Assembly: GCF_021401135.1 (NCBI RefSeq)
Contig: NZ_JACBFO010000002.1
Span: 558,001-622,000, forward strand
Origin: Azonexus sp. R2A61
Lineage (GTDB): Bacteria > Pseudomonadota > Gammaproteobacteria > Burkholderiales > Rhodocyclaceae
Reading direction: 5' to 3'
DNA: 64,000 nucleotides
How positions within the stretch are numbered: the first letter of the stretch is position 1; every line of letters begins with the position of its first letter. A model generated the notes under the pieces. It ran no database searches. It saw only the letters and a list, made by a program, of their open reading frames with translations, and was not told the origin of the DNA. This document shows positions 1 through 64,000 of the stretch, piece after piece. A program made the position numbers and the translations under genes.

Positions 1-1
1 G

Positions 2-856
2 GTCGGCGTGGCTTTCTCGCGCCGCCCCAACCCGTTCGGCATCGCCGGCCTGCTCGGCATGATCAGTCTGGGCGTGCTGCTCGCCGCCTGGCTGCTGCTG
101 GCCCGCAACATCCAGTGGACGCCTTTCGGCGCGCTGTTCGCCGTCTGGCTGACCTTCGCACTGGGTGCCGTATCGTCCTACCTGCGCGAACGCAAGCAGC
201 GTGACCTGGCAGTACAGATGTTCTCCCGCTTCCTCGACCCCAACGTCGTCCGTTCGCTGACCGACGAAGGCAAGTTGGCCAAGGCCGAAGCCAGCACCAG
301 CCGGGAAATCACCGTGCTGTTCTCCGATATCCGCGGCTTCACCACCCTCTCGGAAAGCCGCAGTCCGGAAGATGTGGTCCGTTTGCTGAACCGCTATTTC
401 GACCTTCAGGTCGCCAGCATCTTCGAACAGGGCGGCACGCTCGACAAGTTCATCGGCGACGCCATCATGGCGTTCTGGAACGCTCCGCTTGATGTCCCCG
501 ACCACGCCGTTCGTGCCGTACGCGCGGCGCTGGGTATGCAGCAGGCGCTGACGGCGTTCCGCAACGAACTCGGCGAACTCGGCGAGCATTTCGACATCGG
601 TATCGGCGTACACACCGGTCCCGCCGTGGTCGGTTTCCTGGGCTCCAGCCAGCGCCTCGATTACACGGCGATCGGCGACACGGTCAACCTGTCGAGCCGC
701 ATCGAAGGGCACACCAAGGGGGTAGCCCGCATTCTCGTCTCGGAATCGACACGTCATGCCTGTGGTAATGTGTTCGACTTCATCGACCACGGCGAAGTGA
801 CGGTCAAGGGGCGTCATCGTCCGGTCAGACTCTTTGAACCCAGGGAGCGTACATGA
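2..856 (+). CDS. Class III adenylate/guanylate cyclase, C-terminal part (partial at left edge)
   Basis: The reading frame is open to the left edge, so this is the end of a longer gene; a GTG at 8 is in frame but is unlikely to be the start. Two hydrophobic segments (about residues 11-32 and 38-58 counted from 8) precede a class III nucleotide cyclase domain. The two metal-binding aspartates are visible: FSDIRGF near residue 107 and GDAIMAFW near 151, with a GIGVHTG strand and a TAIGDTVNLSSR motif. In this family the missing N-terminus is often a periplasmic CHASE2 sensor; that is inference here. The next two genes overlap it by 4 nt each, so they are co-transcribed. It would make cAMP or cGMP on the cytoplasmic face; the substrate cannot be fixed by eye. 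Confidence 0.88.
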   Translation, partial: VGVAFSRRPNPFGIAGLLGMISLGVLLAAWLLLARNIQWTPFGALFAVWLTFALGAVSSYLRERKQRDLAVQMFSRFLDPNVVRSLTDEGKLAKAEASTSREITVLFSDIRGFTTLSESRSPEDVVRLLNRYFDLQVASIFEQGGTLDKFIGDAIMAFWNAPLDVPDHAVRAVRAALGMQQALTAFRNELGELGEHFDIGIGVHTGPAVVGFLGSSQRLDYTAIGDTVNLSSRIEGHTKGVARILVSESTRHACGNVFDFIDHGEVTVKGRHRPVRLFEPRERT

Positions 857-1350
857 GGATATTTCAGAATCCATTTCGCCTGCTGCCAGCCGCACTGATC
901 GTCGTCAGTTGCCTGGCACAGGCCCAGAGCGCCGGAACACTGATCCGCGCCGCCGAATTGAAAGCCGAACCTTTCGCCGATGCAGCAGCGCTGGTCAATC
1001 TGCCCGGCGATGCCGCGCTGACCGTCGTTGACAGCAAGGGCGGCTGGTCCAAGGTAAAGACCCAGGACGGCAAGACCGGCTGGGTACGCCTGCTCAACGT
1101 ACGTCTGGCCGCCGGCGCTTCCGATACCTCGGCGCTGGCCAGCATCGGCGGCGTGATCCGTACCGGCACGACGAAAAGTGCCGCCACCACCGGGGTCAAG
1201 GGACTGTCCAAGGAAGACCTGGCCCGCGCCAAACCCAACCCGGCCGAAGTGCGCAAGCTCGATGCCTGGCGAGCCAAGGACGGTGAGATCAACAGATTTG
1301 CCGCTGCTCGCAAGTTGACCGCACGCGACGTACCGGAGCTGAAACCATGA
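853..1350 (+). CDS. Secreted bacterial SH3 (SH3b) domain protein
   Basis: 165 residues. The N-terminus is a typical signal peptide (hydrophobic stretch ending near AQAQSAG). Residues about 27-85 match the small bacterial SH3 fold, with the GGWSKVKTQDGKTGWV pattern seen in SH3 type 3 domains. Its ATG overlaps the cyclase stop as ATGA, and its own stop overlaps the next start the same way, so translation of the three genes is coupled. SH3b domains usually bind peptidoglycan or protein partners in the periplasm; the role here is unknown. The C-terminal half shows no domain I recognise. Confidence 0.82.
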   Translation: MRIFQNPFRLLPAALIVVSCLAQAQSAGTLIRAAELKAEPFADAAALVNLPGDAALTVVDSKGGWSKVKTQDGKTGWVRLLNVRLAAGASDTSALASIGGVIRTGTTKSAATTGVKGLSKEDLARAKPNPAEVRKLDAWRAKDGEINRFAAARKLTARDVPELKP

Positions 1351-2246
1351 CCCTGTCCAACCAACCCAAGTTTCGTCATGCTGCCACGCTGGCTGCCATC
1401 GTGTTGCTGGCCGGCTGCACCGAACAACTGCGCAAGGCCGGCATCGACGAAAACAGCCTGAAAGCGGCCGGCGCCGTTGCCACCTCGATGTCCAAGAGCG
1501 AAGCCACTCCGGCCGAGGAAAGCCAGATCGGCCAGGCATCCGCATCGATCCTGCTCGGTGCCGCCCCGCTGGTCCAGGACCGCGAAATCCAGACCTACGT
1601 GAACCAGTTGGGCGGGCTGCTGGCCCGTCAGACCGGCCGCAAGGACATCAATTGGCGCTTTGGCGTGATCAACAGCAGCAATGTCAATGCGTTCGCTGCA
1701 CCGGATGGCTATGTCTTCATCACTAAAGGGCTGCTGCGTACGGTCAACGACGAAGCCGAACTGGCCGGCGTGCTGGCTCACGAAATCGCCCACGTCGTCA
1801 AACGGCACTACCTGATCGCCATGCGCAAGAAGGACACCACCGGCGCGCTGACCAATCTCGCAGCCACGTCGGCGAAGACCGCCGGCGTCAAAGGCTCCGA
1901 GCTGGCAGCCGATCCGCTGGCCAACGTCGCCCAGAACATGTACTCGTCCGGCCTGGACAAGGGTGACGAGTACGAAGCCGACCGGCTCGGCGTAGTCTAT
2001 GCCACGCGCGCCGGCTACGACCCCTACGGCCTGCCGCGGGTGCTGAACCTCTATGCCACCAAGGCCGGGAGCAACGGCTTCGAACTGCTGTTCTCGACCC
2101 ACCCCTCGCCGCAGGATCGGCTCGCCGAACTGGACAAGGCAATGGGCGACAAACTGACCGCCTACGAAGCTCGTTCGGTCAGCGACAGCAAAGCCTTCCA
2201 GCAGATTCGCAACAAGGCTGGCAGAGTACCCGACCCACGTCGCTGA
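1347..2246 (+). CDS. M48 family zinc metallopeptidase, lipoprotein
   Basis: 299 residues with a lipoprotein signal (LLAGC, Cys near residue 24). The zinc-binding motif HEIAH is at about residues 145-149, and the third ligand lies in the EYEADRLG motif near 210, as in periplasmic M48 peptidases such as LoiP/YcaL/BepA. It lacks the TPR repeats of BepA, and its length fits LoiP-like proteins. ATGA overlap with the SH3 gene shows an operon. Expected role: periplasmic, membrane-anchored quality-control protease. Substrate unknown. Confidence 0.9.
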   Translation: MTLSNQPKFRHAATLAAIVLLAGCTEQLRKAGIDENSLKAAGAVATSMSKSEATPAEESQIGQASASILLGAAPLVQDREIQTYVNQLGGLLARQTGRKDINWRFGVINSSNVNAFAAPDGYVFITKGLLRTVNDEAELAGVLAHEIAHVVKRHYLIAMRKKDTTGALTNLAATSAKTAGVKGSELAADPLANVAQNMYSSGLDKGDEYEADRLGVVYATRAGYDPYGLPRVLNLYATKAGSNGFELLFSTHPSPQDRLAELDKAMGDKLTAYEARSVSDSKAFQQIRNKAGRVPDPRR

Positions 2247-2270
2247 ACCGGCCAGATACCCGCCCAGCCG

Positions 2271-3212
2271 TCAAAGCTGCCAGGCCTGACCGCCTCCTTG
2301 CAGGGTCAGGTCGACGACCCGGCGATCCAGGTGGGGCGCAAACAGTTCGATGAAGTCGTAATCGAAGCGGCGCAGGTAGCTGCCGCGCCGGATGGCCAGC
2401 CGGGTCGTGTTCGAATCGAACAGGTGCCCGGCATCCAGGGCCACCAGCCCGGTATCGCGCTGGGCGTCGAAGGCCAGTCCGGCGATGATGCCCAGCCCCA
2501 GCCCCAGGCCGACGTAAGTTTTGATCACGTCGGCATCGAGCGCGGTCAACACGATGTTCGGTTCGATTTCCAGGCGCTCGAAGGCGCGGTTGATCCGCGA
2601 ACGCCCGGTAAACGCCGCGTCGTAAGTGATCAACGGCCAGCGCGCCAGTTCCTGCAGGCTGATCGGCGACGAGGCGGTGACCGGATGCCCGGCCGGGGCG
2701 ATCACGCAATGCGTCCATTGCTGGACGGGAAACGACACCAATTGCGGATGCTGATCGAGCGATTCGGTGGCGATGCCGATGTCGGCCTCGCCACCGGCAA
2801 TCCAGTCGGCAATCTGCAACGGATTGCCCTGGTGCATCTCGAGCTTGATGTTGGGATGTCGGGCAACGAAATCGCGGACCACGGTCGGCAACGCGTAACG
2901 CGCCTGGGTATGGGTCGCCGCCAGCACCAGCTTGCCGGATTCGCCCCCGGAAAAATCGGCGGCCGCACGCTTGAGGTTTTCCGACTCGCGCAAGATGCGT
3001 CGCGCAATGTCGAGGACGACACGGCCGGGCTCGGTGATCGCCGTGAAGCGCTTGCCGCTGCGCTCGAAGATCGCGATGCCGAGTTCGTCCTCGAGCAGGC
3101 GGATCTGCTTGGAGACGCCGGGCTGCGAGGTATACAGTGCCTCGGCCGCCTCCGAGACGTTGAGTCCCTGACGTTCGATCTCGACAATGTAGCGCAACTG
3201 CTGGAGTTTCAT
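2271..3212 (-). CDS. cysB: CysB-type LysR transcriptional activator of sulfur assimilation
   Basis: 313 residues starting MKLQQLRYIVEI, the characteristic N-terminus of CysB/Cbl. An upstream in-frame extension exists but the ATG at 3212 gives the family length. Residues 1-60 hold the winged helix (SEAAEALYTSQPGVSKQIRLLE) and the rest is the periplasmic-binding-like inducer domain. It is divergent from the tauE-like/cysI/cysH genes with an AT-rich 82 nt gap between, the classical arrangement for a LysR activator. In the family, O-acetylserine or N-acetylserine is the inducer; that is known for enteric CysB and inferred here. Confidence 0.93.
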   Translation of the reverse strand: MKLQQLRYIVEIERQGLNVSEAAEALYTSQPGVSKQIRLLEDELGIAIFERSGKRFTAITEPGRVVLDIARRILRESENLKRAAADFSGGESGKLVLAATHTQARYALPTVVRDFVARHPNIKLEMHQGNPLQIADWIAGGEADIGIATESLDQHPQLVSFPVQQWTHCVIAPAGHPVTASSPISLQELARWPLITYDAAFTGRSRINRAFERLEIEPNIVLTALDADVIKTYVGLGLGLGIIAGLAFDAQRDTGLVALDAGHLFDSNTTRLAIRRGSYLRRFDYDFIELFAPHLDRRVVDLTLQGGGQAWQL

Positions 3213-3294
3213 CGGGCTTTTAATAACAAAATGAGATAACAATCTAACCCAATATTCTTTTTGATTCAATTCACAGCCAGTAGGATGCCGTCCC
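3213..3294. promoter_or_regulatory. cysB / tauE-cysI divergent control region
   Basis: An 82 nt gap that is strikingly AT-rich (for example TTTTAATAACAAAATGAG) between GC-rich genes. On the minus strand TTGAAT (3269-3264) and TTAGAT (3247-3242) with a 16 nt spacer could be the cysB promoter. A GTAGGATG element lies just upstream of the rightward ATG. CysB normally binds AT-rich DNA in such gaps; exact sites cannot be assigned by eye. Confidence 0.5.
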
Positions 3295-4071
3295 ATGGAT
3301 TATCTCTATACCCTCTCCGGCTTCGCGGTCGGCGCCATCGTCGGTCTGACGGGCGTCGGCGGCGGTTCGCTGATGACGCCGCTGCTGGTCCTGCTGTTCG
3401 GCGTCCATCCGGCCACCGCGGTCGGCACCGACCTGCTCTACGCCGCCATGACCAAGGCCGGCGGCACCGTCGCCCACGGCCGCAAGGGGCACATCGACTG
3501 GCAGGTGACCGGCCGCCTGGCCGCCGGCAGCATCCCGGCGGCGGCGCTGACCATCTGGGTGCTTTCGATGCTCCCCGAGGGCAGCAACACGATCGGCAAG
3601 GTCGTCTCGCACGGCCTCGGCTTCGCCCTGCTGCTCACCGCCATCGCCATCCTGTTCGGCCGCAAGCTGCGCGAATACGCCAGTCAGCATGACGAATCGC
3701 CGCTGCGCCAGCGCCATCTGGCACACATCACCGTCGCCGTCGGCGCGCTGCTCGGCGTGCTGGTGACGATTTCGTCGGTCGGCGCCGGTGCCCTCGGCGT
3801 CGCCGCGCTGTTCTTCCTCTATCCGAAACTGTCGCCGGTGCGCATCGTCGGTTCCGACGTCGCCCACGCCGTGCCGCTGACGCTGGTCGCCGGCCTCGGC
3901 CACTGGCTGCTCGGCAGCGTCGACTGGTCGCTGCTCGGCGCCCTGCTGCTTGGCTCGCTGCCCGGCATCTGGCTCGGCAGCCATCTTTCCGCCAAGGTGC
4001 CGGAACACATCCTGCGCCGTATCCTCGCCTCCATGCTCGTGCTGATCGGCAGCAAGCTGGTCTTCGCCTGA
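3295..4071 (+). CDS. TauE/SafE family sulfite/sulfur anion permease
   Basis: 258 residues, almost entirely hydrophobic with about eight membrane segments. It carries the family's N-terminal glycine-rich loop (GLTGVGGGSLMTPLLVLLFG) and the VGTDLLYAAMTK segment, and the repeat half has VTISSVGAGALG. TauE/SafE proteins move sulfite, sulfoacetate or related anions across the inner membrane. Its place between cysB and cysI suggests export or import of sulfite or a sulfur precursor. Direction of transport is not readable from the sequence. Confidence 0.88.
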   Translation: MDYLYTLSGFAVGAIVGLTGVGGGSLMTPLLVLLFGVHPATAVGTDLLYAAMTKAGGTVAHGRKGHIDWQVTGRLAAGSIPAAALTIWVLSMLPEGSNTIGKVVSHGLGFALLLTAIAILFGRKLREYASQHDESPLRQRHLAHITVAVGALLGVLVTISSVGAGALGVAALFFLYPKLSPVRIVGSDVAHAVPLTLVAGLGHWLLGSVDWSLLGALLLGSLPGIWLGSHLSAKVPEHILRRILASMLVLIGSKLVFA

Positions 4072-4091
4072 TTCACCCCCAAGAGAACGCC

Positions 4092-5777
4092 ATGTACAAA
4101 TACGACGCCATCGACCGCCAGCTGATCCTCGACCGGGTCGAGCAGTTCCGCGACCAGGTCCGCCGCTGGCAGGCCGGCGAGCTGACCGACGACGAATTCC
4201 GCCCGCTGCGCCTGCAGAACGGCCTCTACATCCAGCGCCACGCGCCGATGTTCCGCATCGCCGTCCCCTACGGGATGATGAATTCGGCACAGCTGCGCAA
4301 GCTGGCCCACGTCGCCCGCCAGTACGACCGCGGCTACGGCCACTTCACCACGCGCCACAACCTGCAATTGAACTGGCCGAAGCTGACCGATGTGCCCGAC
4401 ATCCTGGCCGAACTGGCCGAGGTCGACCTGCACGCCATCCAGACCTCGGGCAACTGCCTGCGCAACATCACCACCGACCAGTTCGCCGGCGTCGCTGCTG
4501 ACGAGGTGATCGACCCGCGTCCGCTGGCCGAGATCCTCCGCCAGTGGACCACCTTCCACCCGGAATTCGCCTTCCTGCCGCGCAAGTTCAAGATCGCCAT
4601 CTCCGGCAGCCAGGAAGATCGCGCGGTCACCTGGTTCCACGACATCGGCCTGCATCTCAAGGTGGTCGACGGCGTCACCGGCTTCACCGTGATCGTCGGC
4701 GGCGGCCTCGGCCGCACGCCGATCCGCGGCCAGGTGGTGCGCGACTTCCTGCCCTGGCAGCATATCCTCACCTATTGCGAGGCGATCCTCCGCGTCTATA
4801 ACCGCTTCGGCCGCCGCGACAACGCCTACAAGGCGCGCATCAAGATTCTCGTCCAGGCGCTCGGCGTCGAGGAGTTCGGCCAGCTGGTCGAAGCCGAATG
4901 GGCGCACGCCAAGGACGGCCCGGCGACCATCACCCAGGCTGAATACGACCGCGTCGCCGCACATTTCGGCGCCCCGGCCTACGCAACGATTGCTGCGGTC
5001 AACACTGCTTTCGAGGAAAAAAAGGCGGCCGAAAAAGCCTTCGCCCGCTGGGTCGACCGCAACACGCATGCCCACAAGGTTCCCGGCTATGCGGCGGTGA
5101 CGCTGTCGCTGAAACCGCACGGCGTCGCACCGGGCGACATCACGTCCGAGCAGATGGAAGTCGTCGCCGATCTGGCCGACCGGTACAGCTTCGGCGAACT
5201 GCGCATCAGCCACGAACAGAACGTCATCCTCGCCGACGTCAGGCTGGCCGATCTCCACGCCGTCTGGCAACAGGCCAAGGCGGCCGGCCTGGCGACGCCG
5301 AACATCGGCCTGCTGACCAGCATGATCTGCTGCCCCGGCGGCGATTTCTGCGATCTCGCCAACGCCAAGTCGATCCCCATCGCCACCGCCATCCAGCAGC
5401 GCTTCGACGACCTCGACTACCTGTTCGACATCGGCGACATCGACCTCAACATCTCGGGCTGCATGAACGCCTGCGGCCACCATCACGTCGGCCACATCGG
5501 CGTGCTCGGCGTCGACAAGAACAACGACGAGTTCTACCAGGTCACGCTGGGCGGCCGCCAGGGTTACGAAGCCCGGCTCGGCAAGGTCATCGGCCCGTCG
5601 TTCTCGGCCGGCGAAATGCCCGACGTGGTGGAAAAGATCATCCAGGTTTACCTGGAAAACCGTCACCCCGACGAACGCTTCCTCGACACCCTCGACCGGA
5701 TCGGCGTCGATCCGTTCAAGAACCGCGTTTACGAAGGCCGTGCCCATGGCAAGGCCAAGCAGAAGGAGACCGCATAA
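4092..5777 (+). CDS. cysI: Sulfite reductase hemoprotein subunit (siroheme, 4Fe-4S)
   Basis: 561 residues. Two ferredoxin-like/siroheme repeats characteristic of sulfite and nitrite reductases are visible, with siroheme-contacting GHFTTRHNLQ near the N-terminus. The four [4Fe-4S]-siroheme cysteines are C414 and C420 (CPGGDFC) and C457 and C461 (GCMNACGHH). It reduces sulfite to sulfide with six electrons. No cysJ flavoprotein gene follows; instead a DUF934 gene starts right after the stop. The electron donor could be ferredoxin or a separate reductase. Nitrite reductase is the alternative, but the cysB/cysH setting favours sulfite. Confidence 0.94.
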   Translation: MYKYDAIDRQLILDRVEQFRDQVRRWQAGELTDDEFRPLRLQNGLYIQRHAPMFRIAVPYGMMNSAQLRKLAHVARQYDRGYGHFTTRHNLQLNWPKLTDVPDILAELAEVDLHAIQTSGNCLRNITTDQFAGVAADEVIDPRPLAEILRQWTTFHPEFAFLPRKFKIAISGSQEDRAVTWFHDIGLHLKVVDGVTGFTVIVGGGLGRTPIRGQVVRDFLPWQHILTYCEAILRVYNRFGRRDNAYKARIKILVQALGVEEFGQLVEAEWAHAKDGPATITQAEYDRVAAHFGAPAYATIAAVNTAFEEKKAAEKAFARWVDRNTHAHKVPGYAAVTLSLKPHGVAPGDITSEQMEVVADLADRYSFGELRISHEQNVILADVRLADLHAVWQQAKAAGLATPNIGLLTSMICCPGGDFCDLANAKSIPIATAIQQRFDDLDYLFDIGDIDLNISGCMNACGHHHVGHIGVLGVDKNNDEFYQVTLGGRQGYEARLGKVIGPSFSAGEMPDVVEKIIQVYLENRHPDERFLDTLDRIGVDPFKNRVYEGRAHGKAKQKETA

Positions 5778-6290
5778 ATGGCACAACTGATCCAGCAGAA
5801 CAATGTCACGGTCGACGCCTGGACAACCCTGGAAATCGGCGAGGGGGAAACGCCCGACAGCGTCGCCCTGCCGGCCGGCAAGGTCATCTTCCCGCTCGCC
5901 GTCTGGCAGGCGCGCAAGGCCGAAATCATCCCCGGCCGCGAGCACATCGGCCTGCTGCTGCTGCCCGACGACAAGGTCGAGGACGTTGCCGCCGACCTCG
6001 CGCACTTCGCCGTCGTCGCCGTGCATTTCCCGAAATTCGTCGACGGCCGCGGCTACTCGACCGCCGCCCTGCTCCGCCAGCGCTACCATTACCAGCGCGA
6101 ACTGCGCGCCGTCGGCGACGTGCTGCACGACCAGCTGTTCTTCATGCAGCGCGTCGGCTTCGACAGCTACGCGCTGAAGGACGGCAAGGACGCCATCCAC
6201 GCCATCGGCAAGGGCTTCGCGCCGTTCTCCGAGACCTACCAGGCCTCGACCGACCAGCCCGCACCGCACTTCCGCCGCCGTACCGCCTGA
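5778..6290 (+). CDS. DUF934 family protein of the sulfite reductase locus
   Basis: 170 residues, no signal peptide or membrane segment. It matches the DUF934 family that accompanies cysI in many beta- and alphaproteobacteria, with the conserved FPKFVDGRGYSTAALLRQRY stretch in the middle. The ATG directly follows the cysI stop, and a good ribosome binding site (AAGGAGA, 5763-5769) lies inside cysI. The function has not been established to my knowledge; a role as electron-transfer or assembly partner of CysI in place of CysJ is inference from context. Confidence 0.85.
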   Translation: MAQLIQQNNVTVDAWTTLEIGEGETPDSVALPAGKVIFPLAVWQARKAEIIPGREHIGLLLLPDDKVEDVAADLAHFAVVAVHFPKFVDGRGYSTAALLRQRYHYQRELRAVGDVLHDQLFFMQRVGFDSYALKDGKDAIHAIGKGFAPFSETYQASTDQPAPHFRRRTA

Positions 6291-6304
6291 AAGCCCAGCC
6301 AGCC

Positions 6305-7024
6305 ATGACGCCAGCCCTGCTCAACATCACCCCCGAACTCGCCGCCAGCACCGCCGCCAAGGCCGACGCCGCGCGCGCGCTGCTCGCCGACATCGCCGGC
6401 TCATGGTCGCCGGCCACCTTTGCCAACAGCCTCGGTGCCGAAGACATGGTCCTCACCGACCTGATCGTCAAGGCCAAACTGCCGATCGAGATCTTCAGCC
6501 TGGACACCGGCCGCCTGCCGGCCGAGACCTACGACCTGATGGCCACGGTCGACCGCCATTTCGGGCTGAAATTGAAGGTCTATTTCCCGCAGGCCGAGGA
6601 AGTCGAAAGCTACGTCCGCCAGCACGGCATCAACGCCTTCTACGACTCGGTGACGCTGAGGAAGGCCTGCTGCTACGCGCGCAAGGTCGAACCGCTGAAG
6701 CGCGCGCTGGCCGGCAAGCGTGCCTGGATCACCGGCATGCGCGCCGAACAGGCGGCCACCCGCGGCCAGCTGGCGACGCAGGAATACGACGAAGGCAATG
6801 GCCTGGAGAAATTCAACCCGCTCGCTGCCTGGAGCGAGAAGGAAGTCTGGACCTACATCAAGCAGAACGCCGTGCCCTACAACGCCCTGCACGACAAGTT
6901 CTACCCCAGCATCGGCTGCGCCCCGTGCACCCGCGCCGTCTCGCTCGGCGAAGACATCCGCGCCGGCCGGTGGTGGTGGGAAAATGCCGACACCAAAGAA
7001 TGTGGCCTTCATGTGAAAGCGTAA
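6305..7024 (+). CDS. cysH: Adenylyl-sulfate (APS) reductase, Fe-S type
   Basis: 239 residues of the PAPS/APS reductase family with the nucleotide-binding NSLGAEDMVLTDLI region and SLDTGRLPAETYDL. It has the cysteine pairs C122-C123 and C205-C208 (SIGCAPC) that hold a [4Fe-4S] cluster in APS reductases and are missing from the enteric PAPS enzyme. The enzyme therefore probably uses APS directly, which agrees with a cysDN pair lacking a fused APS kinase. It is the last gene of the cys block; 78 nt separate it from the next gene. Confidence 0.92.
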   Translation: MTPALLNITPELAASTAAKADAARALLADIAGSWSPATFANSLGAEDMVLTDLIVKAKLPIEIFSLDTGRLPAETYDLMATVDRHFGLKLKVYFPQAEEVESYVRQHGINAFYDSVTLRKACCYARKVEPLKRALAGKRAWITGMRAEQAATRGQLATQEYDEGNGLEKFNPLAAWSEKEVWTYIKQNAVPYNALHDKFYPSIGCAPCTRAVSLGEDIRAGRWWWENADTKECGLHVKA

Positions 7025-7033
7025 TAGCCCCAC

Positions 7034-7052
7034 TTTGCTGCGCCGCAACAAA
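7034..7052. promoter_or_regulatory. Near-perfect 19 nt inverted repeat upstream of the kinase/PduL gene
   Basis: TTTGCTGCG and CGCAACAAA flank one central base, with 8 of 9 positions pairing. A plausible -10 (TATAAA, 7069-7074) follows 17 nt downstream; I see no good -35. The position suggests an operator controlling the gene at 7103. The TGC...GCA core resembles sites described for PHB-linked PhaR-type repressors, but that link is a guess. Confidence 0.4.
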
Positions 7053-7102
7053 ATGGTAGTCTGTCCGCTATAAAATCAATGGATTGAAAGCGGAGCGCAG
7101 CC

Positions 7103-9433
7103 ATGAGTGAAATCGACCTCAAACGTTTCTTCCTCGAACAGGTTCCCTTGTTCGCGACTTTCCCGGCCGACCAGGTCGAGGAAATCGTCATCAAGTCACG
7201 CCTGGCCACCTTCGAGGGCAACGAGGCGATGCTCGAAACCGGCGATGAAGGCCGCCTGTTCGGGGTTCTGATCAGCGGCCACGCCGAAATCTCGACGGCC
7301 GACAACACCGGCACGCGCACGGTGATCGCCCAGCTCGAAGCCGGCGACGTGTTCGGCGTCATGGCCCTGCTCACCGGCGAAAAGGTCGCCGCCGACGTGA
7401 TCGCCGGCAACCGCTGCTTCGTGCTGATGGTGCCGCAAGAAGTTTTCAACTCGCACATCCTGATCAACCCCAAGGCGGTCGCCTACCTGTCCCGGCAACT
7501 GGCCGAGCGCACGCGCGCGATCAGCGCCGGGCAGCTTGCGGTCGACGGCCGTTATTCGCCGAAAACGGCAAAGACCGAGACCTCCGACCTGCTGTCGCTG
7601 AACACCCGCCAGCCCGGCAAGGTGGTTGCGCTCAACGTCGGCATCAGCCAGATCCACTTCGGCATCTACGACACCGAGGAGAGCGGCGCCGACATCCACG
7701 GCATCATCGACAACGCCGACAGGCAACATGCCCGCATCACGGTCACCGTCGGGCCGCGCAGCGAAACGCTGGAGCATGCGCCGTTCAAGCTGTCCGACCT
7801 GTTCAAGGTGATGACCGAGGCCACTGCCCTGCTCGGTCCGGCCTTCGCCTTCCATCCGGAAGACGTGGTCGCCATTGGCCACCGCGTGGTGCATGGCGGC
7901 AACAAGTTCTCCAGTTCGGCGGTGATCAATCCGGCGGTGATTGCCGACATCGAGGAACTGGCGGTGTTCGCACCGCTGCACAACCCGGCCAACGTGGCCG
8001 GCATCCGCGTCGCCCAGAAGCACTTCCCGAACGTGCCGCAGGTCGCCGTGTTCGACACCGCCTTCCACCAGACGCTGGCGCCCTACGCCTATCTTTACGG
8101 CCTGCCCTACGACCTCTACAAGCAGCACGGCATCCGCCGCTACGGCTTTCATGGCACCTCGCACCGCTACGTCTCGCTGAAGGCGGCGGAAGTGCTGCAG
8201 CGCCCGCTCGGCGAGCTGGAAATCGTCTCCTGCCACCTCGGCATCGGCGCCTCGCTGTGCGCCATCGACCACGGCCGCTCGGTCGATACGTCAATGGGCA
8301 TGACGCCGACCGACGGCCTGATCATGCCCAGTCGTTCCGGCAGCATCGATCCGGCGGTGATGATCCACCTGCTCGAGCAGCACCACATGACGCCCGAACA
8401 GCTGTCCGCGCTGATCAATACCGAAAGCGGCCTGAAGGGCATCTCCGGCATCTCGAACGACATCGCCGAGATCGAGGCCGCCGCCGCCGAGGGGCATCAC
8501 CGCGCCCTGCTGGCGCACAAGGCCTTCTGCTACCAGGTGCGCAAAAACATCGGCGCCTACGCCGCGGCGATGGGCGGCATCGACGTCCTCGCCTTCACCG
8601 GCGACATCGGTGAAAGCAGCGCGACGGTACGCAGCCTGGCCTGCCAGGGCCTCGGCTACATGGGCATCCGGCTCGACGAGGACAAGAACCGCAGCCTCGG
8701 CAAGTTCGAATCGCACGCGGTGATCTCGGCCGACGATTCGCCGGTGCGGATCATCGTCGTCGCCAACGACGACGAGCGCCTGGTCGCCTGGGAAACGCTG
8801 CGCGCGATCGAGCGCAATACCCTGCTGCTGGAAGCCAGGGCCGAGGAAACGCCGGCCATTCCGGTGGAAATCTCGGCCCACCACGCACACCTGTCGCAGG
8901 CCGACGTCGAGGCCCTGTTCGGTCCCGGCCACCAGCTGACACCGATGCACGAACTGTCGCAACCGGGCCAGTACGCCTGCGAGGAACAGGTCCATCTGGT
9001 CGGCCCGAAGGGACGCATCGCCAAGGTGCGCGTGCTCGGCCCGACGCGCAAGGAAACCCAGGTCGAGATCGCGATGACCGAGCAGTTCAAGCTCGGCGTA
9101 CAGCCGCCGATCCGCCAGTCCGGCGACCTCGCCGGCACGCCGGGGATCACGCTGGAAGGCCCCTACGGCAGCACGACCATCGAGCGTGGCGTGATCTGCG
9201 CCCAGCGCCACATCCACATGTCGCCGGAAGACGCCATGCGCTTCCGTGTGCGCGACAACTACGTCGTGCGCGTGCGCGTCGAGGGCGAGCGCGAGCTGAT
9301 CTTCGGCGACGTCGTGGTGCGCGTGAATCCGGCTTTCCGCCTGGCCATGCACATCGACACCGACGAAGGCAACGCCGGCAACATCCGCACCGGCATGCTC
9401 GGCTACATCGAGGAAATCCAGAGCCGCGCCTGA
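7103..9433 (+). CDS. Fused cyclic-nucleotide-binding / acetate (propionate) kinase / PduL phosphotransacylase
   Basis: 776 residues with three domains. Residues 1-145 are a CRP-like cyclic-nucleotide-binding domain without a DNA-binding helix. About 173-575 are an acetate/propionate kinase: R261 (GHRVVHGG), H350 (GFHGTSH), R411 (SRSGSIDP) and E504 (GDIGESS) match catalytic positions. About 588-776 are a PduL-type phosphotransacylase with H594/H596, H703/H705 (QRHIHM) and H750 (MHIDTDE) as expected zinc and active-site ligands. One protein could thus convert acyl-CoA to acyl phosphate and then to acid plus ATP, or the reverse. Unusual residues: N178 is followed by GISQ where GSSS is normal, and HLGIG replaces HLGNG. 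ATG with GGAG upstream. Confidence 0.88.
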   Translation: MSEIDLKRFFLEQVPLFATFPADQVEEIVIKSRLATFEGNEAMLETGDEGRLFGVLISGHAEISTADNTGTRTVIAQLEAGDVFGVMALLTGEKVAADVIAGNRCFVLMVPQEVFNSHILINPKAVAYLSRQLAERTRAISAGQLAVDGRYSPKTAKTETSDLLSLNTRQPGKVVALNVGISQIHFGIYDTEESGADIHGIIDNADRQHARITVTVGPRSETLEHAPFKLSDLFKVMTEATALLGPAFAFHPEDVVAIGHRVVHGGNKFSSSAVINPAVIADIEELAVFAPLHNPANVAGIRVAQKHFPNVPQVAVFDTAFHQTLAPYAYLYGLPYDLYKQHGIRRYGFHGTSHRYVSLKAAEVLQRPLGELEIVSCHLGIGASLCAIDHGRSVDTSMGMTPTDGLIMPSRSGSIDPAVMIHLLEQHHMTPEQLSALINTESGLKGISGISNDIAEIEAAAAEGHHRALLAHKAFCYQVRKNIGAYAAAMGGIDVLAFTGDIGESSATVRSLACQGLGYMGIRLDEDKNRSLGKFESHAVISADDSPVRIIVVANDDERLVAWETLRAIERNTLLLEARAEETPAIPVEISAHHAHLSQADVEALFGPGHQLTPMHELSQPGQYACEEQVHLVGPKGRIAKVRVLGPTRKETQVEIAMTEQFKLGVQPPIRQSGDLAGTPGITLEGPYGSTTIERGVICAQRHIHMSPEDAMRFRVRDNYVVRVRVEGERELIFGDVVVRVNPAFRLAMHIDTDEGNAGNIRTGMLGYIEEIQSRA

Positions 9434-9458
9434 AATCCCGCACCGGCTGCGGCTTTGC

Positions 9459-9481
9459 AAATCATTGATGACGAATGATTT
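9459..9481. repeat. AT-rich inverted repeat downstream of the kinase/PduL gene
   Basis: AAATCATT (9459-9466) and AATGATTT (9474-9481) form a perfect 8 bp stem with a 7 nt loop, followed by TTGG. It may act as a weak intrinsic terminator for the gene ending at 9433 or as a protein-binding site; the stem is too AT-rich for a confident terminator call. Confidence 0.4.
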
Positions 9482-9584
9482 TTGGCAAAAACGCAGGTTG
9501 ACCGCAGAATCCCGGGCCGGGATACTCATGGGGTCGTCCAGCGCCGCTTCACCCGTGGCAAGGAAGCCCTGACCATTCGGAGCA

Positions 9585-11486
9585 ATGCCCGGCCTGTTAT
9601 CCCGGACCCCACGAAGCAGCCCTGACCGGCGCGCCCTCCGCCTGCAGCAATGGCTGCTTGCGCTGCTCGCCGTCCTGATCGGTGTCCTGTGGTGGTCGGA
9701 AACCTCGCAGGCGCTGCGTGTGCTGCTCGGGCTGGTCCTGCTGGCCTGTGCCTACGTCCTGTTGCGGGAACTGCAGACGCTGTGGGCCACCCAGCGCGCC
9801 TACCGGCTGGCGATGGAAGCGGCGCACGATGGTTTCTGGGAATGGAATCCGCGCAACAAGCGGCTCAACGTCGGCAACCGGCTGCTCGAAATTCTCGGCT
9901 ACCGCGACAATTTCCTCGGCGACACGCATGCCTGGCTGGAACTGGTGCACCCCGACGATCGCGCCCATTACAACCGGACGGTCGGCGACCACCTGAAAGG
10001 CCGCACGCCCTTTTTCTACTGCGAATACCGCGTCCGCGCCAGCGACGGCCAGTATCGCTGGATCGCCTCGCGCGGCATCGCGGTACGCAACCGGGTCGGC
10101 ATCGCCTACCAGATGGCCGGCTCGGTCACCGACATCACCGAACGCAAGCAGCACGAGGAGGAAGTCGCCTTCCTCGCCCGTCACGACCCGCTCACCGGCT
10201 TGCCCAACCGCTTCCTGCTGGCCGAACGGCTGATCGAGACGATGACCGGCGACGGCAAGCGCGTCGGCCTGTTGTTCATCGATCTCGACCGCTTCAAGGA
10301 CATCAACGACTCGCTCGGCCACCGGCTCGGCGACCATCTGTTGCAGGACGTCGCCCGGCGGCTGGCGGAAGTGGTCAGCCGCCACGAAACGCTGATCCGT
10401 CAGGGCGGCGACGAATTCATCGTGCTGATGCCTGCGGTCGACGACGCCGGCGTTGCCGAAAAGCGTGCTGCGGCAATTCTCGCGGCGCTCGAGAAACCGT
10501 TCGAGACCGACGGCCAGTTGCTGCACGTCGGCGCCAGCATCGGCCTGAGCCTGCATCCGGACGACGCCGAGGACGCCGAACAACTGCTGCGCAACGCCGA
10601 CACCGCGATGTACGTCGCCAAGCGCCAGGGCGGCGGGCAGGTGGCACGACATACGCCGGACATGAAAGCGCGCGTGCTCGAACGGGCGACGATCGAGGCG
10701 CGCCTGCGCCGGGCCATCGACCGGCGCGCCTTCGTCCTGCATTACCAGCCGCAATTCGACACCCTCGACGGCCGCCTGGTCGGCGCCGAAGCACTGCTGC
10801 GCTGGCCGGAAGGCGATAGCTGGACGCCTCCCGACCGTTTCATCCCGATCGCCGAGGAAACCGGCCTGATCGTCGCCATCGGCGACTGGGTGCTCGACAC
10901 GGCGATCCGCCAGCTGGCCGAATGGCAGCGCCAGCATCCGCAGCCGCTGCGCATGGCGATCAACCTGTCGGCACGCCAGTTCTGGCAGGCCGACCTGCCG
11001 GAGCGCATCGCCGTCCGTTGCGGCCGTTACGGCCTGGCGGCCGAGCGCATCGAACTGGAAGTCACCGAATCGATGATGCTGCAGGCCGACGGGAAGCACG
11101 TCGATCTGCTCTATACCTTGCGCGGCCTCGGCTTTCGGCTGGCGCTGGACGATTTCGGCACCGGCTACTCCTCGCTGTCCTACCTGCACCGGCTGCCCTT
11201 CACCAGCCTCAAGATCGACCGCAGCTTCGTCTCCGCGCTGGCCGACGACGGCGGCCACGAAGGGAGTAGCACGCTGGTGCCGACCATCATCGCCATGGCC
11301 CACAGCCTGGGGCTGGAAGTGGTCGCCGAAGGCGTCGAGAACGCCGCCCAGCGCCAGGCCCTGCGCCAGCTCGGTTGCGATGTGCACCAGGGCTTTCTCG
11401 ACGGTCGACCGGTCGGTGCGGAGGAATTTCAACAGCGCTGGCTGTCGACCGCAGGCGATTGTCCGGCCCCGTCGGCGCAGGTATAG
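9585..11486 (+). CDS. Membrane PAS-GGDEF-EAL cyclic-di-GMP protein
   Basis: 633 residues. Two adjacent membrane helices (about 23-65) are followed by a PAS domain (about 80-190, ending DITERKQ). The GGDEF domain has the intact signature at residues 274-278, and the EAL domain starts with EAL at 402-404 and has DDFGTGYSSL near 522 and AEGVEN near the C-terminus. Both active sites look intact, so either synthesis or hydrolysis of c-di-GMP is possible. An RxxD inhibitory site upstream of GGDEF is not present (RHET instead). The signal sensed is unknown. Confidence 0.93.
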   Translation: MPGLLSRTPRSSPDRRALRLQQWLLALLAVLIGVLWWSETSQALRVLLGLVLLACAYVLLRELQTLWATQRAYRLAMEAAHDGFWEWNPRNKRLNVGNRLLEILGYRDNFLGDTHAWLELVHPDDRAHYNRTVGDHLKGRTPFFYCEYRVRASDGQYRWIASRGIAVRNRVGIAYQMAGSVTDITERKQHEEEVAFLARHDPLTGLPNRFLLAERLIETMTGDGKRVGLLFIDLDRFKDINDSLGHRLGDHLLQDVARRLAEVVSRHETLIRQGGDEFIVLMPAVDDAGVAEKRAAAILAALEKPFETDGQLLHVGASIGLSLHPDDAEDAEQLLRNADTAMYVAKRQGGGQVARHTPDMKARVLERATIEARLRRAIDRRAFVLHYQPQFDTLDGRLVGAEALLRWPEGDSWTPPDRFIPIAEETGLIVAIGDWVLDTAIRQLAEWQRQHPQPLRMAINLSARQFWQADLPERIAVRCGRYGLAAERIELEVTESMMLQADGKHVDLLYTLRGLGFRLALDDFGTGYSSLSYLHRLPFTSLKIDRSFVSALADDGGHEGSSTLVPTIIAMAHSLGLEVVAEGVENAAQRQALRQLGCDVHQGFLDGRPVGAEEFQQRWLSTAGDCPAPSAQV

Positions 11487-11513
11487 TCCGCCCCTTTGCT
11501 TCGCCCTGCCGTC

Positions 11514-12602
11514 ATGCCGCTGCCCGATTCCGACCCCGCCCGCTACGCCGCCCAACTTGCCGACAAGGCGGACTGGTTCGTCGCGCACTTCGCCGGCCTT
11601 GGCGCGCCGCCGCCCGAGGTCTTCGCATCGGCGCCGCTGCATTACCGGCTGCGGGCCGAATTCCGCGTCTGGCACCATGACGACGGTTTCGACTTCGCGA
11701 TGTTCGACCCGGACAATCCGAAACGCCCGATCCTGATGCGCGATTTCGCACCGGCCGCCGAACCGATCAACCGGGCGATGCATGCGATGCACCCGCTGAT
11801 CCTGGCCAATACCACGCTCAAGCACCGCCTCTACGCCGTCGAATTTCTGGCCACCTTGTCCGGCGACCTGCTGCTGACCCTGATTTACCACCGCAAGCTG
11901 GACGAGGCCTGGGAAACCGAGGCCCGCGCGCTGGCCGCCGCACTGGGCTGTGCGGTGATCGGCCGCAGCAAGGGCCAGAAACAGGTGCTCGAGCGCGACT
12001 GGGTCGACGAATCCTTCGAACTCGACGGCCGGACCCTGCATTACCGGCAGATCGAAGGCGCCTTCAGCCAGCCCAACGGCGGCGTCAACCGACAGATGCT
12101 CGGCTGGGCCCGCGCCCGGGCCGCCGGCCTCGGGGGCGACCTGCTCGAACTCTACTGCGGCAACGGCAATTTCACGCTGGCCCTGGCGCCGTTATTCGAC
12201 CGGGTGCTGGCCACCGAGATGAGCAAGACCTCGATCCGCGCCGCACTACACAACCAGGCGCGCAACGGCATCGACAACCTGGCGCTGGTGCGCATGGCCA
12301 GCGAGGAAATCTCGGCCGCGCTGGCCGGCGACGAGCAGTTCCAGCGGCTCAAGGAAATCGACCTGGCCAGCTACCGCTTCACCACGCTGTTCGTCGATCC
12401 GCCGCGCAGCGGGCTCGATCCGGCGACACTGGCGCTGGCCGCCGGTTTCGACAACATCCTGTACATCTCCTGCAACCCGCTGAGCCTGCTCGACAACGTC
12501 GCCGCGCTGGCGGCCACGCACCGCATCGCCGCCTCGGCCGTGTTCGACCAGTTTCCCTACACGCACCACATGGAGTGCGGCCTGCTGCTGCAGAAACGCT
12601 GA
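11514..12602 (+). CDS. trmA: tRNA (uracil-54-C5)-methyltransferase
   Basis: 362 residues from ATG 11514; an in-frame TTG at 11496 would add six residues. It aligns over its whole length with E. coli TrmA: the AdoMet motif LYCGNGNFTLALA, the FVDPPRSGLDP motif, the nucleophile C320 (YISCNP) and the catalytic glutamate E354 (HHMECG). It makes T54 in the T-loop of tRNAs. The gene follows the GGDEF-EAL gene after 27 nt. Confidence 0.94.
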   Translation: MPLPDSDPARYAAQLADKADWFVAHFAGLGAPPPEVFASAPLHYRLRAEFRVWHHDDGFDFAMFDPDNPKRPILMRDFAPAAEPINRAMHAMHPLILANTTLKHRLYAVEFLATLSGDLLLTLIYHRKLDEAWETEARALAAALGCAVIGRSKGQKQVLERDWVDESFELDGRTLHYRQIEGAFSQPNGGVNRQMLGWARARAAGLGGDLLELYCGNGNFTLALAPLFDRVLATEMSKTSIRAALHNQARNGIDNLALVRMASEEISAALAGDEQFQRLKEIDLASYRFTTLFVDPPRSGLDPATLALAAGFDNILYISCNPLSLLDNVAALAATHRIAASAVFDQFPYTHHMECGLLLQKR

Positions 12603-12642
12603 CCGCCGGGCTGTGATAAGGTCCGGCCGAGGAGGAAGAGCG

Positions 12643-13518
12643 ATGACCCTGCGCATCCTGGTCGCCACCGACCTGTCCGCCCCGTCGCGGCACGCGGTGG
12701 ATCGGGCCTGCCGTCTGGCGGCCGAACATGCGGCGACCCCCTGTTTCGTCCATGCCATCAACCCGGGCCTGCTCGACAGCCTGCAACGCATGCTCGGCGG
12801 CGATGCGCCGGCACTCGTCGACCAGCTGACCGCCGATGCCCGACAACAACTGACGGCACTGGCCGCCGACCCGCAGCATGCGCTGGGCCTGACGACCGAA
12901 TGTGCCGTCGTCGAAGGCTCGCCGGTCATCGCCATCGCCCGCCACGCCGAAGAGATCGACGCCGGGCTGCTGGTCGTCGGTTCGCGCGGGGAAGGTTTCC
13001 TGCGTCAGAGCACGCTGGGCACCACGGCCTCCCGCCTGCTGCGCAAGACGCCGCGGCCGACGCTGGTCGTCCGCCAGCCGCCGCACGAAAGCTACCGCCG
13101 GGCGCTGGTCGCGATGGATTTCTCACCGGCGGCGCTGCTCGCACTGGCCCAGACCCGGCGCTGGGCACCGCAGGCCGAACTGGTCCTGCTGCATGCGGTC
13201 GACCTGCCCTTCGAGGGAAAATTGCTGCACGCCAACGTCGACCCCGACCTGATCCAGCGCTACCGGATCCAGGCCCAGCTCGACGGCATGAACCGGCTGC
13301 GCGCGCTGGCCCGGGAACAGGAACTGCCGGCATCGACCCGCCTGCTCGCCCTGCACGGCGACGCACCGCGGCTGATCCTCGAACAGGAACAGGAAAACGA
13401 CTGCGACCTGATCGCCCTCGGCAAACGCGGTTTCAACGCGCTGGAAGACCTGCTGCTCGGCTCGACGACCAAGCATGTGCTTGGCGAAACCCTGGCGGAT
13501 GTGCTGCTGACACGCTGA
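12643..13518 (+). CDS. Tandem universal stress protein (two UspA domains)
   Basis: 291 residues from ATG 12643, which has a strong site GAGGAGGAAG just upstream; an earlier in-frame start at 12613 lacks one. Domain 1 covers about 1-140 and domain 2 about 150-290; each ends with a G-x2-G-x9-G-S/T type nucleotide loop (GSRGEGFLRQSTLGTTASRL and GKRGFNALEDLLLGSTTKHV). Cytoplasmic stress-response protein, probably ATP-binding. Its context between trmA and cysD gives no further clue. Confidence 0.88.
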   Translation: MTLRILVATDLSAPSRHAVDRACRLAAEHAATPCFVHAINPGLLDSLQRMLGGDAPALVDQLTADARQQLTALAADPQHALGLTTECAVVEGSPVIAIARHAEEIDAGLLVVGSRGEGFLRQSTLGTTASRLLRKTPRPTLVVRQPPHESYRRALVAMDFSPAALLALAQTRRWAPQAELVLLHAVDLPFEGKLLHANVDPDLIQRYRIQAQLDGMNRLRALAREQELPASTRLLALHGDAPRLILEQEQENDCDLIALGKRGFNALEDLLLGSTTKHVLGETLADVLLTR

Positions 13519-13530
13519 AATCCCGGCATC

Positions 13531-13598
13531 AAAAATTACTTATAAGAATAACAAGATGCCCATATGTTCTTAATTGGATATTAAGCCCGCGTTAGAAT
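13531..13598 (+). promoter_or_regulatory. cysDN control region with inverted repeat and -10 element
   Basis: An AT-rich patch between usp and cysD. TAAGAA (13543-13548) and TTCTTA (13567-13572) form an inverted repeat. TAGAAT (13593-13598) is a plausible -10, with no good -35 at the right distance, which fits an activator-dependent promoter. CysB is the obvious candidate activator. If the -10 is right, transcription starts near 13605 and cysD must start at 13639 rather than 13597. Confidence 0.45.
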
Positions 13599-13638
13599 GC
13601 CGGCAATCGACCAACGCATTCCCTATTTCCTACATTCC

Positions 13639-14592
13639 ATGAGCCAGACCTCACAACAACAAAGCCACAGCCGCCGGACACTCTCCCACCTTGACTGGCT
13701 CGAAGCCGAGGCCATCCACATCATGCGCGAAGTGGCCGGCCAGTGTGCCAACCCGGTGCTGCTCTTCTCCGGCGGCAAGGACTCGATCTGCATGCTGCGC
13801 ATCGCCGAGAAGGCTTTCCGCCCCGGCAAGTTCCCCTTCCCGCTGATGCACATCGACACCGGCCACAACTATCAGGAAGTGGTCGCCTTCCGCGACAAGC
13901 GCGCCGCTGAACTGGGCGAGCGCCTGATCGTCCGCTCCGTCGAAGACTCGATGAAGCGCGGCACGGTCGTCCTCAAGCACGAAGGCGAATCGCGCAACAA
14001 GCACCAGTCGGTGACGCTGCTCGAAGCCATCGAGGAATTCGGCTTCGACGCCTGCATCGGCGGCGCCCGCCGCGACGAGGAAAAGGCCCGCGCCAAGGAA
14101 CGCATCATGAGCTTCCGCGACGAGTTCGGCCAATGGGACCCGAAGAACCAGCGCCCGGAACTGTGGAACCTCTACAACGCCCGCAGCCACAAGGGCGAGA
14201 ACATCCGCGCCTTCCCGATCTCGAACTGGACGGAAATGGACGTCTGGCAATACATCGAGCGCGAAAAGCTGGAACTGCCGAGCATTTATTTCGCCCACAC
14301 CCGCCCGGTGGTCATCCGCCAGGGCGCCATCGTGCCGGTCAATGTGCCGCTCGTTTCCGGCGAGCTGACCAACCTGCCGAAGGCCGGTGAAGAGATTATC
14401 GACAAGCTGGTGCGCTTCCGCACCGTCGGCGACATCTCCTGCACGGCGCCGGTCGAATCGGATGCCGACACGGTCGAGAAGATCGTCGTCGAAACCGCCA
14501 CCACCACCATCACCGAGCGCGGCGCCACGCGTCTGGACGACCAGACCAGCGAAGCCTCCATGGAACAACGCAAGAAAGAGGGTTACTTCTAA
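13639..14592 (+). CDS. cysD: Sulfate adenylyltransferase subunit 2
   Basis: 317 residues from ATG 13639, where the sequence soon becomes the usual LDWLEAEAIHIMREV start; a 14-residue upstream extension is possible. The PP-loop SGGKDS is at 44-49 and the GGARRDEEKARAKERIMSFRD segment is present. It adenylates sulfate to APS together with the GTPase CysN. It overlaps cysN by 1 nt (TAATG). The pair is separated from cysI-cysH by about 6.5 kb of other genes. Confidence 0.95.
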   Translation: MSQTSQQQSHSRRTLSHLDWLEAEAIHIMREVAGQCANPVLLFSGGKDSICMLRIAEKAFRPGKFPFPLMHIDTGHNYQEVVAFRDKRAAELGERLIVRSVEDSMKRGTVVLKHEGESRNKHQSVTLLEAIEEFGFDACIGGARRDEEKARAKERIMSFRDEFGQWDPKNQRPELWNLYNARSHKGENIRAFPISNWTEMDVWQYIEREKLELPSIYFAHTRPVVIRQGAIVPVNVPLVSGELTNLPKAGEEIIDKLVRFRTVGDISCTAPVESDADTVEKIVVETATTTITERGATRLDDQTSEASMEQRKKEGYF

Positions 14593-15866
14593 TGTCCGCC
14601 CGCGATCAAATCGAAGACCACGGCCTGCTGCGCTTCCTCACCTGCGGCAGCGTCGACGACGGCAAGAGCACACTGATCGGCCGCCTGCTGTTCGACACCA
14701 AGACCATCCTCGCCGACACGCTGAACGCCATCGAGAAGACCTCGCAGAAGCGCGGCCTCGGCGCAGTCGATCTGTCGCTGCTCACCGACGGCCTGCAAGC
14801 CGAGCGCGAGCAAGGCATCACCATCGACGTCGCCTACCGCTACTTCTCCACCGGCACCCGCAAGTACATCATCGCCGACGCGCCGGGCCACGAGCAGTAC
14901 ACCCGCAACATGGTCACCGCCGCGTCCACGGCCAACCTCGCCATCATCCTGATCGATGCGCGCAAGGGCGTGCTGACCCAGACCCGCCGCCATTCCAAGC
15001 TGGCTTCGCTGGTCGGCATCCCGCACCTGGTCGTCGCCATCAACAAGATGGACCTGGTCGATTACTCGCAGGACACCTACGAGAAGATCAAGGCTGATTA
15101 CCTCGAATTTGCCGCCAAGGTCGGCATCGACGACGTGCGCTTCATCCCGCTCTCCGCGCTGAACGGCGACATGATCGTCGAGCGCGGCGAGGCGCTGAGC
15201 TGGTACGACGGCCCGACGCTGATGGAAATCCTCGAAGCCGTGCCGGCCGCGCATACCGAACACGCCGAGAAGTTCCGCTTCCCGGTCCAGTACGTCTGCC
15301 GCCCGCAGGATTCCGCCAACCCGGAACTGCACGACTACCGCGGCTTCATGGGCCGCGTCGAATCCGGCAGCATCAAGGTCGGCGACGCCGTGACGGTTTT
15401 GCCCAACGGATTGCAGTCGACCGTGAAAGCCGTGCAACTGGGCGGCGTCGACATCGGCGAAGCCTCGACCGAGCAGTCGGTGACGCTGCTGCTCGCCGAC
15501 GAGATCGATACCTCGCGCGGCGACATGATCGTCAAGACCGACGAAGCGCCGGCCGCCGTCAAGGAAATCCGCGCCACCGTCTGCTGGCTCGCCGAAGCCC
15601 CGCTCGACCGCGCCCGCACCTACCTGATCCGCCACACGACGCGCGATTCCAAGGCCAAGCTGACCGGCATCGACCATCGTCTCGACGTGAACACGCTGGA
15701 CAAGGTCGCCGCCGACAAGCTGGCCATGAATGACATCGCCGAAGTCAGCTTCAAGCTGGCCCAGCCGCTGTTCGTCGACCCCTACGCCGAGAACCGCGCC
15801 ACCGGCGCCTTCATCGTCATCGACGAGAGCAGCAACAACACCGTCGGCGCCGGGATGATCCTGTAG
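14592..15866 (+). CDS. cysN: Sulfate adenylyltransferase subunit 1 (GTPase)
   Basis: 424 residues of the elongation-factor-like GTPase family: P-loop GSVDDGKST at about 19-27, the DAPGHEQYTRNM switch and the NKMD motif. Domains II and III follow. It ends without an APS kinase (CysC) fusion, in line with an APS-type CysH. A strong hairpin terminator follows 48 nt after the stop. Confidence 0.95.
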   Translation: MSARDQIEDHGLLRFLTCGSVDDGKSTLIGRLLFDTKTILADTLNAIEKTSQKRGLGAVDLSLLTDGLQAEREQGITIDVAYRYFSTGTRKYIIADAPGHEQYTRNMVTAASTANLAIILIDARKGVLTQTRRHSKLASLVGIPHLVVAINKMDLVDYSQDTYEKIKADYLEFAAKVGIDDVRFIPLSALNGDMIVERGEALSWYDGPTLMEILEAVPAAHTEHAEKFRFPVQYVCRPQDSANPELHDYRGFMGRVESGSIKVGDAVTVLPNGLQSTVKAVQLGGVDIGEASTEQSVTLLLADEIDTSRGDMIVKTDEAPAAVKEIRATVCWLAEAPLDRARTYLIRHTTRDSKAKLTGIDHRLDVNTLDKVAADKLAMNDIAEVSFKLAQPLFVDPYAENRATGAFIVIDESSNNTVGAGMIL

Positions 15867-15914
15867 GGGTTTTCCGGCCATTTCTACGGTCGACCGTGGA
15901 AATCCAGTAAAAAC

Positions 15915-15936
15915 GCCTCCGTCACGGAGGCATTTT
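15915..15936. terminator. Intrinsic terminator after cysN, probably bidirectional
   Basis: GCCTCCG (15915-15921) and CGGAGGC (15925-15931) form a perfect 7 bp stem with a TCA loop, followed by ATTTT and preceded by AAAAAC. Run-out Us exist on both strands, so it can also end leftward transcripts from the LuxR-type gene. Confidence 0.85.
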
Positions 15937-16057
15937 CAATTGGTCGCGCAACAAGGAACAGCGCCCCGACTGCCGCAACTCGATCCTGGTTTTCTCGATA
16001 GGCAGCGGTTCGCGAGACGACATCGCCCTTTTGGAACGCGCGGTTTGCATACCGGGT

Positions 16058-17038
16058 TCAGCCAACGCGGCGCAATTCCTCGATCAGCGCTGCGATGCTG
16101 CCGACACCGAGCTTGGCATGGATGGCCTGGATGTGGTTGCGTACGGTGGCCGGCGCACGTGCCAGCAGTTGCGCGATCTCCTTGTACGAGTGGCCCTTGG
16201 CAACCAGTTGGGCAATGGCGTACTCGCGCGCGGTCAGTTCGTCTACCCGACAGCGTTCGCGGCAGTGGAGGAACAGCAGGCCATGTTCGGCGCGTTGCGT
16301 GATCACGATATGGTCCCCAAGGAAACGCTTCCGCCCGGCCAGAAAAGCCTGCATCACGCACGCCGGTAATCGGCCGCCGCACCAGGCTTCCCACTCGCGC
16401 CGCAGTAGCGCGCCGAACACTGGATCGCTGTGATAGACCATGCCGCACAGATCAGCGATGGCAGCGCCCTTGTCCGGCACACCGTCCGACAGCCGCTGCA
16501 AATGGATCACCCGGTTCATGGCCAGCGCCTGCATCAGGTGCGGCGCCAGCAAATCCAGCAGACGCTCCTCGCCCGGCAGGCAATACGCGTCCTCGTCGGC
16601 GCGAAACAGCGAAATCCAGTGCATGAAGCGGGTCTGCACATCATGTCGCGTGGTAATGAAGATGTTGTTCTGTTCGTAGCGCCGCAGATACTCCAGGAAC
16701 TCGCGTTCGTGTGGCGCCCGCCACCAACTGGTCGAGTGAAACCCCTTGGTGGCCTGCGGTGCGGCGTACAGGCTGGCGGCGGCGGTATCGAAGTGCTTCA
16801 GCGGCACGTAATCCACCATCATCTGCGGTGTCTTCTGGTGCAAGTGCAGCGTATGCACGTCGATGCCATCAGCAGCGGTCGTCGCCGTTCCCCACATCGA
16901 GGCGTCGAAAGGCAGCACCCGCTTGACCAGCGCAAGCGCCGCATTCTGGAAGGATTCGATGGGAAGTTCGTTGCTGAGACCATATAGGGCAAGCAGCAAC
17001 TCACTGAAATCGGCATGCATGCTATTCGTTTGATTCAC
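16058..17038 (-). CDS. LuxR-type transcriptional regulator
   Basis: 326 residues. The C-terminal 60 residues are a LuxR/GerE helix-turn-helix (LTAREYAIAQLVAKGHSYKEIAQLLARAPATVRNHIQAI, reading through two helices). The N-terminal 260 residues show no receiver, PAS or autoinducer domain that I recognise, so the signal is unknown. It is divergent from the lipase-like gene and a perfect inverted repeat lies between them. Base composition of this gene and the two that follow looks lower in GC than the flanking cys and transporter genes. Confidence 0.85.
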   Translation of the reverse strand: MNQTNSMHADFSELLLALYGLSNELPIESFQNAALALVKRVLPFDASMWGTATTAADGIDVHTLHLHQKTPQMMVDYVPLKHFDTAAASLYAAPQATKGFHSTSWWRAPHEREFLEYLRRYEQNNIFITTRHDVQTRFMHWISLFRADEDAYCLPGEERLLDLLAPHLMQALAMNRVIHLQRLSDGVPDKGAAIADLCGMVYHSDPVFGALLRREWEAWCGGRLPACVMQAFLAGRKRFLGDHIVITQRAEHGLLFLHCRERCRVDELTAREYAIAQLVAKGHSYKEIAQLLARAPATVRNHIQAIHAKLGVGSIAALIEELRRVG

Positions 17039-17090
17039 TGTTTCTGCAGTCTGTATCTACAAGGACGGCGATCGGATTTCCACAATGATG

Positions 17091-17119
17091 CAAATGCACT
17101 ATATCGAGAGATGCATTTG
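17091..17119. promoter_or_regulatory. Inverted repeat in the luxR / lipase divergent gap, candidate operator
   Basis: CAAATGCA (17091-17098) and TGCATTTG (17112-17119) are perfect 8 bp arms with a 13 nt spacer. A related CATTTGCA half-site lies just downstream. The 175 nt gap otherwise holds a 13-codon ORF (17171-17212, MKKDDALSEIWGE) that ends 1 nt before the lipase start and could be a leader. Confidence 0.5.
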
Positions 17120-17213
17120 TTGCCTAACATTTGCACCGCACTTCATGAAACAAGTTCGAGATTTACAGCCATGAAGAAAGATGATGCTTTATCAGAAATA
17201 TGGGGGGAATGAA

Positions 17214-18353
17214 ATGCGGCGATGGACATCAAGCTGGACACACGCGGCCATCGCCGCCGCTGTGTTTGCGGGACTTTCCGGTTGCGGCACGTTCAAGATG
17301 CTGGAGGCAAGCCGCAGCGACTACGATGCCAAAGAAAAACCCAGGAAACCCGGCAAAAACGACGTTACCGAACCCGACGCCAAGGCCGACTGGTTTCTCG
17401 TGGATATGTCCAACAGATTTGGTCTCATGGCGCTCTTTGCCTTGACGGTCTATCGCTATGACCTCTCCCCGGAAGACCGCGACCAACACGCTTGCGACTA
17501 CCTGGACAAACAGGTCTCCGGCGACAAAGACTTTGGAATGCCCCGAAGCGCTGACAGCAAAATGAAGTGGGAGCGGTGGGTACCCCAAAAGAAGAAAGCG
17601 CCAATGGCCGAACCCTGCTACAACGCGCACGGCCTGTTCTACGAGACCTACGTGCGCCGTGACGAACATGACCACATCCGCGAAGCCGTGATTGCCTACC
17701 GGGGCACCGAAAACCGGGCCGGCCAGTGGTGGCCGGACTGGAGCGCCAACCTGTCGAATGCCCTGGGCTTTGAACCCGAGGAATACGTCCTTGCTCGGGA
17801 ACGCCTCGCGAATCTGGTAGAACACCTGCGCGACGAGGCTGGCCCCAACGTACCGCCGCCCGCCATCTATGCCGTCGGACATTCGCTGGGCGGCGGCCTG
17901 GCCCAGCAAGCGGGTTATCTTTCCGAGCACATCAAGGAGGTTTACACCTTCGACACTTCACCCGTCACCAACTGGACGCACTTGCGCCTGCTCGGGTTGG
18001 TGGACAGGGGCTACCCCGTCATTCATCGCGTCTACAACGGCGGCGAAGCGCTTGCGGGTATCCGTGCCCTTGCCACCGCCGCTACGGCCACCCGGTACGG
18101 ACGGCACGATGTTGGAATCCAGTTCGGGGAAAAAGCACCGGTGAAGGGGCACTCGATGGCCGTGCTGGCCTGCGGCTTCGCCAAGATTCTGAGCGAAAGC
18201 GATATTCGGATAGCAGACCATGGCTATCCCATTAGCTACATCAAGCAACACGTGCTGAGGCGCGACGCTCCCAGCAAATGCGATGTCCGCGTCTGCGATG
18301 AAGAAAACGAGGGCGAGCAGGCAGACGGCAATCGGGCGTCGGTGGCACATTGA
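17214..18353 (+). CDS. Lipase (class 3)-like alpha/beta hydrolase lipoprotein
   Basis: 379 residues from ATG 17214, chosen for the GGGGGG ribosome site 6 nt upstream. The lipoprotein signal ends LSGC (Cys near 24). The nucleophile elbow is GHSLGGG with the serine at 224; the FDTSPVTNW segment probably supplies the acid and GHSMAVL the histidine. Expected to be an outer-membrane or periplasm-facing esterase or lipase; substrate unknown. No lipase chaperone is next to it. Probably controlled by the divergent LuxR-type regulator and co-expressed with the secreted protein 42 nt downstream. Confidence 0.8.
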   Translation: MRRWTSSWTHAAIAAAVFAGLSGCGTFKMLEASRSDYDAKEKPRKPGKNDVTEPDAKADWFLVDMSNRFGLMALFALTVYRYDLSPEDRDQHACDYLDKQVSGDKDFGMPRSADSKMKWERWVPQKKKAPMAEPCYNAHGLFYETYVRRDEHDHIREAVIAYRGTENRAGQWWPDWSANLSNALGFEPEEYVLARERLANLVEHLRDEAGPNVPPPAIYAVGHSLGGGLAQQAGYLSEHIKEVYTFDTSPVTNWTHLRLLGLVDRGYPVIHRVYNGGEALAGIRALATAATATRYGRHDVGIQFGEKAPVKGHSMAVLACGFAKILSESDIRIADHGYPISYIKQHVLRRDAPSKCDVRVCDEENEGEQADGNRASVAH

Positions 18354-18395
18354 GTCTGAATTGTTTTTCAATGGTTCATGAGGAAGGTCTTCAAA

Positions 18396-19370
18396 ATGGA
18401 ACAAAAGGAAAGTCGTGTATCGGCATCAGTGTTCACTGCTGCCTGCGTCTTGCTGTCTGCCAGCACTGCCGTGATGGCCGCAAAGCCGCAGCAGAAGGTT
18501 TGTTATACCGGCGGCTGGGTTGTCTGTGACAGCGACAAGCGAGTCAATTACTACACCGAGGTGGGACAGATTCCACTGAATCCCGAATGGCCTTATTCCA
18601 GCGCAGAAAAAGTGCAGTCCCACGATCCCGATGTCCCCTTTGCTTTCTACAAGATTCCCGATGACGTCCGGGAATCCCTCGCCCCCGCAATTCTGGCAGC
18701 CATCAAGAAAGGAACTCCGGACCCCTATAACAAATTGACGCAGGGCAATGTCAACACCGAATGCTATGAGACCAGGGACGGCGCCGAGGCCAACCGGGCA
18801 CGACGCATCAGCAACCATCTGAATTACTACCGCGGGAATGAGCGCCGGAATTATTGCAGTGGAAATAATGGCGCCGAGGCCAATGAAGTGGCCGGGGCGT
18901 GGGAACGGGACCCCAGCATGCCCAAAGAAATGATGGTCGCCACGACGGTACAGGAAAAACCCAAGTTGACGGCGGATGGTAACAAAACCGCTAAAAAGTC
19001 AGCGCCCCAGTCGACGGCCGCGAAGCACCCCAATGGGGACGACCGGACGCCATCCGTTGCAGTACTCAGCAAGCAGGAGGAGCGTGTACCGGCGATGCCG
19101 ACGCGAACGGAACCCGATGCCATGTATGCGCCGTCCAAAGACTATGCGAATTTCCAAAGCTATGCCTCCGAGGCCGCCGCAAGAAATCTGGCGCAGCAGT
19201 ACATCGACCAGGGCAAAGTCAAGCCTTACGGCCCCGTGACGTGCAATAAGAAGGAGAGCCCGACCGGGGCCTACGGCAAATACCTGTATACATGCAGCGT
19301 GCGCGACACCCCGGAAGCCGCCCCCGTGAAACCCGCCGGTTCCGCCAAGGGCCTCAGTGTTACGAAATAG
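18396..19370 (+). CDS. Unrecognised secreted protein
   Basis: 324 residues from ATG 18396, which has AGGAAGG 8 nt upstream; an ATG at 18378 would add six residues. A signal peptide ends near AVMAAKP. I recognise no family. Visible features: paired cysteines CYTGGWVVC near the mature N-terminus; two copies of a short GAEAN motif with nearly identical DNA (near 18780 and 18870); a Lys/Thr/Pro-rich linker in the middle; and a C-terminal YASEAAARNLAQQYIDQGKV helix followed by CNKKES...YTCSV. It lies behind the lipase-like gene and may share its regulation. Confidence 0.65.
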   Translation: MEQKESRVSASVFTAACVLLSASTAVMAAKPQQKVCYTGGWVVCDSDKRVNYYTEVGQIPLNPEWPYSSAEKVQSHDPDVPFAFYKIPDDVRESLAPAILAAIKKGTPDPYNKLTQGNVNTECYETRDGAEANRARRISNHLNYYRGNERRNYCSGNNGAEANEVAGAWERDPSMPKEMMVATTVQEKPKLTADGNKTAKKSAPQSTAAKHPNGDDRTPSVAVLSKQEERVPAMPTRTEPDAMYAPSKDYANFQSYASEAAARNLAQQYIDQGKVKPYGPVTCNKKESPTGAYGKYLYTCSVRDTPEAAPVKPAGSAKGLSVTK

Positions 19371-19544
19371 CGGAGGCCATGCACGAACCGCGAAGGTCAT
19401 GGTCGGACTGATACGCTGGCAGGCCTTCGCCGCTGCTGCGGCCTGTGCCTTGCTGCCGTGAAGGCCGTGCAACTCGAGCGGATCGAATCACCCAAACTAC
19501 CGGCATAGCGGCCGGCCGAAAACCCTGTCCGTGCAGAAAGCCGC

Positions 19545-20864
19545 TCAGCCCGGCCGCGCCGCCGCCCCGCGCCGGCCATGCACGGCCAGCGGATGGGCGG
19601 CCAGCAGGATGCCGAGCAGCGCGGTGGCGGCGACGTAATAGGCCGGCGCCAGCACGTCGCGCTGCAGCCAGAGTTGGGTCAGCACCGGCGTCAGGCCGCC
19701 GAACAATGCATAGGCCAGGTTGTAGGAAAAGCTCAGCCCCGAGAAACGGATGGCCGGCGGGAAAGCGCGCACGGCCAGGATCGGCGTCAGCACGATGGCG
19801 CCGCAGAACAGGCCGATCACCGCGTAGCGCAGCATCAGCGCCTCGCGCCCGATGCCGGGCAGCCCGGTGTAGAACCAGCCGGCGGCGACGGCCAGGCCAC
19901 CGAGGCCGATCCACGCCGTGGCGCGCGCGCCGATGCGGTCGAACAGCCAGCCGAACAGCACGCAGCCGACGCTCAGCGCGAAGGTGCCGACGCTGTTGGC
20001 CTCCAGTGCGCTCGACGCGGCGATACCGTGGATTTTCTGCAGCAGCGTCGGCGTCATCAGGATCAGCACGACCACCGTGGTGGACAGCGTCCAGGTCAGG
20101 CCGGCGGTCATCAGGCAGGCGGTCCGGTGTTCGCGGAGCACGGTGCGGACCGGCAACTCGTCGGCGATCTGGCGCTGCTCGCGAAGCTCCCGGAAAACCG
20201 GGGTTTCGTCGAGAAAGCGCCGCAGATAGACCGAGATGAAACCGAACACGCCGCCCAGCAGGAAAGGAATGCGCCAGGCAAAATCGCTGACTTCTTCCGG
20301 GCTGTAGGCGCGGTTGATGAATATGGCCATGAACGAGCCGAGCAGGATGCCGCCGGTGATGCCGGCCGTCAGCACGCCGATGCCGAAACCGTAGCGGCCG
20401 CGCGGCACGTGCTCGGCGACGAAAACCCAGGCCCCCGGCATTTCGCCGCCGATCGCCGCCCCCTGAAGCATGCGCATCAACAGCAGCAACAGCGGCGCGG
20501 CGATGCCAATGCTGGCGTAGGTCGGCAAAATGCCGATCACGAAGGTGGGCAGCGACATCAGGAAAACCGACAGCGCGAACATCTTTTTGCGCCCCAGACG
20601 GTCGCCGAAATGGGCAATGACGATGCCGCCGACCGGCCGCGCCAGATAACCGGCGGCGAAGATGCCCAGCGTCTGCAATTGCGACATCCATTCCGGCATG
20701 CCGGGCGGAAAGAACAGATGGCTGATGGTCACCGTGAAGAACACGAAGATCACGAAATCGTAGAACTCCAGCGTCCCACCGAGAGCGGACAGGCCGAGCG
20801 TCTTGTAATCCTCGCGGTTGAGCGGGCGGGGTGCCGGGCCGGGGTGCATCGGGATGGCGGTCAT
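19545..20864 (-). CDS. MFS transporter, metabolite:H+ symporter (MHS) family
   Basis: 439 residues with about 12 membrane segments. The loop GDRLGRKKMFALSVFLM between helices 2 and 3 and the N-terminal LGGTLEFYDFVIF segment mark the MHS family (relatives carry proline/betaine, citrate, shikimate, alpha-ketoglutarate). Substrate cannot be told from the sequence. It is transcribed alone, convergent with the secreted protein gene; the 174 nt between holds no gene or convincing terminator. Confidence 0.88.
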   Translation of the reverse strand: MTAIPMHPGPAPRPLNREDYKTLGLSALGGTLEFYDFVIFVFFTVTISHLFFPPGMPEWMSQLQTLGIFAAGYLARPVGGIVIAHFGDRLGRKKMFALSVFLMSLPTFVIGILPTYASIGIAAPLLLLLMRMLQGAAIGGEMPGAWVFVAEHVPRGRYGFGIGVLTAGITGGILLGSFMAIFINRAYSPEEVSDFAWRIPFLLGGVFGFISVYLRRFLDETPVFRELREQRQIADELPVRTVLREHRTACLMTAGLTWTLSTTVVVLILMTPTLLQKIHGIAASSALEANSVGTFALSVGCVLFGWLFDRIGARATAWIGLGGLAVAAGWFYTGLPGIGREALMLRYAVIGLFCGAIVLTPILAVRAFPPAIRFSGLSFSYNLAYALFGGLTPVLTQLWLQRDVLAPAYYVAATALLGILLAAHPLAVHGRRGAAARPG

Positions 20865-21005
20865 CGGAATCCAGGAAAAACAGGCGGCTGTCCGCCGGGA
20901 GGGCGCATTTTACCGAGCCCTCCGCCTGCTGTCCCGATCGCCGGGGCAATTGGCGCGCCCCCGCCCCCGTTTTGCACGAAACCGACTTTACGTTATAACT
21001 GGGAC

Positions 21006-21569
21006 ATGTTCCGTCTGTTCCCCCTGCTCCTCGTTCTCGTCGTTCCGGCCGCTTCGGCGCAGGTCTACAAGTGCCGCCTGCCGAACGGCCAGACCGAAAT
21101 CACCAACAAGCCCTGCCAGGGCAGCGCCACCGTGGAAGTGCGGCCGGAAGAGAAGATTTCCGAAAGCGAACGACTGGCCACCGAACGCGAACTGGCGCGG
21201 GCCCGCGCCTTCATCGAGCAACGCGAGGCGCTGGCCGAAAGGGAAAGGGCCGCCGAATCCGCCCGGCAACGCCAGCTGGCCAGCGAGCGGCCGGTCGCCG
21301 AGGCACCGCGCATCTACACCGGCCAGGAAGACTGCCTGCGCGACATCGCCGCGCGCACCGAGGACGGCGACGAACGCCGCCGGCTGGAAGCGGAATGCCG
21401 CCGCCTGCCCACCGTACCGGTGACCACTTACGTCCCCTACCCGGTCGCCGTGCCGATGCATCGCCACCCGGCAGGCATCGAAACACCGCCGCCGACACCG
21501 CAACCGCGGCCGCCCAAGGTCGTCGAACCCAAGGTGCCGTCGATCGTTTTCGAGCCGATCAAGCGCTGA
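21006..21569 (+). CDS. DUF4124 domain secreted protein
   Basis: 187 residues from ATG 21006. A signal peptide (FPLLLVLVVPAASAQ) leads straight into the DUF4124 motif VYKCRLPNGQTEITNKPC. A Glu/Arg-rich helical stretch follows, likely coiled coil, and then a proline-rich C-terminus. Periplasmic, function unknown. The reading frame stays open far upstream, but that stretch is antisense to the MHS transporter and not coding. Confidence 0.8.
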   Translation: MFRLFPLLLVLVVPAASAQVYKCRLPNGQTEITNKPCQGSATVEVRPEEKISESERLATERELARARAFIEQREALAERERAAESARQRQLASERPVAEAPRIYTGQEDCLRDIAARTEDGDERRRLEAECRRLPTVPVTTYVPYPVAVPMHRHPAGIETPPPTPQPRPPKVVEPKVPSIVFEPIKR

Positions 21570-21645
21570 TCGACGTCTGCCGCGCATGGCCGGGACGGCC
21601 TTGACGTGGCAATATGCCGGCATTCTCGGCAGTCCGGATTTCACC

Positions 21646-24600
21646 ATGCAACACACCCGCTTCATCCTGCGTTCCGCCTTGTGCGCCCTGCTTTCCGCCA
21701 GCCTGCCGGCGTTCGCCGCCGGCGTCGCGCAATTCCAGCCGCAAGGCAAGGTCACCGACCAGACACGGGTGACCGTGCGCTTCACCGCCGACATGACGCG
21801 CCTCGGCGATACGACGGCCGCCGCGCCGTTTGCCGTCGATTGCGCAAAGATCGCCGGCGAGGGTCGCTGGATCGACGGCCGGACCTGGGCCTGGCAGATG
21901 AGCCGGGCGCTGCAGCCGGGCGAGCGCTGCATTTTCACGCTGCACGACGGGTCGACCGCGCTGAACGGCGACAAGCTCGACGGCAAGCGCCGCTTCGAAT
22001 TCTTCGGCGCCGCGCCGCGGCCATGGCGCATCGAACCGTCGGCCAATTCGCGGATCGAGGAAGACGCCGCCTTCGCCATCGCGCCGGGCGCCGATCTCGA
22101 TCCGGCCTCGCTGGAACAGAACCTGTGGTGCGAAGCCGATGGCGTCGGCCACCGCATCCCGGCCCGTCCGGTCGACCGCAAGATCCGCCAGGAAGTGCTG
22201 GAACACACCGGCTTCGCCGCCAACGCGCTGGTCGTCGCCTGCAGCGAGAAGCTGCCGGCCGGTGCCCGCGCCAAGCTGGTCTGGGGCGCCGGCATCCGTG
22301 CCGCCAACGGCACGCCGACCGAAAAGGCGGAAAGCTTCGTCTACAAGGTCCGCGAACCCTTCCGCGCAACGCTGTCCTGCGAACGCGAGAAGGCCGATGC
22401 GCCGTGTTCGCCGCTGTCGGCGATCACATTGCAGTTCAGCGCGCCGTTCGACGCGGCGCTTTTGGGCAAATTCCGCCTGTCGACCGCAGAAGGCCCGCGG
22501 GCACCGAGAAACCCGGCCGATAGCGAAGGCGCTTCGCGCGAAAAGCAGATCGACAGCCTGACCTTCCCCGGCCCCTTCCCGCAGAACGCCGACCTCAGGG
22601 TCGAACTGCCGGCCGCGCTGAAGGACGATGCCGGCCGCCCGCTGGCCAACGCCGCCAGCTTCCCGCTGACCGTCAAGACCGGCGCGCTGCCGCCGCTGGC
22701 CAAGTTTCCCGGCCGTTTCGGCATTCTCGAACTGAAGGAGGGCGGCCTGCTGCCGGTGACGCTGCGCAACGTCGAAGCGGCGTTGAAGACGGCCCGCCTG
22801 GCATTGCCCGGCAGCCACCGTTTCAGCGACCAGAAGCTGACCGAGGACGGCGACGTGATCGCCGCGATGCGCGCGCTGGAAAAGTTCGAATACCAGACGC
22901 GCGAAGTGACGCTGAAGATCGACGGCGAAAGCCGCCGCGTCACCGACCCCTACTACGCCCGCGAACTGTCCTTCCTGAACGGCCGCCCCGGCGTCGCCCG
23001 GCAGGAACTGCCGAAACCCGGCGGAACGGCGGAGTTCGAGGTGGTCGGCATCCCGCTCGCCCAGCCCGGCTACCACATCGTCGAAATCGAAAGCCGGCTG
23101 CTCGGCAACGCGCTGCTGGCGACGCCGAAGCCGATGTACGTGCGCAGCGCGGTGCTGGTCACCAACCTCGCCGTGCATCTGAAGACCGGCCGCGACAACG
23201 CGCTGGTCTGGGTCACCGCGCTCGATTCCGGCAAGCCGGTCGGCGGCGCCGAAGTGCGCGTCTCCGACTGCAACGGCCGTTCGCTGTGGCAGGGAAAAAC
23301 CGACGCCCAGGGCCGGGCGGCGATCGACCAGCGGCTGGACAAGGCCAACTGCCGCGGCGACAACTTCCTGTTCGCCAGCGCCCGGCTGAACGGCGACTAC
23401 AGTTTCGTCCGTTCGGACTGGAACGAAGGCATCGAGCCCTGGCGCTTCGGCGTGCAGACCTGGAGCGGCGGCAGCGATTTCCGCCTGCACACGGTACTCG
23501 ACCGCAGCCTGTTCCGGCTCGGCCAGACGGTGTCGATGAAGCACCTGGCGCGCGAGCGCACGACGCGCGGCTTCGCCTTCCCCGACCCGGCACGGCTGCC
23601 CGGCAAGCTGGTCATCCGCCACCGCGAGAGCGGCGCCGAATTCACCCAGCCGCTGAGCTGGGACAAGCAGGCTTCTGCGGTCAACGACTGGAAAGTGCCG
23701 GAATCGGCCCGGCTCGGCAGCTACGACATCGTGCTCATCGGCCGCGACGGCGAATACTACAGCGGCGAATTCCGCGTCGCCGACTTCCGCCTGCCGGTGT
23801 TCACCGGCAGCGTGCAGGGCGTGCCCGGCCGCCAGGTGGCGCCGGCCCGCGTGCCGCTGGCGCTCGGCCTGTCCTTCCTGAACGGCGGCGCGGCGAAGCA
23901 TGCCGACGTCCAGGTATCGGCCACGCTGCGCCCGCGCTGGCCGACCTGGCGCAACTACGAAAACTACAACTTCCAGATCGATTTCGACGACAGCGCCCGT
24001 GCCGCTTTCCAGGTCGATACCGGCCGCGAGGACGAAACGCTGGTGCTCGACAAGCAGCCGGTCAAGCTCGACGCGCAGGGCGCCGGCAAGCTGGAGGTCG
24101 CGCTGCCGGACAAGGTCAAGGGGCCGAGCGAGCTGTACGCCGAAATGCAGTTCGCCGATCCGAACGGCGAAATCCAGACGCTGCGCGGTCTGGTCGAACT
24201 GTGGCCGGCGGCGTTGACGGTCGGCATCAAGGTCGCCGACTGGGCGTCGGGCGAAGGCAGCAACCGGGTCGAAGTCGTCGTCCTCGACACCGCCGGCAAG
24301 CCGCTGGCCGGCCAGAAGGTGTCGGTCAAGGGCAAGCGGCGCATCGATTCCAGCCACCGCCGGCGCATCGTCGGCGGCTTCTACGCCTACGAAAACGACA
24401 CCGAATACCAGGATCTCGGCGAGCTGTGCGCCGGCACCACCGACAGCCGCGGTCTGCTGCACTGCGAGCCGAAAACCCGCGGCAACGGCAGCATCTACCT
24501 GCTCGCCGAAACCCGCGACGCACAGGGCAATCCGGCCCGCGCCTCGGCCAGCTACTGGGTGAGCGGCGGCGGCGACCTGTGGTTCACCGCCGGCAACCAG

Positions 24601-27330
24601 GACCGCATCGACGTGATCCCCGAAAAGAAGGCCTACCAGCCCGGCGAAACCGCCCGCTTCCAGGTGCGCACGCCGTTCCGCGAGGCCAGCGCGCTGATCG
24701 CCGTCGAAGCCGCCGGCATTATCGAGACCTTCGTCCAGCCGCTGTCGCGCTTCAAGCCGACGGTCGACATTCCGGTGCGCGCCGAATGGGGGCCGAACGT
24801 CTTCGTTTCGGTGCTCGCCGTGCGCGGCCGGGTCGAGCCGTTGAACTGGGTTTCCTTCTTCCAGTGGGGCTGGCGCGAGCCGCTGGCCTGGTTCCGCGAA
24901 TGGTGGAACCCGGACCAGCCGACGGCCATGGTCGACCTGGCCAAACCGGCCTGGCGCATGGGACTCGGCGAAATCGCCGTCGGCACCGAAGGCTTCGCGC
25001 TGAAGGTCGAGGTGAGCACCGACAAGACCGACTACCGGCCGCGCGAGGAAGCCACCGTCAAACTGCGCGTGACGACGCCGGACGGCAAGCCGGCGCCGGC
25101 CGGCAGCGAGGTCGCCTTCGCGGCGATCGACCAGGCGCTGCTCGAACTGCGGCCGAACGACAGCTGGCAGCTGCTCGACGCCTTCCTGCAGGCGCGCGGC
25201 TACGAAGTCGAAACCGCGACCGCGCAATCGCAGGTGATCGGCAAGCGCCACTTCGGCAAGAAAGCGCTGCCGCCGGGCGGCGGCGGCGGCCGGGCGCCGG
25301 CCCGCGAGCTGTTCGACACGCGCCTGCAATGGCTGCCGCGCGTCACGCTCGACGCCGACGGCCGGGCCACGCTGAAAGTGACGATGAACGACTCGCTGTC
25401 CGAATTCCGGCTGGTCGGCGTTGCCACGGCCGGCGCCGGGCTGTTCGGCACCGGCAGCGCCAGCGTGCGCACCAGGCAGGACCTGCAGATGATCTCCGGC
25501 CTGCCGCCGCTGGTCCGCGAAGGCGACAGCTATCAGGCGATGCTGACCCTGCGCAACGGCACGGCGAAGACCATGAAAGTCACGGTCGACGCGAAATCCG
25601 GCGATAAATCGCTGCCCTCCCGACAGATCGAACTGGCGCCGGAAAGCGCCGCCGAACTGCGCTGGGACGCCCAGGCGCCGGAAGGCGTCAACGGCCTGAG
25701 CTGGCAGTTCGACGCCAAAAGCGACGACGGCAAGGCGCGCGACAGCCTGCGCATCGAACAGCAGGTGGCGCCGGCGGTGCCGGTCACCGTGCAGCAGGCG
25801 AGCTTCCAGCGCGTCGACGGCAGCCTGAGCCTGCCCGTCGTGCAACCGGCCGGCGCGCTGTCCGGCAAGGGTGGGCTGGACGTTTCGCTGTCGCCGAAGA
25901 TGGCCGTCGTACCGCCCGGCCTGCTGCGCTTCTTCAACGAATACCCGTTCGGCTGCCTGGAGCAGAAGGCGTCGATCGCCGTCGGCCTGCACGACGACAA
26001 GCGCTGGCGCGAGGTCACCGACGCCCTGCCCGGTCTGCTCGACGAGCGCGGCCTGGCCCGCTATTTCCCGAGCGGCGGCCCGGGCAGCGCGACGCTGACC
26101 GCCTACCTGCTCGACATCGCCGATGCCGCCGGCTTCGCGCTGCCCGAGGACAGCCGCCAGCGCATGCTGCGCGGCCTCAACGGCTACGTCGAAGGCCGTT
26201 ACGCGCAGGACGACTGGGCACCGGGCGACGCCCGGCTCTACCGCCGGATCAATGCGCTCGCCGCGCTGGCCCGCGCCGGCCAGCAGCCGACCCGCGCCGC
26301 CGCTGCGCTCGACATTGACCCGCTGCGTCTGCCGACCGCCGCCCTGATCGACTGGGTGCAGATCGCGCAACGCCTGTCCGACCTGCCGCAACGCGACAAG
26401 AAGCTCGCCGAAGCCCGCCAGGAACTGCGCAACCGCTTGTCCTATGCCGGCTCGCGGCTGGTGTTCACCAGCGAACGCGACGACTACTGGTGGTGGATGA
26501 TGCTCAACGCCGACGCCAACGCCTTCCGGCTGATCGACGCGGTGCTCGATGCGCCAGACTGGCAGGACGACCTGCCGCGCCTGATGCAGGGCGCGCTCGA
26601 ACGCCAGGTGCGCGGCCGCTGGCTGACCACCACCGCCAACGCCTGGGCGCGCGTCGCCATCGACCGCTTCGCCCGCAAGTTCGAGCGCACGCCGGTCGCC
26701 GGCAAGACACTCGCCACGCTGGCCGGCGCCCAGGCCGAAACCGACTGGAAGACGGCCGGCGAAGCGCCGCCGACGCTGCACCTGCCGTGGCCGGCCAAAC
26801 CGGCCAGGGACGACGCGCTGACGCTGCGCCACGACGGCAGCGGCAAACCGTGGGCCAACATCCAGGTACTGGCGGCGATTCCCGACGGCCCGGCACGCGC
26901 CGCCGGCTACCGCGTCGTCCGCGAAGTCCGGCCGCTCGAGGAAAAGACACCGGGCAAGGTCAGCCGCGGCGACCTCTGGCGCGTCAAGCTGAGCATCGAC
27001 GCCGAGATGGACATGAGCTGGGTCGCCGTCAGCGATCCGATCCCGGCCGGCGGGCGCATCCTCGGCGACGGCGACGGCCGCGACTCGGCCATCGCCACCC
27101 GCGAGGAGAATCGCAGCGGCCACGGCTGGCAACCGACCTGGGTCGAACGCAGCTTTGCCGCCTGGCGCGGCTACTACGCCTACCTGCCGAAGGGCCGCAC
27201 CACCGTCGAATACACGCTGCGCCTGAACAACGCCGGCCGCTTCGCGCTGCCGCCGACACGCGTCGAAGCGCTGTATGCACCGGACGTGTTCGGCGAAACG
27301 CCCAACGGCAAACTGACGGTCGGCGAATGA
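21646..27330 (+). CDS. Bacterial alpha-2-macroglobulin family protein (YfhM-like)
   Basis: 1894 residues from ATG 21646 with a signal peptide ending near PAFAAG. The long chain of beta-rich MG domains and the thioester motif GCLEQ (Cys 1437, in EYPFGCLEQKA) identify a periplasmic alpha-2-macroglobulin that traps proteases through a covalent thioester. It lacks a lipobox, so it may be soluble, unlike E. coli YfhM. It is followed by pbpC with a 4 nt overlap, the same partnership as in enterics, where the pair is thought to defend and repair a breached envelope. Confidence 0.92.
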   Translation: MQHTRFILRSALCALLSASLPAFAAGVAQFQPQGKVTDQTRVTVRFTADMTRLGDTTAAAPFAVDCAKIAGEGRWIDGRTWAWQMSRALQPGERCIFTLHDGSTALNGDKLDGKRRFEFFGAAPRPWRIEPSANSRIEEDAAFAIAPGADLDPASLEQNLWCEADGVGHRIPARPVDRKIRQEVLEHTGFAANALVVACSEKLPAGARAKLVWGAGIRAANGTPTEKAESFVYKVREPFRATLSCEREKADAPCSPLSAITLQFSAPFDAALLGKFRLSTAEGPRAPRNPADSEGASREKQIDSLTFPGPFPQNADLRVELPAALKDDAGRPLANAASFPLTVKTGALPPLAKFPGRFGILELKEGGLLPVTLRNVEAALKTARLALPGSHRFSDQKLTEDGDVIAAMRALEKFEYQTREVTLKIDGESRRVTDPYYARELSFLNGRPGVARQELPKPGGTAEFEVVGIPLAQPGYHIVEIESRLLGNALLATPKPMYVRSAVLVTNLAVHLKTGRDNALVWVTALDSGKPVGGAEVRVSDCNGRSLWQGKTDAQGRAAIDQRLDKANCRGDNFLFASARLNGDYSFVRSDWNEGIEPWRFGVQTWSGGSDFRLHTVLDRSLFRLGQTVSMKHLARERTTRGFAFPDPARLPGKLVIRHRESGAEFTQPLSWDKQASAVNDWKVPESARLGSYDIVLIGRDGEYYSGEFRVADFRLPVFTGSVQGVPGRQVAPARVPLALGLSFLNGGAAKHADVQVSATLRPRWPTWRNYENYNFQIDFDDSARAAFQVDTGREDETLVLDKQPVKLDAQGAGKLEVALPDKVKGPSELYAEMQFADPNGEIQTLRGLVELWPAALTVGIKVADWASGEGSNRVEVVVLDTAGKPLAGQKVSVKGKRRIDSSHRRRIVGGFYAYENDTEYQDLGELCAGTTDSRGLLHCEPKTRGNGSIYLLAETRDAQGNPARASASYWVSGGGDLWFTAGNQDRIDVIPEKKAYQPGETARFQVRTPFREASALIAVEAAGIIETFVQPLSRFKPTVDIPVRAEWGPNVFVSVLAVRGRVEPLNWVSFFQWGWREPLAWFREWWNPDQPTAMVDLAKPAWRMGLGEIAVGTEGFALKVEVSTDKTDYRPREEATVKLRVTTPDGKPAPAGSEVAFAAIDQALLELRPNDSWQLLDAFLQARGYEVETATAQSQVIGKRHFGKKALPPGGGGGRAPARELFDTRLQWLPRVTLDADGRATLKVTMNDSLSEFRLVGVATAGAGLFGTGSASVRTRQDLQMISGLPPLVREGDSYQAMLTLRNGTAKTMKVTVDAKSGDKSLPSRQIELAPESAAELRWDAQAPEGVNGLSWQFDAKSDDGKARDSLRIEQQVAPAVPVTVQQASFQRVDGSLSLPVVQPAGALSGKGGLDVSLSPKMAVVPPGLLRFFNEYPFGCLEQKASIAVGLHDDKRWREVTDALPGLLDERGLARYFPSGGPGSATLTAYLLDIADAAGFALPEDSRQRMLRGLNGYVEGRYAQDDWAPGDARLYRRINALAALARAGQQPTRAAAALDIDPLRLPTAALIDWVQIAQRLSDLPQRDKKLAEARQELRNRLSYAGSRLVFTSERDDYWWWMMLNADANAFRLIDAVLDAPDWQDDLPRLMQGALERQVRGRWLTTTANAWARVAIDRFARKFERTPVAGKTLATLAGAQAETDWKTAGEAPPTLHLPWPAKPARDDALTLRHDGSGKPWANIQVLAAIPDGPARAAGYRVVREVRPLEEKTPGKVSRGDLWRVKLSIDAEMDMSWVAVSDPIPAGGRILGDGDGRDSAIATREENRSGHGWQPTWVERSFAAWRGYYAYLPKGRTTVEYTLRLNNAGRFALPPTRVEALYAPDVFGETPNGKLTVGE

Positions 27331-29816
27331 CGGTTGCGGTCGACGGCGGAAAAACCGCAATTTTCGCGGTCGACCGTGGAAACGGCGGGAAAACCGCCGC
27401 GCTTGCGGTCAACCGCGACGCTTCGGCAAAAACCGCCAACCCGCCGCTGCCGCACCGGGCCGCCGACGGGAAAGCGGCGGTTTCCACGGTCGACCGCCAG
27501 CAGCAAGGATTTTTGCCGCCCCCGCGGCCGCCCCGCCCGGCGCATTCACCACCTTACCGAAACGCCGCCGCGCGCCCGGCGCTGCCGGCCACCTTCCGGC
27601 GCATCACCCGCGCGCTGGCCGCGGCCGTCTGCTGCTATGCCCTGCTCGCCCCGGCCGCCGAGGCGTTGGCCTTGCCCGAATTCGCCGAACTGCGCGCCGC
27701 CTGGCAGCCGTCCGACGCGCAACTGCTCGACCGCGACGGCCGGCCGCTGCACACGCTGCGCGTCGATCCGACGGTACGCCGACTGGCCTGGACGCCGCTC
27801 GCCGACATCTCGCCGGCACTGGTCAGGGCCGTCGTGCTGTCCGAAGACAAGCGCTTCTTCGAACACGGCGGCGTGGACTGGCTGGCCGCCGGCAAGGCGG
27901 CGTGGAACAACCTGCGTGGCCGGCCGACGCGCGGCGCCAGCACGCTGAGCATGCAACTCGCCGGCCTGCTCGACGAAGACGAGCAACGGCGCGGTCGACG
28001 CAGCATTTTCGGCAAAATCACCCAGTCGACCGTGGCCCTGCGCCTGGAAAACCGATGGACCAAGGGCCAGATCGTCGAGGCCTATCTCAACCTGGTGCCC
28101 TTCCGCGGGGAACTGCAGGGCGTCGCGGCGATGAGCCGGCAGCTGTTCGGCAAATGGCCGGCCGGCCTCGACGAGCGCGAATCGGCGATCGCCGCCGTCC
28201 TGCTGCGGGCGCCGAACGCCCGGCCGGAACAGGTCGCCCGCCGCGCCTGCCAGTTGCTGACCGAACAGGACCGCGCCGGCGAATGCCAGGGCCTCGAAGG
28301 CTTCGTGCTGCAGACACTGGGCGGCGGCCAGCGGCCGCCGACGCTGGGCGAACGCGACGGCGGCACAGCGCCGCAACTGGCCGGCCACCTGGCGCGCAAG
28401 CTGCTGGACGCCGGCAGCGGCGACCGGCGCTCGACGCTGGACGGCGAACTGCAACGCTTCGCCGCGACCTCGCTGCGCCAGCACCTGGCGGCCTTGCGCC
28501 ACCGCCAGGTCGGCGACGGCGCGGTGCTGGTCGTCGACAACGCCAGCGGCGACGTGCTGGCCTGGGTCGGCTCGAGCGGCGACCTGTCGGAAGCGCCCGA
28601 GGTCGATGGCGTCACCGCGCTGCGCCAGGCCGGCTCGACGCTGAAACCGCTGCTCTACGCGCAGGCCTTCGAAGCCCGCCAGCTGACGCCGGCCTCGCTG
28701 ATCGAGGACGCGCCGCTGGCGCTCGACACCGGCAACGGCCTGTACGCGCCGCAGAACTACGAGCCGAACTACCGTGGCTGGGTGTCGGCACGCATGGCGC
28801 TCGGCGGCTCGCTCAATGTGCCGGCGGTGAAGACGCTGGTCCGCCTGGGTCCTGACACCTTTCACGCGCGGCTGAAGAAAAACGGTTTCGCCAGCCTGAC
28901 GCAGGACGGCGACTGGTACGGCTACAGCCTGGCGCTGGGCTCGGCCGACGTATCGCTGGCCATGCTGGCCAATGCCTACCGCACGCTGGCCAACGGCGGC
29001 CGCTGGACGCCGCTGCGCGTGCGTGCCGACGGCCAGCCGCCGAACTGCGCGCAAGCCGGCTGCGACGGCCTGTTCGGCGGCGCGCCGCGCGCCGTCTATC
29101 CGCCGGCGGTCAGTTTCATGATCGGCGACATCCTGGCCGACGCCAGCGCCCGCGCCGGCACCTTCGGTCTCGAATCCTGGCTCGCCACGCCCTACTGGGC
29201 GGCGGTCAAGACCGGCACCAGCAAGGACATGCGCGACAACTGGTGCATCGGCTTCTCGCGCCGCTACACGGTCGCCGTCTGGGTCGGCAACGCCGGCGGC
29301 GAGCCGATGCGCGACGTCTCCGGCATCAGCGGCGCGGCGCCGGTCTGGCGCGAGGTGATGGACTGGCTGCAGCGTGGCGATCCGCAGCATGGCCGGCCGG
29401 CCGTGCGCAGCCGGCCGCCGTCCGCGCCGGCCGGCGTCGTGCGCACGACAATCCGTTTCGAACCGGCGCTCGAGCCGCCACGCAGCGAATGGTTCCTGGC
29501 CGGCACCCAGCTGAACGTCATCCGCCGCGCCGGCGGCGAAGCGCTGGCGCGCATCGCCTATCCGGCCGACGGCAGCGTGATCGCCCTCGACCCGGACATC
29601 CCGCCGCCCTTGCAGCGCCTGCCGCTGCGCCTGTCGGCAGCGGCAGGCAAAGGCTGGCAATGGCAACTCGACGGCCGCCCGCTCGGCCGCGCCGACCGCC
29701 CGCAACGCTGGCTGCCGCAACCGGGAAAGCACCGGCTGGAACTGCTCGACGCCAACCGGAAGACGCTCGATGCGGTCGCCTTCGAGGTACGCGCGCTGCG
29801 CGGCAAGGCGCGTTGA
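27327..29816 (+). CDS. pbpC: Penicillin-binding protein 1C (bifunctional peptidoglycan synthase)
   Basis: 829 residues from ATG 27327, overlapping the upstream stop (ATGA). After an odd 90-residue N-terminal extension comes a membrane helix (about 98-115). Next is the GT51 transglycosylase (catalytic E173 in SEDKRFFEHGG, GASTLSMQLAGLL), then a transpeptidase with S437-TLK440, and KTG at 628-630. A C-terminal BiPBP_C domain completes it. The extension is coded by DNA full of GGTCGAC repeats and is missing from E. coli PbpC; no other good start is seen, so it is kept. Acts in the periplasm with the alpha-2-macroglobulin. Confidence 0.92.
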   Translation: MTVAVDGGKTAIFAVDRGNGGKTAALAVNRDASAKTANPPLPHRAADGKAAVSTVDRQQQGFLPPPRPPRPAHSPPYRNAAARPALPATFRRITRALAAAVCCYALLAPAAEALALPEFAELRAAWQPSDAQLLDRDGRPLHTLRVDPTVRRLAWTPLADISPALVRAVVLSEDKRFFEHGGVDWLAAGKAAWNNLRGRPTRGASTLSMQLAGLLDEDEQRRGRRSIFGKITQSTVALRLENRWTKGQIVEAYLNLVPFRGELQGVAAMSRQLFGKWPAGLDERESAIAAVLLRAPNARPEQVARRACQLLTEQDRAGECQGLEGFVLQTLGGGQRPPTLGERDGGTAPQLAGHLARKLLDAGSGDRRSTLDGELQRFAATSLRQHLAALRHRQVGDGAVLVVDNASGDVLAWVGSSGDLSEAPEVDGVTALRQAGSTLKPLLYAQAFEARQLTPASLIEDAPLALDTGNGLYAPQNYEPNYRGWVSARMALGGSLNVPAVKTLVRLGPDTFHARLKKNGFASLTQDGDWYGYSLALGSADVSLAMLANAYRTLANGGRWTPLRVRADGQPPNCAQAGCDGLFGGAPRAVYPPAVSFMIGDILADASARAGTFGLESWLATPYWAAVKTGTSKDMRDNWCIGFSRRYTVAVWVGNAGGEPMRDVSGISGAAPVWREVMDWLQRGDPQHGRPAVRSRPPSAPAGVVRTTIRFEPALEPPRSEWFLAGTQLNVIRRAGGEALARIAYPADGSVIALDPDIPPPLQRLPLRLSAAAGKGWQWQLDGRPLGRADRPQRWLPQPGKHRLELLDANRKTLDAVAFEVRALRGKAR
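27335..27497. repeat. Cluster of TGCGGTCRAC-type repeats in the pbpC 5' end
   Basis: Two exact copies of TGCGGTCRAC (27335-27344, 27404-27413) and two GGTCGACC variants near 27366-27379 and 27486-27497. They are separated by runs of AAAACCGC-type sequence. The block looks like intergenic repeat DNA but stays in frame with pbpC. Confidence 0.7.
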
Positions 29817-29859
29817 TGCGGTCAACGGCAGAAAACCGGAAAAAACGCCTCGGACTAGC

Positions 29860-30375
29860 TCACTTGCGCACGTTGCGCGCCAGACGGACCAGGGTTTCCT
29901 GCGGTTTCAGACCGGCCCGCTGAAAAGCCGCCAGGTTGAGATCGAACACCAGGCGCGCGCCTTCCAGGCGCGCGCCTTCCAGGCGCAACACCACGCCCAC
30001 TTCGGCCTCGCTGCCCGCTTCGCCGACCGTCAACACCGGCAATTCGCCCAACTCGCTCTGAATACGGCGCAGATTCGCATGCTGCTTGCCTGGCAGATAA
30101 AGCACTTGGCACTGACGGATGGCGACCAGCGAGGTCAGACGCGCGACCACCACGCGCATGCCGTTGATCTTCTTGCTCTCCAGGCGGCTCAGCGCATTGC
30201 CGAGTTCATCGTCGCCCAGCACGCAGAAATTGAAATTGGCGCGCCCCCAGAACGGCCATTCGGTATAACTGGCGAAGTTGTACAGATAGATCGCCTTCAT
30301 GTCGTACTCGGACACCGGCTCCGCCCTCAGATTCAGGGCGAGACAGCAGGCGAGGAGAACGAACAGGCGGCGCAT
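29860..30375 (-). CDS. YfiR family (DUF4154) periplasmic protein
   Basis: 171 residues with a signal peptide (LFVLLACCLALNLRAE) and the family's KAIYLYNFASYTEWP motif. YfiR in Pseudomonas is a periplasmic repressor of a membrane diguanylate cyclase, but no GGDEF gene is adjacent here. It starts 6 nt after the TonB-receptor stop, so the two are co-transcribed. Near the C-terminus the sequence has an inserted duplicate, RLEGARLEGARL, where relatives have one copy. Confidence 0.85.
   Translation of the reverse strand: MRRLFVLLACCLALNLRAEPVSEYDMKAIYLYNFASYTEWPFWGRANFNFCVLGDDELGNALSRLESKKINGMRVVVARLTSLVAIRQCQVLYLPGKQHANLRRIQSELGELPVLTVGEAGSEAEVGVVLRLEGARLEGARLVFDLNLAAFQRAGLKPQETLVRLARNVRK
29951..29986. 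repeat. 15 nt tandem repeat inside the yfiR-like gene
   Basis: The unit AGGCGCGCGCCTTCC occurs twice exactly (29951-29965, 29966-29980) plus six bases of a third copy. It codes for a repeated LEGAR block and keeps the reading frame. The unit also contains GGCGCGCGCC, itself palindromic. Confidence 0.9.
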
Positions 30376-30381
30376 GGCGTA

Positions 30382-32346
30382 TCAGAGATCCAGCGACAGT
30401 TGCAGCCAGTAGGTCCGGCCATCCATGCGCAACACATCCTTGCCGGTCCCCGGATCCCACGTGAAAGGCGAGACCGCGTCGTAGTCGCGGCCAAACAGGT
30501 TGCGGATGCTGAACACGGCCGACAGGCCGTGCCACTTGCGCTCGCCGGAGAAGGTCAGGTTGGTCAGCGTATAGCTGCCCAGCGGCCGTCGCTCCAGCGT
30601 CAGCCGCGGGCCGACATACTGCACCTCGAGACCGCCACGCACGGCCGGCAGGCCGGGCAGCAAGGCGGTCAGGTTGAGCTTGCCGAGCCAGTCCGGAGAA
30701 TTCGCCAGATCCTGGCCGGCGGTATCGCGCGCCTTCTGCCAGGCGGCACTGCTGCGCAATCGCGTGCCGTTGTGCCAGTTGTGTTCGTATTCCAGTTCGG
30801 CGCCGTGCGTCCGGGCGCTTCCCCAGGTCATCTCGGAGACATAGACGTCCTTCTGCTGGTAACGGTAGAGCGATGCGGTCAACCGGCCATTCGGCGAATA
30901 TTCGTGACGCAGCGTGAGTTCGGTCGCCTCGACGTATTCCGGGCGAGCCTGGTTGCCGTCGCGCCAGCGTTCATTGGCGTTCGGCATGCGGAAAGCCTCG
31001 CTGTACGAGGCTTTCCAGACGGTCATCGGCGACTGCCTGAAAATCGCCGCCAGCCGAGGACTCCAGTTGCCGGAAAGATCGCTCGCGTCGTCATAACGCA
31101 CGCCGATATTGAGCGACCAATCTTCATTGACCCGGAATTCGTCGGTCAGATAGACGCTCGCCGTGCGCCGTTCGAACGATTGCGTGTGCTTCGGCGAAAC
31201 ACCGCCCACCGGCAGCAGATAACGGGTTTCGAAAAGCTGCCTGGCATCGTCCTTGAACTCGAAGCCCAGCAACACCGCGTGGCGCTCGAACCAGTGCCCG
31301 ACGAATTTCTGGTCAAGCCCCCACCAGCGCGCACTGTGCTCGCGGTTGCCGATGTCACCGTCGGTGAAGGCTCGTTGGTCGCTGTAGGCATAGTGACCGA
31401 AATACAAACTGGACGAGGTGCTCAGGCTGAGTCCGAGATCGGTTTCGTAACGGGCGTTCAGGAAGGCGTTTTCGTCTTCGTTGATGAACGGCTGATTGAA
31501 CGACATCAGTTCGCGCATCGGCACCGGCACCGCCTTGCGCCGCTGCGCGTAGGCGCCTTCGATGGTCCAGCCCTCGAAGGAAAACTTGCCGAAAATTCGC
31601 TTGTTGCGCTCGCTATCCTGATCCTGGGCGATGCCGCGGTTGTTGGCCGGCGTGTCGTAGGCCGGAAAGTAGAGATCCTGGCCGGCCGATGCCAGCACCG
31701 ACGCCGACAGCAGCAGGTCGGCGCCGTTGTCGAAGCGCCGTCCGACGGTCACCCGCTGCTTGCGTCCGCCATGACTGGCGAACTCCGTCGCCAGCTGGGT
31801 ACTGCCGACATCGCTGCCGCGACGGGTGACGATGTTGATGATGCCGAGCATGGCATTGTTGCCATAGGTCACCGATCCCGTCCCCGGCACATATTCCACC
31901 CGCTCGACCAGTTCCAGATCGAGCAGGCCGGATTCGTCGATATAGGCCTGATTGAACAGGCTGTCCTGGGTCGGATAGCCGTCGATCAGCACCATGATCC
32001 GGCCGGCGTAGTCACCCGGCACGCCAAACCCGCGGCCGCCCATGTACTGGTAGCGGCGGTCGTAGGTCGTGTACAGGCCCCGCATGCTGTTGATGACGTC
32101 GGCCAGCGTGCGATAACCGTAGGCGCGGATATCGTCGGCAGTGACGATGGCCACCGCCGACGGCGACTGGCTGATCTGCCGGGCCAGCGTGGATGCCGGC
32201 ACCACCTCGCGTTGCAGCAGTTGCTCGAAAGGCAGGTTGCTCAGCGCGCTGTCATCGCTGGCCCACAGCGATGACGACAGCGCGGCCCATGCCAGGAAGG
32301 TGAGACAGGATGGCGCAAAGGCGCGCATGATCGAAAATGTTGTCAT
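30382..32346 (-). CDS. TonB-dependent outer-membrane receptor
   Basis: 654 residues from the ATG at 32346; a second ATG at 32328 is equally possible and neither has a clear ribosome site. After the signal peptide comes a plug domain with SPSAVAIVTADDIRAYGYRTL, GGRGFGVPGDY, VLIDGYP and VEYVPGTGSVTYGNNAMLGIINIVTR, then a barrel ending in an aromatic residue-containing strand (TYWLQLSLDL). No TonB box is obvious. Pairing with a YfiR-family gene is seen for receptors tied to signalling; the ligand is unknown. Confidence 0.9.
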   Translation of the reverse strand: MTTFSIMRAFAPSCLTFLAWAALSSSLWASDDSALSNLPFEQLLQREVVPASTLARQISQSPSAVAIVTADDIRAYGYRTLADVINSMRGLYTTYDRRYQYMGGRGFGVPGDYAGRIMVLIDGYPTQDSLFNQAYIDESGLLDLELVERVEYVPGTGSVTYGNNAMLGIINIVTRRGSDVGSTQLATEFASHGGRKQRVTVGRRFDNGADLLLSASVLASAGQDLYFPAYDTPANNRGIAQDQDSERNKRIFGKFSFEGWTIEGAYAQRRKAVPVPMRELMSFNQPFINEDENAFLNARYETDLGLSLSTSSSLYFGHYAYSDQRAFTDGDIGNREHSARWWGLDQKFVGHWFERHAVLLGFEFKDDARQLFETRYLLPVGGVSPKHTQSFERRTASVYLTDEFRVNEDWSLNIGVRYDDASDLSGNWSPRLAAIFRQSPMTVWKASYSEAFRMPNANERWRDGNQARPEYVEATELTLRHEYSPNGRLTASLYRYQQKDVYVSEMTWGSARTHGAELEYEHNWHNGTRLRSSAAWQKARDTAGQDLANSPDWLGKLNLTALLPGLPAVRGGLEVQYVGPRLTLERRPLGSYTLTNLTFSGERKWHGLSAVFSIRNLFGRDYDAVSPFTWDPGTGKDVLRMDGRTYWLQLSLDL

Positions 32347-32442
32347 GAAAGTGTCGACCGCCGAGATTAGCATGGCACAGGCCGCTTTGGCTGTCCGAAA
32401 GCCTGCTTTAGACTGCAGGCATCCGTCGTCGAATTGCCCGCC

Positions 32443-34095
32443 ATGAACGAAGTGCACACCGTCCGTCTGTTCCACGCCAGCCTGGTCTGGCCACTGCAGC
32501 TCGAACCGCTGTCGGCCAATATCGATGACAGTCGACACTGGGAGCGCTTCGAGGCGATGCAGACCGAACATCCCTGGCGACGCATTGACGATGAATTCAC
32601 CGAGGATCCGGCACAATTCGCCGAGCGGCATTACCGTGAGTTCGTTTCCTTTCTGCCCTATGTGCAGCGCTTCCTTTACGGCGAGGGCCGCTCCCGTCGC
32701 CGCGATCCGGGCGATCCCCCCGGTGCCTCGCCGATCCACGTTTTCCGGCGCAAGGACATTGCCGCGCTGCGCCTGACGCTGCGCGACGGACAGCCCCCTG
32801 TCGTGCTGGAAATCGCCCACATCGATCTCTATTTCTTCCACGATCTCGACCTGGTCCAGCTCAATGTCGAAGTACGCGCCCGCGACCTGCCGCTGGACAC
32901 CGTGCGTGAATTGCTGTTCCGCTTCGGCCGCGCCTATCCGTCCGGCTGGGAGGAAAGCGGCGAAGGCCTGCACAACGTCAGCCTAGCCGAATGGCTGGAT
33001 GCCGCCGGCCATGTCGTCGCCCGCTCCGACACGCAGCGCCGCGAAAAATACCTGCGCTACGTCTGCGAACATCGCAGCCCCTGCATTTCGGAACACTGGG
33101 CCGGCCTGCTGCGCCCGCTGGTGCTGGCGCATGCCGACGAGCCCGGCGAGTTGCGCTACCGGCTGATCGAATACCAGCGCATGCCGCTCACCGCCTATCT
33201 TGCGGTCGACCGGCCGCGCGAACTGAATCGCGAACAATGGGTGCGCATCGGCCTGGCCACCACGCTCCATCCGGGCGAAGCCCTGCCGATCAACGATCCG
33301 GCGGTGATCGAATTCGAAAAGCGTTATTGCCAGGATCGCTACTGGTCGGACAGCACCCAGGGACCGAACACCCGCTTCATGTGCACCGGCAATGCGCTGA
33401 CCGTGGTCGGTGATGCCGCTTCACCGTTTTTCATCGATGGCGAACGCGGCCTGCTGGCCCAGTTCCGTCACCAGTACTTCATCGTCTTCCTGATTGCCCA
33501 CCTGCATCGCGCCGCCCTGCTCGTTTTTTCGGAAACGCTGGTCGATGCGGTCAACGACCTCGAGATTCGCGACGAGAACTCGGTCCGCCGTTTCAAACGC
33601 CGGATTCGGGCCAATTTCGAGACCTTCCTGCGGTTCACCCACCGCTACTGGTTTCATGAACTGTCGGAACGCGTGCACATCCAGGCCATCTATCGCCTGT
33701 GTTCCAACCATCTGCACAACGACGAAATCTACGCCGACGTCCGCGACGAAATCCGCGAGATGAGCAATTATCTCGACAGCGATGCTCAGCGCCGCCAGTC
33801 GAACACGGTGGTCAGGCTCACGGTGATCACCATTCTCGGCCTGATCGCCACGGTGACCACCGGCTATTTCGGCATGAACATCATTGCCTTCGGCGAAGGC
33901 TCGGTCACCGAACGCGTGATCCACGGCAGCGTCGCCAGCATCGCGTTCGTACTGCTGGTGTTCTTTGCAGTTGCCCGCTCCCGGCAGCTGTCGGATTTCC
34001 TCGAAGCGCTGGCCGACGGAAAATCCACGCTGCGTAGCCGCCTGCGGATGCTGCTCAACGTCTTTCGCCGCCACGAAGAGCCTCCGCCCCGCTAG
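32443..34095 (+). CDS. CorA-like magnesium transporter-type membrane protein
   Basis: 550 residues from ATG 32443; a TTG at 32434 is also in frame. A long soluble N-terminal part is followed by helical segments and two C-terminal membrane helices. The first ends in GYFGMNI, the GMN signature of the CorA ion pore. At 550 residues it is much longer than ordinary CorA (about 316), as in the large CorA-like proteins of Proteobacteria. Transport of Mg2+ or another divalent ion is inferred from the GMN motif. Divergent from the TonB-receptor gene. Confidence 0.78.
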   Translation: MNEVHTVRLFHASLVWPLQLEPLSANIDDSRHWERFEAMQTEHPWRRIDDEFTEDPAQFAERHYREFVSFLPYVQRFLYGEGRSRRRDPGDPPGASPIHVFRRKDIAALRLTLRDGQPPVVLEIAHIDLYFFHDLDLVQLNVEVRARDLPLDTVRELLFRFGRAYPSGWEESGEGLHNVSLAEWLDAAGHVVARSDTQRREKYLRYVCEHRSPCISEHWAGLLRPLVLAHADEPGELRYRLIEYQRMPLTAYLAVDRPRELNREQWVRIGLATTLHPGEALPINDPAVIEFEKRYCQDRYWSDSTQGPNTRFMCTGNALTVVGDAASPFFIDGERGLLAQFRHQYFIVFLIAHLHRAALLVFSETLVDAVNDLEIRDENSVRRFKRRIRANFETFLRFTHRYWFHELSERVHIQAIYRLCSNHLHNDEIYADVRDEIREMSNYLDSDAQRRQSNTVVRLTVITILGLIATVTTGYFGMNIIAFGEGSVTERVIHGSVASIAFVLLVFFAVARSRQLSDFLEALADGKSTLRSRLRMLLNVFRRHEEPPPR

Positions 34096-34165
34096 CAGGC
34101 AACACCGGCGGGCATGACGGGTGACTGCTTTCGGCGTAGACTGAAGGCATATCTTCAAAAACCGC

Positions 34166-34966
34166 GTGCCCGCCGTGAAACGTTTCGCGACCTGCCTGAC
34201 CCTGCTGTTCGTCCTGCTCGGCAACGCCCACGCCAGAACGGAGGAAGGACGCCTGCAGAAAATCGCCCAGACGGGTGTCCTGCGCGTCTGCATCTGGCCG
34301 GATTACTATGGCATTTCCTGGCGCAATCCGAAAACCCAGCAACTGTTCGGCATCGACATCGACAACGCCAGACTGCTCGCCCGGGAACTCGGCGTCCGTC
34401 CGCAATTCATCAACAGTTCCTTCGCCAGCGTGATCGACGACCTGTTGCAGGACCGCTGCGATATCGCCATGTTTGCCATCGGCATCACCCCGGCCCGCCA
34501 GGAACACATCCGGTTCTCCAGCCCCTATCTGAGCAGCGACATCTACGCGATCACCACGCGCACCAACCGGCGCATCCAGTCCTGGCAGGATATCGACCGC
34601 CCCGGGACGGTGGTTGCCGTCGCCCGCGGCACCATACACGAGGGGATCATGCGCGAAAGACTCAAGTCCGCGGAACTGCATGTCCTGGATACCCCGCATG
34701 CCCGCGAATACGAAGTCCAGAGCGGCCGGGCCGACGTTTTCATGACCGACTATCCGTACAGCCGGCGAATGCTGGACAACAGCGACTGGGCCCGTCTCGT
34801 CTATCCGCCGCAGCGCTTTCACCCGACCCCCTATGCCTGGGCGATGGCACCGGGCGACGACGCCTTCCACCGCGAAATCGAACGCTTCCTGCAACGCATC
34901 AAGCTGAACGGCCAGTTGATGGAAAACGCCGTCCGGCATCGTCTCGAAACCATCGTCGTCCGCTGA
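34166..34966 (+). CDS. Periplasmic solute-binding protein, family 3 type
   Basis: 266 residues from a GTG at 34166; a GTG at 34175 is also possible and no ATG fits. A signal peptide ends near NAHARTE. The body has the SBP_bac_3 pattern GVLRVCIWPDYYG, GIDIDNARLLARELG and FSSPYL. No permease or ATPase gene is adjacent. The sensor kinase gene begins 8 nt after the stop, so this protein more likely presents a ligand (amino acid or similar) to the kinase than feeds a transporter. Confidence 0.85.
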   Translation: MPAVKRFATCLTLLFVLLGNAHARTEEGRLQKIAQTGVLRVCIWPDYYGISWRNPKTQQLFGIDIDNARLLARELGVRPQFINSSFASVIDDLLQDRCDIAMFAIGITPARQEHIRFSSPYLSSDIYAITTRTNRRIQSWQDIDRPGTVVAVARGTIHEGIMRERLKSAELHVLDTPHAREYEVQSGRADVFMTDYPYSRRMLDNSDWARLVYPPQRFHPTPYAWAMAPGDDAFHREIERFLQRIKLNGQLMENAVRHRLETIVVR

Positions 34967-34974
34967 GGCATACC

Positions 34975-37038
34975 GTGCCGCTCCGCCGTCGCCGCACCCT
35001 GTTTTTTTCGCTGACCATCGTCATCGGCTCATGGATGGCAGCCTATGCGCTAACGCTGTTCCACCTGCGCAACGAAACGCTGGGCGATGGCTTGAAACAG
35101 GCGGAAGCACTGGCGCATAACTTCGAGGCCGAACTGACACGCACCCTGGACATGGTCGACTTGCTGTCCCTGAGTGTCGAACCCAGGGACAGCGCAACAC
35201 CCGCTTCACTGCATTTCTCGCACAACCTGAACGACGCCCTGCGCCAGGCCCCCTATCTCCGCTCGATATCGGTGTTGACGCCCGAAGGCAGGGTACTGGC
35301 CAGTTCGACGCCGGCCAACGTCGGCAAGCAGGTCTCCTTGCAGGATTTCTTTCCCGAGATCGACCCGGCAGCGGCAAACTTCCGCATCGGTACGCCATGG
35401 CAGGGGCGCGACCTGAACGAGGCCCGCCCAAGCACTCCCGAAGCACCGGTGGTTGTCGGCGCCCCTTATTTCCTGCCGGTCATCCGGAAAATCGGCCAGC
35501 AGAATCAGACGCTGGTGGTATTGGCTGCGCTCAATCCGGATTATTTCCTGCTCCATTTCACCAAAATGCTGTCCGCCCATGACGGCCGGGTGCAGATCGT
35601 CCGGCTGGATGGCCGACTGCTCGCATCGACCGCCGGCAACGATCTGCCCGGCAGCGAGCGCCGGGCCGGCGATGTGGAAATCCTGTTCGCGCAAACTGAA
35701 TTCGGCCGTATGGAACAGACATTGCCGGACAGCCAACGCTATCTGTCGGCCTTTCACGTATCGAGTCACTATCCGGCGGCGATTGTCGTTCACCTCGACC
35801 GTGACGGCGTACTCGACCGCTGGCGCGACAACGTCCGGGGTCTGTCGGCCATCGTTTTTCCCATTCTGGCCGCGTTGACCGCAGCCATGCTGATGTACTG
35901 GCGCCGCCAGCAACGACTGATCGAACGCGAACGCGAACTCGATGCCCAGCGGCGACTGACCGCCAGCCTGTTCGAAGCGACCAGCGATGCCGTGTTCATG
36001 ACCGCGCCGGACGGTGCGATCCTGGCCGCCAATCCCGCCTTCGAGCGTATCTCCGGTTACGATGGCAGCGAGGTGTTGGGCAGCAATCCGCGCCTGCTGT
36101 CTTCCGGGCTGCACGACCGGAATTTCTATCAGACGATGTGGCACAGCATCGTGACCACCGGCCACTGGCAGGGAGAAATCACCAATCGGCGCCGGGATGG
36201 CAGTCTCTATCTTGGCCTGCTGACGATCAACGCCGTCCGCGACGAGACCGGTCGACTTGCCCACTACGTCGGCGTCACCGCCGACATCGGCGAACGCAAG
36301 CGCCAGGAAGCCGAAATCCTTGCCGCCCGAGACAAGGCAGAAGCCGCGTCGCGCGCCAAAAGCACATTCCTGGCAACGATGAGCCACGAACTGCGTACGC
36401 CGCTGAACGGCATGCTCGGCATGACCGAACTGCTGTTACGCTCATCGCTCGACCATCGTCAGCGCCACCGGCTGGAAGTCGTACGCAGTTCCGCCGAATC
36501 GCTGCTCGGCATTCTCAACCAGATACTCGACTACGCGCATCTCGAAACGCACGGCATCGACATCGAGCGAGCACCGTTCGATCCCGTTGCGCTGATCAAC
36601 GATGTCGTCCGCTTATTCGCGCCCCAGGCGTTGGCAAAATCACTCGCGCTGGCGGCGTCGACCGCAGGAACGCTGCCGCCAGCCGTCATCGGCGACACGT
36701 TGCGCCTGCAGCAAATCCTGATGCATCTGCTGGGCAATGCCATCAAATTTACGGAAGAAGGCCGGATCGAAGTTCAACTCTCGCTGAACGATACCGGCGA
36801 CAGACTGCGCATTTCCGTATCCGACACGGGAATCGGCATTGCGGAAGCGGTATTGCCGACGCTATTCACCGCCTTCATGCAAGGCGACGGCTCGCTGAGC
36901 CGCCAGCACGGCGGAACCGGACTCGGTCTGGCAATCAGTCGACGGCTGGCGGAAGCCATGGGCGGCGACCTGACTGCGCACAGCCAGGTCGGCCACGGCA
37001 GTTGCTTCGTGCTGGAACTTCCGCTCGAATGTCCCTGA
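34975..37038 (+). CDS. Membrane sensor histidine kinase with Cache-like and PAS domains
   Basis: 687 residues from GTG 34975, with GAGG 8 nt upstream. Membrane helix 1 is at about 8-25, followed by a periplasmic Cache/PDC-like domain of about 270 residues, and helix 2 near 290-310. A PAS domain comes next, then HisKA with phospho-acceptor H471 (SHELRTPLN), then an ATPase with NAIKF, DTGIGI and GTGLGL boxes. There is no receiver domain and no response regulator gene nearby, so its partner is elsewhere. It likely works with the binding protein encoded just upstream. Confidence 0.92.
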
Positions 37039-37050
37039 TGGAAACCGGGC

Positions 37051-37668
37051 TCAACGCCGGCGCATGGCGATATGGCGAACAATCATTGCCGGAATTTCCT
37101 GTTCGAGCCCGGCACCTTTATTGCACCCGAAGGTCAGATGCAGCAGGCCACTGGTGAAAGCCCAGGTGTCCAGTGCGGCAGCGCCCGGTTCGATCCCCTC
37201 GCGCAAGCTTCCCTTGTCGCTGGCCGCCCGGTACATGCGCTCGATCTTGGCAACGAAATCACGTGCAGGACGCCCCACTTCCTGCTGAATACTGGCAAAC
37301 TCATCGACATATTCGCAACGGGAAATCATGATTTCAAAGACTTCGCGAGCCACCGAACAACTCTCCAGTGCGCGGAAAAATTCCTGGATCGAAGCCTGGA
37401 TGGCATCGAGCGGGTCGGCGAAAGCCGGATCGTAGAGAATGGCATCGGTCCGTTCGAGCATCGGCGCAAAGACATCCTCGCGCATGGCGAAGAACAGTTC
37501 CGCCTTGTCCTTGAAATGCCAGTAGATCGCCCCGCGCGTCACGCCGGCTTCCTTGGCGACCTTGTCCAGCGAGGAGCGGCTGACGCCGCACGAATGAAAC
37601 ACGCTGCGCGCAGCCTCGATGATGTCCTTGCGCGTTTTCTCCGCTTCTTCCTTCGTTTTCCTGACCAT
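37051..37668 (-). CDS. TetR family repressor of the RND efflux operon (AcrR/TtgR type)
   Basis: 205 residues. The helix-turn-helix (SLDKVAKEAGVTRGAIYWHFKD) and YWHFK signature are those of the AcrR/TtgR branch. It is divergent from the efflux operon with a palindromic operator overlapping that operon's promoter. Expected to release DNA when a hydrophobic drug binds its C-terminal domain. Confidence 0.93.
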   Translation of the reverse strand: MVRKTKEEAEKTRKDIIEAARSVFHSCGVSRSSLDKVAKEAGVTRGAIYWHFKDKAELFFAMREDVFAPMLERTDAILYDPAFADPLDAIQASIQEFFRALESCSVAREVFEIMISRCEYVDEFASIQQEVGRPARDFVAKIERMYRAASDKGSLREGIEPGAAALDTWAFTSGLLHLTFGCNKGAGLEQEIPAMIVRHIAMRRR

Positions 37669-37734
37669 CTCGCTTCTCCGGTCGCCGCTCTCGAAACAGG
37701 GCGAGGCAATGTCCGAGTTTTTCTCTCGGGCTTA

Positions 37735-37762
37735 TTTACATACATCCTTGTCTGTATATAAT
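37735..37762 (+). promoter_or_regulatory. Efflux operon promoter with overlapping TetR-type operator
   Basis: -35 TTTACA (37735-37740) and -10 TATAAT (37757-37762) with a 16 nt spacer. The spacer region holds the inverted repeat TACATACA (37737-37744) and TGTCTGTA (37749-37756), 7 of 8 positions matching, like the AcrR box. Repressor bound there would block RNA polymerase directly. Confidence 0.78.
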
Positions 37763-37792
37763 AGACCAAAATTTCCCTTTTGGAGTCCCAAC

Positions 37793-38998
37793 ATGACATC
37801 GCAACCACGTTTCCGTCATACCGCCCTCGCGCTGCTCGTCGGTGCCGCGCTGCTCGCCGGCTGTTCCGACAAGCAGGCCCCCGCCCAGGCAATGGGACCG
37901 TTGCCGGTGACCACGCTGGAAATGCAACCGCAATCGGTGCCAAGCTCGATCGAAGTGATGGCGCAGACCGAAGGGGCTCGCGAAACGGAAGTTCGCGCCC
38001 GCGTCGGCGGCATCCTGGTCAAACGCTTCTATCAGGAAGGCGATACGGTCAAGGCAGGCCAGCCGCTGTTCCAGATCGACCGTGCACCGTATGAAATCGC
38101 TCTGGCCGAAGCCAAGGCCAGGGCCGAGCAGACCGAACGCGAAATGAACCGCCTGCACAAGCTGGCCGACGCCAAGGCGATCAGCCAGAAGGATTACGAC
38201 GATGCCCGTTCGAACAATGCCATGGCCCAGGCCGCGCTGCGCCAGGCTGAACTGAATCTGTCCTGGACGACCGTCACCGCACCGGTCTCCGGGGTCAGCG
38301 CCCGGGCGGTACGCTCCGAAGGCAACCTGATCGGCACGGCCAACGACAATTCCCTGCTCACCTCGATCTACCAGACCAACCCGATGTGGGTCCGCTTCTC
38401 GCTGGGCGAAAGCGATCTCGCGAAATTGCCGGGCGGCCGGGTCACCGAGAAACAAATCAGCGGCGTCGAACTCGTGCTGCCCAACGGCCAGATCTACGAC
38501 CAGCCGGGCAAATTGAATTTCGTGGCATCGAACATCGACACCACGCTGGGCACCCAGGCGCTGCGCGCCGAGTTCGCCAACCCGACCCAGCAGTTGCTGC
38601 CGGGCCAGTTCGTGCGCGTGCGCTTGCTGACCGGCATGCGCGACGGCGTCTTCCTGGTGCCGCAGTCGGCCGTGCTGCAGACGGAGCAAGGCACCCTGCT
38701 GATGACCGCAACGCCCGACAACAAGGTCGCACCGCGCCCGGTCCAGGCCGGCGAATGGCGTGGCAAGGACTGGGTCATCCTCGGCGGCCTGCAGGCCGGC
38801 GACCGGGTCATCGTGGACAATCTGATGAAACTCAAGCCCGGCGCCCCGATCGCACCGCATGCGCCGGGCCAGCCGCCTGCCGGCGCACCGGCGCAGGGCG
38901 GCGCCCCCGCAGCCAAGGCCGAAGCACCGAAGGCCGACACCGCCGCCACGGACAAGCCGGCCGCTCAGGACAGCGCAGCGCCCGCCAAGAAGGACTGA
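37793..38998 (+). CDS. RND efflux periplasmic adaptor, lipoprotein (AcrA/MexA type)
   Basis: 401 residues from ATG 37793 with GGAG 7 nt upstream; the open frame further upstream crosses the promoter and is not coding. Lipobox LLAGC. The lipoyl halves (EVRARVGGILVKRFYQEGDTV and TAPVSGVSARAVRSEGNLI) flank an alpha-helical hairpin, followed by beta-barrel and membrane-proximal domains. An Ala/Pro/Lys-rich tail of about 40 residues is unusual. Links the inner-membrane pump to the outer-membrane channel. Confidence 0.94.
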   Translation: MTSQPRFRHTALALLVGAALLAGCSDKQAPAQAMGPLPVTTLEMQPQSVPSSIEVMAQTEGARETEVRARVGGILVKRFYQEGDTVKAGQPLFQIDRAPYEIALAEAKARAEQTEREMNRLHKLADAKAISQKDYDDARSNNAMAQAALRQAELNLSWTTVTAPVSGVSARAVRSEGNLIGTANDNSLLTSIYQTNPMWVRFSLGESDLAKLPGGRVTEKQISGVELVLPNGQIYDQPGKLNFVASNIDTTLGTQALRAEFANPTQQLLPGQFVRVRLLTGMRDGVFLVPQSAVLQTEQGTLLMTATPDNKVAPRPVQAGEWRGKDWVILGGLQAGDRVIVDNLMKLKPGAPIAPHAPGQPPAGAPAQGGAPAAKAEAPKADTAATDKPAAQDSAAPAKKD

Positions 38999-39007
38999 GG
39001 ACCAACC

Positions 39008-42000
39008 ATGTCTAGATTCTTCATCAATCGACCGATCTTTGCATCGGTCATATCGATCATCATCGTCATCGCCGGCCTGGTTGCCGCCCAGGTGCTGCCG
39101 ATCGCACAGTACCCGCAGATCGCACCACCGACCGTGCTGATTTCCGCGACCTACCCCGGCGCATCGGCCGAAACCCTGGCCAAGACGGTTGCCGCGCCGA
39201 TCGAGGAACAGTTGAACGGTGTCGAGAACATGGTGTACTTCACCTCCTCGGCAACGGCCAACGGGACGGTGACGATCACCGCCACCTTCGAAGTCGGCAC
39301 CAACGTCGATATGGCTGCGGTCAACGTCAACAACCGGGTCAAAGCGGCTGAAGCGCGCCTGCCGGAAGCTGTCCGACGCAACGGCGTGATCGTGCAGAAA
39401 CGCTCCAACGACATCCTGCAGGTCGTTGCGCTGAAATCCGACCAAGGGCGTTACAACACGCTCTATCTGTCGAACTACGCAACGCTGAACATCGTCGACG
39501 AACTGAAGCGCCTGAAGGGCGTCGGCGACGTTACCGTGTTCGGTGCCCAGGATTACTCCATGCGTGTCTGGCTCAAGCCCGACCGCATGGCGCAACTGGG
39601 AGTCACGACGGCAGAAGTGGCCGCCGCGATCAGCGCCCAGAACGCCCAGAACGCGGCCGGCAAGATCGGCCAGGAACCGGCGCCGGATGATCAGCAACTG
39701 ATCTACACCGTCACCGCCAAGGGACGTCTGCTGACCGAAGAGGAATTCGGCAATATCGTCGTGCGCGCCAGCGGCCCCGGCGGCCTGCTGCGCGTCAAGG
39801 ACATCGCGCGCATCGAACTGGGCGCCTACAGCTACGACCAGCGCGTTACGCTGGACGGTCAGCCGACCATTGCCATGGGGGTTTTCCTGCAGACCGGCGC
39901 CAACGCGCTGGAAGTGGCCGAAGAGGTCCGCCAGAAGATGGCTGAACTGAAACAGCTGCGCTTCCCCGACGGCATGGACTACGTGATCCCCTTCGACACC
40001 ACGCGTTTCGTCTCCGCCTCGATCAACGAGGTGGTGCATACCCTGATCGAAGCGATGATCCTCGTGCTGGCGGTGGTTTACATCTTCCTGCAGAGCTGGC
40101 GCGCCACGCTGATTCCGATGGTCGCCGTGCCGATCTCGCTGATCGGTACCTTCGCCGGTCTCTGGCTGTTCGGCTTCTCGATCAACACGCTGACGCTGTT
40201 CGCCATGGTGCTGGCCATCGGTATCGTCGTGGACGATGCGATCGTCGTGCTCGAGAACGTCGAGCGGATCATGGCCGAGGAAAAGCTGCCGCCGAAACAG
40301 GCCGCCATCAAGGCCATGCACGAGGTGACCAGCGCCCTGATCGCCATCGTCCTGGTGCTGTGCGCGGTATTCGTCCCGGTCGCCTTCCTGGGCGGCATCG
40401 CCGGCCAGCTGTACAAGCAGTTCGCCGTCACCGTGGCGGTGGCCGTGGTGCTTTCCGGTGTCGTCGCATTGACCTTGACGCCGGCACTCTGCGCGCTGCT
40501 GCTCAAGGCCCAGCACACGGAAAACAAGCTGTTTGCACCGTTCAACCGGATGTTCGAGCGGCTGACCGACAATTACACCAAGGCCGTCGGCTTCACGCTC
40601 AAGCACGGGATCGTCGGCACCCTCGTCTTCATCGCGGTGATTGCCGTCACAGCATTCTTCTTCCGCATCGTACCGGGCAGTTTCGTGCCGGCCGAAGACC
40701 AGGGCTACCTGATCTCCGCACTGATGCTGCCCGACGGCGCGACGCTCAAGCGGACCGAAAAGACCGGCGAAAACATGCGCCAGATGATCGCCCAGGACGA
40801 GGCCGTCAAGCACACCTTCGTCGTCTCCGGTTTCGACCTGATCGGCGGCGGCAACAAGCCGAACGCGGGCACCATGTTCATTCCGCTCAAGGACTGGTCC
40901 GAACGTCAGGGCAAGGCTCAGGATCTGGCCGGCAAGTTCATGGGCATCGGCATGATGCAGAGCGACGGCCTCGGCCTCGTCTTCAACCCGCCGCCGATCA
41001 TGGGCCTTGGTACGGCGGGCGGTTTCGAGGTGTACGTACAGAACCGTGTCGATGGCGACGCCAAGAAGCTCAACGAAATCGTTCAGGCATTCATGGCCGA
41101 ACTGCAGAAGCACCCGGAATTCACCCGCATTTCGACGTTCTTCCGGCCGACCATCCCGCAACTCTTCATCGAAGTCGATGAACAGAAGGCATTGGCGCTG
41201 GGCATTCCGGTTGCCAACATCTATTCGACGCTGCAAAGCACGATGGGCGCCCTCTACGTCAACGACTTCAACAAGGCCGGTCGCGTCTATCGCGTTCAGT
41301 TGCAGGCCGAGGCGCCCTATCGGATGAAGCCGGAAGACATCGGCAAGGTCTATGTGAAGAGCGAAAGCACCGGTGCGATGATCCCGCTGTCCGCCGTCAG
41401 CCGTGTCAAGAACGTGGTCGGTCCGGAACAGGTCGAACGCTTCAACGGCTTCATCGCCGCCAAGGTGATGGGCGACTCGAAGCCCGGCGTCAGTTCCGGC
41501 GAAGCGATCAAGATCGTCGAGGACGTCGCTGCCGCGACGCTGCCCGACGGTTACGGCATCGCCTGGACCGGCCAGGCCTTCCAGGAAAAGCGGACCTCGG
41601 GTTCGTCGATCCAGGCCTTTGCATTCGCCATCATCATGGTCTTCCTGATCCTGGCGGCGCAATATGAAAAGTGGTCGCTGCCGCTGGCTGTCGTGATGGC
41701 CGTGCCGTTTGCCTTGATGGGCGCGCTCACCGCAGTCTGGCTGCGCGGCATGCCGAACGACATCTACTTCCAGATCGGTCTGGTGGTGTTGATCGGCCTG
41801 GCCTCGAAGAACGCCATCCTGATCGTCGAGTTCGCCGCCCAGAAATACGCCGAGGGGATGAGCGTCGCCGATGCGGCGATCGCCGCGGCGCGCCTGCGCC
41901 TGCGCCCGATCATCATGACCTCGCTGGCCTTCGTGCTGGGCGTGTTCCCGCTGGTCAAGGCAAGCGGCGCCGGTGCCGCCGCCCGTCAGTCGATGGGGAC

Positions 42001-42130
42001 CGGCGTGTTCGGCGGCATGCTCGCCGCCACCTTCATCGCCACGCTGTTCGTGCCGCTGTTCTTCAAGTGGCTGGAGCGCGGCAAGCAGATCGACCATCGT
42101 CACGTGACGGTCGAGGAGGACAAAGAATGA
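39008..42130 (+). CDS. RND multidrug efflux pump, inner-membrane transporter (AcrB/MexB type)
   Basis: 1040 residues, the normal AcrB length, starting MSRFFINRPIFASVI. Twelve membrane helices and two large periplasmic loops are evident. The proton-relay aspartates are D409-D410 (GIVVDDAIVVLENVER), matching D407/D408 of AcrB. It is a hydrophobe/amphiphile efflux (HAE-1) family pump exporting drugs, solvents or detergents with proton antiport. The next gene overlaps by 4 nt. Confidence 0.96.
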   Translation: MSRFFINRPIFASVISIIIVIAGLVAAQVLPIAQYPQIAPPTVLISATYPGASAETLAKTVAAPIEEQLNGVENMVYFTSSATANGTVTITATFEVGTNVDMAAVNVNNRVKAAEARLPEAVRRNGVIVQKRSNDILQVVALKSDQGRYNTLYLSNYATLNIVDELKRLKGVGDVTVFGAQDYSMRVWLKPDRMAQLGVTTAEVAAAISAQNAQNAAGKIGQEPAPDDQQLIYTVTAKGRLLTEEEFGNIVVRASGPGGLLRVKDIARIELGAYSYDQRVTLDGQPTIAMGVFLQTGANALEVAEEVRQKMAELKQLRFPDGMDYVIPFDTTRFVSASINEVVHTLIEAMILVLAVVYIFLQSWRATLIPMVAVPISLIGTFAGLWLFGFSINTLTLFAMVLAIGIVVDDAIVVLENVERIMAEEKLPPKQAAIKAMHEVTSALIAIVLVLCAVFVPVAFLGGIAGQLYKQFAVTVAVAVVLSGVVALTLTPALCALLLKAQHTENKLFAPFNRMFERLTDNYTKAVGFTLKHGIVGTLVFIAVIAVTAFFFRIVPGSFVPAEDQGYLISALMLPDGATLKRTEKTGENMRQMIAQDEAVKHTFVVSGFDLIGGGNKPNAGTMFIPLKDWSERQGKAQDLAGKFMGIGMMQSDGLGLVFNPPPIMGLGTAGGFEVYVQNRVDGDAKKLNEIVQAFMAELQKHPEFTRISTFFRPTIPQLFIEVDEQKALALGIPVANIYSTLQSTMGALYVNDFNKAGRVYRVQLQAEAPYRMKPEDIGKVYVKSESTGAMIPLSAVSRVKNVVGPEQVERFNGFIAAKVMGDSKPGVSSGEAIKIVEDVAAATLPDGYGIAWTGQAFQEKRTSGSSIQAFAFAIIMVFLILAAQYEKWSLPLAVVMAVPFALMGALTAVWLRGMPNDIYFQIGLVVLIGLASKNAILIVEFAAQKYAEGMSVADAAIAAARLRLRPIIMTSLAFVLGVFPLVKASGAGAAARQSMGTGVFGGMLAATFIATLFVPLFFKWLERGKQIDHRHVTVEEDKE

Positions 42131-43551
42131 TCTCGCATTCCCTGAAAGCCCTGGCCCCGATCGCGCTGGCCGCCGCCCTGTCGGGCTGCGCGGTGGGTCC
42201 GGACTACCTGCGTCCCGATGCCTGGCTGCCGGCCGCGTTCCGCGATGCCCCCAGCGCCGAGGCCAAAGCCGACGTCGAAAATCCTGCGGTCGACGCCCGC
42301 TGGTGGACACTTTTCGGCGATGCCAAGCTGACCGAACTGGTCGATACCGCGCTGACCAACAATGCCGACCTGCGCCAGGCCATCGCCCGCGTATCGCAGG
42401 CCGAAGCAGCCGCCCGCGAAGCCGGCGCCTCGTTGTTCCCGGCCCTCGATGCCCAAGGCTCGATCAGCAACAACAAGCTGAGCGAAAAGACCGCGACCTG
42501 GTCGGTCAATTCGCCGGACATCCTGCGCGCCCGCAGTGCCAGCCTGGTGCTGTCGTACGAACTCGATGTCTGGGGACGCGTGCGACGGCTCAACGAATCG
42601 GCACGCGCCAGTTTCGTGGCCAGCCGTTACGGACGTGACAGCATCCGGTTGTCGGTTGCCGGACTGGTGGCCAGCAGCTATCTCAACCTGCGTTCACTCG
42701 ATGCTCAGTTGGCGGTCGTCGCCGACTCGCTGAAGAGCCGCACGGAAAGTGCCGAGCTGGTCCGTACCCGCGTCGGTGCCGGGCTGGTTTCGCCGCTCGA
42801 CCAGTACCAGGCCGACGGCGCGGTCGCCGCGCTGAAAGCCCAGCAGGCCGAACTGCGCCGGGCCCGCAGCCTGGCCGAACATCAGCTGGCCCTGCTGACC
42901 GCCCAGCCCGACCTGCAGATCGAAGCGGGTGATCTGCGTCAGCTGCCGCTGCCGCCGGTTCCGCCGGCCGGCCTGCCGGCCGATCTGATCGAGGCCCGGC
43001 CGGACGTCCGCCAGGCCGAACAACAGCTGATTGCCGCCAACGCCAACATCGGCGTCGCCAAGGCCGGTTATTACCCGAAGTTCTCGTTGACCGGCAGCGT
43101 CGGCAGCGAGAGCAAGACGCTGTCCGATCTGTTCACCGGCGGCGCGTCGACCTGGGGCACCGGCCTCGGGCTGCTGATGCCGATCATCGACTTCGGACGC
43201 ACCTCGGCCCGCGTCGATCAGGCCAGGGCGCTCAACGAGCAGTCGCTGGTCGCCTGGCAGAACAGCCTGCAGGTCGCTTACAAGGAAGTCCGCGACGCGC
43301 TGGTCAACCTGCGCGAATATGGCGAGATCGAAACGGCGCGCGACGCCCAGGTGAGCAACGCCGATCAGGCGCTGAAGCTGGCCCGCACGCGTTACGACGC
43401 CGGCTACTCGGGTTATCTGGAAGTGCTCGATGCCCAGCGCACCGCCAACGACGTACTGCTGGCGCAGATCGCTACCCGCCAGGCCCGCCTGGGCGCTGCC
43501 GTCGATCTGTTCAAGGCCCTCGGCGGCGGCTGGAAGCCGGACGCGTCGTAA
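42127..43551 (+). CDS. RND efflux outer-membrane factor, NodT/OprM family lipoprotein
   Basis: 474 residues from ATG 42127 (ATGA overlap with the pump gene). Lipobox LSGC and then AVGPDYLRP, the typical start of OprM-type channels. Two repeats of the OEP domain cover the rest. The open frame before 42127 is a shadow of the pump gene. Completes the tripartite pump. Confidence 0.95.
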   Translation: MISHSLKALAPIALAAALSGCAVGPDYLRPDAWLPAAFRDAPSAEAKADVENPAVDARWWTLFGDAKLTELVDTALTNNADLRQAIARVSQAEAAAREAGASLFPALDAQGSISNNKLSEKTATWSVNSPDILRARSASLVLSYELDVWGRVRRLNESARASFVASRYGRDSIRLSVAGLVASSYLNLRSLDAQLAVVADSLKSRTESAELVRTRVGAGLVSPLDQYQADGAVAALKAQQAELRRARSLAEHQLALLTAQPDLQIEAGDLRQLPLPPVPPAGLPADLIEARPDVRQAEQQLIAANANIGVAKAGYYPKFSLTGSVGSESKTLSDLFTGGASTWGTGLGLLMPIIDFGRTSARVDQARALNEQSLVAWQNSLQVAYKEVRDALVNLREYGEIETARDAQVSNADQALKLARTRYDAGYSGYLEVLDAQRTANDVLLAQIATRQARLGAAVDLFKALGGGWKPDAS

Positions 43552-43557
43552 GCCTGC

Positions 43558-43612
43558 TGCGGTCGACACCGGAAATCCCGGATTTCCGCGGTCGACCGCA
43601 ACTTTCCCGGGA
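43558..43612. repeat. Intergenic repeat block with two TGCGGTCGAC copies and a GGAAATCC inverted repeat
   Basis: TGCGGTCGAC at 43558-43567 and its complement GTCGACCGCA at 43591-43600 face each other. Between them GGAAATCC and GGATTTCC (43571-43587) form a palindrome around one base. It lies just after the efflux channel stop. Confidence 0.75.
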
Positions 43613-43669
43613 ATTTGCCGTGCTTCGGCCGAGCCGTGCAGCACGCATCATGGCACTCCCCGATATTCA

Positions 43670-43706
43670 CGGAATCCTGCGGTCGACCGCAGGATTCCGC
43701 ATTTTT
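43670..43706 (+). terminator. 30 bp perfect palindrome with T-run, terminator of the efflux operon
   Basis: Bases 43670-43699 are a perfect palindrome centred on GTC|GAC, with arm CGGAATCCTGCGGTC. It contains TGCGGTCGACCGCA, two face-to-face copies of the dispersed 10-mer. CA and TTTTT follow, so as RNA it would be a long hairpin with a U-run. It abuts the stop of convergent rlmB. Without a loop it may instead be a protein-binding palindrome. Confidence 0.7.
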
Positions 43707-44437
43707 CAGCCCAGGCGGCGACGCGCCTCGAACAGGCAGACGCCGGCGGCGACCGAGACGTTCAGGCTCTCGACGCTGCCGTGCATCGGGATACGCACCA
43801 GCTGGTCGCAGGTATCGCGCGTCAGCCGACGCATTCCCTCGCCTTCGGCACCGAGCACCCAGGCCGTCGCCGGCGGCCAGTCCGAGGTATATAAATCGCC
43901 GTCGGCTTCACCGGCGGTGCCGACCACCCAGATTTCACGCTCCTTGAGTTCGCGCAGCGTGCGTGCCAGATTGGTCACCGTCACGTAAGGCACCGTCTCG
44001 GCAGCGCCACAGGCGGTCTTGACGGCAACGTCGGTCAGGCCGACCGAGCGGTCCTTCGGCGCGATCACCGCATCGACCCCGGCGGCATCGGCAACCCGCA
44101 GGCAGGCACCGAGATTGCGCGGGTCGGTGACGCCATCGAGCACCAGCAGGAAAGCCGGCGTTTCGAGCGTATCCAGTACATCGTCCAGATGCAGGGTCTT
44201 GCGCCCGCCTTCCAGGCGCGCCACAACGCCCTGGTGACGCGCCCCCGGCGCCATCCCGTCGAGCCGCTTGCCGTCGCAGGCAACGATCTTGACCCCCTGG
44301 AGTTCGGCATGACGCAGCAGGTCGCGGGCCCGGCCATCCTGGCGCGTCGCATCGATCAGAATCTCGCGGACCGACTCCGGGTCGTGGCGCAGCTTGGCAG
44401 TGATGGCGTGAAAGCCGTAGATCAGGCGGGAACTCAT
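43706..44437 (-). CDS. rlmB: 23S rRNA (guanosine-2251-2'-O)-methyltransferase
   Basis: 243 residues. N-terminal substrate-binding domain ([12 protein letters not shown]) and C-terminal SPOUT knot with motifs [39 protein letters not shown] and [25 protein letters not shown], then the [19 protein letters not shown] end. This is the standard RlmB pattern and length. It lies downstream of the hemerythrin-like gene, not overlapping. Confidence 0.95.
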
Positions 44438-44503
44438 GGTTGGCTCGGCAAAGGTGAAGGGGACGGATTTTACCGCCAGCGACCGGTTGACCGCAGCAAT
44501 CGC

Positions 44504-45046
44504 TCAAACCGGATCGGCAGAAAGCGTCTGACGCGCCATCCAGCGCGCCAGCAGCACGTCGTGCAGGGCGATGTGATTGTCGACCCAGGTTTGCAGCAAG
44601 GCGTCGAGTTCGCGGATCAGGACCACCGTCTGCAGGCGGTCCAGGCGGGCAATGATCTGCTGAACCTTGCCGGAGATCGCCGCATGGTCTTCCATGTGGG
44701 CAGTGCATTGCTCGCGGTCGAGCATCAGCAGCAACGAGGTGCGCATGACTTCTTCCTCGTGGCGGAAATGCTCGAGGATGAAAGCCAGCAGATCGCCCAG
44801 CATGCCGACCAGATCACTGTCGCAACGACGCTGCTCGGCACTGGAGCAGGTCGCGCAATTGCGGTGCGAAGCCTGTACCGTGCAGATGTCGCGCAAGGTA
44901 CGCATCATGCCGAGCAGCATCGCATGCTCGGCATCCAGCTCGCGGTGCCCGGTGAGCAGCGCCGGCGGCAAGCTTGCCAGTCCATCGTCCGCATCAGCGG
45001 CACGTGGATCAGGCTTCAGCTGCGCACGGTCATCCCGCTGGTTCAT
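44504..45046 (-). CDS. Hemerythrin-like protein with a cysteine-rich insert
   Basis: 180 residues, no signal peptide. Hemerythrin-type iron ligands are visible: H34 or H41, H93 and E97 (HFRHEEEVM), H117 and H121 (HMEDH), H158 and D163 (HIALHD). Between the first and second helices is an insert with C55, C64, C67 and C75 (C-x8-C-x2-C-x7-C), which could bind zinc or act as a redox switch. Likely senses or carries O2 or NO in the cytoplasm. Convergence with no partner gene gives no further clue. Confidence 0.75.
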   Translation of the reverse strand: MNQRDDRAQLKPDPRAADADDGLASLPPALLTGHRELDAEHAMLLGMMRTLRDICTVQASHRNCATCSSAEQRRCDSDLVGMLGDLLAFILEHFRHEEEVMRTSLLLMLDREQCTAHMEDHAAISGKVQQIIARLDRLQTVVLIRELDALLQTWVDNHIALHDVLLARWMARQTLSADPV

Positions 45047-45127
45047 GCCGCTACCCGTATCGACGAAACCGAATATTCTAGCGGCAAACCTCCATGAACG
45101 GCAGGAAAATTATGCCGAAAGGCATAA

Positions 45128-47374
45128 TCAGCGTCGGGACTTGGCTTTTTTCCTCGCGCGCGGCACATCGGACGGCTTCTCTGCCGATGCAGCCCTGACC
45201 TCGCGAACCAGGACGAAGTCGATCTTGTTGGTCTCCAGATCGGCCCGCACCAGTTTGACGCGGACCCGGTCACCCAGGCGGAAACGCTCGCCGGTCCGTT
45301 CGCCGAGCATCTGGTGCTTGATGTTGTCGAACTGGAAGTAGTCCTGCCCCAGTTCGGACACATGCACCAGGCCCTCGACATAGACCTGGTCGAGCGCAAC
45401 GAAGATACCGAAGGCAGTCACCGCCGAAATGGTGCCGTCGAAGACTTCACCGATACGCTCCTTCATGAAGAAGGTCTTCAGCCAGTGCTCGACATCGCGC
45501 GTCGCCTCATCGGCCCGTCGCTCGGTCGCCGAGCACTGCAGGCCGATGTCGTCCCAGGGCTGGCCCGGGTCGTATTTCTCGCCGGCCAGCACGGCCTTGA
45601 TCGCCCGATGCACCAGCAAGTCGGGATAGCGCCGGATCGGCGAGGTGAAGTGCGTGTAATGCTCGTAAGCCAGACCGAAATGGCCGACGTTGTCAGGGCT
45701 GTACATCGCCTGCTTGAGCGAGCGCAGCATCACCGTCTGCAGCAACTGGAAATCGGGCCGCGGCTTGATCTTCTCGAGCAGCAAGGCGTAATCCTTGGCA
45801 CGCGGATCGTCGCCGCCGCCGAGCGTCAGCCCGAACTCGCCGAGGAAACTGCGCAGGTTCTTCAGTTTGTCCTCCGAAGGCGCCTCGTGGATGCGATACA
45901 GGCAGGTCTGCTCGTGGCTGGCGAGGAAATCCGAGGCGCAGACGTTGGCCGCCAGCATGCATTCCTCGATGATCCGATGCGCATCGTTGCGCACCACCGG
46001 CACGATGTTGTCGATCTTGCCTTGATCGTTGAACAGCATCATCGTCTCGGTCGTCTCGAAATCGATCGCGCCACGCTGAGCGCGCGCCTTGTGCAGGGCC
46101 TGATAGAGCTTGTACAGATTCTGCACCTGCGGCAGCACGCTGCGGTCGACCTCGGTTTCCGGCTTCTTTTCGCCGGCTAGCCACGACCATACCTGGTTAT
46201 AGGTCAGCCGTGCGTGCGAGCGGAATACCGCCGGATAGAAGCGGTAATTGCCGATCTTGCCGGCAGCGCTGATCGCCACATCGCAGACCATGGCCAGCCG
46301 CTCGACATCGGGGTTCAGCGAGCAGATGCCATTGGACAGCTTTTCCGGCAGCATCGGAATCACCCGGCGCGGGAAATACACCGAATTGCCACGCGTCAGC
46401 GCTTCCTTGTCGAGCGCCATGCCCGGCTTGACGTAATGCGAGACGTCGGCGATCGCCACCACCAGCCGCCAGCCCCGGCCCTGCTTCTCGCAATAGACGG
46501 CGTCATCGAAATCGCGCGCGGTTTCGCCGTCGATCGTCACCAGCGGCAGGCTGCGCAAATCCTCGCGCCCCTTGTGATCGGCCTTGCGCACCTTGTCCGG
46601 CATCTTCTTGTTCTCGTCGAGTGCAGCCGGCGGAAACTCGAAGGGCAGATCGTGCTTGCGCAAGGCAATCTCGATTTCCATGCCGGGATCGGCATAGTTG
46701 CCCAGCACGTCGACGATACGCCCGATCGGTTGCGAATGCTTGCTGGGCTGCTCGATGATTTCGACCATCACCACCTGACCGGATTGCGGCCGGACTTTTG
46801 CCTTCGTCTCGGGGGGCACCAGAATGTCCTGTGCAATGCGCTTGTTTTCCGGCACGACGAAGACCACCCCGTGCTCGACGAAAACTCGACCGACCACCTT
46901 GCTGTTGGCCCGTTCGGTGACTTCGACGATGCTGCCTTCCGGACGCCCCTTGCGATCCACGCCGGTCACCCGAACCAGCGCCCGATCACCGTGCAGCACC
47001 TTGCCCATCTGCCGCTGGTCGAGAAAGATGTCGGCGCTGCCGTCATCGGGAATCAGGAAGCCGTAGCCGTCCGGATGCCCCTGGATACGCCCCGCCGTCA
47101 GACTGGCCCGTTCAGGCAGGATGTAATCGCCCTTGCGGTTGCGCATCAACTGTCCTTCGCGCTCCATCGCGCCCAGTCGGCGCAGGAACATGTCCTGCTC
47201 GGCCTTGACGATATCCAGGCGCTCGGCCAGCTCGCCGAATGTCAGCGGCCGACCTTCGTCGGCCAGGATCTGTGCGATGTACTCGCGCGACGGCAGCGGA
47301 AATTCGTAGTGTTTGGCTTCGCGCTCGAAGAAAGGATCGGCGCGACGAATCTTTGTTAACTTTTTTCTTGACAT
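45128..47374 (-). CDS. rnr: Ribonuclease R
   Basis: 748 residues from ATG 47374; the upstream in-frame extension runs antisense through the tRNA and is rejected. Order: winged-helix N-terminus, two cold-shock domains, the RNB catalytic domain with DGETARDFDDAVYCE (the acidic metal cluster), an S1 domain near the C-terminus (IGEVFDGTISAVTAFGIFVAL), and a basic tail ending KKAKSRR. A 3'-5' exoribonuclease for structured RNA. Its start codon coincides with the -35 of the divergent tRNA promoter. Confidence 0.95.
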   Translation of the reverse strand: MSRKKLTKIRRADPFFEREAKHYEFPLPSREYIAQILADEGRPLTFGELAERLDIVKAEQDMFLRRLGAMEREGQLMRNRKGDYILPERASLTAGRIQGHPDGYGFLIPDDGSADIFLDQRQMGKVLHGDRALVRVTGVDRKGRPEGSIVEVTERANSKVVGRVFVEHGVVFVVPENKRIAQDILVPPETKAKVRPQSGQVVMVEIIEQPSKHSQPIGRIVDVLGNYADPGMEIEIALRKHDLPFEFPPAALDENKKMPDKVRKADHKGREDLRSLPLVTIDGETARDFDDAVYCEKQGRGWRLVVAIADVSHYVKPGMALDKEALTRGNSVYFPRRVIPMLPEKLSNGICSLNPDVERLAMVCDVAISAAGKIGNYRFYPAVFRSHARLTYNQVWSWLAGEKKPETEVDRSVLPQVQNLYKLYQALHKARAQRGAIDFETTETMMLFNDQGKIDNIVPVVRNDAHRIIEECMLAANVCASDFLASHEQTCLYRIHEAPSEDKLKNLRSFLGEFGLTLGGGDDPRAKDYALLLEKIKPRPDFQLLQTVMLRSLKQAMYSPDNVGHFGLAYEHYTHFTSPIRRYPDLLVHRAIKAVLAGEKYDPGQPWDDIGLQCSATERRADEATRDVEHWLKTFFMKERIGEVFDGTISAVTAFGIFVALDQVYVEGLVHVSELGQDYFQFDNIKHQMLGERTGERFRLGDRVRVKLVRADLETNKIDFVLVREVRAASAEKPSDVPRARKKAKSRR

Positions 47375-47395
47375 CTGTTTTTCTTTCTCTATAAT
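47368..47395 (+). promoter_or_regulatory. Sigma-70 consensus promoter of tRNA-Leu
   Basis: TTGACA (47368-47373) and TATAAT (47390-47395) are both perfect consensus hexamers with a 16 nt spacer. They end 19 nt before the tRNA 5' end. The -35 overlaps the start codon of the divergent rnr gene (47372-47374). Confidence 0.88.
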
Positions 47396-47414
47396 GACGG
47401 TCTTTCGCATCTGT

Positions 47415-47499
<85 letters not shown>

Positions 47500-47515
47500 G
47501 CGATTCTTGTTAAAG

Positions 47516-47541
47516 GGTCTTGCTTCGGCAAGGCCTTTTTT
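47516..47541 (+). terminator. Intrinsic terminator after tRNA-Leu
   Basis: GGTCTTGC (47516-47523), TTCG tetraloop, GCAAGGCC (47528-47535) with one G-U pair, then six Ts. Confidence 0.92.
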
Positions 47542-47713
47542 CATTTTGTGCTTCGTTTTCGGCAATACGTCCTGAGGCATGGGCGGCATTGTCTCACAAC
47601 GTAGGCCATTCCCCCGCCTGCAACATTTGCTCACAGCTGATTACAAGGCGGAGTCATCCTTCGGGTCGGCACCGCGTTATTGTCTCTACGAACACCGCAT
47701 CGCGAGGCAAGTC

Positions 47714-48100
47714 ATGAAGCAACTCACCCGATTCACCCTGCCGCTCCTGCTGGCCAGCCTGTTGGCCGGCAACGCAATTGCCGGCCCCGGATACCACGGC
47801 GAACATCGGGGTTACGGCCCGGGGCCGTACTACGGACCGCCGTCGTACCAGCGCCACTACGCCCCCCCGCCTCACCATCACAATCGCTGGATCGGCCCGG
47901 CCGCCGTACTGGCCATTGGCGGCCTGGCGCTCGGCGCGGCAATCGCCGCCTCGCCACCACCACCTGCACCGCAGGTCATCTACACCGCACCGCCGCCACC
48001 GCAGCCGCTTGGCAGTTGGTATTTCTGCCGCTCGTCGGGACAGTACTATCCGTACACCCAAGCTTGTCCGGAAGGCTGGGTCGCTGTCGCTCCCCGCTGA
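47714..48100 (+). CDS. Small secreted Gly/Pro/Tyr/His-rich protein
   Basis: 128 residues from ATG 47714 with a signal peptide (LLLASLLAGNAIAG). The mature part is rich in GPYYGPP and PPPHHH-type sequence, then one hydrophobic helix (AAVLAIGGLALGAAIAAS) and the ending WYFCRSSGQYYPYTQACPEGWVAV. That C-terminal two-cysteine pattern recurs in small envelope proteins of Proteobacteria. Function unknown; envelope-associated by inference. The 214 nt before it holds only the tRNA terminator. Confidence 0.75.
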   Translation: MKQLTRFTLPLLLASLLAGNAIAGPGYHGEHRGYGPGPYYGPPSYQRHYAPPPHHHNRWIGPAAVLAIGGLALGAAIAASPPPPAPQVIYTAPPPPQPLGSWYFCRSSGQYYPYTQACPEGWVAVAPR

Positions 48101-48106
48101 AACGAA

Positions 48107-48127
48107 AACGGGCCCCTAGGGCCCGTT
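48107..48127 (-). terminator. Intrinsic terminator of the leftward purA cluster
   Basis: AACGGGCCC and GGGCCCGTT form a perfect 9 bp stem with a CTA loop. On the minus strand it is followed by TTCGTTT after the pairing T, giving a U-rich tail; on the plus strand there is none. A copy of the dispersed 10-mer (GTTGACCGCA, 48125-48134) overlaps its right arm. Confidence 0.75.
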
Positions 48128-48148
48128 GACCGCAGCAGCGCCCGGCGC

Positions 48149-50612
<2,464 letters not shown>

Positions 50613-50616
<4 letters not shown>

Positions 50617-50798
50617 GACAGGAAAATCATCAAAAAAAGTCCGATCAGCATCGAAGTCAGACCGACGAAACGAATCTGACCATCGGAAAACTGAATCAGC
50701 CGCCGGAAGGTTTCACGCCAGGCGGTTGGCGCGACGAAGGGCATCAGCCCTTCGAGTACGAGCATCAGGGCAAATGCCAGCAACAGCGAGGAAGTCAT
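50613..50798 (-). CDS. DUF2065 small membrane protein (YjeT-like)
   Basis: 61 residues with two membrane helices ([18 protein letters not shown] and [15 protein letters not shown]). Its stop overlaps the hisZ start (ATGA). This family is conserved beside hflC or purA in gamma- and betaproteobacteria. Function unknown. Confidence 0.88.
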
Positions 50799-50810
50799 GG
50801 CAAGGCGACC

Positions 50811-51680
50811 TTAGCGGCCGACGTTCTTCATGTATTTGAAAAAGTCGGAATTCGGTTCAACAACCAGAATGTCGCTCTTGTGACCGAAACTGTTCCGGTA
50901 GGCTTCCAGGCTGCGATAGAAGGCATAAAACTCGGGGCTCTTGCCAAACGCATCGCCATAAATGGCCGCCGCCTTGGCATCGCCCTCGCCCTTGATCTTC
51001 TGGGCATCGCGGTAAGCCTCGGCAACCAGCACTTCGCGTTGCCGATCGGCGTCAGCACGAATCTTCTCCGCCTCGGCAGCGCCCTCCGAACGGAGTTCAT
51101 TCGCCACTCGCTTGCGCTCGGCTTCCATCCGGCGATAGACCGCGTCGCTGACCTCTTCCGGCAGTTCGACCCGCTTCAGACGGACGTCGACGATCTGCAC
51201 GCCGATCTTGCGTGCATCGACATCGGCTTTTTCGCGCATCTGATCCATGATCTTGTCGCGCTCACCGGAAATCACGTCATGCACCAGACGCTTGCCGAAC
51301 TCTTCACGCAGGCCGGCATTCACCGTCTGCGTCAGCCGCGTGCGCGCCCGAGCCTCATCGCCACTCACCGAAATGTAGTAGAGCTTGGAATCGACGATAC
51401 GCCACTTGATGAACGAATCGACCAGCACGTTCTTTTTTTCCGACGTGATGAAACGTTCCGGGTCGGAACTTTCAAGCGTCAAAATACGGCGATCGAAGTA
51501 ACGAACGTTCTGCACGAAGGGAACCTTGAAATGCAGACCTGGCTCGACGATTTCGCGCTTGACTTCACCCAGTTGGAAAACCAACGCGTACTGACGCTGA
51601 TCGACAGTGAACAGCGACATCGCCAGAACAACCAGAACGAAGGCGACAACGCCCCCCAGCAGATTCATGCGCGCGTTCAT
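50811..51680 (-). CDS. hflC: HflC, SPFH-domain modulator of FtsH
   Basis: 289 residues. A single N-terminal membrane helix (LLGGVVAFVLVVLAMSLFTV) is followed by a band-7/SPFH domain (VDQRQYALVFQLGEVKREIVEPGLHFKVPF) and a charged coiled-coil region. Forms the HflKC cage around FtsH in the inner membrane, facing the periplasm. Overlaps hflK by 1 nt. Confidence 0.95.
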   Translation of the reverse strand: MNARMNLLGGVVAFVLVVLAMSLFTVDQRQYALVFQLGEVKREIVEPGLHFKVPFVQNVRYFDRRILTLESSDPERFITSEKKNVLVDSFIKWRIVDSKLYYISVSGDEARARTRLTQTVNAGLREEFGKRLVHDVISGERDKIMDQMREKADVDARKIGVQIVDVRLKRVELPEEVSDAVYRRMEAERKRVANELRSEGAAEAEKIRADADRQREVLVAEAYRDAQKIKGEGDAKAAAIYGDAFGKSPEFYAFYRSLEAYRNSFGHKSDILVVEPNSDFFKYMKNVGR

Positions 51681-52972
51681 CAGCGGGCCTCCCGATCACG
51701 CGAACTGAGCGAACCCGAACGCGAGCCGACGTTGAAATTCTTGTCCGACTGCGGCGCAGCCTCCAACTGAGGCGGAACGCCACCACTGAAATTGCTGCCG
51801 GCGGCACGCGGCGATACTGCCGCCGCTTCACCGGTCGCGGCCTGGATGGCCGGCGCAGTTGCTGCCTGCATCAGCTTGTCGAGCGGCAGGTAGAGCAAGT
51901 TGCCCTGTCCCTTGGCATCAACCATGACCTTGGTGGTATTGGCATAGATCTGCTGCATCGTTTCAAGATACATGCGCTGACGTGTGACTTCCGGCGCCCT
52001 GGCGTACTCCACCTGAATCTGCTTGAAGCGCGACGCATCACCCTCAGCCGTCGAAATCACACGCTGGCGATAACCCTGGGCCTCTTCGAGCAAACGCGCC
52101 GAGGTACCCTTGGCCCGCGGAATGACATCATTGGCATATGCCTGCCCTTCGTTCTTCTGACGTTCGCGATCCTGGCCGGCCTTGACGGCATCATCGAACG
52201 CGGCCTGCACCTGCTCCGGCGGCTGGGCATTCTGCATCGTCACCTTGGAGATCAGGATTCCGGACTGATAGCGATCCAGAATTTCCTGCATCAGCTTGGC
52301 TGCTTCGGTAGCAATCTGTTCCCGCCCTTCGTAAAGCACGAAATCCATCTTGCTCTTGCCAACGATTTCGCGAACCGCAGTTTCCGCCGCACCGATCACC
52401 GCGTCGTCTGGATGGCGGTTGTTGAACAGGTATTCGACCGGGTCCTTGAGGATGTATTGAACGGCAAACTGGATGTTCACGATGTTCTCATCGTCCGTCA
52501 GCATCAGGGCTTCCTTCAGCACCTTATTGCGTTCGCTGCCCCGATAACCGATTTCCACGGTACGCACACCGGTCAGATTGACCAATTCGTGCGACTGGAT
52601 CGGATAAGGCAAGCGCCAGCGCAGGCCGGGCTCGGTCGTTTCCTTCAAACTGCCGAACTGAAGGACAACACCTCGCTGCGACGCGTCGACGATATAAAAA
52701 CCGGAAGCCAGCCAGACGACAGCAACCAGACCGACCAGCAGACCAAGGCCTCCCCCCAGAAATTTGGGGTTGAAATCGACCTGGGGCATGCGCGGACCAT
52801 CGCCGCCATCGCCGCCACCCCGACCTTTCTTGCCGAGCACACCGGAAAGCTTGCGGTTGAAATCCCGCCAGAGTTCTTCCAGATCGGGCGGACCATCGCT
52901 CGGGCGACGCGAGCCACCCGGCTTGTCGTCATTGCCGCCCCGGTTGCCCCATTGAGGGTCGTTCAGCGACAT
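51680..52972 (-). CDS. hflK: HflK, SPFH-domain modulator of FtsH
   Basis: 430 residues from ATG 52972 (MSLNDPQWG is the family start; an upstream extension of 8 residues is rejected). A Gly/Arg/Asp-rich cytoplasmic N-terminus is followed by one membrane helix (GLGLLVGLVAVVWLASGFYIV), the SPFH domain and a coiled coil. The tail is Ala/Ser/Gly-rich. Partner of HflC. Confidence 0.95.
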   Translation of the reverse strand: MSLNDPQWGNRGGNDDKPGGSRRPSDGPPDLEELWRDFNRKLSGVLGKKGRGGGDGGDGPRMPQVDFNPKFLGGGLGLLVGLVAVVWLASGFYIVDASQRGVVLQFGSLKETTEPGLRWRLPYPIQSHELVNLTGVRTVEIGYRGSERNKVLKEALMLTDDENIVNIQFAVQYILKDPVEYLFNNRHPDDAVIGAAETAVREIVGKSKMDFVLYEGREQIATEAAKLMQEILDRYQSGILISKVTMQNAQPPEQVQAAFDDAVKAGQDRERQKNEGQAYANDVIPRAKGTSARLLEEAQGYRQRVISTAEGDASRFKQIQVEYARAPEVTRQRMYLETMQQIYANTTKVMVDAKGQGNLLYLPLDKLMQAATAPAIQAATGEAAAVSPRAAGSNFSGGVPPQLEAAPQSDKNFNVGSRSGSLSSRDREAR

Positions 52973-52992
52973 GAGAATACCTAGCGTCGGGA

Positions 52993-54162
52993 TCATGTTT
53001 GTCGGGAATCCAAGGTTGAATCGTATGGGTTCAAAGGCGCGGGGCCATCCTGCGCCTTGCGACGGGCATCGGATTTAGCCCGGGCGTATTCGGCCAGTGT
53101 TTCGCGCAGAAGTTCAAGCCCCTGCCCCGAACGCGCGCTGATCCGAACCCGGCGGATATTACCATATTCATCCCGCTCGACCCCGGGCCCAGCCTCGGTC
53201 AGGTCGATCTTGTTCCAGACCACAACCTGCGGAACCGTGCCAGCGCCGATTTCATCGAGAACCTTGTCCACCTCGAGCATCTGCTCATCACGGGCATGAC
53301 TGGCGCTGTCGACGACGTGCAGCAGGATATCTGCATCCCCTGCCGCTTCCAGCGTGGCATGAAAGGCATCGACCAGCGAATGAGGAAGATCGCGAATGAA
53401 GCCGACGGTGTCGGAGAGAACAATATTGCCGCCCCCCTCGACCCACAATTTCCGGGAAGTGGTATCCAGCGTGGCAAACAGGCGATCTGCCGCATAGACG
53501 CCGGCATGCGTCAAGGCGTTGAACAGGGTCGACTTGCCGGCGTTTGTGTAACCAACCAGGGAAACGTTCAGCACATCGCCGCGCATCCGGGCCTTGCGCT
53601 GCACGCCCCGCTGCCGGTTCAGCCTTGCCAGACGCTCCTTGAGCAACTTCACCCGATTGCCAAGCAGACGGCGATCGGTTTCAAGCTGCGTTTCACCAGG
53701 ACCACGCATACCGATCCCGCCGCGCTGCCGCTCAAGGTGGGTCCAGCCCCGAACCAGACGGGTGGACAGGTGCTCAAGCTGCGCGAGTTCGACCTGCAAC
53801 TTGCCTTCGGCGCTCGCGGCACGCAATGCGAAGATATCGAGAATCAGGCTGGTGCGGTCGACAACCCGGCATTTCAATTCCCGTTCGAGATTGCGCTGCT
53901 GAGCCGGCGAAAGTTCATGATTGAAGATCACCAGTTGACCATCGGTTGCCGCCAGCATCGCCGCCACCTCGTCGACCTTGCCTTTGCCGGCATAGGTCTT
54001 GGGATCGGGACTGTGGCGACGGCCACGCACCTCGGCAACGACGATTCCGCCTGCCGATTCAGTCAGCAAACGAACTTCCTCGATACGGTCCTCGATATCG
54101 GCATCGCCAAAATCGAGTTGAACGATGACGGCGCGCTCGCCAGAAGCGGGACGCTCAAACAT
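52993..54162 (-). CDS. hflX: HflX ribosome-associated GTPase
   Basis: 389 residues. The N-terminal HflX domain (KTYAGKGKVDEVAAML, NHELSPAQQRNLERELKCRV), a coiled-coil linker (RGGIGMRGPGETQLETDRR) and the G domain (GYTNAGKSTLFNALT, DTVGFIRDLP) are all visible. Rescues or splits stalled 70S ribosomes in stress. Downstream of hfq with a hairpin between. Confidence 0.95.
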   Translation of the reverse strand: MFERPASGERAVIVQLDFGDADIEDRIEEVRLLTESAGGIVVAEVRGRRHSPDPKTYAGKGKVDEVAAMLAATDGQLVIFNHELSPAQQRNLERELKCRVVDRTSLILDIFALRAASAEGKLQVELAQLEHLSTRLVRGWTHLERQRGGIGMRGPGETQLETDRRLLGNRVKLLKERLARLNRQRGVQRKARMRGDVLNVSLVGYTNAGKSTLFNALTHAGVYAADRLFATLDTTSRKLWVEGGGNIVLSDTVGFIRDLPHSLVDAFHATLEAAGDADILLHVVDSASHARDEQMLEVDKVLDEIGAGTVPQVVVWNKIDLTEAGPGVERDEYGNIRRVRISARSGQGLELLRETLAEYARAKSDARRKAQDGPAPLNPYDSTLDSRQT

Positions 54163-54179
54163 ACCGGAAAAATCTTCGG

Positions 54180-54208
54180 AAAAAGCGGACCCCGCCGTGA
54201 CGGGGCCC
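54180..54208 (-). terminator. Intrinsic terminator or attenuator between hfq and hflX
   Basis: Read on the minus strand, an 8 bp stem GGGCCCCG/CGGGGTCC (one G-U pair; 54208-54201 and 54194-54187) with a 6 nt loop is followed by GCTTTTT. It lies in the 60 nt between the hfq stop and the hflX start, so part of hfq transcription should stop here. Confidence 0.65.
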
Positions 54209-54222
54209 TGCTGGGGAGCGGC

Positions 54223-54459
54223 TTATTCTGCGGCCTGCTCTTGCTGGATATTGACCGGCCGTGCGGGAACGACGGTCGAGATGGCATGCTTGTACACCAT
54301 CTGGGTCACGGTGTTCTTCAATAGAACGACGTACTGGTCGAAAGATTCGACCTGTCCCTGCAGCTTGATGCCGTTGACCAGGTAGATAGAAACGGGAACA
54401 TGCTCGCGACGCAAAGCATTGAGGAAGGGGTCTTGTAAAAGTTGCCCTTTGTTGCTCAT
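54223..54459 (-). CDS. hfq: RNA chaperone Hfq
   Basis: 78 residues, the full Sm fold: Sm1 ([27 protein letters not shown]) and Sm2 with the YKHAIST motif. The proximal-face [15 protein letters not shown] start is conserved. Short acidic/Gln tail. A good GGAG site lies upstream. Hexameric sRNA-mRNA matchmaker. Confidence 0.97.
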
Positions 54460-54497
54460 GGTGTGGACTCCATGTGTGTTGTTTTATTGAGGGTCCT

Positions 54498-54527
54498 AAT
54501 GTACCCAAAATTGTTGGGGGATGCCAA
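54498..54527 (-). promoter_or_regulatory. Possible hfq promoter
   Basis: On the minus strand TTGGCA (54527-54522) and TACATT (54503-54498) with an 18 nt spacer lie between der and hfq. Only a fair match to sigma-70, but a local promoter is expected where a 73 nt gap interrupts an otherwise tight cluster. Confidence 0.35.
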
Positions 54528-54532
54528 AGATT

Positions 54533-55864
54533 TTACTTCTTGTCCTTGTCGGCGAAAGGATTCTTGGCCGCGACGAACTGGATGCGCAAAGGGGTTCCCT
54601 GAAGCTTGAACGCCTCCCGGAAGGTATGCTCGAGATAGCGCCGGTAGCTGTCCGCGATCTGGTCGACGGCATTGCCGTGAACGACGATGATCGGCGGGTT
54701 CGAGCCCCCCTGGTGGGCATAACGCGGCTTGGGCCGGAACAGACCATGCTTGGGCGGCGCCTGCTTGGCAATCGCATCGGACAGCACACGTGTCAGGCGC
54801 GGCGTAGACAGCTTGGTCATCGCCGCCGCATAGGCCGAATCGACTGACTTGAACAGGTTGTTCAGGCCAACGTTTTCGCGCGCCGAGATGAAATGGAATT
54901 TGGCGAAATCGAGGAACTTCAGCTTTCGTTGAAGGGTCTGGCGTGTCTGTTCGCGGACGTAAGCATCCAGACCATCCCATTTGTTCACCGCAACCACCAG
55001 CGCGCGGCCGGATTGCACGACGAAGTCCGCGATGTGGGCATCCTGGTCGGAAACATCCGCCTGGGCGTCGACCATCAGGATCACCACGTTGGCATCCTCA
55101 ACCGCTTTCAGGGTCTTCACGACCGAGAATTTCTCGATCGCCTCGAACACCTTGCCGCGCTTGCGCATACCAGCCGTATCGACGAGCACGTAATGACGGC
55201 CGGCCCGCTCGAAATCGATTTCGATCGAATCCCGGGTAGTGCCCGGCGCATCGAAGGCGATCACCCGCTCTTCGCCGAGCAACGTATTGATCAGCGTGGA
55301 CTTGCCGACATTCGGGCGACCGACGATCGCCACGCGGACCGCTTCGGTCGCGACCTCCTCATCCTCCGGCTCGGGGAATTCCTCAAGCGCCAGATCGACC
55401 AGATTGCGCACGCCGTCGCCGTGGGCGGCCGAAATGGCATACGGCTCGCCCAGCCCCAACTCGTGGAAATCGGCCTCGACCATGCCACGATTCAGCCCTT
55501 CGGCCTTGTTGACCGCAACAAGGACCGGGCGCTCCAGACGCCGCAGCTTGTTGGCGATTTCCTTGTCGTGCGGCGTGATTCCCGTCCGACCATCGACCAC
55601 GAAGATAACGGCATCCGCCTCGGCGATAGCCTGCTCGGTCTGGCGCGCCATTTCGTGCAGGATGCCATCCTTGACCAGCGGCTCGAAGCCGCCGGTATCG
55701 ACCACCAGATAGGGCTTCCGGCCAAGTCGGCCATGCCCGTAGTGGCGGTCTCGCGTCAGCCCCGGCAGATCGGCAACAATCGCGTCGCGCGAGCGGGTCA
55801 GGCGGTTGAACAGGGTGGATTTGCCGACATTGGGTCGGCCTACCAGAACGATGGTCGGTTTCAT
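54533..55864 (-). CDS. der: Der (EngA) double-GTPase ribosome assembly factor
   Basis: 443 residues with two tandem G domains ([15 protein letters not shown] at the start and [19 protein letters not shown] near 180) and a C-terminal KH-like domain. The tail is basic ([10 protein letters not shown]). Needed for 50S subunit maturation. Overlaps bamB by 4 nt. Confidence 0.97.
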
Positions 55865-57024
55865 TTCGGCTCGATCAGGCGAAGTTCGCCACCGCTGGTC
55901 TGAACCAGGAAGGCCGAATCGAACACTTTCACCGGTGCCTTGATCGGCTCGCCGTCCGTTTTCTGGCGCCCGACGAAAGCCCCCTCGTCACGCGACAGGA
56001 AGTGCACATAACCCTCGGCATCACCCACCGCGACATACCCGAGACGTACCGCGGGTGCCGAAACGCGTCGGTTCTTCAACTTGTCCTGCTTCCACAGGCT
56101 GCTGCCCGAAAGTCGGTCGAGGCCGTAGACGACGCCCTGATCGTCCGTGACGAACAGGTAGCGACCATCCAGCGCCAGGCCGACCGAAGACGAAATGTCA
56201 CGCGACCAGATCAGGCTGCCGCCCTGCGCCATGTCGAAGCAGGCCACCCGCCCTTGAAAGGCCACGGCACACAGTTGCGAGCCTTCCATCACCGGCGGCG
56301 CCACGACATCAGCCACCCGGTCGAGTTCGGTCGCCCCCTTCGGCAACGCGACGGCACCCTCCCAGACCGGTGCGCCGTTCTGCAGGGACATGGCAACGAT
56401 CTTGCCGCCCGGGAAGCCGGCAAAGACGAAACGATCGGCAAAAACCGGAGCACTTGTCGTACGGACCGACAGCGCCGGCGTCGAACGCTGATAGACCCAT
56501 TTTCGGGCACCATCCTCAAGACCGAACAGGAAGATGCTGTTGTCACCGCTGCGCACGGCGACGCCTTCGTCACCGACGGTCGGCGGGGCCAGCACCTCGC
56601 TGTTCACCCGTGCCTGCCAGCGCGGCTTGCCATCCTCTGCCGAAAAAGCCAGCACCTCGCCTTTTGGCGTACCGACCACCACCAGACGGTCATTGGCACC
56701 GACGCCGGCCGACAGCGGCTGGCCGACATCGATCTTCCAGACACGCTTGCCCCCCTCGAACTTCTCCAGTACGCCCTTGCCGGCGGCGGCGTAAACGGCG
56801 TCACCGACCGTTGCCGGCACGAAAACCATATCGTTGCCGGCCTTGGGCACGCTGACCGACCAGCGGGTCGTGAATTCGGTTCCTGCGGTCAACGGCGGCA
56901 AGGGCGACATTTTGGGGCCCGACGAACCGAAGGGATTGATGGCATCCAGCGCATTCGACATCGTGCTGCAGCCACCAGCCGCCAGCACCGACAATACGGC
57001 AAGCGTGATCAGACGACTACGCAT
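55861..57024 (-). CDS. bamB: BamB outer-membrane assembly lipoprotein
   Basis: 387 residues. Lipobox near residue 19 (LAAGGC), then repeated PQQ-like beta-propeller blades with [22 protein letters not shown] and [11 protein letters not shown] repeats. Component of the BAM complex at the inner face of the outer membrane. Sits between yfgM and der, the standard order. Confidence 0.95.
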
Positions 57025-57665
57025 CAGGCGGCCTCGCCCATACTGTCGAGTTTCTGTTGCAACAACTCGCGCGAAGCGGCGTTCGCCGGTTCGCCCATTT
57101 TTTCCAGCGCCGTCCGGTAAGCGTCACGCGCATCGTTCCTTTTCCCTTGTGCTGCCAGCACATCGCCCTTCGCTTCGAGGAAACGGGCATCAAAAGCGGC
57201 CGCGTGACCGCCATCGAGCTGCTTCAACGCCTCGTCATACGCCTTTTCGTCGAGCAACACGGCAGCCAGACGCAGACGGGCGACATCCCGAACCTCATCC
57301 TTGGCATTGTCCGCCGCCCAACTCAGCTGCGCCCGCGCAGTCTTCAAGTCACCGCTGTCAAAGGATTGCCGGGCGGCCAGCAAGGCGCCCATGCCAGCAT
57401 AGCTGCTGCGACCGTATTTCTCGGTCAACTCGCCCGCCAGCGACTTGATTTTCTGCGCATCGCGCGCGTCGACCGCATGTTCGAGCGCGTCGAACACCGC
57501 CGCCGCCTTGCCCGACTCGCCATCCTGATACCAGTTCCAGCCACGCCAGCCGACGACGGCAACGGCAACGGCCAGCAGCAGGCTGGTCACCAGATTGCCA
57601 TACGCGTTCCACCAGGCCTTGATGGAGTCGATCTGTTCCTGCTCTTCGAGGTCGTAATGCGCCAT
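57024..57665 (-). CDS. YfgM/ancillary SecYEG translocon subunit family, TPR protein
   Basis: 213 residues: a cytoplasmic N-terminus (LEEQEQIDSIKAWWNAYGN), one membrane helix (LVTSLLLAVAVAVVGWRGW) and periplasmic TPR repeats. In E. coli YfgM touches SecYEG and periplasmic chaperones. 1-nt overlap of stop and bamB start. Confidence 0.9.
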   Translation of the reverse strand: MAHYDLEEQEQIDSIKAWWNAYGNLVTSLLLAVAVAVVGWRGWNWYQDGESGKAAAVFDALEHAVDARDAQKIKSLAGELTEKYGRSSYAGMGALLAARQSFDSGDLKTARAQLSWAADNAKDEVRDVARLRLAAVLLDEKAYDEALKQLDGGHAAAFDARFLEAKGDVLAAQGKRNDARDAYRTALEKMGEPANAASRELLQQKLDSMGEAA

Positions 57666-57670
57666 GCGAC

Positions 57671-58960
57671 TTATTCCTCTTCATCCGAATCAATGAGTTG
57701 TCCGATGATCGCTTCCGCCAGATCATCAACCTTCAATTTGCGCTGCTCGATCCCTTCCTCGCGCAACGCCTTCAACTGCGCTTCACCGGTCGCGGCCTCG
57801 TCGTCGCCGATCACGACGGCAAAGGTTGCACCGCTGGCATCCGCCTTCTTCATCTGCGACTTGAAGGAACCGCCCCCGCAATGCAACAGCACGTTCAGCC
57901 CCTGATCGCGCAAGCCTTCGGCCACGCGGAAAGCCAGACGCGACGCCGCATCGCCCTGGTGCACGAGATACACATCCGGCGCCGCTGCCTGCGGCTCGCC
58001 GCCGGATTCGCGAATCAGCGCAACCAGCCGCTCGACGCCCATTGCAAATCCGCAGGCGGGCGTGGATTTCCCCCCCAATTGCCCGACCAGGCCATCGTAT
58101 CGACCGCCGGCGCAAACCGTACCCTGGGCGCCAAGCTTGTCGGTCACCCATTCGAAAACGGTCAGGTTGTAGTAATCGAGACCGCGGACCAGACGCGGGT
58201 TGATCGTAAACGGCACGCCGGCATCCTTGAGCACGCGCTGCACGCCCTCGAAATGCGCCAGCGACTCGGCACCCAGATAATCGATCAGCTTCGGCGCTGC
58301 GGCGCACATCGCCTGCAAGGCCGGATTCTTGGTATCCAGGATGCGCAGCGGATTGGTGTGCAGGCGACGCTTTGCATCGTCATCGAGGATGTCGACATGG
58401 CCCTCGAAATAGGCGATCAACGCGGCACGATGCTGGGCACGCTCGTCAGGCTGCCCCAGGCTGTTGATTTGCAGTTCGATGCCGTCAAGCCCGAGGTCAG
58501 CCCACAGACGGGCCCCCATCAGGATCATTTCGGCATCGACATCCGGACCGGCAAAACCGAAGGCTTCGACCCCGACCTGATGGAACTGCCGGTAACGCCC
58601 TTTTTGTGGCCGCTCGTGCCGGAACATCGGCCCCATGTAATACAAGCGACGGGGTTGCTGGGCCGCCAGGCTGTGCTGGATGAGCGCGCGGACGCAGCCG
58701 GCTGTACCCTCCGGACGCAAGGTCAGCTGTTCGCCATTGAGGCTGTCTTCAAAGGAATACATTTCCTTCTCAACGATATCGGTGACTTCGCCGATGGCGC
58801 GCTTGAACAGCGGCGTCGGTTCGACGATCGGCATGCGGATCGGCCGGTAGCCGTAAGCCTTCAGCCAGGAACGGACGGTATCCTCGAACAGTTCCCAGAA
58901 TTCGGCTTCGTCCGGCAGGATGTCGTTCATCCCGCGCACGGACTGTAAGGTCTGACTCAT
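57671..58960 (-). CDS. hisS: Histidyl-tRNA synthetase
   Basis: 429 residues. Class II motif 1 ([21 protein letters not shown]), motif 2 ([12 protein letters not shown] and [14 protein letters not shown]), the histidine motif [15 protein letters not shown], motif 3 ([12 protein letters not shown]) and the C-terminal anticodon domain are present. Overlaps ispG by 4 nt. Confidence 0.97.
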
Positions 58961-60189
58961 GCTTGCAACTTCTTCTTGTAAGTGCGCTCAACGTAGCGCT
59001 CGATGATTTCCTTGAACTCGCCGGTAACGTTCTCGCCCTTCAGCGTGACCGTCTTTTCGCCGTCTTCGTAGACCGGCATCGATGGCGCTTCGCCGGTCCC
59101 CGGCAACGAGATGCCGATATTGGCATGTTTCGATTCGCCGGGACCGTTGACGATGCACCCCATCACGGCAAGCGTCATGTTTTCCGCGCCATCGTAGCGC
59201 AGTTTCCATTCCGGCATGCGGGCACGCACGAAATCCTGGACTTCACCGGCCAGTTCCTGGAACAGCGTCGATGTCGTCCGGCCGCAACCCGGGCAAGCCG
59301 CAACCATCGGCGTGAACGCGCGCAACCCCATGGTCTGCAGGATTTCCTGGGCAACCACGACCTCCTGCGTACGCGCACCGCCGGGCTCCGGCGTCAACGA
59401 CACGCGTATCGTATCGCCGATCCCCTCCTGGAGCAGAACGGACAATGCTGCGGTCGACGCGACGATCCCCTTGGATCCCATCCCGGCCTCGGTCAGGCCA
59501 AGATGCAGCGCGTAATCGGCACGACGGGACAGTTCACGGTAAATGGCAATCAGATCCTGCACGCTGGACACCTTGCAGGAGAGAATGATGCGCTCGCCCG
59601 CCAAACCGACCTCTTCGGCCTTGGCGGCAGATTCGAGCGCGGAAGTCACCATTGCGTGGCGCATCATTTCAGTGGCGTCGAGCGGCTGCGCAAGACGGGA
59701 GTTTTCGTCCATGACGCGGGCCAGCAGATCCTGATCGAGGCTCCCCCAATTGACGCCAATGCGCACCGGCTTGTCGTAACGGCAAGCCAGTTCGACCATC
59801 TGCGCGAACTGCTCGTCCTTCTTCTTGCCGAAACCGACATTGCCCGGATTGATCCGGTACTTGGCCAGCGCCTCGGCGCAGGCCGGATGCTCGGTCAACA
59901 GACGATGGCCGTTGTAATGGAAATCGCCAATCAACGGGACATCGCAATTCATCTTGTCCAGATGGTCGCGGATCAGCGGAACCGCCGCCGCCGCCTCTGG
60001 GGTATTCACCGTGATGCGGACCAGTTCCGAGCCGGCCCGGGCCAGTTCGGCGCATTGAATCGCGGTTTTCAGATAATCCGCGGTATCGGTATTGGTCATC
60101 GACTGAACGACCACCGGCGCATCGCCGCCGAGACGAACATGGCCAATACTGCAGGCACGCGTCGCCCGCTTGCTGATCAGACTCAACAT
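58957..60189 (-). CDS. ispG: 4-hydroxy-3-methylbut-2-en-1-yl diphosphate synthase
   Basis: 410 residues. TIM-barrel N-terminus ([16 protein letters not shown]) and the Fe-S domain with CPGCGRTT and [10 protein letters not shown], which hold the [4Fe-4S] cluster. Penultimate step of the MEP isoprenoid pathway. Starts one base after the rodZ-like stop. Confidence 0.97.
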
Positions 60190-61098
60190 TTACTCCAGAA
60201 CCAGTCGGGCAACATCGCCGCGCGTGTACGACGCCAGATCCACCGGCTGCCCGCGCAGAAAGAGTTTGACGCCCGGCGCATAACCGATGGCGACGGACAA
60301 GGGCCCCTTGCCGCTCTGCAGCACCGGCTCGCCCCCCGCAGCCACCCGCTGGGACAACAGCACGGCACCATCGCCATCCTTGACTTCAAGCCACGATTCC
60401 TGCGTCACCACGAAGCGCAGTTGCGGCACGGCATTTGCTGCGACGGCGGCAGGCTCCTGGGCAGGAAGCGACGGCGTTTCACCAAGCGAACCACCCGATA
60501 CGGCAGCCGTATCGCCAACCGCCTGCGGCATCATCGTCTGCTCGGCACTGCTGCCAGGAGGAAATGCCGGTTCGACAGGGGAAGTCTGTGCCACCTGTTC
60601 AACGGGAGCCTCCTTCCGCGACAGGCTGTCGACCAGGGATTGCGCACCTTCGCGCAAGGCGGCCAGGTCGTTCGGCAACAGGAAATAAGCCAGCACCGCC
60701 AGGATCACCAGCACGCCGCCGAACAGCACGACCGCCCTGTCGCGAGGACGGGAACTGACCGGTACGGTGTCGAGCGAAGACTCGGGAACCGCCAGTGTGT
60801 CGACCGGCTTGCTCAGCACGACGTCGAGCTCGGCCATCAGCGGCGCCGGGTCCACGTGCATCAGCCGCGCATAGTTGCGTACGAAACCCCGGGTGAACGT
60901 ATGTCCCGGCAAGGCATCCCACTCGCCGCGTTCGACCGATTCAACCTGGCGCTGCCCCAGCTTGAGGGTCTGCGCGATGTCCGCCACCTGAAGGCCGGCG
61001 GCTTCACGCGCCTTACGCAGGATCTCGCCGACCGATATCCTGACGACGGCGGGGATCGACTCGGGCTGTTCGGGCGCGTCTTCGATCTGCTCGCTCAT
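60190..61098 (-). CDS. rodZ: RodZ-like membrane helix-turn-helix protein
   Basis: 302 residues. A cytoplasmic HTH_25 domain (about 22-90, VGEILRKAREAAGLQVADIAQTL), one membrane helix (AVVLFGGVLVILAVLAYFLLP, near 130), a Ser/Pro/Glu-rich periplasmic linker and a C-terminal DUF4115 beta domain. RodZ couples MreB to the cell-wall elongation machinery. Placement between pilW and ispG is the common order. Confidence 0.9.
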   Translation of the reverse strand: MSEQIEDAPEQPESIPAVVRISVGEILRKAREAAGLQVADIAQTLKLGQRQVESVERGEWDALPGHTFTRGFVRNYARLMHVDPAPLMAELDVVLSKPVDTLAVPESSLDTVPVSSRPRDRAVVLFGGVLVILAVLAYFLLPNDLAALREGAQSLVDSLSRKEAPVEQVAQTSPVEPAFPPGSSAEQTMMPQAVGDTAAVSGGSLGETPSLPAQEPAAVAANAVPQLRFVVTQESWLEVKDGDGAVLLSQRVAAGGEPVLQSGKGPLSVAIGYAPGVKLFLRGQPVDLASYTRGDVARLVLE

Positions 61099-61928
61099 TC
61101 AAACTGTCCCTTGAGGAATTCCTGATACTCGGGCGAAGTCGGATACCGTGTCCGCAACTGGGAGATGTAACTGCTCTCGACCAGCCGGTCGCCCAACTTG
61201 TGTTCGAGACGGATACCCAGCCACAACGCCTCGGCCGTCGGCGGCTCCATCATGCGCAACGCATCGCTGAGATAAATCTTGGCTTCGCCGAGAATCCCGC
61301 GTTGATAGAAAAGGCGGGCCAACTGGTAACGCGCCTGCATCGCACCGTCGCGCGACAACTGCACGGCCTGAAGCAGATAGCGCTGGGCGCCGTCCAGATC
61401 ACCGGCCTTCAACGCGCAGGTACCGGCATTGGCATAGGCACGATCGGGCGTTTCGTACAACGGGTTCTTCAAGGCGTTCAGGAAATAGCTGATCGATTGC
61501 GACTCCTTGCCGATGCTGCAAAGGAACCAGCCATAGTTGTTATTGACTTCCGGGTCATCGGGCGAACGGTCCAGCGCGCGCCTGAAATCGGCTTCCGCCT
61601 TGGCCTGCTCCCTTAACGAGGCATAGACCAGGCCACGTACGCTATAAGCCGGAAAATATTCGGGATCGATTTCCAGTGCGCTCGTCAGATGGTCAAGCGC
61701 CGCGGCAGGATTGCCGGCCTGGTAATACAACGAGCCCAATTCGGTATGAATTTTGGCGCGACTGCGCGGATCGGCCTTGGAAGGTCCTTGCTGCCCCGCT
61801 TCCGACTGGCCGAAATTGGCCGGCAATTGTCCCTGCTGATTGCCGGACTGGGGCGCATTGCTCGAACAGGCGGCCAATCCGGCAACGACGATTGCTGCGG
61901 TCAACCGGCCAAGGAAGGAAAATTTCAT
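61095..61928 (-). CDS. pilW: Type IV pilus biogenesis/stability lipoprotein (PilW/PilF)
   Basis: 277 residues from ATG 61928; an upstream extension overlaps rlmN and is rejected. Lipobox LAAC (near 18), then six TPR repeats beginning [21 protein letters not shown]. Needed to assemble or stabilise the PilQ secretin. Overlaps both rlmN and rodZ by 4 nt. Confidence 0.92.
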
Positions 61929-63019
61929 GTCCTGATCTCCTGCAAGGGTATCGTCCGGCCAGCCGTCCGTCGGGTCTTGTCCCGGACCTGTCCAGCCAAC
62001 TGGCCGCAAGCGGCATCGATGTCGTCACCGCGCGTCTTGCGCGTCGTCGTGACAATGCCCGCCTGTATCAGAATGTCGGCAAAGCGCCGCACCCGATCCG
62101 CCGGCGAACGCCGGAACGGCGATCCCGGAAACGGGTTGAAGGGAATCAGATTGAACTTGCACGGCACATCGCGCACCAGCGCGAGCAATTCGCGGGCATG
62201 AGCATCGGCATCATTGATGCCGGCCATCATCGTGTATTCGAAAGTAATGAAGTCGCGCGGCGCTTTTTCCAGATAGCGCCGACACGCGGCCATCAGGTCT
62301 TTCAGCGGATATTTCTGGTTGATCGGCACCAACTGGTCGCGCAAGGCATCGTTCGGCGCGTGCAGGGATACCGCCAGTGCGACCGGACACGCTTCGCGCA
62401 AACGGTCCATCACCGGCACCAGACCGGAAGTGGAGACCGTGACGCGGCGCCGGGACAACCCGTAGGCATTGTCGTCGAGCATCAGGCGCAGCGCTGCGAC
62501 CGTGTTGTCGAAATTGGCGAGCGGCTCGCCCATGCCCATCATGACGACATTGGAAATTACCCGTTCGTCGCCGTGGACCGCACCAAGGGCCGCATTGGCC
62601 TGCCACAGCTGACCGATGATCTCGGCCACCGTCAGGTTGCGGTTGAAGCCCTGCTTGCCGGTCGAACAGAAAGCGCAATCGAGGGCGCAGCCAGCCTGCG
62701 TGGAAATGCACAGGGTGCCCCGGTCGTCTTCGGGAATGAACACCGTCTCGACCGCATTGCCGTTGCCGACATCGATCAGGAACTTGCGCGTACCGTCGTC
62801 GGACAACTTGTCCGACACGACGGCAGGCGGCACCACGACCGCCCGCGCCCTGAGCTTTTCGCGCAGGCTCTTGGCGAGGTCGGTCATGGCATCGAAATCC
62901 GCCACGCCGGAACGATGCATCCAGCGCAATACCTGGCGTGCCCGGAAGGGCTTTTCGCCCTGCTCGGCAAACCAGGCAGTCAGGCTTTCGGCATCGAAAT
63001 CCAGCAGATTGACGGACAT
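61925..63019 (-). CDS. rlmN: Dual-specificity 23S rRNA/tRNA adenine-C2 methyltransferase
   Basis: 364 residues. The radical SAM motif C-x3-C-x2-C is CALDCAFC, preceded by CISTQAG and followed by [29 protein letters not shown] and the C-terminal catalytic cysteine region ([12 protein letters not shown]) are also present. Methylates A2503 of 23S rRNA and A37 of some tRNAs. Confidence 0.96.
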
Positions 63020-63028
63020 CGTATCTTC

Positions 63029-63457
63029 TTAGCGGCCAGCGTAAATGTTATGACCCGGGAAGAAGAAGGCGGTTTCGACAGCGGCCGTTTCCGGGGCATC
63101 GGAACCGTGCACGGCATTGGCGTCGATCGACTCGGCGAAATCGGCGCGGATGGTGCCCGGCGCGGCCTTCTTCGGATCGGTGGCGCCCATCAGTTCGCGG
63201 TTCTTGGCGATGGCATCTTCACCTTCCAGAATCTGCACCATGACCGGACCGGAGATCATGAAGGAAACCAGATCCTTGAAGAAGGGACGCTCCTTATGCA
63301 CGGCGTAGAACTGACCGGCTTCCTGCTCGGACAGCCAGATCATCTTGGAAGCGATGACCTTCAGGCCGGCCGCTTCGAAACGGGCGTAAATCTGGCCGAT
63401 GACGTTCTTCTTGACGGCATCCGGCTTGATGATGGAAAGGGTGCGTTCGATAGCCAT
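63029..63457 (-). CDS. ndk: Nucleoside diphosphate kinase
   Basis: 142 residues. The catalytic histidine is in NAVHGSDA, with the N-terminal [15 protein letters not shown] and the [17 protein letters not shown] segment. Balances NTP pools. A GGAG site precedes the ATG, and the 72 nt upstream gap probably holds its promoter. Confidence 0.97.
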
Positions 63458-63529
63458 GTGTTTGCTCCGAAAAAGCTAGTCGGTTGAAAAACGGGGAATT
63501 TTAGCAGACAAGTCCCCCGGACGTCCGCC

Positions 63530-64000
63530 TCACTGCGCCATCGCCGCCCGACGAACCGGACCGGCGAGCAATTCGAAGTCCTTGGGCGCGACGTATTGCA
63601 GCAGTTCCTTGCCGTCGCCATCGACCACCACATCGAGTCCTTTCGCCGGGTACAGCAGATGCACCCGCTTCTCGCCCAGCGGAAGGCGCTCGGCCGGCGC
63701 GCCGAAGCGTGCTACCACGGCCGCTTCGTCAAGATTGACGGTTGGAATGACACTGATCGCGCGCAGCGGCATGCCTCGCGCCGTAGCCAGATCGCCCTGG
63801 CTGAGGCGAATCTTGCGTGTCGTGCTCTCCATGTGTTCGGCCTTCAGCGCCCGCTCGCGCATCGCCGCCACCGTATCCGGAGATGCATCGACCGTCAGGA
63901 TGACCTTGGCCAGCACGAAACCGAGCTTGGCCTGATTGGCGTAGGCCTCCAGCGTTCCGACCTCGTCGGGCGCGGCAATGATCGCGACTTCCAGATCGTC
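63530..64000 (-). CDS. Unrecognised protein, C-terminal part (partial at right edge)
   Basis: The frame is open to the right edge of the window, so this is the end of a longer gene; the GTG at 63916 is inside it. The visible 156 residues (DDLEVAIIAAPDEVG ... VRRAAMAQ) have no signal peptide or membrane segment. A lone Cys-free, Val/Ala-rich alpha/beta-like stretch is seen. I do not recognise the family. Confidence 0.65.
   Translation of the reverse strand, partial: DDLEVAIIAAPDEVGTLEAYANQAKLGFVLAKVILTVDASPDTVAAMRERALKAEHMESTTRKIRLSQGDLATARGMPLRAISVIPTVNLDEAAVVARFGAPAERLPLGEKRVHLLYPAKGLDVVVDGDGKELLQYVAPKDFELLAGPVRRAAMAQ

Follow-up and report, generated by a model that had tools for sequence, protein, structure and literature searches.

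Acetate kinase (AckA) is a textbook ATP enzyme, and association with microcompartments is typical of PduL but not essential to it. We number kinase residues as in the Methanosarcina thermophila acetate kinase (MtACK); R91, H123, D148, H180 and R241 we take to be the acyl-phosphate and catalytic residues of acetate kinase, D148, H180 and R241 being presumably those of phosphoryl transfer, and E384 is presumably a metal-site residue. Excerpts of the published work on MtACK place N211, G239, R285 and G331 in the ATP pocket, report that changes at N211, G239 or G331 lower activity 6- to 200-fold, with nucleotide preference hardly altered by those at N211 and G239, and describe G331 as conserved except in the PPi-using acetate kinase of Entamoeba (PMC4390882, PMC5517563). 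Single changes at these ATP-pocket positions lower ATP use but do not abolish it, according to an excerpt of PMC4390882, and the Entamoeba enzyme is given as the one non-ATP acetate kinase known in 2017 (excerpt of PMC5517563).

AckA and PduL occur joined, in this order, in two-domain fusions of Proteobacteria (Polaromonas pPNAP02, a Paracoccus plasmid), which are annotated 'acetate/propionate family kinase'. In the excerpts of a microcompartment survey, which cover 12 of its 14 places on the subject, acetate kinase is a separate ancillary gene (PMC4207490). Here we describe a chain in which a CRP-like domain precedes AckA and PduL; among the open-access matches listed, as far as their excerpts extend, we found no description of such a three-domain fusion.

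A three-domain chain with a patchy distribution

The window, the whole 64,000-nucleotide stretch of Azonexus sp. R2A61 DNA analysed here, holds one unbroken frame of 776 codons whose sole stop is terminal (Table 1). The preliminary description had proposed three domains in a single chain, and this is borne out by Pfam (cNMP_binding, Acetate_kinase and PTAC), all three matches exceeding the curated cut-offs. The kinase domain covers positions 1-391 of the 392 of PF00871, and NCBIfam returns TIGR00016 (ackA) and NF011652 (phosphate propanoyltransferase), both above cut-off. An AlphaFold2 model of the full chain from 42 sequences (mean pLDDT 62, pTM 0.46, kinase and PduL mostly low) was set aside.

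Table 1 Features of the fusion locus in window coordinates.
Feature	Position	Strand	Basis
PhaR/PhbF-type candidate operator TTGCTGCGCCGCAACAA	7035..7051	+	motif match
Promoter-like pair TTGCTG, 16 bp, TAGTCT, overlapping the PhaR motif	7035..7062	+	sequence only
CNB - acetate kinase - PduL fusion gene, 776 aa	7103..9433	+	translation, Pfam, NCBIfam, relatives
CRP-like cNMP_binding domain, residues 36-117	7208..7453	+	Pfam, E 8.6e-14
Acetate_kinase domain, residues 173-562	7619..8788	+	Pfam, E 2.2e-128
PTAC/PduL domain, residues 587-760	8861..9382	+	Pfam, E 4.7e-78

Of 150 genomes sampled from the window's family, 26 have a full-length fusion frame, the window's own genome among them; 15 of the 68 genera are represented. 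From 188 confirmed relatives, 80 were retained, giving 79 named loci that also carry the fusion (a partial copy in three), under titles that include Azonexus, Dechloromonas, Zoogloea, Azoarcus, Thauera, Rhodocyclus and Propionivibrio. Conservation in Rhodocyclales, which had been raised as a question, is thus real but patchy. The 98 full-length copies reduce to 88 distinct sequences, the window's among them; partial copies that do not span residues 5 to 770 (L044, L062, L087) and locus L181 were left out, and two entries of the set, G144 and L081, are probably one record. Since the frame is uninterrupted and the full-length fusion recurs across genomes and genera, a join by frameshift or assembly error is rejected. 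One further candidate, G107 (L094), proved to be two adjacent canonical genes and not an AckA-PduL fusion.

In a tree computed from all columns with 26 of the 88 fusions, hand-picked for spread, the fusions form one clade (100/100) on a long stem branch of 0.70 changes per column. Beside them stands L125, a sister protein from another class of the same phylum (G1019), which is likewise CNB-AckA-PduL and is 54% identical over residues 1-776. The wide genome searches took just 2 to 4 candidates from each genome to scoring and may have missed others. The two-domain AckA-PduL fusions, which lack the CRP-like domain and have a canonical ATP site, fall into another group together with one standalone AckA.

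The acyl side and the nucleotide side of the kinase domain

The fusion kinase shares its fold family and acyl pocket with AckA of M. thermophila and bacteria (PF00871). R91, H123, D148, H180 and R241 are kept in all 88 copies (R261, H293, D318, H350 and R411 of the window protein) and N7 in 86; in the acyl pocket V93, F179 and P232 are found in 88/88 and L122 in 83/88. On the other hand, residues of PHOSPHATE1, PHOSPHATE2, LOOP3 and ADENOSINE are replaced in 88/88 along with E384, and R285 of LOOP4 in 80/88, in a kinase that, unlike AckA, is joined to two further domains. N211 gives way to I, V, A, Q or L, G239 to P, S or A, G331 to D, E, H, Q or R, and E384 to D, N or H, where the change could mean a weaker catalyst; the replaced nucleotide-side residues of the window protein are I181, Q183, H185, I381, P409, A455, D501, S505 and D557. 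Eight nucleotide-side positions are jointly changed in every copy, most replaced positions carry mainly one substitute residue, and the pattern also holds in 41 representatives at 88% identity. Among 34 comparison AckAs (10 from the window's family and 24 others, one incomplete), G239, G331, R285 and E384 are present in 34/34 and N211 in 32/34.

In L125, S10, S12, K14, N211, G239, R285, G331 and E384 are canonical, while its ADENOSINE motif, FTGGIGQGS, departs from the canonical form. The loss of the ATP site looks derived because this sister keeps most of an ordinary one; most simply, the ATP/ADP pocket would have been remade once, in a shared ancestor of the Rhodocyclaceae fusions, and retained since. 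Like the remainder of the protein, the kinase domain evolves under purifying selection, with a dN/dS of 0.138 as against 0.086 for PduL (595 of 3741 pairs, 86 to 98.5% identical, dS unsaturated).

A pocket remade and kept in this way suggests that the domain is probably not an ATP-forming acetate kinase. The earlier proposal that the chain converts acetyl-CoA to acetate plus ATP is accordingly doubtful in its second half: PduL looks intact, but the ATP-site signature of the kinase is lost in 88/88. It is unlikely that the fusion is an ordinary bifunctional acetate kinase/phosphotransacylase whose odd residues are tolerated or merely shift its nucleotide preference. Its fold and family matches are strong, single MtACK changes leave some ATP activity (excerpt of PMC4390882), and the ATP site is canonical or nearly so in the two-domain fusions and in L125; eight positions replaced in all copies, most mainly by one residue, argue against it, as does the presence of other AckAs in the same genomes. 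A further match to the query exists in 23 of the 26 fusion genomes, its listed place lying in the kinase part for 22, and those AckAs taken from the window's genome (G000) and from G101 retain G331, G239, N211 and E384. The window's genome carries a separate canonical MaoC-Pta/AckA gene pair.

The loss of the nucleotide side could go further, leaving a pseudokinase without phosphoryl transfer, whose role would be to bind acetyl phosphate and to regulate, or act as a scaffold for, an active PduL. The joint change of eight positions on a single long stem branch, the change of E384 in 88/88 and the attached CRP-like domain, which suggests regulation, all point that way, but D148, H180 and R241 are invariant and purifying selection acts on the kinase domain as on the rest; we hold this alternative to be possible though doubtful.

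The closest precedent for a kinase that does without ATP is the pyrophosphate acetate kinase of Entamoeba histolytica (EhACK), which is also changed at 211, 239 and 331, to T, S and Q in an excerpt of PMC4390882, where the fusions have mainly I, P and D. Bulky residues at 331-332 close the adenosine pocket of EhACK; in the fusions 331 is changed in 88/88 and 332 is Ile or Val in 88/88. The extra Gly of its PHOSPHATE2 has no counterpart in the window protein as aligned to MtACK. At the aligned positions the Entamoeba solution does not seem to be reproduced, and PPi would not be an obvious fit for an acidic side chain at 331, a position next to the alpha and beta phosphates.

PduL, the CRP-like domain and the neighbouring genes

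The PduL domain resembles the PduL of structure 5CUO (PF06130) in the six ligands of its two-metal site (H48, H50, E109, H157, H159 and H204) and in R103, Q107 and S127. The ligands H594, H596, E655, H703, H705 and H750, together with R649, are kept in 88/88, and the window protein also keeps Q653 and S673, equivalent to Q107 and S127. It differs from 5CUO in a His that replaces the Arg preceding the first His ligand (88/88) and in His or Ser at the K70 position, and from known PduL in being the C-terminal domain of a larger chain. A profile search for the BMC shell domain PF00936 gave no match in the window's genome, in agreement with the earlier suggestion of a PduL outside microcompartments.

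Cyclic-nucleotide-binding (CNB) domains carry a cassette with Glu and Arg, a pattern that our alignments match. The phosphate-binding cassette of the window copy has neither (V86 and V95), although L125 keeps the Glu. Control by cAMP, cGMP or c-di-GMP, as first proposed, is therefore hard to sustain: the canonical Arg occurs in 0/88 copies and the Glu in 8/88, all divergent. An acetate kinase and PduL gated by such a ligand through the N-terminal domain seems to us very improbable, even with the cNMP_binding match (E 8.6e-14), the Glu of the eight divergent copies and of L125, and an Arg or Lys one position before the canonical site in 74/88, which leaves some doubt. We favour a CRP-like domain that would act as a faster-changing regulatory or oligomerising part, its canonical cyclic-nucleotide contacts lost.

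The Guanylate_cyc and PAS-GGDEF-EAL genes that had been offered in favour of such control lie where they were placed, but neither is a conserved neighbour. Within at most 8 kb on either side (some loci shorter), a cyclase homologue appears in 0/79 related loci, which again speaks against gating, and a GGDEF-EAL homologue in 4/79, of which only one reaches 50% identity. The Guanylate_cyc gene is incomplete, being cut by the window start. With gene frames chosen by a rough GC3-based criterion, cysH lies near the fusion in 23/79 loci and a sulfite/nitrite reductase-like gene in 18/79; no partner gene conserved throughout the 79 loci was found, and we rejected reading an operon function from the neighbours on that ground.

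The upstream PhaR-type motif and the proposed role of the fusion

The candidate operator, whose end is separated from the start codon by 51 bp, matches exactly the motifs of R. eutropha PhaR (PMC12849132) and H. seropedicae PhbF (PMC3206438) as given in excerpts of these papers. It occurs upstream of 65/88 copies exactly and of 79/88 with at most one mismatch, and reversed and shuffled controls gave 0; because these upstream regions share ancestry, the 79 matches do not count as independent events. Letters similar to the overlapping promoter-like pair are found in many copies. FNR/ANR and CRP patterns occur upstream of 0/88 copies each and sigma-54 patterns of 4/88, and the L125 locus, with only about 170 bp upstream present, has no PhaR motif at up to one mismatch. 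The window's genome has a phaR gene (PF07879, E 4.2e-29, at G000:C6:274155). PhaR is present in 144/150 family genomes, therefore its presence says little and was dropped as an uninformative correlate of the fusion; one fusion genome (G012) has no PhaR match and another (G132) has one below cut-off only. Pfam was run on 10 chosen ORFs beside PhaR-like sites, an illustrative list. In Bradyrhizobium, pta and two ackA genes are raised in a phaR mutant (excerpt of PMC10888616).

On this basis we lean, by a little, towards a PhaR-controlled acyl-CoA/acyl-phosphate enzyme of the PHB regulon whose kinase half lacks normal ATP use. PhaR would repress or tune the gene from an operator over the promoter and, by analogy with its biology in R. 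eutropha, would be drawn off the DNA as PHB granules form, allowing expression. The sequences show the architecture, the pattern of conservation, the operator motif and the ancestry; the activities, like this regulation, we infer from them. The complete active site of PduL suggests that it reversibly moves an acetyl or propionyl group from CoA to Pi, which releases CoA and forms acyl phosphate; the kinase domain would bind the acyl phosphate in its ordinary acetate/propionate pocket, with the phosphoryl-transfer residues in place, and would most likely pass the phosphoryl group to a non-ADP acceptor. The simplest candidate, from the Entamoeba analogy, is orthophosphate, which would yield PPi. 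More tentative still is the specific proposal that this is the first nucleotide-independent bacterial acetate kinase, switched by PhaR and catalysing acetyl-CoA + 2 Pi -> acetate + PPi + CoA, or using polyphosphate; we regard it as rather unlikely.

The clade offers a kinase whose acetyl-phosphate residues are frozen and whose ATP side is rebuilt, so that the choice of phosphoryl donor in this superfamily could be tested by a few back-changes. If the three-domain protein is named like the two-domain kinases, metabolic models would credit its genomes with an ATP formation that may not take place at this gene. The PhaR motif links the fusion to carbon storage, and genera that carry it are common in activated sludge, where acetate uptake and the cycling of PHA and polyphosphate matter in practice. 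Were the specific proposal true, the fusion would let PHB- and often polyphosphate-storing Rhodocyclaceae connect acetyl-CoA to acetate in a way that conserves PPi.

Architecture and distribution of the fusion

The preliminary description had proposed that a CRP-like domain, an acetate kinase and a PduL phosphotransacylase are joined in one chain. Translation gives a stop-free frame encoding 776 residues, and the Pfam search recovered all three domains, with consistent NCBIfam matches, which bears the proposal out. The organism's own genome (3.73 Mb, 13 contigs) holds a single three-domain gene; the only further matches of the whole fusion protein to this genome at 0.001 were an AckA of 37% identity, encoded on a different contig, and a weak hit in the CRP-like part. 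This separate AckA is canonical by sequence and adjoins a frame encoding a MaoC-Pta protein. No microcompartment shell domain was found in the same genome.

Features of the window, of its fusion protein (P0001) and of related loci
Feature	Location	Observation
Fusion gene	window 7103-9433 (+)	
cNMP_binding	residues 36-117	Pfam, above cut-off
Acetate_kinase	residues 173-562	Pfam, above cut-off
PTAC	residues 587-760	Pfam, above cut-off
Conserved upstream block	window 7035-7051	
Cyclase gene	window 2-856	
PAS-GGDEF-EAL gene	window 9585-11486	
Sulfite/nitrite reductase-like gene	window 4092-5777	upstream of APS/PAPS reductase gene; 0/11 NCBIfam matches above cut-off; possibly an assimilatory sulfite reductase of unusual type
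Tandem fusion copies, Rhodocyclus purpureus DSM 168	L081 5526-7844 and 8001-10319	
Tandem fusion pair	G144:C59:61707-64025 and 64182-66500	probably one record with L081
Separate adjoining canonical ackA and pduL	L094 4277-6080 (G107)	family member without full-length fusion match
Two-domain AckA-PduL, Polaromonas pPNAP02	L137 1424-9456	clustered with ppk2, P-type ATPase, fabI and DUF3141 genes
Two-domain AckA-PduL, Paracoccus plasmid	L139 3736-7545	same cluster
Acetyl-CoA hydrolase/transferase-like genes, two genus genomes	L143 119-1411; L168 121-1458	after PhaR-type palindrome (Pfam on L143)
PhaR-type palindrome, own genome	G000:C5:42476-42492 (L144)	separates divergent AraC-type regulator and B12-binding/MeaB genes

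As to conservation in the Rhodocyclales, the full frame occurs in 26 of 150 sampled genomes of the window's family, Rhodocyclaceae (own genome included), in 15 of 68 genera and 27 copies. An additional match to the fusion query is present in 23 of these 26 genomes, in 22 listed within the kinase part (no place is listed for the second match in G012); one match only is present in G045, G056 and G138. Wider searches, in which 2 to 4 candidates were scored per genome, matched 5 of 300 genomes across the order at 1e-110, every one in this family; 10 of 321 across the class at 1e-95, full length only in the window's own; 14 of 398 across the phylum, where the one other full-length protein was that of G1019, a genome of another class (54% identity over residues 1-776); and 2 of 248 in the order of G1019 at 1e-120, full length only in G1019. 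AckA-PduL fusions without the CRP-like domain were found elsewhere, including plasmids of Polaromonas and Paracoccus, and in a Sinorhizobium plasmid copy the PduL part is split. The fusion is real and conserved, and the open-access literature searched indicates that it is apparently undescribed.

The cyclase and GGDEF-EAL genes previously pointed out nearby are real, but are not companions of the fusion: among 79 related loci the former recurs in none and the latter, at 50% identity, in one.

Residues of the three domains

Kinase residues of the window protein were converted to the numbering of the Methanosarcina thermophila enzyme (MtACK) by pairwise alignment and compared in 88 distinct full-length fusions, the window's included. 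R91, H123, D148, H180 and R241, which we take to be the acyl-phosphate-handling residues, are invariant in 88/88, and N7 is retained in 86/88. The nucleotide side differs throughout: S10 is replaced by I, L, V, M or H, S12 by Q or R, K14 by H or R, N211 by I or V (85) or A, Q or L, G239 by P (81) or S or A, G331 by D (76), E (9) or H, Q or R, N335 by T, S, G, I or A, and E384, presumably the metal residue, by D (81), N or H. These positions are jointly changed in 88/88, R285 being the exception (H in 76, A in 3, T in 1, Arg retained in 8), and the pattern is unaltered in 41 representatives below 88% identity. The 34 comparison kinases (10 family AckAs and 24 others, either standalone enzymes or fusions lacking the CRP-like part, plus the G1019 protein among these 24) are canonical at G239, R285, G331 and E384 in 34/34, at N211 in 32/34, at N335 in 30/34 and at S10/S12/K14 in all 33 readable. 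The acyl pocket of the fusions (V93, F179 and P232 in 88/88, L122 in 83/88) predicts acetate or propionate.

With N211, G239 and G331, ATP-pocket residues that are a defining feature of an ATP-dependent acetate kinase, changed in all 88, the fusion probably does not belong to that class. The available text of PMC4390882 states that N211, G239, R285 and G331 of MtACK project into the ATP pocket, that the Entamoeba enzyme is the one exception to complete conservation of G331, and that single changes lower MtACK activity 6- to 200-fold, not abolishing it. The Entamoeba enzyme works with PPi/Pi, the sole one known to do so at that time, and N211 and G239 are assigned no substantial part in nucleotide preference (PMC5517563, available part). 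Its solution is not copied by the fusion, in which position 332 remains Ile/Val and, in the alignment to MtACK, the PHOSPHATE2 loop has no insertion.

In a maximum-likelihood tree of 59 kinase-domain rows, 26 of them taken from the 88 fusions, built on every column, changed positions included, and with some long branches flagged, the fusions form one clade (100/100) whose stem is long (0.70) and whose sister is the G1019 protein (100/99); nine two-domain rows cluster apart with one standalone AckA. The ADENOSINE motif of the G1019 protein is FTGGIGQGS. Since 8 of 9 scored nucleotide-side residues are retained in this sister and the remaining kinases are canonical, the three-domain arrangement would most simply be older than the loss of the ATP site. 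For the CRP-like domain, the kinase and PduL, the pairwise dN/dS values are 0.140, 0.138 and 0.086, and thus none of the three domains is decaying.

The metal ligands named for R. palustris PduL in the available text of PMC4784909 map, through alignment to 5CUO, to H594, H596, E655, H703, H705 and H750 of the window protein, and R103, Q107 and S127 to R649, Q653 and S673; none of these residues varies among the 88 fusions. The residue preceding the first ligand is His in 88/88, whereas it is Arg in 5CUO.

The phosphate-binding cassette of the window protein reads GVMALLTGEKVAADVIA. Its conserved-Glu position is Glu in 8/88 fusions and Val in 69, and its Arg position is never Arg among the 88 (I, V, L, T, S, M, N), which makes the cyclic-nucleotide control suggested in the preliminary description unlikely in canonical form for the window protein; a different ligand is possible. 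Arg or Lys stands one position ahead of the Arg site in 74/88. The cassette appears to be eroding, since the seven Glu-bearing copies in the tree (of eight) together make up one of the two main fusion subclades and the G1019 protein (L125) carries Glu too. Invariant positions number 18/165 in the N-terminal part, and 142/415 and 98/196 in the other two.

PhaR-type sites and proposed storage control

The strongly conserved block ahead of the fusion start, TTGCTGCGCCGCAACAA, fits the motifs of two PHB (carbon storage) regulators, TGNTGCN3GCAA for PhbF (PMC3206438, available text) and YTKNTGCRNYGCANMAR for R. eutropha PhaR, which is described in the available part of PMC12849132 as quitting DNA for the granule. 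Across 88 distinct 250-bp upstream regions, which are related copies and not independent events, the PhaR motif is exact in 65, within one mismatch in 79 and within two in 86, against 0, 0 and 3 in controls (reversed pattern, shuffled regions); the shorter PhbF motif gives 53, 86 and 88 against 0, 2 and 32-37. Most PhaR sites start 60-75 bp ahead of the start codon (71 bp in L106, the most divergent copy). One upstream region of the tandem pair (L107) is without a good PhaR motif (4 mismatches), and the other copy has 1 mismatch.

The palindrome TTGYTGCN3GCARCAA occurs within one mismatch 17, 27, 22 and 17 times in four genus genomes; the reversed control gives 5, 4, 4 and 2. Pfam run on 10 hand-chosen ORFs beside such sites identified two phasins, an acetyl-CoA hydrolase/transferase, a pyruvate:ferredoxin oxidoreductase-type protein, a sodium:solute symporter and a B12-binding/MeaB protein with its divergent AraC-type regulator; the remaining acyltransferase, NMT1-like and porin-like proteins have little bearing on PHB. 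On the Paracoccus plasmid, a phasin gene lies two genes from the AckA-PduL fusion, with two PhaR-like sites upstream (one mismatch each).

PhaR-like sites also precede the canonical MaoC-Pta gene, in 9 of 12 fusion genomes within two mismatches and in 5 within one (control 0); the own genome has none there within two. PhaR is encoded in the own genome and in 25 of the 26 fusion genomes (G132 is below cut-off), but its presence alone is not evidence, because 144 of the 150 family genomes have it. The available texts report raised pta and two raised ackA paralogues in a Bradyrhizobium phaR mutant (PMC10888616), and in Sinorhizobium binding of ppdK by PhaR, with ppa proposed from the PhaR motif (PMC12542648). 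The fusion would best compare with a PduL phosphotransacylase that carries a domain for handling acetyl phosphate and is subject to storage control.
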